A model generated the notes under the pieces. That model was not told the DNA's origin and did not search any database. It was given only the letters and a program-made list of their open reading frames with translations. From a virus: a stretch of 35,146 nt of DNA. A program made the position numbers and the translations under genes. Where the stretch lies: the IMG/VR virus record IMGVR_UViG_3300042478_000975, positions 1 through 35,146 of that record; one strand, given 5' to 3'. Positions 1 to 35,146 of this stretch are shown here, piece after piece (position 1 is the first letter of the stretch; each line of letters opens with the position of its first letter).

Positions 1-1
1 G

Positions 2-193
2 AAGAATCGATATAATGATCCAACATTTCATAAACGATTTACTCTTGGTGTTGATAGAGCCAAAATGAAATTATATGATGTTGAGCAGGCTGCACAGATG
101 GGTATCGCAGATGCTGGCCATGATAAACCACTAAACACATTTGGTACAAGAGAAGAAAAACAAAAGAAATCATTTAGTGGATTTAAAGTATGA
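2..193 (+). CDS. 3' end of an unrecognised phage protein (partial)
   Basis: This reading frame enters from the left edge and ends at TGA 191-193, leaving 63 residues of a C-terminus. The tail is polar and rich in Lys, Arg and Asp, with no membrane segment or motif I can name. The next gene's ATG overlaps its stop (ATGA at 190-193), which suggests translational coupling. Without the upstream part I cannot assign a function. The open frame, the coupling and the codon use like its neighbours support it as a real gene. Confidence 0.75.
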   Translation, partial: KNRYNDPTFHKRFTLGVDRAKMKLYDVEQAAQMGIADAGHDKPLNTFGTREEKQKKSFSGFKV

Positions 194-1299
194 TAATTTC
201 CAGAGAAAATGGTTTGTATTGTGCCAAGGCCTTTCATGATTACTTTAGTAACATTGGAAGTACCGAAGAATACATGCGTGATGAGAAACTAAAGAATGTG
301 GCTGATATGCCATCTTCTTTATTTCCAATTGAAGATGATTTGTTCTCCGATTTCACAATGCACCCAAAAGATATGGATATTGAAGTATGTGAAATACCAA
401 ATGATGTTTGGGAACCATTACTTGCCATTACCAGTTCACACATTAATAAAGCACCAGTTGGTAAGAATATTCAATTGGCAGTCAAAGAAAGAAACTCAGG
501 AAAGATTCTAGGATTCATTCGTTTAGGTTCACCAGTCATCTATATGAAACCTCGTAACGACTACCTAGGACAAGTTTGGATTCAAAATGAAGATACTGCC
601 AAGCGGTTCAATACAGCTTGTGTTATGGGTTTCGTAATTGTACCATCTCAACCATTTGGTTTTAATTACCTAGGCGGTAAACTTCTATCAGCCATTTGTA
701 CCAGTCATACTGTAAGAGAAATCTGTAATAAAAAATATGATATGAATATCTGTTTATTTGAAACTACCAGTTTATATGGAAGTACCAAATCAGTATCACA
801 ATATGATGGTATGAAACCATATATTCGTTTTAAAGGTTTGACCGAATCTGATATTGTACCAATGATGCACGGCCAAAGATATATAGATTTGAAAAAGTAT
901 GTGGAAGATATAACTGGAGATTTGTTGGGTGGAGATACTTCAACAACTAGTAGAAAACTCAGGACATTTACTAAAATTATTGCTCTCACCAAAGCAGCAT
1001 TAAAAGGAACACCTGAAGGAGATGATTTCTCTTTAACGATTCAGAATGCCAAAAAGTTGACAGAAAAAAAACGATATTATATTTCTGATTATGGATTTAA
1101 GAATACTGTTGATTATATGAATTGTAAAACAGATAAACTTTTACCTGGTGAAAATTATGAGAAACATGAGTTATCCAATGTCATTGAATGGTGGCGGAGC
1201 AAAGCTATAAATAGATACGAAACTCTCAAATCTGAGGGTAGATTAAGAACAGAATTAGAAATCTGGACTTCAGGTAAAGAAATTCAAATCATTAGGTAA
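190..1299 (+). CDS. Phage protein resembling the DUF4338 / DruA family
   Basis: This is a 369-residue soluble protein whose start overlaps the previous stop. Its middle (about residues 100-230) has the order of conserved blocks I associate with DUF4338, the family of the Druantia component DruA. These are a G-x-LGF-x-R-LG-S-P strand near residue 105, R-x-x-x-LGQVW, a hydrophobic GFVIVPSQP strand, a N-YLGGKLLSA helix, then an LFETTSLYG-S-x-K-S block and PYIRFKGL. The C-terminal third is charged and helical. Seen: the motifs. Inferred: the family. The function is unknown; DruA was described in an anti-phage system, so a phage copy could interfere with such a system or do an unrelated virion or DNA job. 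Confidence 0.8.
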   Translation: MIISRENGLYCAKAFHDYFSNIGSTEEYMRDEKLKNVADMPSSLFPIEDDLFSDFTMHPKDMDIEVCEIPNDVWEPLLAITSSHINKAPVGKNIQLAVKERNSGKILGFIRLGSPVIYMKPRNDYLGQVWIQNEDTAKRFNTACVMGFVIVPSQPFGFNYLGGKLLSAICTSHTVREICNKKYDMNICLFETTSLYGSTKSVSQYDGMKPYIRFKGLTESDIVPMMHGQRYIDLKKYVEDITGDLLGGDTSTTSRKLRTFTKIIALTKAALKGTPEGDDFSLTIQNAKKLTEKKRYYISDYGFKNTVDYMNCKTDKLLPGENYEKHELSNVIEWWRSKAINRYETLKSEGRLRTELEIWTSGKEIQIIR

Positions 1300-1300
1300 A

Positions 1301-2455
1301 ATGGCCACAAAACCAACAGCAACAGAATTAACAGAAATGCAAGAAAAAACTTCTGCATGGATTTTTGACCAAGCTTTAAATTATAATAAACGATACAAAA
1401 ATGCAGAAGATATTTTAAATGATGCCAAATTTAAAAAAGAAATTATTGGAACAAATTCCAAAAAAGGCCTTTATCCTTTTGTTACATTGGAATGGGTTAA
1501 TAGTTTCTATAAACAACAAAAAAGATTTTTAGATGAGTTCTCTGATGCTAAATTTAAAGAATTTAGTGTCAAAGAAGGATTCATGGATTTCGTTTCTAAA
1601 TTAGTGAACCAAAAATATGGCATCAATAAAAAAGACGCTTGGGATCCAGCTGACGTTTGGTGTATTCAAAACGAAAGAGAAGTTGTTAAGATTATCAAAG
1701 AATCTGTTGAAAATAGTAATGACATTGAAAAATTAAATGCTACATTAAGAACACTTTTTAAAGAAAGAAAAGTTGTTGGAATATCTTTAAAACTAGTTGA
1801 TAAAAGAGTACCTGAAGCTCGGTATCAAGAAGTAAACATTAAAGATGGTGTTTTATTTGTTAGCGGTAAAAATCCAAATTTTACTATAAACAATATAAAA
1901 TGTGATTTAAAATTAAGAGAAGATGGCACATTCAAAGCAAATGATACTAGGATTTCTTTTATTGTTGTATATTCTAAAGAAAAAGTCAATTATACATTAA
2001 CTATTAGAACTTCTGGTAGAACTTATCGACCAGGCAATTTAATATTTGAATTTCAAGAGCCGGGAGGATCCGCTCAAATAGGAAAAGCACCAGTAGAATT
2101 GGTTGAGAAAGCAGCTAAAAAATATAAAATTGATTTTGTAAATGACTGGCATAAATTTCCATCTTCTACTGTTGAGTTTAATACAGAAGATAAAAAGTAT
2201 AAAGATATGTTCAATTCAATAAAGAATAATGTTGAAACTCAAATTGATTCTGATAAAGTATTCTCAGAAAACATTTTAAAGATGATGATGGATGAAAATA
2301 ATTATGGTACAGCAAATTCAAAATTGATGCAGATGAAATTTTTAGATGAACTAGTTGCTCTTCCTAAGAAAAAACTAGAAGGTTTTATAACTGACCTATT
2401 CTTTTTAGCTGAAAAACGTGGTAAAGGATTTGGTCCTTTTGGAAAATTATATTAA
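1301..2455 (+). CDS. Phage protein, possible PD-(D/E)xK-like fold
   Basis: This is a 384-residue Lys-rich protein starting one base after the previous stop. The N-terminal 100 residues are helical. Near residues 115-122 there is a DPADVW motif and, about 45 residues later, VVGISLKLV. A PxD acidic motif followed by a strand ending in (S/E)xK is the pattern seen in divergent PD-(D/E)xK nucleases, but the expected Glu is Ser here, so a nuclease call is tentative. The region near residues 195-260 looks beta-rich and includes a GG-S-A-Q-I-G-K-A-P segment. There is no signal peptide or membrane segment. Its position beside the DruA-like gene hints at a shared role, which I cannot test. Confidence 0.8.
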   Translation: MATKPTATELTEMQEKTSAWIFDQALNYNKRYKNAEDILNDAKFKKEIIGTNSKKGLYPFVTLEWVNSFYKQQKRFLDEFSDAKFKEFSVKEGFMDFVSKLVNQKYGINKKDAWDPADVWCIQNEREVVKIIKESVENSNDIEKLNATLRTLFKERKVVGISLKLVDKRVPEARYQEVNIKDGVLFVSGKNPNFTINNIKCDLKLREDGTFKANDTRISFIVVYSKEKVNYTLTIRTSGRTYRPGNLIFEFQEPGGSAQIGKAPVELVEKAAKKYKIDFVNDWHKFPSSTVEFNTEDKKYKDMFNSIKNNVETQIDSDKVFSENILKMMMDENNYGTANSKLMQMKFLDELVALPKKKLEGFITDLFFLAEKRGKGFGPFGKLY

Positions 2456-2464
2456 GGTTAAAAT

Positions 2465-2746
2465 ATGGGATTAGTAGACTTTGACCGAGTAATGAAAGAA
2501 TATGCCAATGTTGAAGATGACTTTGGTTTCTCTGCCGTATCGGAAGCAGAATATAATGCTGTCGTTAATAAGACAGCCGAAACAGCAGACGATTATAAAA
2601 CTCGTTTGGCTGAAGTAGAAAAGATGATTATTCCTTTTCTTCAGAAATTACATTCTACTGGAGAGAAAGAATACATATATTGGCCTAATCGTAAACCGAT
2701 TATTGAAAAACAAATTGAAAGAATATTGAAATTAACTAGAGATTAA
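2465..2746 (+). CDS. Small conserved-type phage protein, helical
   Basis: This 93-residue acidic protein begins nine bases after the previous gene. The N-terminus holds a DDFGFSAV stretch. Residues 30-65 look like a charged helix or coiled coil. The C-terminus has a KEYIYWPNRKPIIEKQIER segment of a type I recall from uncharacterised small proteins of T4-like phages, in which a Trp-Pro-Asn-Arg core precedes an amphipathic helix. No catalytic motif is visible and no function can be given. It separates the two preceding genes from the glycan cassette. Confidence 0.75.
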   Translation: MGLVDFDRVMKEYANVEDDFGFSAVSEAEYNAVVNKTAETADDYKTRLAEVEKMIIPFLQKLHSTGEKEYIYWPNRKPIIEKQIERILKLTRD

Positions 2747-2749
2747 ATT

Positions 2750-3463
2750 ATGTCCGCTACTGTGATTATACCAACTACTGGTTCGCCAGAGATAAAAACT
2801 GCCGTTGAATCCGTTTTAAACCAAAGTTATCCTACTGAATGTTATGTTGTCGTTGATGGTGTTGAACACATGGACAAAACATTAGAGGCATTGGGTTCAG
2901 CTGTAGATGATGTGAGAGTTCATATCTGTGCTTTACCAATCAATGTCGGTGCCAATGGATTTTATGGTCACCGTATCTATGCTGCTTTTACACACCTAGT
3001 CAATACACAATATGTTGCCTATCTCGACCAAGACAATTGGTTATATCGGTCTCATGTTGAAAATTGTATTAAAACCATCAATACACGAAGTTTAGATTGG
3101 TGTTATTCTTTACGACAAGTTTATAATAAAGCAGGTAAGTTTGTTTCCTTTGATGACTGTGAATCGTTAGGTATTTGGCCAACATATCATGGGGTTCATC
3201 ATATAGATACTAATTGTTACTTCATTAAAACAGAAGTAGCAAATAAAATTGCAAGTGTTTGGCATGGTGGTTGGGGACAAGATAGAGTATTTTTACAAGC
3301 AATCACAAAACACTTTCCCAAATTCTATTGCACAGGTGAATATACAACCTGTTATAGAGTAGATGGTGGTAAAGGTTCTGTCACAGCAGAATTCTTTGAA
3401 AATGGTAATAAAGTAATGAATGAAAAATATAATGGAGAATACCCATGGCGCAAAAAAGCCTAA
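2750..3463 (+). CDS. Family 2-like glycosyltransferase
   Basis: This 237-residue protein has the GT-A start typical of GT2 enzymes: a beta strand (SATVIIPTTG), then a helix with ESVLNQSYP, then YVVVDG. The metal/nucleotide-sugar motif is D93-Q-D95 in YLDQDNW. Downstream, a GWGQDR segment with an acidic residue could supply the catalytic base. GT2 enzymes move a sugar from a nucleotide-sugar donor to an acceptor; the acceptor here is unknown. It is the first of nine coupled glycan genes. There is no membrane segment, so it should be cytoplasmic. Length is short but enough for the catalytic domain. Confidence 0.9.
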   Translation: MSATVIIPTTGSPEIKTAVESVLNQSYPTECYVVVDGVEHMDKTLEALGSAVDDVRVHICALPINVGANGFYGHRIYAAFTHLVNTQYVAYLDQDNWLYRSHVENCIKTINTRSLDWCYSLRQVYNKAGKFVSFDDCESLGIWPTYHGVHHIDTNCYFIKTEVANKIASVWHGGWGQDRVFLQAITKHFPKFYCTGEYTTCYRVDGGKGSVTAEFFENGNKVMNEKYNGEYPWRKKA

Positions 3464-4293
3464 TAATCGGTGCATTTACAAACTATAATTACAATCAATT
3501 AAAACCTTGGGTTGAATCAATTGATGAATGTGGTTTTACTGGCGATAAAGCCATGGTTGTGGGTGATGCCTCACAAGAAACTATTGGTGAATTAATCAAA
3601 CGAAATTTCATCATCATTAAGATGCATGATATTAAAGCACCAGTTCATGTGGCTCGCTTTCTTACCATCTACGACTTTCTCAAAAACACTTGGCAGAATT
3701 ATAATCATGTGGTGACTACAGATGTTAAAGATGTTTATTTTCAAACAAATCCAATCACTTGGTTAGAATTAAATCTCAAAGGTAAAAAATTGGTTGCCGG
3801 TTCAGAAGGCATGAGATACAAAGACGAACCATGGGGTAATGAGAATCTCATGCAAGCCTATGGACCTTATGTTCATGAATTATTTAAAAATAATGAGATA
3901 TACAATGTAGGAACAATCGGTGGTGTGTCTGAATATGTAAAAGATATGATGTTCAACATTTTGTTCAATGCAATCAACCGACCTATTCCTATTTGTGACC
4001 AAGCGGTCTATAATGTTCTGATTCAAACACAACCATTTAAAGATGTAACTTACTTTGCCAAACAATTAGATGGTTGGGCTTGTCAGGCTGGCACAACAGT
4101 TGACCCATCTAAAATTGAATCGTTTAGGCCACATCTGTTAGAATCAGAACCAAAGTTTGAAGATGGTATTGTTAAGACATCATTAGGCAGAACATTCGCA
4201 ATCGTGCATCAATATGACCGTGTGCCTGCATGGAAAGAACACATCAAACAAAAATATCAACAAGAAGAACTTATTACTTTTAGGACAAAATAA
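3445..4293 (+). CDS. Glycosyltransferase-like protein with a DVKDV motif
   Basis: This 282-residue protein overlaps the previous gene by 19 bases; a GGAGA ribosome site precedes the ATG. It starts with a Rossmann-like strand (LIIGAFTNY). Near residue 92 it has TTDVKDVYFQTNP, a D-x-x-D motif after a hydrophobic strand like the metal-binding motif of GT-A transferases in phage and bacterial surface-glycan clusters. Later segments YNVGTIGG and CDQAVYN resemble the acceptor-side part of such enzymes, and the C-terminus has AIVHQYDR. The sugar and acceptor cannot be read. Context inside the glycan cassette supports the role. Confidence 0.85.
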   Translation: MAQKSLIIGAFTNYNYNQLKPWVESIDECGFTGDKAMVVGDASQETIGELIKRNFIIIKMHDIKAPVHVARFLTIYDFLKNTWQNYNHVVTTDVKDVYFQTNPITWLELNLKGKKLVAGSEGMRYKDEPWGNENLMQAYGPYVHELFKNNEIYNVGTIGGVSEYVKDMMFNILFNAINRPIPICDQAVYNVLIQTQPFKDVTYFAKQLDGWACQAGTTVDPSKIESFRPHLLESEPKFEDGIVKTSLGRTFAIVHQYDRVPAWKEHIKQKYQQEELITFRTK

Positions 4294-4823
4294 TGGACTT
4301 TGAAAAAGAATATCAAGATGCCTGTGTGAGGGATACGGACATACACGAACATTTACCAACATTATCTGAACTGACATCACAATGCACTCATGTTACAGAA
4401 TTGGGTGTGGGTTGGGCTCAAAGCACTCGTGCATTTCTACGCCACGATATTGAACTACACAGTTATGAATTTATGCCTCTACCAGGTATTTGTGAGTTTT
4501 TTGAAGAAGCCAGAAATGCTGGCCGTAATGTAACACTTCATGTTGATGATACCCGTAAAGTTAAAATTGCAGAAACCGATTTGATGCTGGTGGATAGTCT
4601 ACATATCTATGAACAGGTACAAAAAGAATTAGAATTGCACGCAGGTAAAGTTCGTAAATATCTTTTATTTCACGATACTACATTATTTGCCGACCAAGGT
4701 GAATTTGGTGGCAAAGGTATTTGGCCAGCAGTTCAAGAATTCATTGATTCTCATCCCGAGTGGCAATTAGTTGAACGCAGAACTAATAATAATGGATTAA
4801 CCATTTTAAAAAGATTAATATGA
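4293..4823 (+). CDS. Class I SAM-dependent methyltransferase
   Basis: This 176-residue protein starts on the last base of the previous stop. VTELGVGWAQSTRAFL (near residues 33-48) is motif I of the Rossmann methyltransferase fold, with the glycine-rich SAM loop. An acidic residue ends the second strand region (LHSYEFMP), and LMLVDSLHIYEQV is motif IV. The later KYLLFHDTT fits the third conserved strand. It resembles the small methyltransferases found with sugar enzymes (Methyltransf_24 or CmcI-like). The substrate is probably a glycan or nucleotide-sugar by context, which is an inference. Confidence 0.87.
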   Translation: MDFEKEYQDACVRDTDIHEHLPTLSELTSQCTHVTELGVGWAQSTRAFLRHDIELHSYEFMPLPGICEFFEEARNAGRNVTLHVDDTRKVKIAETDLMLVDSLHIYEQVQKELELHAGKVRKYLLFHDTTLFADQGEFGGKGIWPAVQEFIDSHPEWQLVERRTNNNGLTILKRLI

Positions 4824-5821
4824 AAATTTTTATTACAGGAATAGCCGGTTTTCTTGGCAGTCATTTGGCTGATCGAATGTTAGAACTTGGCCATAAAGTT
4901 GTAGGTAACGACACTTTGATTGGTGGTTATCGTGATAATGTGCCTAAGAAAGCAACACTATATGTTGTGGATTGTTGCGATATAGAAAAAATGACTTACG
5001 TTATGGAAGGATGTGATGTTGTCATTCATACTGCCGCCACAGCACATGAAGGTCTTTCTGTATTCAGTCCTAGTTTTATTACCAAAAATATTTTTGAGGC
5101 TTCTGTTGCAACAATCTCAGCAGCCATTCAAAATAAAGTAAAACGATTTGTATATTGCACTTCAATGGCACGATATGGTAATCAACCCCATCCTTTCACC
5201 GAAGATATGACACCACAACCAGTTGACCCATATGGTGTTGCTAAAGTTGCTGGTGAAGATGTATTAAAGATTCTTTGTGAAACTCACGGCATGGAATGGA
5301 ACATTGCTGTGCCACACAATATTGTTGGTCCCCGTCAAAAGTATGATGACCCATTCCGCAATGTAATGAGCATTATGATTAATCGTAATCTGCGTGGCCT
5401 GCCTGCAATCATTTATGGTGATGGTCAACAAACCCGTTGTTTCTCTTATGTTGATGACTGTGTTGGTTCTTTAGAAAAAATGGCACTTGATCCTAAAGTT
5501 GTCAGTCAGATTATTAATATTGGGCCTGATGATGGCACAGTTACAATTAAAGAACTTTCCAAATTAGTAGCAGATGCAACAGGTTTCACCGGTGAGGCAA
5601 TTCATATGCCAGATAGGCCAAGAGAGGTGAAACACGCAGATTGCTCTGCCGATAAGGCTCGTTGGTTATTGAACTATGAAACCAAAACAACATTACAACA
5701 ATCTATACAAGAAACAGTTGATTATATTAAAGCAAAAGGTCCTAAACCATTTGACTATGCTTATCCGTTAGAAATTATTACCGATAAAACTCCTAAAACT
5801 TGGTCTGAAAGATTAATGTAA
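4820..5821 (+). CDS. NAD-dependent nucleotide-sugar epimerase/dehydratase
   Basis: This 333-residue extended short-chain dehydrogenase carries the NAD-binding G7-x-x-G10-x-x-G13 loop in ITGIAGFLGSH, an acidic residue after beta2, and the catalytic triad Ser115 (YCTSMARYG), Tyr138 and Lys142 (PYGVAKVAGED). The C-terminal half has the IINIGPDDGTVTI segment and R-x-R-E residues expected for a nucleotide-sugar pocket. The family interconverts or dehydrates UDP-, GDP- or dTDP-sugars; the exact substrate is not readable. It overlaps the methyltransferase by four bases (ATGA) and likely supplies a modified sugar to the transferases around it. Confidence 0.95.
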   Translation: MKIFITGIAGFLGSHLADRMLELGHKVVGNDTLIGGYRDNVPKKATLYVVDCCDIEKMTYVMEGCDVVIHTAATAHEGLSVFSPSFITKNIFEASVATISAAIQNKVKRFVYCTSMARYGNQPHPFTEDMTPQPVDPYGVAKVAGEDVLKILCETHGMEWNIAVPHNIVGPRQKYDDPFRNVMSIMINRNLRGLPAIIYGDGQQTRCFSYVDDCVGSLEKMALDPKVVSQIINIGPDDGTVTIKELSKLVADATGFTGEAIHMPDRPREVKHADCSADKARWLLNYETKTTLQQSIQETVDYIKAKGPKPFDYAYPLEIITDKTPKTWSERLM

Positions 5822-6579
5822 TGGCTTCTATATCATTTCTTCATTTGGCTTCTGCTGGTAAAAAAGTATCAACCGAAAAAATTGTAGAGAATATCCGTAA
5901 ACATCATTTTGATTACTATTTTTTAGGTTCAGATTGTGCAGATGATTTATCTGATATTGCGCAAAAATTTAATTGTCGTTATCAATACTTTGAAGATAAA
6001 CTTGGTTATCCAAGTTATAATTTAGAAAAGGTATTGGTTTGGTTTGAAAGATTTAAATTTGCCTGTGAACAGACTTACACATCTCATATAATGATGGTTG
6101 AAGATGATGTTTGGATTAAAAAATCTCCTATTACTGTGAAAGATGATTGGGAAATGGCCGGATGGAATATTAAAGTTGGTAATATTATTCCCGACAACAT
6201 CATTGATAGCATTACAGAGTTCTCTGGTAAACGACCTTTGACGAATCAATATGGTTGTGGTGGAGGTTCAATTTTTAAAGTTTCTACCTTTTTAGAAAAT
6301 TATGACCGAGTAATTGATTGGTTTAAAAAGAATCACAATACTTTTCAACAACAATATAATCCACTAGGTTTCATGGATTGTTACATGGTAGTTTACTATA
6401 TGTTGTGTGGAAAAGATTATAGTGTTAATCCGTATTTGACAGATACACACCATCACCAAAAAGGATTTAATTTTGATAAGTTTGTGGAAGAACAACCAGA
6501 ACATATTGAAATAATCAATAATTATAAAAAATATTATTGGCCGGAGAATAATGATGTACTCACTTTTAACACAGTATGA
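5821..6579 (+). CDS. Putative glycosyltransferase (GT-A-like)
   Basis: This 252-residue protein starts on the last base of the epimerase stop. It opens with a strand (ISFLHLASAG) and has MMVEDDVWI near residue 91, an acidic cluster after a hydrophobic strand that fits the donor/metal site of GT-A transferases. Further on come a NQYGCGGGSIFK loop and a MDCYMV helix like the acceptor-side part of these enzymes, and a THHHQKG tail segment. No membrane anchor is visible. Substrates are unknown; the call rests on the acidic motif and the cassette context. Confidence 0.75.
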   Translation: MASISFLHLASAGKKVSTEKIVENIRKHHFDYYFLGSDCADDLSDIAQKFNCRYQYFEDKLGYPSYNLEKVLVWFERFKFACEQTYTSHIMMVEDDVWIKKSPITVKDDWEMAGWNIKVGNIIPDNIIDSITEFSGKRPLTNQYGCGGGSIFKVSTFLENYDRVIDWFKKNHNTFQQQYNPLGFMDCYMVVYYMLCGKDYSVNPYLTDTHHHQKGFNFDKFVEEQPEHIEIINNYKKYYWPENNDVLTFNTV

Positions 6580-7120
6580 AGAAAATCGGCCTAGGTATTT
6601 GGACACAGACAAAGAACATCCTAGTCATGAATATATAAGTAAATTCTATACCTTTGAATTTGAGAAATATAAAAACAAACAAATTAATATTTTAGAAATT
6701 GGTTGTGCTTCTGGTGGTAGTTTGTTATTATGGTCAGATTATTTTCCTCATGCAACAATATATGGTGTTGATAGTGGCCAAGATGCAAGATTTAAACGAT
6801 GTAAAAGTTCTACCGCAGGCAATAATAGAATAAAATTGTATGAAGCGAGTGGTTATAATCCTGATTTGGTAAATGCATTGCCAAATTTTGATATAATTAT
6901 TGATGACGGCCCACACACAAAAGAAAGTCATTTACAGTTTTTAGATTTATATGTAAATAAATTAAACCGAAGTGGTGTTTTAATTATTGAAGATGTGGAA
7001 AATATATCTTATGGTATAGAGTATAGTAAAAAGTTAACCTCAGATTTTCAATATGCAACACTTGACATTAATACAAAAAAAGAGTATAATAGTATTTTAT
7101 TTGTAGCAAGAAAAATATGA
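6551..7120 (+). CDS. Class I SAM-dependent methyltransferase, second copy
   Basis: This 189-residue protein overlaps the preceding gene by 29 bases. Two consecutive ATGs (6551 and 6554) are possible starts; the second is better spaced from the GGAG at 6543-6546. ILEIGCASGGSLLLW is motif I, TIYGVDSG holds the acidic residue that binds the SAM ribose, and FDIIIDDGPH is motif IV with DDG. GVLIIEDVE follows as the next strand. It belongs to the same broad family as the methyltransferase at 4293, but sequence similarity is limited to the motifs, so it is not a recent duplication. Confidence 0.88.
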   Translation: MMYSLLTQYEENRPRYLDTDKEHPSHEYISKFYTFEFEKYKNKQINILEIGCASGGSLLLWSDYFPHATIYGVDSGQDARFKRCKSSTAGNNRIKLYEASGYNPDLVNALPNFDIIIDDGPHTKESHLQFLDLYVNKLNRSGVLIIEDVENISYGIEYSKKLTSDFQYATLDINTKKEYNSILFVARKI

Positions 7121-7911
7121 ATGACATTACAATAGTTACCGCTTTCTTTGACATTGGTCGTGGTGATTGGACACCAGATAAAGGTTTGCCCCATTATCTA
7201 CACAGAACCAATAAAACTTATTTTGACAGGTTTAGTCATATGGCCAAACTTGACAACCCAATGGTCGTCTTTACATCAAAAGAATTTATAAATGATATAA
7301 AGTTCATAAGACAAGATAGACCAACAGAAATTCTAGCGATTGATTTTCCTAATAGTTTTGAAAAACTTAGAGAAGAAATTACTAAGGTACAAAAAGACCC
7401 ACAATATCAAGCCAAAATAAATCCCATTCAAGTAAAAAATCCAGAATATTGGAATGCTGACTACGTTCTCGTCAATTTACTAAAATCTTCTTTCGTTACG
7501 AAAGCCATGCAAACAAACTTAATAAAAACAGATTTGGTTGCTTGGTTAGATTTTGGTTATTGCCGTGAAGAATCTACTCGTAATAATGTAAAGAAATGGC
7601 AATATCCTTTTGATAAAGATAAAATTCATTTCTTTAATTTAAAAGATTGGCAAGAAGGAATATATATTGAAGATGTAATTTTCAACAATGATGTTCATGT
7701 TACTGGACCATGTATTGTTGCAGGTAAAGATATGTGGCCCATATTGGAACAATTAGTTCACCATAATGTTGGTGAGTTAATTAAAAATAATTTAATAGAT
7801 GATGACCAGACATTACTGTTGATGTCATATCTACAGAAACCAGAATTGTTTGAACTACACAAAGTTTCTAGTAATGACTGGTTTGTTGCTTTTAAGGAAT
7901 TTAATGAATGA
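7117..7911 (+). CDS. HtrL/YibB-family protein (putative glycosyltransferase)
   Basis: This 264-residue protein overlaps the methyltransferase by four bases. Its N-terminus ITIVTAFFDIGRGDW is the hallmark of the HtrL/YibB family, proteins found in LPS-core and surface-glycan clusters. Further family-like blocks are MVVFTSK, the WNADYVLVNLLKSSFVTKA helix, and VAWLDFGYCRE with an acidic motif. The biochemical role of HtrL/YibB is not settled to my knowledge; a glycosyltransferase-type fold is usual for its context. It fits the cassette as a surface-glycan gene. Confidence 0.88.
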   Translation: MNDITIVTAFFDIGRGDWTPDKGLPHYLHRTNKTYFDRFSHMAKLDNPMVVFTSKEFINDIKFIRQDRPTEILAIDFPNSFEKLREEITKVQKDPQYQAKINPIQVKNPEYWNADYVLVNLLKSSFVTKAMQTNLIKTDLVAWLDFGYCREESTRNNVKKWQYPFDKDKIHFFNLKDWQEGIYIEDVIFNNDVHVTGPCIVAGKDMWPILEQLVHHNVGELIKNNLIDDDQTLLLMSYLQKPELFELHKVSSNDWFVAFKEFNE

Positions 7912-8648
7912 AAATATATCTTAATGGAACTGCCAACTTAGGCGACTTTTTGAATGGTTTACCTGTTCTTTCTGGCATCAGTAAGTCGTATGGTAAGTTT
8001 GATTTAATTATTAAACATGAAATGAAGAAGTTCAAAGGACTAAAAGAACTCTTAGTGTATCAAGACATCTTCAGTAGCGTTGAATTTGATGCTGACATAT
8101 TCTTTATGGGTGCAATACCAATGAGTAGTTGGCCAACCAGAGAAGATAAAAGTGATCCGAATCGTCCAATTGAAACTTGTCGTTATGAGAACTTTATGAA
8201 AGATAATCATAAGATGACATTTAGAGTTGATGATGATTTCACAGTAAAAACACCAGAGTATGATATTGTTGTGAAAGATACATATTATGTTGGTGATAGA
8301 TGGTCGATTGGCAATATTGATACTCGTAGAGAAACTCATGTATTATCACATTTAAAAGATTGTGAATTTATTGATTTCAACCGACCAATGTTAGAAAATG
8401 TTTACATCATTAAAAATCTAAAAAAACCTTTTATCACCAACTTTACTGGTGTTGGTATGTTAGCCGACCTCTGTAATGTTTCGCTATATTGTGTTTGGAA
8501 AGCAGAAGATTGGAAACCAGAGTTTCGTGTAGGTGATAATGTATCATGGGACGATGGAAAAGATATCAATAAAGTATTTGAAAAACATTTCTATCTCAAT
8601 CGCAAAGGAAAATTGGTTCACGCAAATGAACTACAAAAATTATTATGA
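7908..8648 (+). CDS. Glycosyltransferase family 9-like protein (heptosyltransferase type)
   Basis: This 246-residue protein overlaps the YibB-like gene by four bases. The N-terminus IYLNGTANLGDFLNGLPVL matches the GT9/heptosyltransferase start, in which a strand is followed by G-D-x-x-x-x-x-P. The end has ITNFTGVGMLADLCNVSLY, like the GT9 donor-side block in which a G-x-x-H/L-A motif precedes a strand. At about 250 residues it is shorter than usual cellular GT9 enzymes (about 340). The normal His of that block is absent, so activity is uncertain. Confidence 0.7.
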   Translation: MKIYLNGTANLGDFLNGLPVLSGISKSYGKFDLIIKHEMKKFKGLKELLVYQDIFSSVEFDADIFFMGAIPMSSWPTREDKSDPNRPIETCRYENFMKDNHKMTFRVDDDFTVKTPEYDIVVKDTYYVGDRWSIGNIDTRRETHVLSHLKDCEFIDFNRPMLENVYIIKNLKKPFITNFTGVGMLADLCNVSLYCVWKAEDWKPEFRVGDNVSWDDGKDINKVFEKHFYLNRKGKLVHANELQKLL

Positions 8649-9358
8649 TTATTAATATTGAACCAGGAACCTTTGGTACTATCCGAAATGGTGATATGAT
8701 TGGTGTTGCTAATGTATTAGAACACATACGAAAAATCAACAATGACCCAATGATTCAGTTTCATTTGAAACCTGGAAATGTTAGCTCCGACACACATTGT
8801 CAAACATTCTATGAGATAATGTTGAAGATGACTAACTATTTTTCAACAGAACCAGGTGAACAATCATTGCCTTGGAGAAAAGTTAATGTTTGGGATTTCA
8901 GAGATATATCCGGTGACTTGGTAAAAATACCAAACAATGCACCAATGGAAAAAAAGATTGCTGTATTTCCATTATTTGATGCCCCATACAATCAATGGCG
9001 CAATTGGCCAAAGAATGTATATGAACAGATTATTGCCAAATATTCTACCGAAGAATATAAAGATTATGAAAAAGTAATCTGTAAAAAAGGTGAACCTACC
9101 GAAGCTTGCCCATTTGAAGGCTGGCGGTATTCTACCAATTTCGTTCAGAATTATTACCACATTACCACAGCCGAAATTTTTGTAGGTGGTGATACTGGCT
9201 CTAGTCACTTTGCATGGGCTCTTGACAGGGGACCTAAAGACCTGATATATTACGGATCCAGTAGGGGATTAGTCCACACTTTACCATTTTATTTGATGGA
9301 GGGTAAAGGAAAAATGACGACCTACTGGCTGGACTTTGAAGGTACCAAATGGAACTAA
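8645..9358 (+). CDS. Glycosyltransferase family 9-like protein, second copy
   Basis: This 237-residue protein is the last gene of the glycan cassette and overlaps the previous one by four bases. The best evidence is FVGGDTGSSHFAWALDRG near residue 180, the GT9 donor-binding block (D-T-G-x-x-H-x-A). The N-terminus has NIEPGTFGTIRNGDMIGV, a looser version of the family's start. IAVFPLFDAPYNQWRNWP resembles the block where heptosyltransferases hold W-x-x-W-P. It may pair with the preceding GT9-like protein. Acceptor and sugar are unknown. Confidence 0.78.
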   Translation: MIINIEPGTFGTIRNGDMIGVANVLEHIRKINNDPMIQFHLKPGNVSSDTHCQTFYEIMLKMTNYFSTEPGEQSLPWRKVNVWDFRDISGDLVKIPNNAPMEKKIAVFPLFDAPYNQWRNWPKNVYEQIIAKYSTEEYKDYEKVICKKGEPTEACPFEGWRYSTNFVQNYYHITTAEIFVGGDTGSSHFAWALDRGPKDLIYYGSSRGLVHTLPFYLMEGKGKMTTYWLDFEGTKWN

Positions 9359-9359
9359 A

Positions 9360-9376
9360 ATCCAACAATTTTGGAT
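9360..9376 (+). terminator. Short inverted repeat after the glycan cassette
   Basis: ATCCAA and TTGGAT form a 6-base-pair stem around a 5-base loop, two bases after the stop of the last glycan gene. No T-run follows, so it is a weak candidate for transcription end or RNA processing. It lies upstream of the late promoter. Confidence 0.25.
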
Positions 9377-9441
9377 CGTATATATCTAACCCAATAATTT
9401 AATCGTTGGAAAAAGTTTGTACCATAAAGGTTGAGAAGTTG

Positions 9442-9449
9442 TATAAATA
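9442..9449 (+). promoter_or_regulatory. T4-type late promoter core (TATAAATA)
   Basis: This is a perfect TATAAATA, the -10 element of T4 late promoters, in the 137-base gene-free gap before the cargo block and 46 bases upstream of the ATG at 9496. A ribosome site (AAGGA) follows at 9485-9489. T4 late promoters lack a -35 box and are read with gp55, gp33 and the sliding clamp; no equivalent genes are seen in this window. It would place the block starting at 9496 under late expression. Confidence 0.7.
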
Positions 9450-9495
9450 AGCGACCGGCAACCAAAGTGTGTTGCATATCTAGTAAGGAAATTCA

Positions 9496-10686
9496 ATGTT
9501 ATCATTTAAGTCATTCTTAACGGAAGAATCTGAACAGGGTTCTGAACTTAAACACATTCATCATGCGGAAGATAGGCCATTAATGCATGGCCACGCAGGT
9601 TTTGAACACGCTCATGCAGCTTTGATGAAGGCTCATGAACATATGACTGGTGGCCACAAGAGCACCAACTTAACAATGAAATATGATGGTTCTCCATCAA
9701 TCGTTTTTGGCCACCATCCTAAGAATAATAAATTCTTTGTTGCAACCAAATCAGCATTTAATAAAAATCCAAAAATCAACCATACAGAAGCCGACATTGA
9801 TAAAAATCATGGCCATGCTCCTGGTCTGGCAAAGACACTCAAACACGCATTAAAACATTTACCAAAAGTAACACCAAAAGAAGGTGTATTTCAGGGTGAC
9901 CTGATGCATCATGCTGACACAAAACATTTACATGAAGGATATATTGTAGAAGCAAAAGGTGATGTTTCTTTTACTCCAAACACAATCACTTATACTGCCA
10001 AAGGTAAAGAAGCAGAGAAAGTAAAAAAGTCTAAGGTTGGTGTTGTGGTTCATACACAATACAGCCACGACTTAAAGCATAATACACCCCATGTAGACAT
10101 GAGTAAGTTCAAAGAACATCCAGATGTCCATATTCATGGTGCAGAACACGACACCAGTAAAATTAAACATTCAGCTGAGAATGAAAAACATTTCCAGAAA
10201 CATATGGCTGCAGCCAAAGAAATCCATGACACACATAGTCACAAAATGTATGATGTCGTTCATCCAAAACATAGTGGAGAAGCTGGCCACCTATCAACAT
10301 ACATAAACAAAACAGTAAGACATGACGAAGTGCCAAGTGTTAAAGGATTTAAAGAACATCTACAGAATGCTCATGCAAAATTGGCCGCAAAAGTTTCTAC
10401 TGAGAAGTCTAAATCTGAAAAGACTAAAGAAGGTGCATCACAAATTTCTCATGTAGAAAAACACAAATCACATTATGGAAATTTGTTATCTATGCATCAT
10501 CATTTACACCAAGCCAAAAATGCTTTGGTTAAATCACTAGAAACACATGAAGGACATTACCAACATCACATCGAAGGTAAAAAGTCCAAGCCTGAAGGTT
10601 TCGTAGTTCATCACGATAATCAACCAACCAAATTGGTTAATCGTGCTGAGTTTGCTAAACAAAATTTGTTAAAGGTTAGGAAATGA
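9496..10686 (+). CDS. His-rich ligase/nucleotidyltransferase-like protein with capsid-targeting-type leader
   Basis: This 396-residue basic protein has about 54 His (near 14%). Residues 1-10 (MLSFKSFLTE) match the leader layout of T4 internal head proteins, with Phe at 4 and 7, a hydrophobic residue at 8 and Glu at 10; gp21-type protease would cut after Glu10. The body looks like the covalent nucleotidyltransferase fold of ATP-dependent ligases. KYDGSPSIVFG at residues 62-72 fits motif I (K-x-D-G), followed by FVATKS, GVFQGDLM (130-137), FTPNTITY and a motif V-like KVGVVVHTQY. I recall this phage family as a domain of unknown function (DUF6267). The motifs are visible; ligase activity and packaging are inferred. 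Confidence 0.85.
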   Translation: MLSFKSFLTEESEQGSELKHIHHAEDRPLMHGHAGFEHAHAALMKAHEHMTGGHKSTNLTMKYDGSPSIVFGHHPKNNKFFVATKSAFNKNPKINHTEADIDKNHGHAPGLAKTLKHALKHLPKVTPKEGVFQGDLMHHADTKHLHEGYIVEAKGDVSFTPNTITYTAKGKEAEKVKKSKVGVVVHTQYSHDLKHNTPHVDMSKFKEHPDVHIHGAEHDTSKIKHSAENEKHFQKHMAAAKEIHDTHSHKMYDVVHPKHSGEAGHLSTYINKTVRHDEVPSVKGFKEHLQNAHAKLAAKVSTEKSKSEKTKEGASQISHVEKHKSHYGNLLSMHHHLHQAKNALVKSLETHEGHYQHHIEGKKSKPEGFVVHHDNQPTKLVNRAEFAKQNLLKVRK

Positions 10687-11657
10687 AAAGCTTTAAGGGT
10701 TTTTTAATTGAAGAACAAGGTCGTGGTACTTTAACTGCTTCCGGTAAAACCGGAGAGGACCATCAAAAAAGATATATCGATCCACACATTGGATCCGATA
10801 AACACACTCATGTTTTGGCCAAAGAGCATGATGATATTCCTGCAGGTTCATCTGTAAAACTTCATAAAGCTGAACACATTAATGGAAAAATTCATGTTCA
10901 TGCAGAAGATGAAACCGGTAATCATCATGTAATTCCTATTTCAAAATTACATAAACCGGGTGAAGCTCCTAAAAATAAAGGCCATGAATACGAATCAAAA
11001 TTTGTTGAAAGAATGAAACACCACAAGATTATGCCGGAACACCTATCTGGTGCCGGTTCTTCAAGTGGTACCGATTTTGCAGTTGAAAATAAAAAAAAAG
11101 GTAAGTTTCATGCAGGTACTGTTTCTGGCCATCTACTTAATGGTGAAACGAAAAATGGCACTACAGCGGCTATGGGTCAATTAACAATTCATCACAGTAA
11201 AGATAAAGGTTGGCACATTAAAGATTCACAAAAAGCAAAAAGGCCAGAATATGCTAAACATATAGAAAAGTCTGGCATACTTAATCATATGAACAAACAT
11301 CATCCTGATCCAGAAAAAGAACAATCAACTAGTTCAGGAAGAGCAAAGACTATTGAAATTAAACATCCAAATTTACACCCAGCTGAAGGTTATTTAAAAG
11401 ACCATCATGTTCATGTTTTACAAGTTGGTGGCCACGGAACATATAAAGTTGGTGAGAAAGACGAAACTGGCCATGGACTTCCTTCCATTTCTGGTAAAGG
11501 TAAGTGGCGTATCAGAGAAAAACAAAAAGGTAACAAATCGGCAAGAACTGTTGCTTTTCATCCAGATGGTGTAAAAGGTTTAAACAAAAGTCACATTGAT
11601 TTGGATAAAGATGATGATTTACATAAATTTAAAAAAACATTAGGCCATAGAGATTAA
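10683..11657 (+). CDS. His-rich PD-(D/E)xK nuclease-like protein with capsid-targeting-type leader
   Basis: This 324-residue basic protein has about 36 His (11%) and overlaps the previous gene by four bases. MKSFKGFLIE at residues 1-10 is the second leader of the block. A nuclease-like centre follows: a helix with Glu (HEYESKFVERM, 101-111), G129-T-D131-FAV, then G154-E155-T-K157 and, nine residues after the Lys, GQ. The order E, GxD, ExK, GQ is that of PD-(D/E)xK restriction-type nucleases. The C-terminal half (from about 230) is a basic, probably beta-rich region. If packaged and injected it could cut host or rival DNA, or process phage DNA. Fold and role are inferred from motifs. Confidence 0.8.
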   Translation: MKSFKGFLIEEQGRGTLTASGKTGEDHQKRYIDPHIGSDKHTHVLAKEHDDIPAGSSVKLHKAEHINGKIHVHAEDETGNHHVIPISKLHKPGEAPKNKGHEYESKFVERMKHHKIMPEHLSGAGSSSGTDFAVENKKKGKFHAGTVSGHLLNGETKNGTTAAMGQLTIHHSKDKGWHIKDSQKAKRPEYAKHIEKSGILNHMNKHHPDPEKEQSTSSGRAKTIEIKHPNLHPAEGYLKDHHVHVLQVGGHGTYKVGEKDETGHGLPSISGKGKWRIREKQKGNKSARTVAFHPDGVKGLNKSHIDLDKDDDLHKFKKTLGHRD

Positions 11658-13454
11658 ATGAAATCATTTTTAGAGATAGTTCAAGAAGCTGAATCATCAC
11701 AGAAACATCATGTGATGACTTTTGGTCGCATGAATCCTCCAACCACAGGCCACTTAAAGTTAATTCACAAAGTTAAAGAAGTTGCAGATAAAAACAATGC
11801 AGGACATACTGTTGTGGTATCTCATTCACAAGATTCTAAGAAGAATCCGTTGTCTGGTGAATCTAAAGTTAAACACTTAAAAAGATACGCACCGGGTACT
11901 AATTTAAAATCATCTTCAAAGGAACATCCATCTATCTTTCATCATGCATCCGAATTACACAAACAAGGTGTAACTCATCTTCATGTGGTTGTTGGTTCTG
12001 ACCGTGTTAAAGAATTCAAAGATTCTTTACACAAATACAATGGTGTAAAAGGTAAACATGGTCATTATGATTTCAAAAAAATTACTGTTCATTCTGCTGG
12101 CCATCGTGATCCAGATGCTGAAGGTTCTGAGGGTATGTCTGGCACCAAGATGCGTAGTCATGCAGCTTCAGGTAATTACAAAGAATTCAAAAAAGGTGTA
12201 CCAGAGCACGTTGCGGATAACCACGCAAAAGAACTGTACCATGATACTCGTAAAGGTATGGGAATACATGAAAACATTAACCGTGGTGTGTTCAAAGCAA
12301 TTTTTGTGACTGGTGGACCTGGTTCTGGTAAAGATATCATCATTCGTGAATCCATACCAGAAGCTCGTGCCGTTGAACTCAATGCCAACCAAGCCTATGA
12401 TTACCTTGCGGATAAACAAAAACTATCTGAAAAAACTAGTGATTTCCGCAGAGAGTCTATTCGTAATCGTGGACCTTTGATTATTAATGGACCAGCAGAT
12501 AGTTTTGATAAAATACATTACATCAAAGAAGAATTGGAAGACTTAGGTTATTCTACTATGATGGTATTTGTAAACACCACCAATGAAGTCAGTCAAGAAA
12601 GAAATACCAAATTATCTCGTATGATGGTTGAATCCATCCGGTATGACAAGTGGTCACAAGCTCAGAAAAACAAACAACTTTTTGCCGAATCTTTTGATAA
12701 TTTCATGCAGATAGATAATACAGGTTCAATTGAATCCATTGAGGAAGATATAACAAAAACTTACCTAAATATCAATGAATTCATAGAAAACAAGATGTAT
12801 GGAGATATCTCCTTGTCTTGGTTAGAAAAACGTGGTAAGTTAAATATAGGTAATAACCTAGTGAAGGAAGAAAAAAATGTTCAAAACACTAATAAATTTG
12901 TTAAGATTAAAACCAATCCAGAACTCCGAGCAGCCGGACTCGACAGTTTGTCCCCCGACAACAGAGCAAACGAGCCTCAATCCGATGACATCAGATACAA
13001 CGCTGGCAAGCGACAAAAAACCTACATCTTCAAAACGTACAGCGAAGCCCAACAGCCAACGCTCACCGTCAACCCGGAACCAAAAGAAACCAACTTCTCC
13101 AAAGACAAAGAAAAAGTAAAGAAGAAGCGAATAGTAGATGCACCAACCGTAAGTCAAAGAATACGGAACACCACAGGTGTGGGGCCAGAATTTGATACAC
13201 GCCAGCAGGGAACAGTATATCCCATGTCCGGTCTAGGCGATGTAACATATAGAGAACAAAAAGAATTTAGTAGTTTTAGAAAAACAATTAAAGAGTATAA
13301 AGGCTTTCAAAATGACCCATCTATATCCGATATGGGTGTGGGGGGTGTTTTGAATGGCGCTACTAACTTTGAACCGATGCAGTCCTATAAAGATGCGGAA
13401 CGAAATATTGGTACACAAATAAAAATTAAAAAGAAGAACAAACAGGAGAAATAA
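11658..13454 (+). CDS. Nucleotidyltransferase plus P-loop kinase fusion with leader
   Basis: This 598-residue protein begins directly after the previous stop. Residues 1-10 (MKSFLEIVQE) are a leader of the block. Residues 18-175 are a HIGH-type nucleotidyltransferase: MTFGRMNPPTTGH with T30-G31-H32, VVGSDR, and SGTKMR (161-166) in place of ISSTxIR. Residues 210-370 are a P-loop kinase-like domain with GGPGSGKD (219-226). The order recalls NadR (NMN adenylyltransferase plus ribosylnicotinamide kinase), so NAD salvage is one possibility, but substrate residues were not checked. Residues 400-598 are a polar tail with NPELRAAGLD and QQGTVYPMSGLGDVTYRE blocks that I associate with marine T4-like phages. 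Part of the tail (12915-13215) has unusual C-rich codon use. Confidence 0.88.
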   Translation: MKSFLEIVQEAESSQKHHVMTFGRMNPPTTGHLKLIHKVKEVADKNNAGHTVVVSHSQDSKKNPLSGESKVKHLKRYAPGTNLKSSSKEHPSIFHHASELHKQGVTHLHVVVGSDRVKEFKDSLHKYNGVKGKHGHYDFKKITVHSAGHRDPDAEGSEGMSGTKMRSHAASGNYKEFKKGVPEHVADNHAKELYHDTRKGMGIHENINRGVFKAIFVTGGPGSGKDIIIRESIPEARAVELNANQAYDYLADKQKLSEKTSDFRRESIRNRGPLIINGPADSFDKIHYIKEELEDLGYSTMMVFVNTTNEVSQERNTKLSRMMVESIRYDKWSQAQKNKQLFAESFDNFMQIDNTGSIESIEEDITKTYLNINEFIENKMYGDISLSWLEKRGKLNIGNNLVKEEKNVQNTNKFVKIKTNPELRAAGLDSLSPDNRANEPQSDDIRYNAGKRQKTYIFKTYSEAQQPTLTVNPEPKETNFSKDKEKVKKKRIVDAPTVSQRIRNTTGVGPEFDTRQQGTVYPMSGLGDVTYREQKEFSSFRKTIKEYKGFQNDPSISDMGVGGVLNGATNFEPMQSYKDAERNIGTQIKIKKKNKQEK

Positions 13455-13455
13455 A

Positions 13456-15084
13456 ATGTTCGTTAATAAGTTAAAGATGAATTCCGTTGCTGAAGCTGTA
13501 AAAAAAATTACAGAAAAAGAAGATTCATGTAAAGATGAAGTAAAAAAACATGAAAAAAGACTGCACGGTAAAGATGGTGAAGTCAGCAAGCACGTAGAGA
13601 AAATGCATGAAGAAGAAAGTGAATTGGACGAAGCAGAAAAAGTACCTACTGCAACTGGCATGAGAGTTTACGGTTCTTCCTATGGTAATTCCGCTAAAGC
13701 ACGCCGTGACCAAGTTAAAAAAGAAATTGACACACTCAAAGGTCCTAAGTCTAAAGATTTGATGCAAAAAGACAAAGAAGATTACATGAAAACCAAAGGT
13801 CAATATGATGAAGCTGCCAAGCCAGACTTCTTGGATATGGACAAAGACGGTGACAAGAAAGAGCCAATGAAAAAGGCAGTTGCTGATAAAAAAATGAAAG
13901 AAGATACCGAGTTTAAAGATAAACTGATTGAGGCTCTCAAAGGTAATCAACATAAGATTGATAAGAATAAAAATAACAAGATTGACGCTCAAGACTTTAA
14001 AATTCTCCGAAAAGAAGAATCAGAACAGTTAGATGAATTGAGTCCTGATGCTTTGAAGTCTTATGTTAATAAAGCTAAGCCAGAATTAAGGGCATCTAAA
14101 GAAGTGCGGGATTCAGCTCGTCAAGGTGGTGATGGTAAAACTGCAAATGATATGTATCAATTAGCAAAAAAAAGAACTGCTGGTATCAAACAGGCTAAAG
14201 CAAAATTAAATAAAGAGGATGCACAAGAAGTTGAAGTTGTAATGGATGAGTTAAACGGTTACGCAAAAGTCACCATTGGAGAGCGTTCATTGACAGAGCC
14301 AGAAATGAAAAAGCGTGAAGAAGTTGTTAAGTCTATGAAAAAAGGCTTTGCTGGTTTTAGACAGCGTTATGGAAAAGATGCTAAATCTGTAATGTATGCT
14401 ACTGCTACTAAACAAGCTATGAAAGAAGAACTTGATGAGGCTGTATCTCGTAAAGACTTTCAAATGGTTGCAGATTTAATTAAAACACATGATAACCATG
14501 ATAAACGTAAAGAATTGGCTACACATCACGCTGAAATTTTTCATCGTCAAAATCCAAGATTTGACCGTGCAAAGTTTATGCAAGCTGCAAATGTTCAAGA
14601 AGAAATTGATCCTAGAGTTCGCACCAAAGATACACTAAAAGGTCAAGAAGTAACATCACAATCCGATGATGTTGGTCCCAATTCAAATGGTAGATCCACA
14701 AAAGTAAAATTTCGTGGAGGTCCAATGAAAGAAGAAGTAAAAAGGTCTGATATTCCAGCTTTCATTAGAAAGGCTCGTGGTGACAAACCTTTGACTGTTG
14801 CTGATGTTAAAGCCGGAAGTAAAGATTCTATTTCTTCAAAGGAAAACTTGGCCAAAGCTCGTGGGGTTTCAGAAGGTAAAGGACCTGAGTCTGATACAGT
14901 TCCTTTTGTAACCAATGCTGACCAACCACCTTTTGAAGGACCATATAAGAAAATTGGTTCAACGGTAACAGATAAGTCAGGTGCAAAACATACGCCAATG
15001 TCCCGTGCTAGAGATTTGGCTCGTGCTGCAATGAAACGAATCAAAACAGAGATGTTGGGTAAAGCTCCAGGAAATAACGGCTAA
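13456..15084 (+). CDS. Long charged repeat protein with EF-hand-like loops, probable internal virion protein
   Basis: This 542-residue, very Lys/Glu-rich protein follows a clear AGGAGA ribosome site. It lacks the 10-residue leader at its first Met; MNSVAEAVKKITE, starting at residue 8, could be a divergent one. Two calcium-loop-like motifs are visible: D127-x-D129-x-D131-G, and a fuller one, D169-K-N171-K-N173-N-K-I-D177-A-Q-D180. A modular segment, ESEQLDELSPDALKSYVNKA (189-208), is the same unit that recurs in the next gene. The rest is low-complexity helix. By position and composition I infer a capsid-interior or scaffold-type protein; no enzyme motif is visible. Confidence 0.82.
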   Translation: MFVNKLKMNSVAEAVKKITEKEDSCKDEVKKHEKRLHGKDGEVSKHVEKMHEEESELDEAEKVPTATGMRVYGSSYGNSAKARRDQVKKEIDTLKGPKSKDLMQKDKEDYMKTKGQYDEAAKPDFLDMDKDGDKKEPMKKAVADKKMKEDTEFKDKLIEALKGNQHKIDKNKNNKIDAQDFKILRKEESEQLDELSPDALKSYVNKAKPELRASKEVRDSARQGGDGKTANDMYQLAKKRTAGIKQAKAKLNKEDAQEVEVVMDELNGYAKVTIGERSLTEPEMKKREEVVKSMKKGFAGFRQRYGKDAKSVMYATATKQAMKEELDEAVSRKDFQMVADLIKTHDNHDKRKELATHHAEIFHRQNPRFDRAKFMQAANVQEEIDPRVRTKDTLKGQEVTSQSDDVGPNSNGRSTKVKFRGGPMKEEVKRSDIPAFIRKARGDKPLTVADVKAGSKDSISSKENLAKARGVSEGKGPESDTVPFVTNADQPPFEGPYKKIGSTVTDKSGAKHTPMSRARDLARAAMKRIKTEMLGKAPGNNG

Positions 15085-15093
15085 GGTAAAAAC

Positions 15094-16800
15094 ATGGACG
15101 CAAAGAAATTAAAACTAATTGTTAGGGGTGATAAGAAACCCACTTTTGGCACCGATCCAAATGAACCATGGTCTGTTCGTGCAGGCATCACCGAGAGTGA
15201 GAGAGGTGAATTACACGCTTATCTTAAATCTCGTGGCATTAATCCAGAGTTTGTTAGTAAAGATACAAAAATATCTCATGCAAAATCTTCAGAGTTTCAT
15301 AAATGGAGGCGTGACCACCAGTTTGATGACCCAATCAATTTTGTTTCAACTACTGTTGCGGATAAAATGAAACAACAACGAGCACAAACCGAAGAAGTTG
15401 AGCAAATTGATGAGTTAGCTCCTGAAACTTTGGCATCTTATGTTTTTAAAACAACTAGTAAAGATCCAAAGCGTGCTGAACCTCGTAAAAAGGCCATGAG
15501 TAAGTTAGCTAAGATTATGGCTAAACGGTCATTCTCTGAGGCAAAAACAATTCAAGGTACTGCTTTAGATAAGTTTCGTCAAGCTGCAGCCGAAAGAGCA
15601 AGAAAACATGATGATATTGAACGAGCAATGAAAGCTCGTCATGCTGCAGGTAAAGAAGATATGAAAGGTTCTATTGACCGTTTAGAGAAACAACTCAATA
15701 AAGAGGAATCTGGTGTCAGTAAAGAAACTGAAACTAAATTTCATAAGAAGTTAGACAAACTGGTTCATTCTACTTTTGGTAAAAGAAAAGATGAAATGAA
15801 GATGAAAGAAGAAGTAGAGCAGATTATAGAGAAGAATGTACCAACAAGTCCAGAAAAATGGGCTCGTGCCAAAGCAGCTGCTAAATCTAAATTTGCTGTT
15901 TATCCTTCTGCATATGCCAATGGTTGGGCTTCCAAAAAATACAAAGCAATGGGTGGCGGTTGGAAATCTGTTAACGAAGAAATTGATATCACCGAAAAAA
16001 ATGATTCTCATACACACGCTGCACATTATGAAGATCCAAAAACAGGTGAGTGGACAGGAATGAATTTGTTAGTTGCAAAAGATGATGAAGATGCAATCCG
16101 TCAAGCAAACGAAAAATGTAAAGAAGGTTGCCGACTAACAAAAGTAGAACGACACACTACCGTTAAAGAAGAAGTAGAACAGATTGATGAGTTGAAGATG
16201 TCTACTGTCAAGTCTTATCATAAGAAACGTTTAACTGACTTTTCATATGCAAATAAGAAACCAGGAGAAACCTCTACAAAACCTCGCAATGCAAGGATTA
16301 AAAAAGTTTCTGCTAGTATTGACCGTTCAATAGACCGTCAGACTGGTTATAAACCAACATCTGAATCAGTTGGTTCTACTTTTGGTAAAAGAAAAGATGA
16401 AATGAAGATGAAAGAAGATGTGTTCCAAGATACTCAGGCTGCAACACAGACAGCCTTTGATATGGGGACACAGGCTGATGATAGAGAACCAACTTATTCT
16501 AAAAGAAAAGAAATGTCTAAATCAGCTCGTATGATTAAGTCATTATACAGAAAACACAAGATGGTCAAAGAAGATTTATATGACCATGAAAAAGAAGATA
16601 AATCAGTAGCGACATATGGCAAGAAACCAAAAACTGAAAAACAAGAGGTTTATGGTGACGATGAGGCTCAAGCTGCTATGATTTTAAAAGGTGGAACAAC
16701 ATTAACAGGTCAAACCAGAGATACTTTGGAAATTGATCCAGTAATGAGAAAACCAGTAAGACCTGATAATAAAATCAGTAATAAAAAAACAGATAAATAA
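15094..16800 (+). CDS. Modular repeat protein with EEVEQIDEL units, probable internal virion protein
   Basis: This is a 568-residue basic, Lys/Glu-rich protein. The unit EEVEQIDEL followed by a helix occurs near residues 102 and 360, and a broken copy (EEVEQIIEK) near 240. STFGKRKDEMKMKE occurs twice, 202 residues apart, from a 45-base exact DNA repeat. KFAVYPSAYANGWASKKYK near residue 268 is a motif I know from many phage proteins of unknown role. Each unit ends in I-x-E, which resembles T4 prohead protease sites, so the chain might be cut into peptides inside the prohead; that is inference. It overlaps in style with the preceding gene, and both sit in the cargo block. Confidence 0.82.
   Translation: MDAKKLKLIVRGDKKPTFGTDPNEPWSVRAGITESERGELHAYLKSRGINPEFVSKDTKISHAKSSEFHKWRRDHQFDDPINFVSTTVADKMKQQRAQTEEVEQIDELAPETLASYVFKTTSKDPKRAEPRKKAMSKLAKIMAKRSFSEAKTIQGTALDKFRQAAAERARKHDDIERAMKARHAAGKEDMKGSIDRLEKQLNKEESGVSKETETKFHKKLDKLVHSTFGKRKDEMKMKEEVEQIIEKNVPTSPEKWARAKAAAKSKFAVYPSAYANGWASKKYKAMGGGWKSVNEEIDITEKNDSHTHAAHYEDPKTGEWTGMNLLVAKDDEDAIRQANEKCKEGCRLTKVERHTTVKEEVEQIDELKMSTVKSYHKKRLTDFSYANKKPGETSTKPRNARIKKVSASIDRSIDRQTGYKPTSESVGSTFGKRKDEMKMKEDVFQDTQAATQTAFDMGTQADDREPTYSKRKEMSKSARMIKSLYRKHKMVKEDLYDHEKEDKSVATYGKKPKTEKQEVYGDDEAQAAMILKGGTTLTGQTRDTLEIDPVMRKPVRPDNKISNKKTDK
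15768..15812 (+). repeat. 45-base direct repeat, copy 1
   Basis: This segment recurs without mismatch at 16374-16418, 606 bases later and in the same reading frame. It encodes STFGKRKDEMKMKE. Exact identity at the DNA level suggests recent duplication or conversion within the gene. Confidence 0.9.
16374..16418 (+). repeat. 45-base direct repeat, copy 2
   Basis: This is the second copy of the repeat at 15768-15812. After the repeat the first copy continues into EEVEQI, while this one continues into DVFQDTQAATQ, so the repeat edge marks a module boundary. Confidence 0.9.
16792..16799 (+). promoter_or_regulatory. Possible variant late promoter (GATAAATA)
   Basis: One mismatch to TATAAATA, this lies 31 bases before the ATG of the strongly initiated structural-type gene at 16831. 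The T at the first position is well kept in T4 late promoters, so this is only a candidate. Confidence 0.25.
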
Positions 16801-16830
16801 ACACAAACAAGGCTATTTAAGGAGAATAAA

Positions 16831-17514
16831 ATGCCATCATGGGGAAATAACGATAATGCAGCCAACGCACCGTATTGGGCTGTAAATTCGACAATTATAA
16901 ACGCAACAGATACAAAAATTAACGCTTCTGCTCCAACAGCGGCCAACGTAGCATTATTATACCAAAATACAACACCAGATGTTTATACTACTGATGAAAC
17001 TATTGGTTTATTTGCTGTTGACGCCTTTGAAGCTGATGTTAATGATGAAGTGGCTCATAGTGGATGGGTGCTACGCACCGTTGGATCTGGTGGTCGTGCA
17101 GGTCGTGTGCAACAAGAAGTTTTGATTGCTACCGGCATTATCACAGACAATACCAGCCCAATCTATCCTGATGCAACAATTACTATTAGTTCACAACCAG
17201 GCAGCAATACTGCTAACTTGACAGTTGGTAATACTGCTACATTCCGTGTAACAGCAAGTATCACCGAAGGTAACACAGCAGCTCCGTTGACATTCCAATG
17301 GCAGCGTTCTGCAACAATTGGTGGTTCATATGTAAACGTAGTCAATGCAACACCCGCAAATACAACATACACGGGTGGAACAACAGCCGCATTGGTAGTT
17401 ATTCCTACATTTACTGATGCTGACGACAACTACTACCGTGTAGTAATCAACGCAACAGGTACAGAGGCTACAGCAGTAACTTCTACACCTGCTAAGCTTG
17501 ATGTGGTTGCCTAA
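16831..17514 (+). CDS. Ig-like structural protein, probable capsid decoration or surface protein
   Basis: This 227-residue protein is poor in Lys and rich in Thr, Ala, Asn and Val, unlike its charged neighbours. TAAGGAG upstream is the best ribosome site in the region, which suggests high expression. Residues 1-110 start MPSWGNNDNAANAPYWAV and include a GSGGRAGRVQQEVL segment. Residues 110-227 read as an Ig-like domain: ITISSQPG, a strand with TFRVTAS, the core LTFQWQRS, and DNYYRVVINATGT before the end. Ig-like domains are common in phage head decoration (Hoc-type) and tail proteins that bind glycans or host surfaces. Which virion part it belongs to is not shown. Confidence 0.85.
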   Translation: MPSWGNNDNAANAPYWAVNSTIINATDTKINASAPTAANVALLYQNTTPDVYTTDETIGLFAVDAFEADVNDEVAHSGWVLRTVGSGGRAGRVQQEVLIATGIITDNTSPIYPDATITISSQPGSNTANLTVGNTATFRVTASITEGNTAAPLTFQWQRSATIGGSYVNVVNATPANTTYTGGTTAALVVIPTFTDADDNYYRVVINATGTEATAVTSTPAKLDVVA

Positions 17515-17972
17515 TGTTAGGATTTAAGCAATTTGTTGCAGAAGGACATGATTCATTTCCTATCGCACACATTGAAAAGAGTGGTTCAAACTTGGCGGAC
17601 AAGACAACCCGCCAAGAGTTGAATCACAACCTAGCATTAGCTGTAGCAGGAAACAATATAAATCCATATTCAGCATGGAATCGTGTAAGTAAAGTTTTAG
17701 TTTTATTTGGCATAACTCTCCCTAAAGTAATATTTCACGATTTGGATATGGGTGAAGAAATTGTGCATATAGATCAATTCGGTGCTCGCTCGGGTGCCGA
17801 ATTAAATGGCACAGTAGAGAAGATGAATAATTTGGATGAAGTTCAACATTATTTTTATTTTTCTTATGAAATGAATGATAATGGTTACTATGATGTTGAA
17901 GCGATGATATCTGATGAAAATGAGTTAGATGATTATCTTTCTTCAGAGGAACCAGACATAGAAGAAGAATGA
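17514..17972 (+). CDS. Unknown protein with capsid-targeting-type leader
   Basis: This 152-residue protein is coupled to the Ig-like gene (TAATG at 17512-17516). Residues 1-10 are MLGFKQFVAE followed by Gly, a very good match to a gp21-type cleavage site (hydrophobic-Ala-Glu|Gly). The body has no motif I recognise; it includes FHDLDMGEEIVHIDQFG, a YFYFSYEMND strand and a very acidic C-terminus (last 35 residues mainly Asp, Glu and Ser). Acidic, leader-bearing and late, it is best seen as an internal head protein of unknown role. Confidence 0.82.
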   Translation: MLGFKQFVAEGHDSFPIAHIEKSGSNLADKTTRQELNHNLALAVAGNNINPYSAWNRVSKVLVLFGITLPKVIFHDLDMGEEIVHIDQFGARSGAELNGTVEKMNNLDEVQHYFYFSYEMNDNGYYDVEAMISDENELDDYLSSEEPDIEEE

Positions 17973-17976
17973 TATA

Positions 17977-18363
17977 ATGATTGATGATTTAAATGATGAT
18001 AATTTTTTGATATATGCGGTAAAGTGCTACGATGCACCACATTGTATTATGTCTGAATTTGAGAGCGATATTAAACGAACAAAATATTTGAAGCGTTTGT
18101 TTCGTAGATATAAAATTACTAAATCTCTTAAAGAGAGATTAATATTAAATCATATTATTTTATTGAATAATGTTTTTGGTCCTGAAGCAACGGCTAGAAT
18201 ATTATTCTATAAGATAGACGAGAGAGATTATGATATACTCAAAACTTTCTTGTCATATTTGAACATTGTACCAGAAATGGTTTACGGTATTAGAGGTAAA
18301 AACATTTCGGTCGTAGAAATACAAATAGATGTTAATGTCGCAGAGATATTGAGGCAAATATGA
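17977..18363 (+). CDS. Conserved-type phage protein without leader
   Basis: This 128-residue, mainly helical protein lies between two leader-bearing genes but has no leader. FLIYAVKCYDAPHC, then RTKYLKRLFRRY, then KERLILNHIILLNNVFGPEATARILFYKI form three helices of a kind I recall from an uncharacterised T4-like phage family. It has an acidic N-terminus and no membrane segment or catalytic motif. The ATG at 17977 has no strong ribosome site. Its fixed place in the block may mean a role in head assembly; function is unknown. Confidence 0.78.
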   Translation: MIDDLNDDNFLIYAVKCYDAPHCIMSEFESDIKRTKYLKRLFRRYKITKSLKERLILNHIILLNNVFGPEATARILFYKIDERDYDILKTFLSYLNIVPEMVYGIRGKNISVVEIQIDVNVAEILRQI

Positions 18364-18680
18364 AAACATTCAAACAGTTTGTAACCGAAGAATACTTGGA
18401 TGAAAAATCTCCAGCATGGCAACGTTCTGCAGGTAAAGATCCAGAGGGTGGACTGAATCGTAAAGGTATTGCCTCTTATCGTAGAGAAAATCCAGGTTCC
18501 AAATTATCTATGGCTGTCACAACAAAGCCGTCTAAACTAAAACCAGGTTCTAAATCAGCCAATCGTAGAAAATCATTTTGTGCTCGTATGGGTGGCATGA
18601 AGAAACGATTAACCTCTGCTAAGACAGCAAATGATCCAGATAGCCGTATCAATAAAGCTTTAAGAAAGTGGAACTGCTAA
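18360..18680 (+). CDS. Small basic protein (SPAWQR family) with capsid-targeting-type leader
   Basis: This 106-residue strongly basic protein overlaps the previous gene by four bases. Leader: MKTFKQFVTE (1-10), the closest in this window to the T4 IPII/IPIII leader MKTYQEFIAE. The rest is a widely spread phage motif set: SPAWQRSAGK-x-PEGGLNRKG, ENPGSKL, KP-SKLKPGSK, RRKSFCARMGGMK and DPDSRINKALRKW. I recall this as a domain of unknown function (DUF6321). Charge suggests DNA binding inside the head. The leader and family are visible; packaging is inferred. Confidence 0.88.
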   Translation: MKTFKQFVTEEYLDEKSPAWQRSAGKDPEGGLNRKGIASYRRENPGSKLSMAVTTKPSKLKPGSKSANRRKSFCARMGGMKKRLTSAKTANDPDSRINKALRKWNC

Positions 18681-19225
18681 TGCAATCTTTTAAAGAATAC
18701 CTTGGTGAAGATTTACGCCAATGGTTTAAGCAAAAGTGGGTTCGCATGGACACTAAAGGTAATATCAAAGGTGATTGTGCGAGAGAACCAGGCGAAGGCA
18801 AACCAAAGTGTTTACCTCAAGCCAAAGCACACGCCATTGGTAAAGATGCCCGTGCTTCAGCTGCTCGTAGAAAGCGTAGAGAAGATCCTAATCCAGAACG
18901 CCGTGGTGCACCAATTAATGTAAAAACTGAAAACGTTTTTGAAGCCTGTTGGAGAGGTTATGTTGCCAGAGGTATGAAGAAAAAAGGTGACCGTATGGTA
19001 CCTAATTGTGTACCTGAAGAAATTGATATTCCAGTTTTAGAAGGTGAAGAAGAATGGTCAATGAGAGTTATAGATGAAGATGGTGCAATAGGTGGTTCAT
19101 CAGGACCAACGAATGTAACTGGTGTTGCAACGTCTACCGATCCCATTAGTGCTAGTGCTGTTAATAGAAGGAAAAGAAAGAGTCCTGTTATGATGTCCAT
19201 CAGGAGAAAACCTCCAAAGGCTTAA
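18680..19225 (+). CDS. Basic protein (FKxKWVR family) with capsid-targeting-type leader
   Basis: I place the start at ATG 18680, which overlaps the previous stop by one base and exposes the leader MQSFKEYLGE; an upstream GTG at 18668 would hide it. This gives 181 residues. After the leader come DLRQWFKQKWVRMD, G-D-C-x-R-x-PGEGKPKCLPQAKA and a basic RRKRREDP stretch, then ACWRGYVARGMKKK and MVPNCVPEE, all short motifs shared by many phage proteins of unknown role. The C-terminus is Ser/Thr-rich and ends in a basic tail. It is the last leader-bearing gene before the lysis block. Confidence 0.86.
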   Translation: MQSFKEYLGEDLRQWFKQKWVRMDTKGNIKGDCAREPGEGKPKCLPQAKAHAIGKDARASAARRKRREDPNPERRGAPINVKTENVFEACWRGYVARGMKKKGDRMVPNCVPEEIDIPVLEGEEEWSMRVIDEDGAIGGSSGPTNVTGVATSTDPISASAVNRRKRKSPVMMSIRRKPPKA

Positions 19226-19226
19226 T

Positions 19227-19721
19227 ATGTGGTTCTTGTCATTCATTCCTGATTGGATTTTACAATGGGCAATACATGGTCTAGTCATTCTTGGACTTGT
19301 ATTAACATTTATAGGATCATTTGTTAGATTTATACCTATGGTTCAACCATACGCTTTGGTTGGCAGACAATTGGGTATAGTATTATTAGTGATTGGTGTA
19401 TTCTTTGAAGGAGGATATGCCACAGAAATGTCATATCGTGCTAGAATAGCCGAAATGCAAGCAAAGATAAAAGAAGCAGAAATTAAATCTGCAAAGGTCA
19501 ATGAAAAGTTGGCAAATGAAGTTAGTAAAAATAAAGAGTTGATTAAAGAGAAGGTGAATAGAAATGCTAGGGATATTGAAGCAAAGAGAGAAGCTATTAA
19601 TTCTAAGTGTGAGTTGTCTGATGATGCTTGGATGCTCTACAACCGTGCCGTTGAGCCAAAAATTTCCAGAGGCTCCTCAAGTGCTAATGGAGCCCGCTCC
19701 GGTTCTAAAGCCTCTAAGTGA
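19227..19721 (+). CDS. Inner-membrane spanin (Rz-like)
   Basis: This 164-residue protein has hydrophobic segments near residues 12-32 and 44-66, then a long charged coiled coil (about 70-130) with repeated Lys/Glu heptads and a late Cys (SKCELSDD). This is the layout of an i-spanin: membrane anchor plus periplasmic helix. A lipoprotein gene starts inside it in the +1 frame at 19564, the classic Rz/Rz1 arrangement. Spanins fuse inner and outer membranes in the last step of Gram-negative lysis. Having two membrane segments rather than one is slightly unusual. Confidence 0.85.
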   Translation: MWFLSFIPDWILQWAIHGLVILGLVLTFIGSFVRFIPMVQPYALVGRQLGIVLLVIGVFFEGGYATEMSYRARIAEMQAKIKEAEIKSAKVNEKLANEVSKNKELIKEKVNRNARDIEAKREAINSKCELSDDAWMLYNRAVEPKISRGSSSANGARSGSKASK

Positions 19722-19857
19722 AGATAAAAAGACATTAGCAGACCTGTTACAAAATGCTAATGAGAATTACGGACTGTATTATGAGTTACAAGATAGATAT
19801 AACGCATGGCAGTTATGGTATAAACAACAGAAACAAATATTTGATAGTGTAAAATGA
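19564..19857 (+). CDS. Outer-membrane lipoprotein spanin (Rz1-like), overlapping Rz
   Basis: This 97-residue protein begins within the Rz-like gene in another frame and runs 136 bases past it; an AGAAGG site precedes the ATG. The signal peptide LLILSVSCLMMLGC ends in a lipobox with Cys24 as the lipidated residue. A Pro-rich part (FPEAPQVLMEPAPVLKPL) and a helix follow, as usual in Rz1. It should sit in the outer membrane and bind the i-spanin through its C-terminus. Its stop overlaps the nuclease start (ATGA). Confidence 0.87.
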   Translation: MLGILKQREKLLILSVSCLMMLGCSTTVPLSQKFPEAPQVLMEPAPVLKPLSEDKKTLADLLQNANENYGLYYELQDRYNAWQLWYKQQKQIFDSVK

Positions 19858-20288
19858 AAAAACTACTACTTGTATTACTTGCAATGCCAATGTTGGTGAT
19901 GGCACAAAAAACTCCGCAAGGTGTAACCTATGATGCACAGATTGTCCGCATGATTGATGGCGATACTGTGGTCATAGCGGCTCCCTTTTTACCAGCACCA
20001 CTTAAACCCGAACTTGCCGTTAGAATATTCGGTGTGGATACTCCAGAAAAAGGACACAGAGCTCAATGTCCTTCCGAAGATACCCGTGGCAAGGCCGCTA
20101 CTGAATTTACAAAAGCCGCCATTGCAAAATCTACCAAGCGTCAAGTTGTGTTGTATAGCTGGGATAAATTTGGTGGCCGTGTCTTAGGTGACATCATTTT
20201 AGATGGACAATCATTACGCACAGGTCTAATTCAAAATGGTTTTGCTCGTGAATACTTTGGTGATGCAAAGCAATCATGGTGTAATTAA
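19854..20288 (+). CDS. Exported thermonuclease-like (staphylococcal nuclease fold) protein
   Basis: This 144-residue protein has a Sec signal peptide (MKK, then a Leu/Met-rich core, likely cut after VMA at residue 17). The SNase residues are present: D35 in IDGDT, R57, D62 and E65 in VRIFGVDTPE, and R109 in WDKFGGRVLGD. Two Cys could form a disulphide. The family cleaves DNA and RNA using calcium. It is coupled to the spanin gene before it and the lipoprotein gene after it, so it is likely made with the lysis genes and exported to the periplasm. Possible roles are degrading host DNA released at lysis or attacking competing DNA; both are inference. Confidence 0.93.
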   Translation: MKKLLLVLLAMPMLVMAQKTPQGVTYDAQIVRMIDGDTVVIAAPFLPAPLKPELAVRIFGVDTPEKGHRAQCPSEDTRGKAATEFTKAAIAKSTKRQVVLYSWDKFGGRVLGDIILDGQSLRTGLIQNGFAREYFGDAKQSWCN

Positions 20289-20692
20289 TGAAAAAATTAA
20301 TACCATTGGCCTTTGTTGTATTGTTAAGTGGTTGTACTTTATTTGATGCCTACTTTATGGCCAAGTATGACACTAACGAATACTTCATTGTTAATGATAT
20401 TAAAACAAAAGCACAAGTTGCCGAAGAAAATTGTGGCAATCAATTATTAGTTGTTGCACAGGTAAATGATTTGTATATTAAAACTTTAGAATTTAAGAAT
20501 TTTACATCTCATATACCAAGAAATAAAGATACGGATAATATGTCAACCAAGTTATTGACATTGACAAAAGATACAAGAGATTATTTTAACAAAGCAGAAA
20601 AGATTTCACCAATTTTTTGTAAAGCAAAACTACAACAGATTGTTAAATCAGCTGATACAATTCAACATGTACTAGGGAGCAAACCAAGATGA
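20288..20692 (+). CDS. Putative lipoprotein
   Basis: This 134-residue protein starts on the last base of the nuclease stop. The signal peptide MKKLIPLAFVVLLSGC has a lipobox with Cys16. The mature part is helical and polar with two more Cys and no domain I recognise. It could be an additional envelope protein acting in lysis or superinfection exclusion. The lipobox is visible; the role is unknown. Confidence 0.85.
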   Translation: MKKLIPLAFVVLLSGCTLFDAYFMAKYDTNEYFIVNDIKTKAQVAEENCGNQLLVVAQVNDLYIKTLEFKNFTSHIPRNKDTDNMSTKLLTLTKDTRDYFNKAEKISPIFCKAKLQQIVKSADTIQHVLGSKPR

Positions 20693-20895
20693 CACCAGAA
20701 CAATTAAATGCTTACATCATTGAATACAATAAAATGTTGGCCGATGGATTAGTTAGTAAAGAAGAATATGTCGAATTGCTGAAAGGCATTAATATTATGG
20801 AAGGTATTGCTGACGATGCTGAAGGATTGGCATTAAAAGAGCAATTAAATTTAATCATCAACGCTGCTATTAGTGCAGCTTCTTTAATGGCATAA
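20689..20895 (+). CDS. Small acidic phage protein
   Basis: This 68-residue protein overlaps the lipoprotein gene by four bases. It is two predicted helices, with MTPEQLNAYIIEYNKMLADG at the start, then SKEEYVELLKGI, and a hydrophobic Ala-rich C-terminus (IINAAISAASLMA). The end may touch a membrane but is short for a full span. No function can be assigned. Its place between envelope genes suggests a lysis-linked or structural small protein. Confidence 0.75.
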   Translation: MTPEQLNAYIIEYNKMLADGLVSKEEYVELLKGINIMEGIADDAEGLALKEQLNLIINAAISAASLMA

Positions 20896-20907
20896 GGGGA
20901 ATAAAAA

Positions 20908-21021
20908 ATGGTAGATACACTTTTTTGGGTTTTAGTTGGCGCATTTGTAGGTTGGCATTTTCCAGAACCTTTTTGGGCTAAAGCAATTAAAGCTAAAATT
21001 TTAGGAATGATCAAGAAATAA
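20908..21021 (+). CDS. 37-residue single-span membrane protein
   Basis: An AGGGGA site precedes the ATG, and the stop overlaps the endolysin ATG by one base (TAATG). The peptide is MVDTLFWVLVGAFVGWHFPE, then a Trp and a Lys/Ala-rich tail ending in two Lys. One hydrophobic segment (residues 4-19) and a positive C-terminus fit a small inner-membrane protein. Directly before the endolysin, it is a candidate holin or pinholin, though I know similar short proteins in aquatic phages only as unknowns. Confidence 0.72.
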   Translation: MVDTLFWVLVGAFVGWHFPEPFWAKAIKAKILGMIKK

Positions 21022-21647
21022 TGGAACTGACAAAAGATCAACTGAAGCAATTGCTTCCAAAGAATCCATACATTGACCAATGGCACAATGCATTGTCACA
21101 ATTGTTACCCGATTATGGTATCAATACACCTCAACGCATTGCTGCCTTCATAGCACAATGCGCTCACGAATCCGGTAATTTTGTATTTCTCAAAGAGAAT
21201 TTAAATTATCGTGCGCCGACTTTGCGTAAACTCTTTGCCAAGTATTTTCCAACAGATGAATTGGCCAATGAGTATGCAAACAAACCAAATAAACAAGAAG
21301 CAATTGCAAATCGTATCTATGCTAATCGTATGGGTAATGGTGATGAAGCTTCTGGTGATGGTTTCAGATATTGTGGTCGTGGCCTAATTCAATTGACAGG
21401 CAAAGAGAACTATTCTTGGTTTGCTGCCTCAATTGAAGTACCTGTTGAAGAAGCATCTGAATATTTACAAACATTTGAAGGTGCAGCACAATCTGCTTGT
21501 TGGTTCTGGGAAACAAACAATCTAAACCAATGGGCTGATAAAGGCGACATTCTCACATTAACAAAGCGTATTAATGGTGGTACCATTGGACTTGAAGATA
21601 GAATTAAACATTATGAACACGCACTTCATGTATTGGGAGTTCATTGA
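21021..21647 (+). CDS. GH19 chitinase-like endolysin
   Basis: This 208-residue protein has the GH19 lysozyme/chitinase fold signatures: QRIAAFIAQCAHESGNF with the catalytic Glu50, NYRAPTLRKLF, ANRMGNGDEASGDGFRYCGRG and LIQLTGKENY, then a QSACWFWE helix and TKRINGG at the end. In phages this family cuts peptidoglycan. There is no signal peptide, so it needs a holin to reach the wall; several membrane protein genes flank it. Length is normal for a single-domain phage enzyme. Confidence 0.95.
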   Translation: MELTKDQLKQLLPKNPYIDQWHNALSQLLPDYGINTPQRIAAFIAQCAHESGNFVFLKENLNYRAPTLRKLFAKYFPTDELANEYANKPNKQEAIANRIYANRMGNGDEASGDGFRYCGRGLIQLTGKENYSWFAASIEVPVEEASEYLQTFEGAAQSACWFWETNNLNQWADKGDILTLTKRINGGTIGLEDRIKHYEHALHVLGVH

Positions 21648-21919
21648 TGAATGATAAGAAGTTATTAAAGTGGATTTTGTTTATATTATTATTGCCCTTA
21701 ACGTTGGCTTATTTTAGTGGTGATAGATTTCGATATCCATGCCAAGATCCAGCAAATTGGGATAAAGATATATGTAAATTACCATGGTGTGATGTAACTA
21801 GAACTTGTCCGGAACATATTTTTAAAGGTCAAAATGATCCAAGAGTTGGTCCTGCTGGAGATAAGTCACTCGCACAAAAAACACCAACACCAACAGTAAC
21901 CGGAGCGAATTGCAAATGA
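21647..21919 (+). CDS. Small exported or membrane-anchored Cys-rich protein
   Basis: I take ATG 21647, which shares one base with the endolysin stop, rather than the in-frame TTG three bases upstream; this gives 90 residues. An N-terminal hydrophobic segment (LLKWILFILLLPLTLAYF) is followed by a Cys-rich part: RYPCQDPANWDKDICKLP, then WCDVTRTCPEHIF. The spacing of four Cys suggests two disulphides in the periplasm. The tail is Thr/Pro-rich. I have seen similar motifs only as unknowns in aquatic phages. It is likely part of the lysis or envelope set. Confidence 0.8.
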   Translation: MNDKKLLKWILFILLLPLTLAYFSGDRFRYPCQDPANWDKDICKLPWCDVTRTCPEHIFKGQNDPRVGPAGDKSLAQKTPTPTVTGANCK

Positions 21920-22434
21920 ATTTATTTAACAAAGAACAAAAACAACCAGAAACAGATTTCATGTATACAGAAGAGCAGTTGATGGCTCGACTGAAGTTTT
22001 TCATTGGTATTTGTTTGACACTCACATTGTTTGGTATTGTATTCGTTGTGTTGTATTCTTTAATTTTTGTAACACAACCACTCAACGCTATTTCTCCAAT
22101 CGACCAAAAGTTCTTTGAGTTGATTGTACCTATCGCCACATTCTTGACTGGTACATTGTCAGGTATCATGTTGGCTGGTGGTGATAAGGATGCACAAAAA
22201 AGAGCATTAGAATTGGCTAATAGACCAACAACAGTATCGCCTGCACCAACCACACCATCTACACCAAGTTCATCAACAAGCTTTGGTGGAAATACATCAC
22301 AGTTTACTGGTTCGTTTGGTGGCAACACAAATCAATTTACCGCAACACCAACAGCATCACCATTTACACCGGGAGTTGTAACGGGATTTGGTGGTAAACC
22401 AGCACCTGTTCAACCACCACAACCAGAGTTATGA
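21916..22434 (+). CDS. Two-span membrane protein with Thr/Pro-rich tail (holin candidate)
   Basis: The ATG at 21916 overlaps the previous stop by four bases; the result is 172 residues. Hydrophobic segments lie near residues 26-50 and 68-88, followed by a charged patch and about 75 residues of low-complexity Thr, Pro, Ser and Gly, including two FGGNT-x-QFT units. Two membrane spans with a soluble tail fit a class II holin layout, but the long disordered tail is not typical. A structural membrane role is also possible. Confidence 0.78.
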   Translation: MNLFNKEQKQPETDFMYTEEQLMARLKFFIGICLTLTLFGIVFVVLYSLIFVTQPLNAISPIDQKFFELIVPIATFLTGTLSGIMLAGGDKDAQKRALELANRPTTVSPAPTTPSTPSSSTSFGGNTSQFTGSFGGNTNQFTATPTASPFTPGVVTGFGGKPAPVQPPQPEL

Positions 22435-22435
22435 A

Positions 22436-22660
22436 ATGAATTGGTTAAATAGTATGTTATCTGATGGTGTTAATGGCTCTGTTAGTAGTAAGAGGGTTAT
22501 TACATTATTGGCGTTTATTGTGTGTGTTTATGGTTTTATTGCTGACATACATGGTTATAAAGTAACCACATCATTATTTGATTCAATGATATACTTGGTG
22601 ATTGCGGGATTAGGATTTACTGCCTCAGAAAAATTTGCTAAAAAGGAAGAACAGAAATGA
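22436..22660 (+). CDS. Two-span small membrane protein (holin candidate)
   Basis: I choose ATG 22436, two bases after the preceding stop, over an upstream start at 22388 that would overlap it; this gives 74 residues. Spans lie near residues 19-36 and 48-63, with a charged C-terminus (EKFAKKEEQK). The pattern SSKRVITLLAF, a short loop with HGYKVTTSLFD, then MIYLVIAGLGF matches small holin-like proteins known in aquatic phages. Of the membrane proteins here it has the most holin-like size and topology, but that is inference. Confidence 0.78.
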   Translation: MNWLNSMLSDGVNGSVSSKRVITLLAFIVCVYGFIADIHGYKVTTSLFDSMIYLVIAGLGFTASEKFAKKEEQK

Positions 22661-22848
22661 AAAAGTTTTTAATTGCACTCAATCTCGTTATTTGGTCTGC
22701 TGTTGGTTATCAAGTTGCATATGCAGCTGAAACTAAAAAGGCTTGCGTGGTGCAGAAAGACCAAAAAACTGGTAAAGAAAAAGAAGTTTGTAAAGAAATA
22801 AAAGTGCATAAGAAATTAGAAGGCACAAAAGTACCAGAAAAGAAATAA
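22657..22848 (+). CDS. Small exported protein with a Cys pair
   Basis: This 63-residue protein overlaps the previous gene by four bases. It has a clear signal peptide (MKKFLIALNLVIWSAVGYQVAYA, cut near Ala23) and a short Lys-rich mature part with two Cys 14 residues apart. The mature peptide is about 40 residues, basic, with no fold I recognise. It is probably periplasmic. Its role is unknown; position suggests an envelope job during lysis. Confidence 0.78.
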   Translation: MKKFLIALNLVIWSAVGYQVAYAAETKKACVVQKDQKTGKEKEVCKEIKVHKKLEGTKVPEKK

Positions 22849-23271
22849 ATGGCAGAGTTTGACGATACCGACATTAAAGTGGATATTGGTGTTTTAAAAA
22901 CACAAGTATTGACTTTATCTGCACTTTGTAATAAAATGGACCAGATTATAGAAAAACTGGTGGACCAACACGACCGCCATATTGCAAAGGTATATACGGA
23001 CATGGACAAACGAAGATTAGAAACGGAAACCGATATCAAAGAAATTCATCAGCGAATAGATACCGTTTTGGATAAGATGGAATCTTCAAACAAAGAAATT
23101 ATGGATGAATTCAAATCTCTCCGTAAAGATATGAGTGAACATAACAAACAAGAGAAAGATGCTTTGGATGCTTTACTCAAATGGAAGTGGATGGTTGCCG
23201 GTGGTATTATTGCTATCTCATGGTTGATTTCTCATGTAAATCCTGATACAATAAGCAAATTCCTTAAATAG
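22849..23271 (+). CDS. Coiled-coil protein with a C-terminal membrane span
   Basis: This 140-residue protein follows the previous stop with no gap. Residues 15-110 form a long charged coiled coil (MDQIIEKLVDQHD, then ETDIKEIHQRIDTVLDKMES). A single hydrophobic segment lies near residues 114-130 (WMVAGGIIAISWLISHV), so it would be tail-anchored. Such proteins occur in phage lysis or membrane-remodelling regions. No enzyme motif is visible. It closes the envelope block. Confidence 0.8.
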   Translation: MAEFDDTDIKVDIGVLKTQVLTLSALCNKMDQIIEKLVDQHDRHIAKVYTDMDKRRLETETDIKEIHQRIDTVLDKMESSNKEIMDEFKSLRKDMSEHNKQEKDALDALLKWKWMVAGGIIAISWLISHVNPDTISKFLK

Positions 23272-23296
23272 TATTACAATTTAGATTAAATATATT

Positions 23297-24310
23297 ATGA
23301 GTGTTTTTATTGACAGAGCTTTTCTGCTCCGCATTTCGCCAAAATTACAAAGGTTTACCCAAAAGAAGGAAGACCTTTATAATTTTAGGTGTCCGCTCTG
23401 TGGCGACTCACAGAAAAATAAAACCAAATCTCGTGGTTATGTTTATCGCAAAAAGAATGACTACTTTTATATGTGTCATAACTGTGGTGCTTCAACTTCA
23501 TTTTATAACTTTTTGGACAAAGTTGACCCAACACTTATAAAAGAATATGCTTTAGAAAGATATAAAAATGGTGATAACAACAAAAGCGACCATAAAACTC
23601 CAGAATTTGAAGAATTCAAAACGGAGAAACCGACATTCAAAAAGTCATTGGATCTTCCATCTATCGACTCTTTACCAGAAGCGCATTTTGCTAAAGTCTA
23701 TGTTCAGCAAAGACGGATTCCGAAGGACTTTTTCTCGCAACTATACTATGCGGAAGATTTCGCAGCCTTCATACAAAGTCTTGGGATTGAGAACACAAAC
23801 CTTAAAGAGAAAGACAATCGGCTCGTCATACCGTTTTATGATAAAGAAAAGAACTTGGTCGCTGTTCAAGGGAGAGCACTAGGTGAATCTAAACTAAGAT
23901 ACATCACTATCAAACTTCACGAAGATAACCACAAGTTCTTTGGACTTGATAGGATAGACGAGGAGAAGATGATATATGTGGTGGAAGGTCCTATTGACAG
24001 TATGTTCCTAGACAATGCTGTGGCTACCGCAGACAGTAACTTGGAATCAATCATGTCGATATACGATAAGTCCAAAGTTACATTGGTGTTTGATAATGAA
24101 CCCCGTAATAAAGAGATAGTTAAAAAAATTGATGAAGCGATAGAAAAACATTATCAAGTAGTGATTTGGCCAGAAATGATTGAATCTAAAGACATTAATG
24201 ATATGATACTAGATGGGTTCTCACCAGATGAAATTCAAGATATCATAAGTAAATATACATTTGTTAATTTAAGAGCAAAAGCAGAATTGGTGAATTGGAA
24301 GAAGGTTTAA
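23297..24310 (+). CDS. DNA primase, zinc-finger plus Toprim (T4 gp61 type)
   Basis: This 337-residue protein has an N-terminal zinc finger with C32, C35, C60 and C63 (RCPLCGDS, then MCHNCG), as in phage primases. The Toprim domain starts near residue 228 (IYVVEGPIDSMF with the conserved Glu) and continues to TLVFDNEP, with acidic residues for metal. It makes RNA primers for lagging-strand synthesis together with a replicative helicase, which is not in this window. The 25-base gap before it has no strong ribosome site. The stretch 23640-24060 uses more C- and G-ending codons than its surroundings. Confidence 0.93.
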   Translation: MSVFIDRAFLLRISPKLQRFTQKKEDLYNFRCPLCGDSQKNKTKSRGYVYRKKNDYFYMCHNCGASTSFYNFLDKVDPTLIKEYALERYKNGDNNKSDHKTPEFEEFKTEKPTFKKSLDLPSIDSLPEAHFAKVYVQQRRIPKDFFSQLYYAEDFAAFIQSLGIENTNLKEKDNRLVIPFYDKEKNLVAVQGRALGESKLRYITIKLHEDNHKFFGLDRIDEEKMIYVVEGPIDSMFLDNAVATADSNLESIMSIYDKSKVTLVFDNEPRNKEIVKKIDEAIEKHYQVVIWPEMIESKDINDMILDGFSPDEIQDIISKYTFVNLRAKAELVNWKKV

Positions 24311-24313
24311 GTT

Positions 24314-24958
24314 ATGAATGTAAAATTAATATCATACACACAAGGAACAGATGGTAAAAATTTATTAGAGCAAGTTGCATATGCTGCTAGAGTTTCAAAT
24401 CCATCAAATCAAAATAGTAACGACACAGCTGAAAAGTTGGTCCGTTATTTAATTAAGCATCAACATTGGTCGCCACTTGAAATGGTGAATATATGTTTAG
24501 AAATTGAAACTACAAGAGATATAGCAAGGCAAATATTACGACATCGTTCCTTTTCATTCCAAGAGTTTTCTCAAAGATATGCAGTAGCAGATTTGGGCTT
24601 TGAATTTAAAGAAGCAAGACTGCAAGATGAAAAGAATCGACAAAATAGTATTGAAACGGATAATGTTGGTTTGAAATTAAATTGGGAAACACAACAAGAT
24701 TATGTTATCGTAGCAGCAGAGAGAGCATATCGTTGGGCTATTGAACACGGTATTGCAAAAGAACAGGCACGAGCAGTATTGCCTGAAGGCATTACAGTTT
24801 CAAGGTTGTATATGAATGGAACTCTGAGGTCTTGGGTTCACTATATACAACTACGAAGTGAAAAAGGTACCCAAAAGGAACATCGTGAAATTGCATTGGC
24901 TTGTGCTAAAGCAATTGAACCGGTTTTCCCGATGATTCAAGAATTTATAACACAATAA
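24314..24958 (+). CDS. thyX: Flavin-dependent thymidylate synthase
   Basis: This 214-residue protein carries the ThyX signature R76-H-R, S-F-S-F-Q-E-F, S86-Q-R88, which binds FAD and dUMP. An HWSPLEM helix and the late GTLRSWVHYIQLR segment are typical too. It converts dUMP to dTMP using methylene-tetrahydrofolate, FAD and NADPH in the cytoplasm. It precedes nrdA and nrdB, forming a DNA-precursor operon that supplies dTTP and other dNTPs for an AT-rich genome. Length is normal for the family. Confidence 0.97.
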   Translation: MNVKLISYTQGTDGKNLLEQVAYAARVSNPSNQNSNDTAEKLVRYLIKHQHWSPLEMVNICLEIETTRDIARQILRHRSFSFQEFSQRYAVADLGFEFKEARLQDEKNRQNSIETDNVGLKLNWETQQDYVIVAAERAYRWAIEHGIAKEQARAVLPEGITVSRLYMNGTLRSWVHYIQLRSEKGTQKEHREIALACAKAIEPVFPMIQEFITQ

Positions 24959-24975
24959 CAAAGCAAGGCGAATAC

Positions 24976-26766
24976 ATGGAATACCTAGGTATCAAGATAG
25001 ATTTAGAAAAAGATAAATTATTCGATGAACTTGGAATTAAAAGACTTAAAGAAAGTTACATGAAGGAAGATGAAGAATCCCCACAACACAGATTCGCATT
25101 TGTATCAAAATCGTTTAGTTCCAATCCGGAACACGCACAGAGATTATACGACTACAGCAGTAAACATTGGCTCAGTTATTCTACTCCCATTCTTTCTTTT
25201 GGTCGTAGTAAGCGTGGTATGCCTATATCATGCTTCCTTAATTATATTGAAGATACTGCGGAGGGACTAGTTGATAACCTATCAGAAACTAATTGGCTTT
25301 CTATGCTCGGGGGTGGTGTTGGCATTGGCTTTGGTATTCGTTCAGCAGACGATAAATCTACTGGTGTCATGCCTCACCTCAAAATCTATGACGCCAGTTC
25401 TTTGGCATACCGGCAAGGTCGTACTCGCAGGGGCAGTTATGCTGCTTACCTCAGTATTTCTCATCCAGACATTATCTCTTTCTTAGAGATGCGGAAGCCG
25501 ACAGGCGATCCTAATGTTCGTTGTTTAAATCTACATCATGGTATCAACATCACCGATGACTTCATGCAAATCATTGAAACGTGTATGTTGGATCCTGAAG
25601 CAAAAGATGATTGGGAATTAAAAGATCCACATTCCGGTGAAGTGCGTGAAGTTGTATCAGCAAAAGAACTCTGGCAGAAAATTCTAGAGCTTCGTATGAT
25701 GACAGGCGAACCATACATTCATTACATTGATACAAGTAACAATCATTTGCCACAATGGTTAAAAGATAAAGGTTTGAAGGTACACCAATCAAATCTATGT
25801 TCTGAAATTATTCTACCAACAAACGAAGAAAGAACTGCTGTATGTTGTTTATCTTCTTTAAACTTGGAAACATACGATGAGTGGAAAAACGAACCTCTCT
25901 TTCTTAAAGATGTTGCTGAAATGCTCGATAATGTGCTTAGTTTCTTTATTGCTAATGCTCCTGATGCTATCGCTCGTGCTAGATACTCCGCTGAAAGAGA
26001 GCGTTCCATTGGCATCGGTGCTTTGGGGTTCCATGCTTATCTTCAGCGTAACGGAATTGCTTTTGAGGGAGTTATGGCAAAAGTAGCCAACAACAGAATC
26101 TTTAGTAGTATCAGAAAGGGATTAAATGAAGCTAACAAACAATTGGGTATGGAAAGAGGCGAAGCTCCAGATGCAAGTGGTACTGGTAACCGTTTTAGTC
26201 ATCTCATGGCTATTGCTCCCAATGCTTCTTCTTCCATTATTATGGGCAATACTAGTCCTTCTATTGAACCTTACCGTGCAAATGCTTACCGTCAAGATAC
26301 TTTATCGGGTTCTTTCTTAAATAAAAATCGTTGGTTGGACGAATTGATTATCAAACTATCACATGATAAACCAGAAGATTGGTATAATGATGTTTGGTCC
26401 TCTATTATTGCAAATGATGGTTCTGTTCAACATTTAGAATGGATGTCTGAACATGATAAAGATGTATTTAAAACATCAATGGAAATTGACCAACGATGGG
26501 TGATTGAATTGGCTGCTGATAGACAACAGTATATTGACCAAGCACAATCACTTAATTTATTCTTTAGACCAGATGTTAATTTGAAGTATCTCCATGCCTG
26601 TCATTTTCTTGCATGGAAAAAAGGATTGAAAACTCTATACTATTGTCGTTCTGAAAAGATTGGTAAAGCAGACAAAGTTGCCAGAAAAATTGAAAGAGAA
26701 GTGATTAAAGAATTAGATATGAGTGCTATTGCACAAGGCAACGAATGTTTGGCTTGCGAAGGTTAA
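24976..26766 (+). CDS. nrdA: Ribonucleotide reductase class I, large subunit
   Basis: This 596-residue protein reduces ribonucleoside diphosphates together with NrdB. Visible sites are ISCFLNY (first redox Cys), GGGVGIGFG, the active-site NLCSEI (Asn, Cys, Glu) near residue 273, CCLSSLNL (second redox Cys) near 289, and the C-terminal CLACEG pair that receives electrons. At 596 residues it is shorter than E. coli NrdA (about 760), and the N-terminus has no ATP-cone, so overall activity feedback by dATP is probably absent. That would keep dNTP synthesis running during infection. Confidence 0.97.
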   Translation: MEYLGIKIDLEKDKLFDELGIKRLKESYMKEDEESPQHRFAFVSKSFSSNPEHAQRLYDYSSKHWLSYSTPILSFGRSKRGMPISCFLNYIEDTAEGLVDNLSETNWLSMLGGGVGIGFGIRSADDKSTGVMPHLKIYDASSLAYRQGRTRRGSYAAYLSISHPDIISFLEMRKPTGDPNVRCLNLHHGINITDDFMQIIETCMLDPEAKDDWELKDPHSGEVREVVSAKELWQKILELRMMTGEPYIHYIDTSNNHLPQWLKDKGLKVHQSNLCSEIILPTNEERTAVCCLSSLNLETYDEWKNEPLFLKDVAEMLDNVLSFFIANAPDAIARARYSAERERSIGIGALGFHAYLQRNGIAFEGVMAKVANNRIFSSIRKGLNEANKQLGMERGEAPDASGTGNRFSHLMAIAPNASSSIIMGNTSPSIEPYRANAYRQDTLSGSFLNKNRWLDELIIKLSHDKPEDWYNDVWSSIIANDGSVQHLEWMSEHDKDVFKTSMEIDQRWVIELAADRQQYIDQAQSLNLFFRPDVNLKYLHACHFLAWKKGLKTLYYCRSEKIGKADKVARKIEREVIKELDMSAIAQGNECLACEG

Positions 26767-26784
26767 TTTTAAAGGAAAACAATA

Positions 26785-27771
26785 ATGATAAAAAAAGTAG
26801 AATCAAATCTATCGGAAGAACGCAACTATTTCAAACCCTTTAATTATCCTTGGGCTTATGATGCTTGGTTAAAACATGAACAATCTCATTGGTTACATAC
26901 CGAAGTTCCTATGGCTGAAGATGTAAAGGATTGGAAGAAGAAATTATCCAAAGAAGAAAAAACATTTCTAACACAAATCTTCCGTTTCTTTACACAAGGT
27001 GATATTGATGTGGCTGGTGGTTATGTTAAGAACTATCTACCATACTTTCCACAACCTGAAGTTCGTATGATGCTTACAGGATTCGCTGCCAGAGAAGCGT
27101 TACATATTGCCGCCTACTCACACCTGATTGAAACACTAGGTCTACCTGAAACCACTTACAATGAGTTCCTAGAGTATGAAGCCATGAGAGAGAAACATGA
27201 CTATGTGATGGATATCTCCAGTAAGAATACCACCAGAGAGAATACCGCAACACATATTGCCGTGTTCTCAGCCTTTACCGAAGGTATGCAACTATTCAGT
27301 TCATTCATTATGTTGTTGAATTTTGCTCGTCATGGTAAAATGAAAGGTATGGGACAGATTATCACATGGTCGATTGTTGATGAAACACAACACGCAGAAT
27401 CTATGATTAAATTGTTTAGAACATACATAGAAGAAAATCGTGAAATTTGGAATGATGAACTAAAAGGAAAAATTTATACCATTGCTGAAAGAATGGTACA
27501 ACTAGAAGATAAGTTTATTGACCTAGCATTTGGCGTAAATCAAATGGAAGGTTTATCTTCAGAAGATGTTAAGAAGTATATTCGTTATATTGCAGACCGC
27601 CGCCTAATCTCTTTGGGTCTTAAAGGTGTGTTTAAAGTGAAAAAGAATCCTCTACCATGGGTAGAAGAAATGATTAACGCACCAACACATACTAATTTCT
27701 TTGAGAATAGAGCAACTGATTATGCAAAAGGAGCTTTGTCAGGAAATTGGGGTGAAGTTTGGGCTCATTAA
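26785..27771 (+). CDS. nrdB: Ribonucleotide reductase class I, small subunit
   Basis: This 328-residue protein follows nrdA behind an AAAGGA site. Di-iron ligands can be placed: D73 or D75 in QGDIDV, E104 and H107 in AREALH, E166 in FTEGMQ, E200 and H203 in VDETQH. Y111, seven residues after E104, fits the tyrosyl-radical position of class Ia enzymes. C-terminal residues GNWGEVWAH would bind NrdA. It generates and stores the radical needed by the large subunit. All expected residues are present, so it looks active. Confidence 0.97.
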   Translation: MIKKVESNLSEERNYFKPFNYPWAYDAWLKHEQSHWLHTEVPMAEDVKDWKKKLSKEEKTFLTQIFRFFTQGDIDVAGGYVKNYLPYFPQPEVRMMLTGFAAREALHIAAYSHLIETLGLPETTYNEFLEYEAMREKHDYVMDISSKNTTRENTATHIAVFSAFTEGMQLFSSFIMLLNFARHGKMKGMGQIITWSIVDETQHAESMIKLFRTYIEENREIWNDELKGKIYTIAERMVQLEDKFIDLAFGVNQMEGLSSEDVKKYIRYIADRRLISLGLKGVFKVKKNPLPWVEEMINAPTHTNFFENRATDYAKGALSGNWGEVWAH

Positions 27772-27780
27772 GGAGTTTAA

Positions 27781-27969
27781 ATGACAAACAAATCATTATC
27801 AGGCGAATGCCTGAGTTGTGAATCAACCTACAATGTTTCTTTCATGGAAGAAATGGTGTCACAAGAATTACCAGAACATTGCCCATTCTGTGGTGAACAA
27901 ATCGAAGAATTGTCCGAGGACTATATAGAGGATGATGACGATGATTTGGATACTAAGGAATGGGACTAA
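27781..27969 (+). CDS. Small zinc-ribbon protein
   Basis: This 62-residue acidic protein starts nine bases after nrdB behind a GGAG site. Two Cys pairs, C10-x-x-C13 and C38-x-x-C41 (HCPFCGEQ), form a zinc-ribbon. The C-terminus is a run of Asp and Glu. Such small phage zinc-ribbons may bind nucleic acid or RNA polymerase. The exact role is unknown. It overlaps the nuclease gene after it by ten bases. Confidence 0.85.
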   Translation: MTNKSLSGECLSCESTYNVSFMEEMVSQELPEHCPFCGEQIEELSEDYIEDDDDDLDTKEWD

Positions 27970-28406
27970 ACTGGCAATATGATGGTAAAGATTTTACGGA
28001 AGACTTGATTGGTAATAATTACGGGTTCGTGTATCAGATAACTAATCTGACAAATGGTAAAAAATACATAGGCAAGAAATTATTTTATTCTGCCAAAACC
28101 AAACAAGTCAAAGGTAAAAAGAAACGGTACAAAGCCAGTTCAAATTGGCAAACTTACTATGGAAGTAGTGACATCTTAACACAAGATGTGTTACAATACG
28201 GACACGATAACTTTGTCCGTGAGATTCTTCATTTATGCCACTCTAAAGGTCAATGTTCTTATTTGGAAGCAAAAGAACAGTTTACCAGAGGAGTTTTGGA
28301 AAGCGATGAATATTACAACACATGGATTATGGTTAGAGTAAGAAAAACTCACATAAAGGAAAAAGATGCTGGACTTTCTACAACCACTAAAAAAAGACAA
28401 ATTTGA
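27960..28406 (+). CDS. GIY-YIG domain endonuclease
   Basis: This 148-residue protein has the GIY-YIG catalytic core: GFVYQI (22-27) for the GIY strand and KKYIGKK (34-40) for the YIG strand, followed by a basic linker and SNWQTYYGSS. A conserved Glu could be in the CSYLEAKEQF helix. Such proteins are found free-standing in T4-like phages, either as homing endonucleases (Seg type) or as repair or host-DNA nucleases. No intron or disrupted gene is visible next to it. Confidence 0.88.
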   Translation: MGLNWQYDGKDFTEDLIGNNYGFVYQITNLTNGKKYIGKKLFYSAKTKQVKGKKKRYKASSNWQTYYGSSDILTQDVLQYGHDNFVREILHLCHSKGQCSYLEAKEQFTRGVLESDEYYNTWIMVRVRKTHIKEKDAGLSTTTKKRQI

Positions 28407-28710
28407 TTTTATCACATTTCTATCAGGAGATGAGGAAGGCAAAATCAATATTATGGGATCCGAATATGCGAACCCCGGTGAAGATGTTGGTGGTAATACT
28501 TTAGGCAAACTATATCACATTGTTCTATTTCGTGATAGTCAAGAAAATTCGGAAGAATATGATGATGTTGATAACTTTGAAGCCATTCTCACCTGTCCTC
28601 TAGAATATATTTCAGGATTAATACCAAGTGGATTTTATGGCATAGTTGCTAGAAAGACTACCACGTCACATAAACTCATGGATAAACTGCTTGCCATGAT
28701 GAAGAAATAA
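28366..28710 (+). CDS. Unrecognised phage protein
   Basis: This 114-residue protein overlaps the nuclease gene by 41 bases; AAAGGA before its ATG decides the start. It is mixed alpha/beta with an acidic middle (DSQENSEEYDDVDNFEA) and a Lys-rich end. NIMGSEYANPGEDVGGNT is the most distinctive segment, but I cannot name a family. It lies just before the RNase H promoter. Confidence 0.75.
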   Translation: MLDFLQPLKKDKFDFITFLSGDEEGKINIMGSEYANPGEDVGGNTLGKLYHIVLFRDSQENSEEYDDVDNFEAILTCPLEYISGLIPSGFYGIVARKTTTSHKLMDKLLAMMKK

Positions 28711-28719
28711 TAGTATAAT
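28691..28719 (+). promoter_or_regulatory. Sigma70-type promoter before the RNase H gene
   Basis: TTGCCA (28691-28696), a 17-base spacer and TATAAT (28714-28719) fit the bacterial housekeeping promoter with one weak -35 position. It overlaps the end of the preceding gene and would start RNA a few bases past 28725, before the ATG at 28748. Confidence 0.6.
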
Positions 28720-28747
28720 GTAGTTTTGAAACTGTTGAAAGTTTGTT

Positions 28748-29596
28748 ATGATTCTCGTTGATTTAAATCAAGTATTATTGTCTGGCCTCATGGCACAGAT
28801 ATCCAGTCAAAAAGGTGTTAAACTAGACGAAGGTCTGGTTCGCCACATGATTCTGAATATTCTCCGTATGCACATTCGTAATTTCCGTAAAGATTATGGT
28901 GATGTTGTATTATGTTGTGATAATCGTAAATATTGGCGCAAAGAATTTTTCCCATTCTATAAAGCTGGTCGTAAAAAGACCAGAGAAAAGTCTGATTTAG
29001 ATTGGCATATGATTTTTGATATGTTAGCCAAATTTAAATCTGAACTGCGTGAAAACTTTCCATACAAAGTGATTGATGTTGAAGGTGCTGAAGCGGATGA
29101 TATCATTGGTACACTTGTACCAATTTATTCGGCTCATGAGAAGATTTTAATTCTATCAAGCGATGGAGATTTTTTACAATTACAATATTATGGCAGCAAT
29201 GTAAAACAATATAATCCGGCACAAAAGAAATTTGTTAAATCTGATAATCCATCTTTAGAATTGAAAGAGAAGATTATTCGTGGTGATAAAGGTGACGGTA
29301 TTCCAAATATGTTCTCACCATCTGATTGCTTTGTCCGTGACTTACGACAGAAACCTATTACCAAGAGTGTATTGGATAAGTATCTTAAAGAAGATGTGGT
29401 TGACTATAGTGAAACTGATAAAGCCAACTATTCCAGAAATGCCACACTTATTGACCTGTCTTTAATACCGACCGATATCAAAGAAAAAATTATAAATACA
29501 TATAATGAAGCAAAACCGGCATCTCGCCAAAAACTGTTAAATTATTTTATTGAAAACAAACTAAAGAATTTAATGGACGTTATTGAGGAATTTTAA
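28748..29596 (+). CDS. rnh: RNase H / 5'-3' exonuclease (T4 Rnh, FEN family)
   Basis: This 282-residue protein has the acidic sites of the FEN/T4 RNase H family: ILVDLNQ at the start, CCDNRKYWRKEFFPFYK-x-GR with the helical-arch basic residues, GAEADDIIG, SSDGDFLQL, and the helix-hairpin-helix GDKGDGIPN. It removes RNA primers and short flaps from Okazaki fragments. Length is close to T4 Rnh (about 305). It starts an operon behind the promoter at 28691. The symbol follows T4 usage. Confidence 0.94.
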   Translation: MILVDLNQVLLSGLMAQISSQKGVKLDEGLVRHMILNILRMHIRNFRKDYGDVVLCCDNRKYWRKEFFPFYKAGRKKTREKSDLDWHMIFDMLAKFKSELRENFPYKVIDVEGAEADDIIGTLVPIYSAHEKILILSSDGDFLQLQYYGSNVKQYNPAQKKFVKSDNPSLELKEKIIRGDKGDGIPNMFSPSDCFVRDLRQKPITKSVLDKYLKEDVVDYSETDKANYSRNATLIDLSLIPTDIKEKIINTYNEAKPASRQKLLNYFIENKLKNLMDVIEEF

Positions 29597-30018
29597 TGAA
29601 AAATATCTATGAAGTATTTGATGAATTTGAAGCTGTAACCACTAAAAAAGAACGAATGTTAGTAATTGAAAAAAATCTATCAAAGACCTTGGTAGATGTG
29701 TTACAATTCACATTTCATCCAGAGTGTAAATGGAAAATTAAAGAAATGCCAGAGAATTATAAAACTCCTGATACAAAACCAGGAATATCTCGATGCCAAC
29801 TTTCCACCGAAATTAGAAAGTTGTATCTTTTCCAAGAAGGACATCCTGAAGCTGAAAAATTATCTCCAAGAAAACAAAACGAACTATTAATTCAACTTTT
29901 AGAATCAATAGAACCTCGTGAAGCTGAAGTTATTATTGGTATCTTCAAAAAAGACCAAGGCGTGAAAGGTTTGACATATAATTTTGTTAAAGAGGCGTTC
30001 CCTAATCTTTTACCCTAA
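29596..30018 (+). CDS. Conserved-type T4-like phage protein
   Basis: This 140-residue helical protein starts on the last base of the rnh stop. Blocks such as TFHPECKWKI, STEIRKLYLFQEGHPE, NELLIQLLESIEPREAEVII and GLTYNFVKEAFPNLLP belong to a family I recall next to rnh or replication genes in T4-like phages (DUF6433, from memory). No catalytic motif is visible. Its fixed position after rnh suggests a role in replication or transcription control; unproven. Confidence 0.85.
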   Translation: MKNIYEVFDEFEAVTTKKERMLVIEKNLSKTLVDVLQFTFHPECKWKIKEMPENYKTPDTKPGISRCQLSTEIRKLYLFQEGHPEAEKLSPRKQNELLIQLLESIEPREAEVIIGIFKKDQGVKGLTYNFVKEAFPNLLP

Positions 30019-30390
30019 ATGCACGACAAAGAACGAATTATCGTAACAGTTGGTGAATTCGATCCGTTAGATTCTAACGATTTACGCTTTCTCCAACGGT
30101 GCAGGAGAAAAGGTGATTGGTTGGTCGTAGGAGTTCATTCAGATTGGTGGATGGTCTATGCTCTTGGTGGGTTTACTCACAATTACAATACTCGCCGAGA
30201 GATTGTTGAAAATATAAGATGTGTTGGTGAAGTATTCTCATTCAATGATTCTGATGGTACAGTCTGCCAACTACTTAAAATAGTAAAAATTTGTTATCCA
30301 CATTCCGACATTACCTATGTGTCAAATATGGATATGCATAATATGCCCGAAACTAAAATTAGAGGCATAACTTTTGAAACGATGAAATAG
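30019..30390 (+). CDS. Cytidylyltransferase-like protein lacking the HxGH motif
   Basis: This 123-residue protein follows directly after the previous stop. Layout matches the glycerol-3-phosphate cytidylyltransferase / RfaE-type nucleotidyltransferase: GEFDPLDSNDLRFLQ (where active enzymes read G-x-FDPLHxGH), GDWLVVGVHSD, TRREIVENIRCVGEVFSFND, and a later ITYVSN. Both His of HxGH are replaced (D-S-N-D), and the C-terminal ISSTxIR block reads ETKIRGITF. Activity by the usual mechanism is therefore doubtful. It may have been repurposed as a binding protein. Confidence 0.85.
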   Translation: MHDKERIIVTVGEFDPLDSNDLRFLQRCRRKGDWLVVGVHSDWWMVYALGGFTHNYNTRREIVENIRCVGEVFSFNDSDGTVCQLLKIVKICYPHSDITYVSNMDMHNMPETKIRGITFETMK

Positions 30391-30399
30391 GAGAGGTAA

Positions 30400-30585
30400 G
30401 TGACAAAATTTGTAGGTAAATTTCGTAAAAACAAAGATTACTCTGATGATTACGATTACGCAAGAAATGTTCTACACAGTAAGAAACGCCGTGATGAACA
30501 CGGAGAAGTAAAGAAGTTAAAAAATTACGAATATGAAGATTCTCATAAATTGGTTGAGAAGGAAGATTGGCCAACCAGGTTTTAA
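30400..30585 (+). CDS. Small basic conserved-type phage protein (GTG start)
   Basis: This 61-residue protein starts at GTG 30400 behind AGGAGAGG. TKFVGKFRKNKDYSDDYDYA then RRDEHGEVKKLKNYEYED are motifs of a small T4-like phage family of unknown role. It is highly charged and probably binds nucleic acid or protein. There is no ATG alternative nearby. It ends the replication operon before the 189-base regulatory gap. Confidence 0.82.
   Translation: MTKFVGKFRKNKDYSDDYDYARNVLHSKKRRDEHGEVKKLKNYEYEDSHKLVEKEDWPTRF
30551..30583 (+). terminator. Possible intrinsic terminator overlapping a gene end
   Basis: TGGTTG (30551-30556) and CAACCA (30572-30577) can pair over a 15-base loop, followed by GG and TTTTAATTT. 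The stem is short. A second AT-rich stem (AATTTC/GAAATT, 30584-30604) follows. Either could end the upstream transcript before the promoter at 30719. Confidence 0.3.
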
Positions 30586-30694
30586 TTTCATATTATAAGA
30601 AATTTTATTATTTCCACTATTTTTTAATTTTTTTAGCATAAGTATCGGTGTCCGCTTTCGAAATAAAGCTTTGGTACCATAGGTACTGGTATGT

Positions 30695-30712
30695 GTGTCT
30701 TAAAAACAACAC
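30695..30712 (+). repeat. Promoter-upstream element, divergent copy
   Basis: GTGTCTTAAAAA then CAACAC resembles the 20-base inverted repeats at 31638 and 34871 (GTGTTG, CTAAAAAA, CAACAC) but with a broken left arm. It ends six bases before the -35 box at 30719. Confidence 0.6.
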
Positions 30713-30718
30713 TATCTC

Positions 30719-30747
30719 TTGACATTCTCCTTAAACTGTAGTATACT
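30719..30747 (+). promoter_or_regulatory. Strong sigma70-type promoter
   Basis: TTGACA (30719-30724), a 17-base spacer and TATACT (30742-30747) form a near-consensus host promoter. It lies in the 189-base gap 30586-30774, which holds no gene that I see. The gap also contains TACC-ATA-GGTA and an AT-rich hairpin, possible control sites. A GGGAG ribosome site at 30762-30766 leads to the ATG at 30775. Confidence 0.8.
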
Positions 30748-30774
30748 TGTAATTTCCGAGTGGGAGATTACATT

Positions 30775-31119
30775 ATGATTATATACGGTTACATTCCGAA
30801 GTCTAAAAAACGCAAAGTTCCAAAATTAGTGAAACAACGTCACGAAGATTGGTTAAAATCAATTTCAGAAATACCACGGATTTGCAAATATGCCAAGTCC
30901 ACGACTATTTCCAAATCTGTACCATCTCCTAGAATTCCTGCTGGCAGGGAAACTCCCCATTACGCATCCGTTGACACAGGTTTTATACCTTGCGTTAAAA
31001 AAACGGAATATTCTTATACTGGCGATAAAATGAAAGGCATTGGCACAATGCACAAGTCTAATGCTGTTCCGGTATTCACGGATACTGAAGCCAAAGAAAT
31101 TTCAAGTATGAGGAGATGA
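30775..31119 (+). CDS. Conserved-type basic phage protein
   Basis: I choose ATG 30775 (GGGAG eight bases before it) over an in-frame GTG at 30760; the product has 114 residues. Blocks KVPKLVKQRHEDWLKS, RIPAGRETPHYASVDTG, CVKKTEYSYTGDKMKGIGT and HKSNAVPVFTD mark a family common in T4-like aquatic phages, function unknown. The DKMKGIG and HKSNAVPVF blocks look strongly constrained. It is first in an operon of small genes behind a strong early-type promoter, so it could act on the host early in infection. Confidence 0.87.
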   Translation: MIIYGYIPKSKKRKVPKLVKQRHEDWLKSISEIPRICKYAKSTTISKSVPSPRIPAGRETPHYASVDTGFIPCVKKTEYSYTGDKMKGIGTMHKSNAVPVFTDTEAKEISSMRR

Positions 31120-31120
31120 T

Positions 31121-31291
31121 ATGTCAGCACCAAAAGGTTGGACAGATGATGAGTGGTACGATTTTCAGGAATATTTTGAATCCTTATCTTGCCAAGAACA
31201 ACAAATTGAGTTACAATCCATGGTGGCACTAGGAAAAGCCAAACAACGAGGCAAAAATGTCGTTGTAATTGAACAATATTATGAAATGTGA
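31121..31291 (+). CDS. Small acidic phage protein
   Basis: This 56-residue protein starts two bases after the previous stop behind AGGAG. It begins MSAPKGWTDDEWYDFQEYFE and ends in a short basic and hydrophobic stretch. It is probably a single helix pair. Unrecognised; a good ribosome site and tight spacing support it. Confidence 0.7.
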   Translation: MSAPKGWTDDEWYDFQEYFESLSCQEQQIELQSMVALGKAKQRGKNVVVIEQYYEM

Positions 31292-31297
31292 GAAATT

Positions 31298-31483
31298 ATG
31301 TTAACACAATGGGAAGAAACACAAATACATAGAGGTATGGATGAGATTATATTCAATCTAAGGCATATTCCTGCTGAAGATGTTGCTTATTTTCTCGTAA
31401 AATTCAATCCGAAGCTTGCCGATGAGCTTGCATCAGCGATTGAACACAACTTTTTTGAGAAAGATTTGAAAAATGTCAAATAA
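31298..31483 (+). CDS. Small helical phage protein
   Basis: This 61-residue protein lies six bases after the previous one. It starts MLTQWEETQIHRGMDEI and has a second helix with PKLADELASAIEHN. It is acidic, with no motif known to me. The next gene overlaps it by 11 bases. It is likely part of the early small-gene operon. Confidence 0.7.
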   Translation: MLTQWEETQIHRGMDEIIFNLRHIPAEDVAYFLVKFNPKLADELASAIEHNFFEKDLKNVK

Positions 31484-31631
31484 TATGCTATTTTTTGAAG
31501 CGGCACGAGCAGATGATGAAGAAATTCCTGCTTGGAAACGCTTGGATATCGTAACTCGCAAGTGGGCAATACTATCTCAACACGAAAAAGACCTTTCCGA
31601 CTACCAAAAGATGAAGGAAATGTATCAATAA
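31473..31631 (+). CDS. Small phage protein
   Basis: This 52-residue protein overlaps the previous gene by 11 bases. The peptide starts MSNNMLFFEAARADDEEIPA and goes on with WKRLDIVTRKWA and a charged helix. No family is recognised. Its stop lies just before the inverted repeat at 31638. Confidence 0.65.
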   Translation: MSNNMLFFEAARADDEEIPAWKRLDIVTRKWAILSQHEKDLSDYQKMKEMYQ

Positions 31632-31637
31632 TCACTG

Positions 31638-31657
31638 GTGTTGCTAAAAAACAACAC
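31638..31657 (+). repeat. 20-base inverted repeat upstream of a promoter, copy A
   Basis: GTGTTG, an 8-base loop CTAAAAAA and CAACAC form a perfect 6-base-pair stem. The same 20 bases occur at 34871-34890. It starts seven bases after a stop codon and lies 15 bases before a -35 box. No T-run follows, so an operator or activator site is as likely as a terminator. Confidence 0.9.
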
Positions 31658-31672
31658 TTTCTAAGAAAATGC

Positions 31673-31700
31673 TTGACGGAATATAGGATTCCTGTATAAT
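31673..31700 (+). promoter_or_regulatory. Sigma70-type promoter for the HExxH/VWA gene
   Basis: TTGACG (31673-31678), a 16-base spacer and TATAAT (31695-31700). It is followed by a TAGGAG ribosome site and the ATG at 31727. The short leader leaves little room for other control. Confidence 0.75.
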
Positions 31701-31726
31701 TGTTATATTAATCGTTAGGAGCTTAT

Positions 31727-33844
31727 ATGCAATTACTTGAATCCAAATCACTTTTAGCCAAATTGATGGCTACCGAGAACTTAGTAGTAGAACAGCGTAA
31801 TGTTCCTACTGCTTGCTTTGATGTCAAAAATCGTGTTTTGACAATTCCTGTATTAGATAAGAATATTTCTGGTTACCTTTATGACCTTTTTGTTGGTCAT
31901 GAAGTTGGCCATGCACTTTATACTCCTGAATCTGGCCTTCTCCGTGCCAGAGATTTAAAGATCCCACAATCCATTTCCAATGTTATTGAAGATGTTCGTA
32001 TTGAAAAGAAAGTCAAATACAAATATCCTGGCCTCCGTTCATCTTTCACAAAAGCATATGTTGAATTAACTCAAAAGAATTTCTTTGGCACTAATGGTGT
32101 CGATTTAAACGAATTGAATTTTGTTGACCGAGTGAATATGCACAGCAAAGGTGGTGCGATGCTCGGTATTCGTTTTGATGCCGAAGAAAGAAATTTACTC
32201 AATGAGATTGAATCTACCGAAAGTTATGATGATGTTTTAGTTGTGGCTCAAAAAGTTCTCGCTTTTATGAAACAAAAAGAAGAAGAGCGTAAAGCCAATA
32301 TGCCAGATTCCGAAGATTATGAGGATGGTGATGATGGTGAAGATTTTGCAAACGAATGGGACGATGACTTTGGTGACGAAACTGAAGAAGGCGAAGAAAC
32401 CGAATCTGGATCAAAACAGGCTTCTGATGATTATGACGATGGTGAAGATGAAGATACTGAAATTATTGGTAATGATGACCGATTCAACCATAAAGAAATA
32501 GAACAAGATAATGTTCGTGCTTTCACCGATGAAGCATTTAAACAAAATGAGAAAAAGTTGTTTGCTGAAAATGCAAGCAATTATATGTATGGTAACATTC
32601 CAAAATTTGATATGAAGAAAGGTATTCTATCATACAAGGTTTTGTATGCAAAAATTGAAGATGAATATTCTCGCTGGTCATTAAATTTTGACAAAGCAGA
32701 AAATGGTCAGTATAATAAACTGCGCCGTGATACGAGCAAGGTGGTTTCTTATCTTGTTAAAGAATTTGAATTGCGTAAAAATGCCGACCAGTTAAAACGT
32801 GCATCTACGGCCAAAACTGGCGACCTTGATATGAAGAAGATTTTCTCTTATCAATTCAATGATGATATCTTTAAAAAGATATCGGTAGTGCCGAATGGTA
32901 AATCACATGGTCTTGTTATGTTCTTAGACTGGTCTGGTTCAATGCACGACCATCTTGCAAACACCATGAAGCAATTAATCAGTTTGGTAATGTTCTGTAA
33001 GAAAGTAAACATTCCATATGATGTGTATGCTTTCGCTTCACCAGAATCGTTTAATGCACACCAGTATGAAATTACACCAAAGAAAGGCGATATTGCAAGT
33101 AACCCTTTCTACCTGATGAATCTGCTATCAAGCAAAATGTCGGCTGGTGAATTTACCAAAGCGGCCAAGATTTTAACATTCATGGCCAATCATCAGAGAT
33201 ACACTCCTACCTTTATGTCGATGGGTGGTACACCATTGAATGAAGCAGTTATTGCCGCTATGGAAATTATTCCCGCATTTCAGAAACAATACAAATTGCA
33301 AGTTGTAAATTCTGTGTTTTTAACTGATGGTGAAGGCCATTCACTCCGTCAGACTTATGACCAGAATACAGAAGGCAAATTACACAGGATTGGTAAAGAC
33401 TATGGTATTAGAGATTTTGGTTTGATTATTCGTGACCCATTGACTAAGCACCAAGAAATTGTTGATAACATATATAATTGTGCTAGTCATACTGGTGCAT
33501 ATGTCAAGTTATTGAAAGCTCGCACCAATTGTAATGTGTTAGGTTTTTATGTAATCTCTGGTCGTGAATTTGGTCGTAAGATTTATGAATTCTATCCACG
33601 CACCGCAAATTACGATACAATCAAGGCTTCATTCCGTAAAACTAAATTTGCTGTTGTTACTACGGCTGGCTTTGATGAGTATTATGTTCTCCGTTCTGAA
33701 GCATTAGATACAGAAGAAGATAATACTTTTGAAGTAAAAGAAAATGCCACCACCCGTGGTCTAGTATCTGCGTTTAGTAAGTATGCTGGTGGTCGTGTCG
33801 CTAACCGTGTTGTTCTCAACCGATTTATAGGAATGATAGCATGA
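31727..33844 (+). CDS. HExxH metalloprotease-like plus CobT-type VWA protein
   Basis: This 705-residue protein has H58-E59-V-G-H62 (GHEVGHALYTP), a zinc-protease type motif, in the N-terminal domain. Residues about 195-260 are an Asp/Glu-rich linker. The C-terminal von Willebrand A domain has a MIDAS site: DWSGSMHDH near residue 400 (D-x-S-x-S like), GGTPLNEA near 500 and LTDGEG near 530. This resembles CobT-like chelatase/chaperone subunits, which normally work with a MoxR-type AAA ATPase; none is in this window. Similar proteins occur in aquatic T4-like phages, often labelled peptidase. It has its own promoter, so it probably matters early. The target is unknown. Confidence 0.92.
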   Translation: MQLLESKSLLAKLMATENLVVEQRNVPTACFDVKNRVLTIPVLDKNISGYLYDLFVGHEVGHALYTPESGLLRARDLKIPQSISNVIEDVRIEKKVKYKYPGLRSSFTKAYVELTQKNFFGTNGVDLNELNFVDRVNMHSKGGAMLGIRFDAEERNLLNEIESTESYDDVLVVAQKVLAFMKQKEEERKANMPDSEDYEDGDDGEDFANEWDDDFGDETEEGEETESGSKQASDDYDDGEDEDTEIIGNDDRFNHKEIEQDNVRAFTDEAFKQNEKKLFAENASNYMYGNIPKFDMKKGILSYKVLYAKIEDEYSRWSLNFDKAENGQYNKLRRDTSKVVSYLVKEFELRKNADQLKRASTAKTGDLDMKKIFSYQFNDDIFKKISVVPNGKSHGLVMFLDWSGSMHDHLANTMKQLISLVMFCKKVNIPYDVYAFASPESFNAHQYEITPKKGDIASNPFYLMNLLSSKMSAGEFTKAAKILTFMANHQRYTPTFMSMGGTPLNEAVIAAMEIIPAFQKQYKLQVVNSVFLTDGEGHSLRQTYDQNTEGKLHRIGKDYGIRDFGLIIRDPLTKHQEIVDNIYNCASHTGAYVKLLKARTNCNVLGFYVISGREFGRKIYEFYPRTANYDTIKASFRKTKFAVVTTAGFDEYYVLRSEALDTEEDNTFEVKENATTRGLVSAFSKYAGGRVANRVVLNRFIGMIA

Positions 33845-34038
33845 TAGAACAATTAGTATCCTTTTTTGGTGCCCAAGGACACCGCCATGCCGACATATTA
33901 TTTGTGGCATCGTGTATTATGGCACCATATATTGTGGATTTTTTTAAAGAGTCCGATTTATTTAAAACCGAATTTTATAACACCGAAGAAGAAGCAGAAG
34001 CGGATGCTATGAAATATGCTTTTGGAGAAAATGAATGA
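33841..34038 (+). CDS. Small phage protein
   Basis: This 65-residue protein is coupled to the previous gene by ATGA. The middle is hydrophobic (ADILFVASCIMAPYIVDFF), which could be one membrane helix, and the end is acidic (TEEEAEADAMKYAFGENE). Unrecognised. The four-base overlap with the next gene suggests one operon. Confidence 0.72.
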   Translation: MIEQLVSFFGAQGHRHADILFVASCIMAPYIVDFFKESDLFKTEFYNTEEEAEADAMKYAFGENE

Positions 34039-34238
34039 AATTATTACATACACAATATGGGCCTGACAGAAAGGCCAACATTTTTCATAATGACCATTGT
34101 TATGTTGTTGAGTTGTATATTGGTGACCGTTTGTATAGAAAGATGAATGTATTAGAAACATTAGTTGATGCTAAACATATGGTTGAAGTATTTTTAAACG
34201 AAGGTCGTAACCAACAATTATTGAACGAAAATGTCTAA
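34035..34238 (+). CDS. Small phage protein
   Basis: This 67-residue protein overlaps both neighbours by a few bases. It looks like a small beta-rich domain followed by a helix, with HNDHCYVVELYIGDRLYRK then DAKHMVEVFLNEG. No family is known to me. It is likely translated by coupling. Confidence 0.7.
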   Translation: MKLLHTQYGPDRKANIFHNDHCYVVELYIGDRLYRKMNVLETLVDAKHMVEVFLNEGRNQQLLNENV

Positions 34239-34497
34239 TATTATTGAAGCGGATGATTTTGATCCTAAAAGGATCGCTGATGAAATGATTAAACGATGCC
34301 TTAATGCCAGAGAATGGCACATCAAGTGTTATGTGAAAGAAGAATGGTTTATAAATGGAGTTGTTCCATTTACGATTAGTATGAAAGATGGTTTATATAC
34401 TTGCAAAGTAATTGCTGCCACGAAATTGGAAGCACTTAAAAAAGTGGAAGAATATATGCCTGTGATTAAGTTTATTGAAGAAGATAATAATGAATGA
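34231..34497 (+). CDS. Small phage protein
   Basis: This 88-residue protein overlaps the previous gene by eight bases. An acidic N-terminus is followed by WHIKCYVKEEWFINGVVPF, a basic strand pair, then a helix with ATKLEALKKVEEYM. It might bind nucleic acid, but nothing specific is visible. Confidence 0.7.
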   Translation: MSNIIEADDFDPKRIADEMIKRCLNAREWHIKCYVKEEWFINGVVPFTISMKDGLYTCKVIAATKLEALKKVEEYMPVIKFIEEDNNE

Positions 34498-34771
34498 GAA
34501 ACAAAAAGAGGCACTATTAATATTACAAGAAGAATGTGCTGAAGTAATCCAAGCTGCATCTAAAGTATTTCGTTTTGGTACAGAATCTAGGTGGCCAACC
34601 GAAGAATCAGGAACTACATTAGAAGAACTGCAAATGGAAGTTGGCCAAGTATTGGCGATGATTGACATTTTGACAGAACAATGTGTATTATCAGATACCG
34701 CCATCAATGCAGCAAGACATTACAAAAAAGAAAAACTAAAGATTTGGTCAAGCATTTATGACACAGAATGA
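34490..34771 (+). CDS. MazG-like nucleotide pyrophosphohydrolase domain protein
   Basis: I choose ATG 34490, overlapping the previous stop by eight bases; an in-frame ATG at 34475 is possible. The result has 93 residues. LQEECAEVIQAASKVFRFG fits the MazG-type helix with E-E-x-x-E for magnesium, and LEELQMEVGQVLAMIDIL supplies the second E-x-x-x-D-like site. The family hydrolyses NTPs or dNTPs to monophosphates; phage MazG proteins may act on host nucleotides such as ppGpp or non-canonical dNTPs. Substrate is not readable. Confidence 0.82.
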   Translation: MNEKQKEALLILQEECAEVIQAASKVFRFGTESRWPTEESGTTLEELQMEVGQVLAMIDILTEQCVLSDTAINAARHYKKEKLKIWSSIYDTE

Positions 34772-34871
34772 TTTAGTTACCAATTTGAAAAGAATTAGGT
34801 GTTGGACAACGGCAGATTCTATGGCCAGAAAATTGATTACCGAATTGATACAGGCACTAGGTGGTAAGTAG
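34758..34871 (+). CDS. 37-residue basic peptide
   Basis: This short frame overlaps the MazG-like gene by 14 bases and stops at TAG 34869-34871, right where the inverted repeat starts. The peptide begins MTQNDLVTNLKRIRCWTTAD and continues with a helix (SMARKLITELIQALGGK). It is probably a small helical protein. Support is the tight overlap and the lack of other coding in this stretch; no family is known. Confidence 0.5.
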   Translation: MTQNDLVTNLKRIRCWTTADSMARKLITELIQALGGK

Positions 34872-34890
34872 TGTTGCTAAAAAACAACAC
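34871..34890 (+). repeat. 20-base inverted repeat upstream of a promoter, copy B
   Basis: Identical over all 20 bases to the element at 31638-31657. The last base of the preceding TAG stop is its first base. It ends five bases before the -35 box at 34896. Confidence 0.9.
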
Positions 34891-34895
34891 CTTGG

Positions 34896-34923
34896 TTGAC
34901 ACCATCCTTGGTTGTGTTATAAT
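34896..34923 (+). promoter_or_regulatory. Strong sigma70-type promoter
   Basis: TTGACA (34896-34901), a 16-base spacer and TATAAT (34918-34923) match both consensus boxes. A GGAG ribosome site follows at 34937-34940 before the GTG at 34950. Confidence 0.82.
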
Positions 34924-34949
34924 GGTATTAAATTATGGAGATGAATTGA

Positions 34950-35146
34950 GTGAGTGAATTTGATAACATGAGTGTGGCAGAATTACAAGGATATTATTCC
35001 GATTTCCACAAAGCAATTTTTAATTTCCGTCCTCGTTATCATACAACCGAACAATGGTATAATCTTGAATGGTTGAAACACGAAATAAATTCATTACATG
35101 ACCACATGGATAAAATGAAAGCCACGCCAGCTGGTCGTGCTCAGTT
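34950..35146 (+). CDS. Unknown phage protein, cut by the window end (GTG start)
   Basis: This frame starts at GTG 34950, nine bases after GGAG, and stays open to the right edge (65 codons seen). An ATG seven codons in is an alternative start. The visible part is helical and acidic with several His and Trp residues: SVAELQGYYSDFHKAIFNF, then TTEQWYNLEWLKHEI. I do not recognise it. The strong promoter just upstream suggests early expression. Confidence 0.72.
   Translation, partial: MSEFDNMSVAELQGYYSDFHKAIFNFRPRYHTTEQWYNLEWLKHEINSLHDHMDKMKATPAGRAQ

Follow-up and report, generated by a model that had tools for sequence, protein, structure and literature searches.

Six proteins encoded by a lake-and-sediment relative of phage T4 begin with ten-residue leaders that are very probably capsid-targeting sequences (CTS) of the T4 type, loading the attached proteins as cargo; core binding, cleavage, ejection and the behaviour of this phage itself are inferred from relatives. 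The stretch of viral DNA analysed here, called the window, is 35,146 nucleotides long. An earlier note on it had read the shared N-termini as a general cargo-loading tag, and this reading is supported by the presence of gp21 in relatives, by conservation of the positions critical in T4 IPIII, by the rarity of the tag and by virion mass spectrometry (MS) of relatives. The tag itself is already known as the T4 CTS. For its broader role in loading enzymes across aquatic T4-like phages we found no earlier description. In the open-licence literature (subscription papers were outside the search), no link of capsid targeting to DUF6267 or to cyanophages was found, the sole exception being a review of T4 with a single mention of cyanophage.

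Leaders and bodies in the window

The strict pattern M-x-x-F-x-x-[FIY]-[LV]-x-E occurs at the starts of six open reading frames (ORFs) of the window, all on the + strand, at 9496, 10683, 11658, 17514, 18360 and 18680, and at no other ORF start; among the internal Met residues of the window it is matched by 0 of 190. The six N-termini that had been listed earlier were all found at these positions. F4 and E10 are present in 6/6, position 7 is F, I or Y, and position 8 is L or V, the V being an extension of the L/I consensus of T4.

The first leader (MLSFKSFLTE, 9496..9525) is the N-terminus of a 396-aa protein (9496..10686) of the DUF6267 family (PF19782, 318 bits). Seven residues of this body (K62, D64, G65, E367, G368, V370, and K379) are invariant in 34 sequences, and the motifs KxDG, EGxV and K/R suggest a covalent nucleotidyltransferase or ligase-like enzyme, an activity inferred from motifs only. 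Its AF2 model has a pLDDT of 85.5, with residues 1–19 disordered, and comparison with the PDB gave no significant profile, sequence or fold match. The second (MKSFKGFLIE, 10683..10712) starts a 324-aa protein (10683..11657) that sits in a variable cargo slot and has a conserved E...D...ExK...Q arrangement (E104, E155, K157, and Q166 invariant, D131 nearly so). By motif only, this body is PD-(D/E)XK nuclease-like, its nuclease function being inferred; neither profile nor fold searches of the PDB returned anything significant. Both of these leaders are disordered in the AF2 models (pLDDT <50).

Behind the third leader (MKSFLEIVQE, 11658..11687) lies a 598-aa protein (11658..13454) that joins a cytidylyltransferase/NMNAT-like domain (PF01467, phrog_3041) to a zeta-toxin-like kinase domain of the P-loop kind. 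The N-terminal domain scores 30.5 bits against a curated cut-off of 21, with its FGRxNPPTxGH motif aligned; the kinase half of the window protein falls short of the Pfam cut-off, while a stand-alone relative passes (Zeta_toxin, 35.9 bits). The earlier note had named ligase-like, nuclease-like and nucleotidyltransferase-kinase domains: the nucleotidyltransferase stands, the kinase rests on the stand-alone relative, and the other two remain at motif level. The last three leaders are MLGFKQFVAE (17514..17543), on a 152-aa protein of no known family (17514..17972), MKTFKQFVTE (18360..18389), on a 106-aa DUF6321 protein (PF19846, 18360..18680), and MQSFKEYLGE (18680..18709), on a 181-aa phrog_727-related protein (18680..19225). 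The mechanical ORF of this last gene starts at a GTG 12 bases upstream, but the ATG at 18680, which overlaps the preceding stop, is the likelier start. Family searches recognized no enzyme domain in these three proteins, which are half of the tagged window set. The six bodies are mutually unrelated, as had been claimed.

Four untagged neighbours lie on the same strand. The charged, repeat-bearing protein of 542 aa (13456..15084) has short segments in common with the virion proteins S-SCSM1_92 and S-CREM2 gp111, and the protein of 568 aa (15094..16800), also charged and with EEVEQIDEL repeats, is inferred to be a likely head or core protein; enrichment of L/I-x-E sites was not significant in either (P=0.065 and 0.43, respectively). 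The other two belong to the phrog_613 head protein family (16831..17514) and to DUF7207 (PF23837, 17977..18363).

A chance origin of the six tags is excluded by two backgrounds: internal Met residues, of which 18/13,488 (0.13%) fit the pattern, and, more strictly, the gene starts of two gp21-less phages, of which 2/383 (0.5%) do. For 6 tagged genes among the 51 of the window, the binomial P is 9e-11 with the first background and about 3e-7 with the second. In related contigs, 437 of 2,369 gene starts are tagged (18.5%, vs the 0.13% of internal Mets), an absolute rate that is inflated because the contigs were picked by two cargo bodies. A control scan of T4 returned ipII, ipIII and gene 61.1 only, and bore out the earlier statement that IPII and IPIII start with MKTYQEFIAE. 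Scans of whole genomes found the tags to be rare elsewhere in the genome, which disposes of the objection that such leaders might be equally common on cytoplasmic proteins. In S-CBWM1, where no gp21 was found, there was no match genome-wide and the NMNAT has no tag; S-TIM5 has two matches despite having no gp21, and the gp21-less negative control is therefore only partly clean.

Exchange of and selection on the leader in relatives

In 232 related contigs, the tag is found on about 40 body clusters defined by BLAST, including a PF00406 adenylate kinase, and the body under the tag differs between close relatives. One relative (L175) encodes a protein that shares about 75% identity with the 10683 family, but this homology ends at the leader. 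The tag is thus modular: it stands on unrelated bodies, several of them enzyme-like, and is exchangeable at its boundary. When ORFs were selected by body, the tag was present on 49/64 DUF6267 and 50/104 cytidylyltransferase ORFs, and some of the remainder had shifted or variant forms. Melnitz (Methylophilales) and HTVC008M also have tagged or variant relatives. In the cargo slot between DUF6267 and the transferase, families of 397 and 466 aa (14 loci) have no tag; the proposition that all genes in this slot are tagged is false, with an insert lacking the strict tag at 25 loci. Nor was it borne out that stand-alone kinases regain a strict tag of their own: among 14 P-loop-kinase matches beginning near the N-terminus, some of which are duplicates of one contig or fragments, a single one has it, the rest being F4-type variants, untagged or fragments.

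It is possible, although we consider it unlikely, that the tag does target the prohead core and that the proteins serve head assembly only, without being delivered as working enzymes. In T4, mutation of IPIII impairs head assembly (PMC9026906), and the lack of a recognisable enzyme domain in the 17514, 18360 and 18680 proteins would agree with such a role. However, domains found behind the tag elsewhere are those of an adenylate kinase, a SAM lyase, a kinase and a nucleotidyltransferase, among others, and the swapping of bodies under the tag between close relatives is a better fit to cargo than to scaffold.

The DUF6267 leader is under strong purifying selection at positions 4, 7, 8 and 10 (nonsynonymous 0.03, synonymous 0.18, in 56 genes), whereas positions 2, 3, 5, 6 and 9 drift (0.47 and 0.17, in the same 56 genes). 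E10 is present in 56/56 DUF6267 and 59/60 cytidylyltransferase genes; in cytidylyltransferase leaders, positions 7 and 8 vary among L, I and V. In T4 IPIII, positions 4 and 7 set head targeting, positions 8 and 10 set processing by gp21, and the ten leader residues alone suffice for targeting (PMC9026906). An IPIII carrying Asp at position 10 is still targeted but escapes cleavage. The positions conserved in relatives of the window proteins are those that are experimentally important in IPIII.

A gp21-type protease (PF03420, 111–130 bits, with conserved H and S) is encoded in five of nine close-relative contigs, which are fragments, and is absent within the 35-kb window itself. Cyanophage major capsid proteins and gp21 also have [LI]-x-E near the N-terminus (e.g., LLTE|A and ILTE|A in capsid proteins), as would be expected if the leader were merely a prohead-protease site, or a core-binding helix common to many head proteins, and another signal did the packaging. 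This explanation seems very improbable to us: positions 4 and 7, which are outside the cleavage site, show the same degree of conservation in DUF6267 as 8 and 10 do, and the sufficiency of the ten T4 residues also speaks against it.

Virion proteins of related cyanophages

Published MS detected 52 of the 219 CDS of cyanophage S-CREM2 in virions. With a pattern fixed before this genome was examined, exactly four CDS were matched, and 4/4 are virion proteins (P=0.0029), namely a SAM lyase, a kinase, a cytidylyltransferase and one unknown. Homologs of the 11658 protein are virion proteins in S-CREM2, S-SCSM1 and S-SZBM1 alike (published MS), and the virion-borne cytidylyltransferases of the latter two are also tagged. 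Leaders of the cyanophage virion enzymes are MKRFDAFLTE, MKDFDSFLEE, MKNFSSFLTE, MKSFLQFLKE and the nine-residue MRFRQFIIE. Absence from virions, which would have refuted the earlier reading, therefore does not apply in relatives. For the three phages pooled, 5/8 tagged proteins are in the virion lists (P=0.008); S-SZBM1_191, S-SZBM1_192 and S-SCSM1_30 are missing from them (small proteins, shallow lists). The DUF6321 domain is also found in the virion-detected S-SCSM1_29 and S-CREM2 gp137, while in S-SZBM1_192 it follows a leader. Part of the 181-aa window protein matches the virion-detected S-CREM2 gp160.

The S-CREM2 authors raise carry-over as a possible source of virion enzymes (PMC10665884), in which case these would be abundant contaminants from infected cells and the likeness of their leaders would be unrelated to packaging. 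We give this little weight: the pattern singles out four S-CREM2 proteins genome-wide, every one on the virion list, while neither the untagged DUF6267 homolog of S-SZBM1 nor the weak one of S-CREM2 appears on such a list, and the conserved residues match the T4 targeting and cleavage determinants. Shared ancestry by gene duplication, to which the location of the six genes within one 10-kb cluster might point, is scarcely tenable and is rejected in view of the roughly 40 body clusters, besides which leader DNAs differ in codon use, the L175 protein ceases to resemble its tagged relatives at the leader, and selection acts on alternate residues only.

Proposed loading route and known systems

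According to the capsid-targeting reading, the six proteins would be made with the ten-residue N-terminal tag, whose residues 4 and 7 would bind the prohead core, so that the protein becomes incorporated into the head. A gp21-type prohead protease would then cut after [L/V]-x-E at Glu10 and free the mature protein inside the head, a cleavage that is inferred, and the cargo is presumed to exit with the DNA at infection and to act first in the new cell. More tentatively, and as no more than a possibility, aquatic T4-like phages may carry a swappable kit of injected enzymes, in which an exchangeable CTS loads any acquired early-acting enzyme; anti-restriction, NAD/nucleotide restoration and repair of genome ends could begin before any phage gene expression, and cargo turnover would represent the phage's part in an arms race with host defence. 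The enzymes named for this kit are a SAM lyase, kinases, adenylate kinase, an NMNAT-like transferase and, at motif level, ligase- and nuclease-like proteins.

A T4-type tag offers a mechanism for the enzymes recurrently found by MS in cyanophage particles. Any protein bearing the tag can be predicted to be head cargo, and the N-terminus of its mature form can be predicted too, which makes the question testable from sequence, and the tag provides a means of listing pre-loaded proteins across many aquatic phages. It also points to DUF6267, DUF6321 and the 10683 family, all of unknown function, as acting at the very start of infection.

Several known systems are comparable. The head ejection proteins of SPN3US and phiKZ resemble what is inferred here in being internal, ejected and processed by a prohead protease, but several of their propeptides exceed 100 residues (PMC5694885). 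In P1, an N-terminal signal brings the anti-restriction protein DarB into the head, and its 30 N-terminal residues suffice for a reporter; Dar N-termini, however, have no consensus (PMC9024508). The T4 enzyme Alt, an ADP-ribosyltransferase, is synthesised as a precursor that gp21 processes, travels in the head and is then ejected; its propeptide has seven residues (PMC9026906). It is not returned by our pattern, and here many bodies share one leader. The virion enzymes of S-CREM2, S-SCSM1 and S-SZBM1 (kinase, SAM hydrolase/lyase, cytidylyltransferase/NMNAT) were published as puzzling virion proteins, with no loading signal mentioned in the portions of those reports available to us, and carry the same leader. 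The last of these systems is the CTS of T4 IPI, IPII and IPIII (Mullaney and Black, 1996, summarised in PMC9026906). There, position 4 is Tyr instead of Phe and the proteins are small and basic, whereas the window has six leaders in one 10-kb cluster, on large nucleotidyltransferase, P-loop, DUF6267 and other bodies, and their cleavage is not shown. Common to both are a ten-residue N-terminal leader with an aromatic residue at 4, an aromatic or hydrophobic one at 7, L/I/V at 8 and Glu at 10, unrelated bodies behind that one leader, and an encoded prohead protease, here in relatives.

Occurrence of the leader

The six ORFs starting at 9496, 10683, 11658, 17514, 18360 and 18680, which the earlier note had described as sharing a ten-residue leader, were present as described; no other ORF start in the window fits the strict motif M-x-x-F-x-x-[FILVY]-[LVI]-x-E, nor does any of the 190 internal methionines there. 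A looser pattern occurred at 18 of 13,488 internal methionines in 2.1 Mb of related contigs, a background on which 6 tagged genes out of 51 has a P of about 1e-10. On a gene-start background (2/383 starts in two phages in which no gp21 prohead protease was found), P = 3e-7. S-TIM5, a myovirus in which no protease of the gp21 family was found, has pattern matches at 53153 and 135243, which we read either as background or as an unrelated use.

The identical pattern was applied to T4 as a positive control and picked out ipII and ipIII, together with the uncharacterised gene 61.1. The latter (AF158101 18966-19130, locus L353) encodes a hypothetical protein of 54 aa whose start, MKTFKEFIKEDM, fits the capsid-targeting pattern; it adjoins the primase gene 61, and the aquatic cargo cluster likewise lies near a primase gene. 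Its product is a candidate for further T4 head cargo.

The window is part of a T4-like myovirus, since Pfam identifies a T4-type RNase H and a ribonucleotide reductase, and since it shares with HTVC008M, Melnitz and the cyanophages a series of DUF6267, cytidylyltransferase, head-protein and DUF7207 genes that precedes primase and nrd genes. Related contigs encode gp21 (PF03420, 111-130 bits) with the conserved His and Ser kept, and their capsid proteins have L-x-E sites in the propeptide region. Elsewhere in the window, 190-1299 encodes a 369-aa protein whose match to DruA (PF14236) scores 33.8 bits and passes the cut-off. DruA belongs to the Druantia defence system and is here encoded by a phage; the relatives G001 and G002 have ORFs of equal length and similar start at the matching place. 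At 19854-20288 lies a staphylococcal-nuclease-like protein (PF00565) that seems to have a signal peptide. Two charged proteins with EEVEQIDEL-type repeats occupy 13456-16800, the first having a KPDFLDxDKDGxKKEPMKKA segment in common with the virion protein S-SCSM1_92.

Constraint on the leader and exchange of bodies

Targeting of T4 IPIII to the head needs no more than its first ten residues; positions 4 and 7 matter for this step, and 8 and 10 for cleavage (PMC9026906). The gp21 protease cleaves after L/I-x-E. Across 56 distinct DUF6267 genes, pairwise nonsynonymous differences averaged 0.03 at codons 4, 7, 8 and 10 and 0.47 at codons 2, 3, 5, 6 and 9, with equal synonymous change (0.18 vs 0.17). 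In the cytidylyltransferase family, F4 is kept in 60/60 and E10 in 59/60, mostly with L/I/V at 7 and 8. When ORFs were chosen by body alone, the leader was found on 49 of 64 DUF6267 and 50 of 104 cytidylyltransferase proteins, the others having shifted or variant leaders or none. Together, these observations support the leader as a targeting tag. That the leader is cut after Glu10, that the cargo leaves with the DNA and that its enzymes act early are inferences by analogy with T4.

In related contigs, 437 ORFs carry the leader, and their bodies fall into about 40 clusters. One body is a plain adenylate kinase (PF00406, 151 bits); others are a zeta-toxin-like kinase and a protein judged HAD-like by eye. 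This set of contigs was gathered using two cargo bodies, and its 18.5% tag rate is not a general frequency. The slot between the DUF6267 and transferase genes is empty at 60 loci, holds a tagged insert of one of several unrelated bodies at 25, and an insert lacking the strict tag at another 25. A protein of relative L175, with about 75% identity to the 10683 family, no longer has the tag: its homology ends at the leader, where a different N-terminus, ending in ILTE, stands instead. A second shared N-terminus, IYxxRAGL[LI]xE, occurs in L007 (body related to tagged ones) and L038 (a further slot protein). L007, L038 and L175 all have SLQLxIYxxRAGL-[LI]xE, or ...RAGIALDEEGLPILTE, where the tag would be, and two of the three have bodies akin to those of tagged cargo; we infer that this is possibly a second leader type.

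Behind the leaders, the 9496 body is DUF6267 (PF19782, 318 bits), 11658 combines an NMNAT/cytidylyltransferase-like domain (PF01467, phrog_3041) with a P-loop domain, and 18360 is DUF6321; no Pfam family was found for 10683, 17514 or 18680. A second cytidylyltransferase-like protein at 30019-30390 (PF01467, 22.1 bits) is leaderless and offers a natural untagged comparison for 11658. The ligase-like and nuclease-like labels proposed earlier hold at motif level only. The invariant KxDG, EGxV and K/R residues of DUF6267 are reminiscent of covalent nucleotidyltransferases such as ligases, and the conserved E...D...ExK...Q of the 10683 family is putatively nuclease-like. No significant match came from a PDB fold search with the confident DUF6267 AF2 model (pLDDT 85.5) or a fold search with the 10683 model (pLDDT 73.7); the leader is disordered in both.

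Tagged proteins in cyanophage virions and the T4 precedent

No proteome exists for the window phage itself, and virion claims rest on relatives. The pattern, set before the S-CREM2 genome was examined, matched 4 of its 219 annotated CDS: gp6 (SAM lyase PF23780, MKDFDSFLEE), gp14 (kinase, MKRFDAFLTE), gp136 (MQTFSMFFSE) and gp154 (cytidylyltransferase, MKNFSSFLTE). All four are on its list of 52 virion proteins (P=0.0029; PMC10665884 Table 3), and in the remaining non-lytic enzyme there, gp12, an N-terminal extension precedes LRFASFMAE|AA. Annotated as Cas9, gp12 had no Pfam match; gp13 starts MKDLHSFLTE. Both gp12 (L111:7704-10313) and S-CRM01_128c (L117:15701-16252) open with SRWxxWSxG, after which comes a CTS-like core (LSLDSFIKE|AA in S-CRM01_128c), perhaps a longer leader form.

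The S-SCSM1 virion NMNAT starts MKSFLQFLKE and the S-SZBM1 virion cytidylyltransferase MRFRQFIIE, shorter by one residue. Of the tagged proteins, two small ones from S-SZBM1 and one from S-SCSM1 are missing from the virion lists, and the untagged DUF6267 homolog of S-SZBM1 is not on that phage's list either. Pooled, 5 of 8 pattern matches are virion proteins (P=0.008). Other virion-detected proteins, S-SCSM1_29 and S-CREM2 gp137 and gp160, contain DUF6321 or 18680-like sequence.

Our literature search found neither a description of the tag across aquatic T4-like phages on rotating enzyme-like cargo nor a proposal that it explains enzymes in cyanophage virions. The tag itself is of a known kind, the T4 CTS; a 2022 review suggested that the CTS could allow T4-like phages to bring a variety of proteins into the head (PMC9026906).
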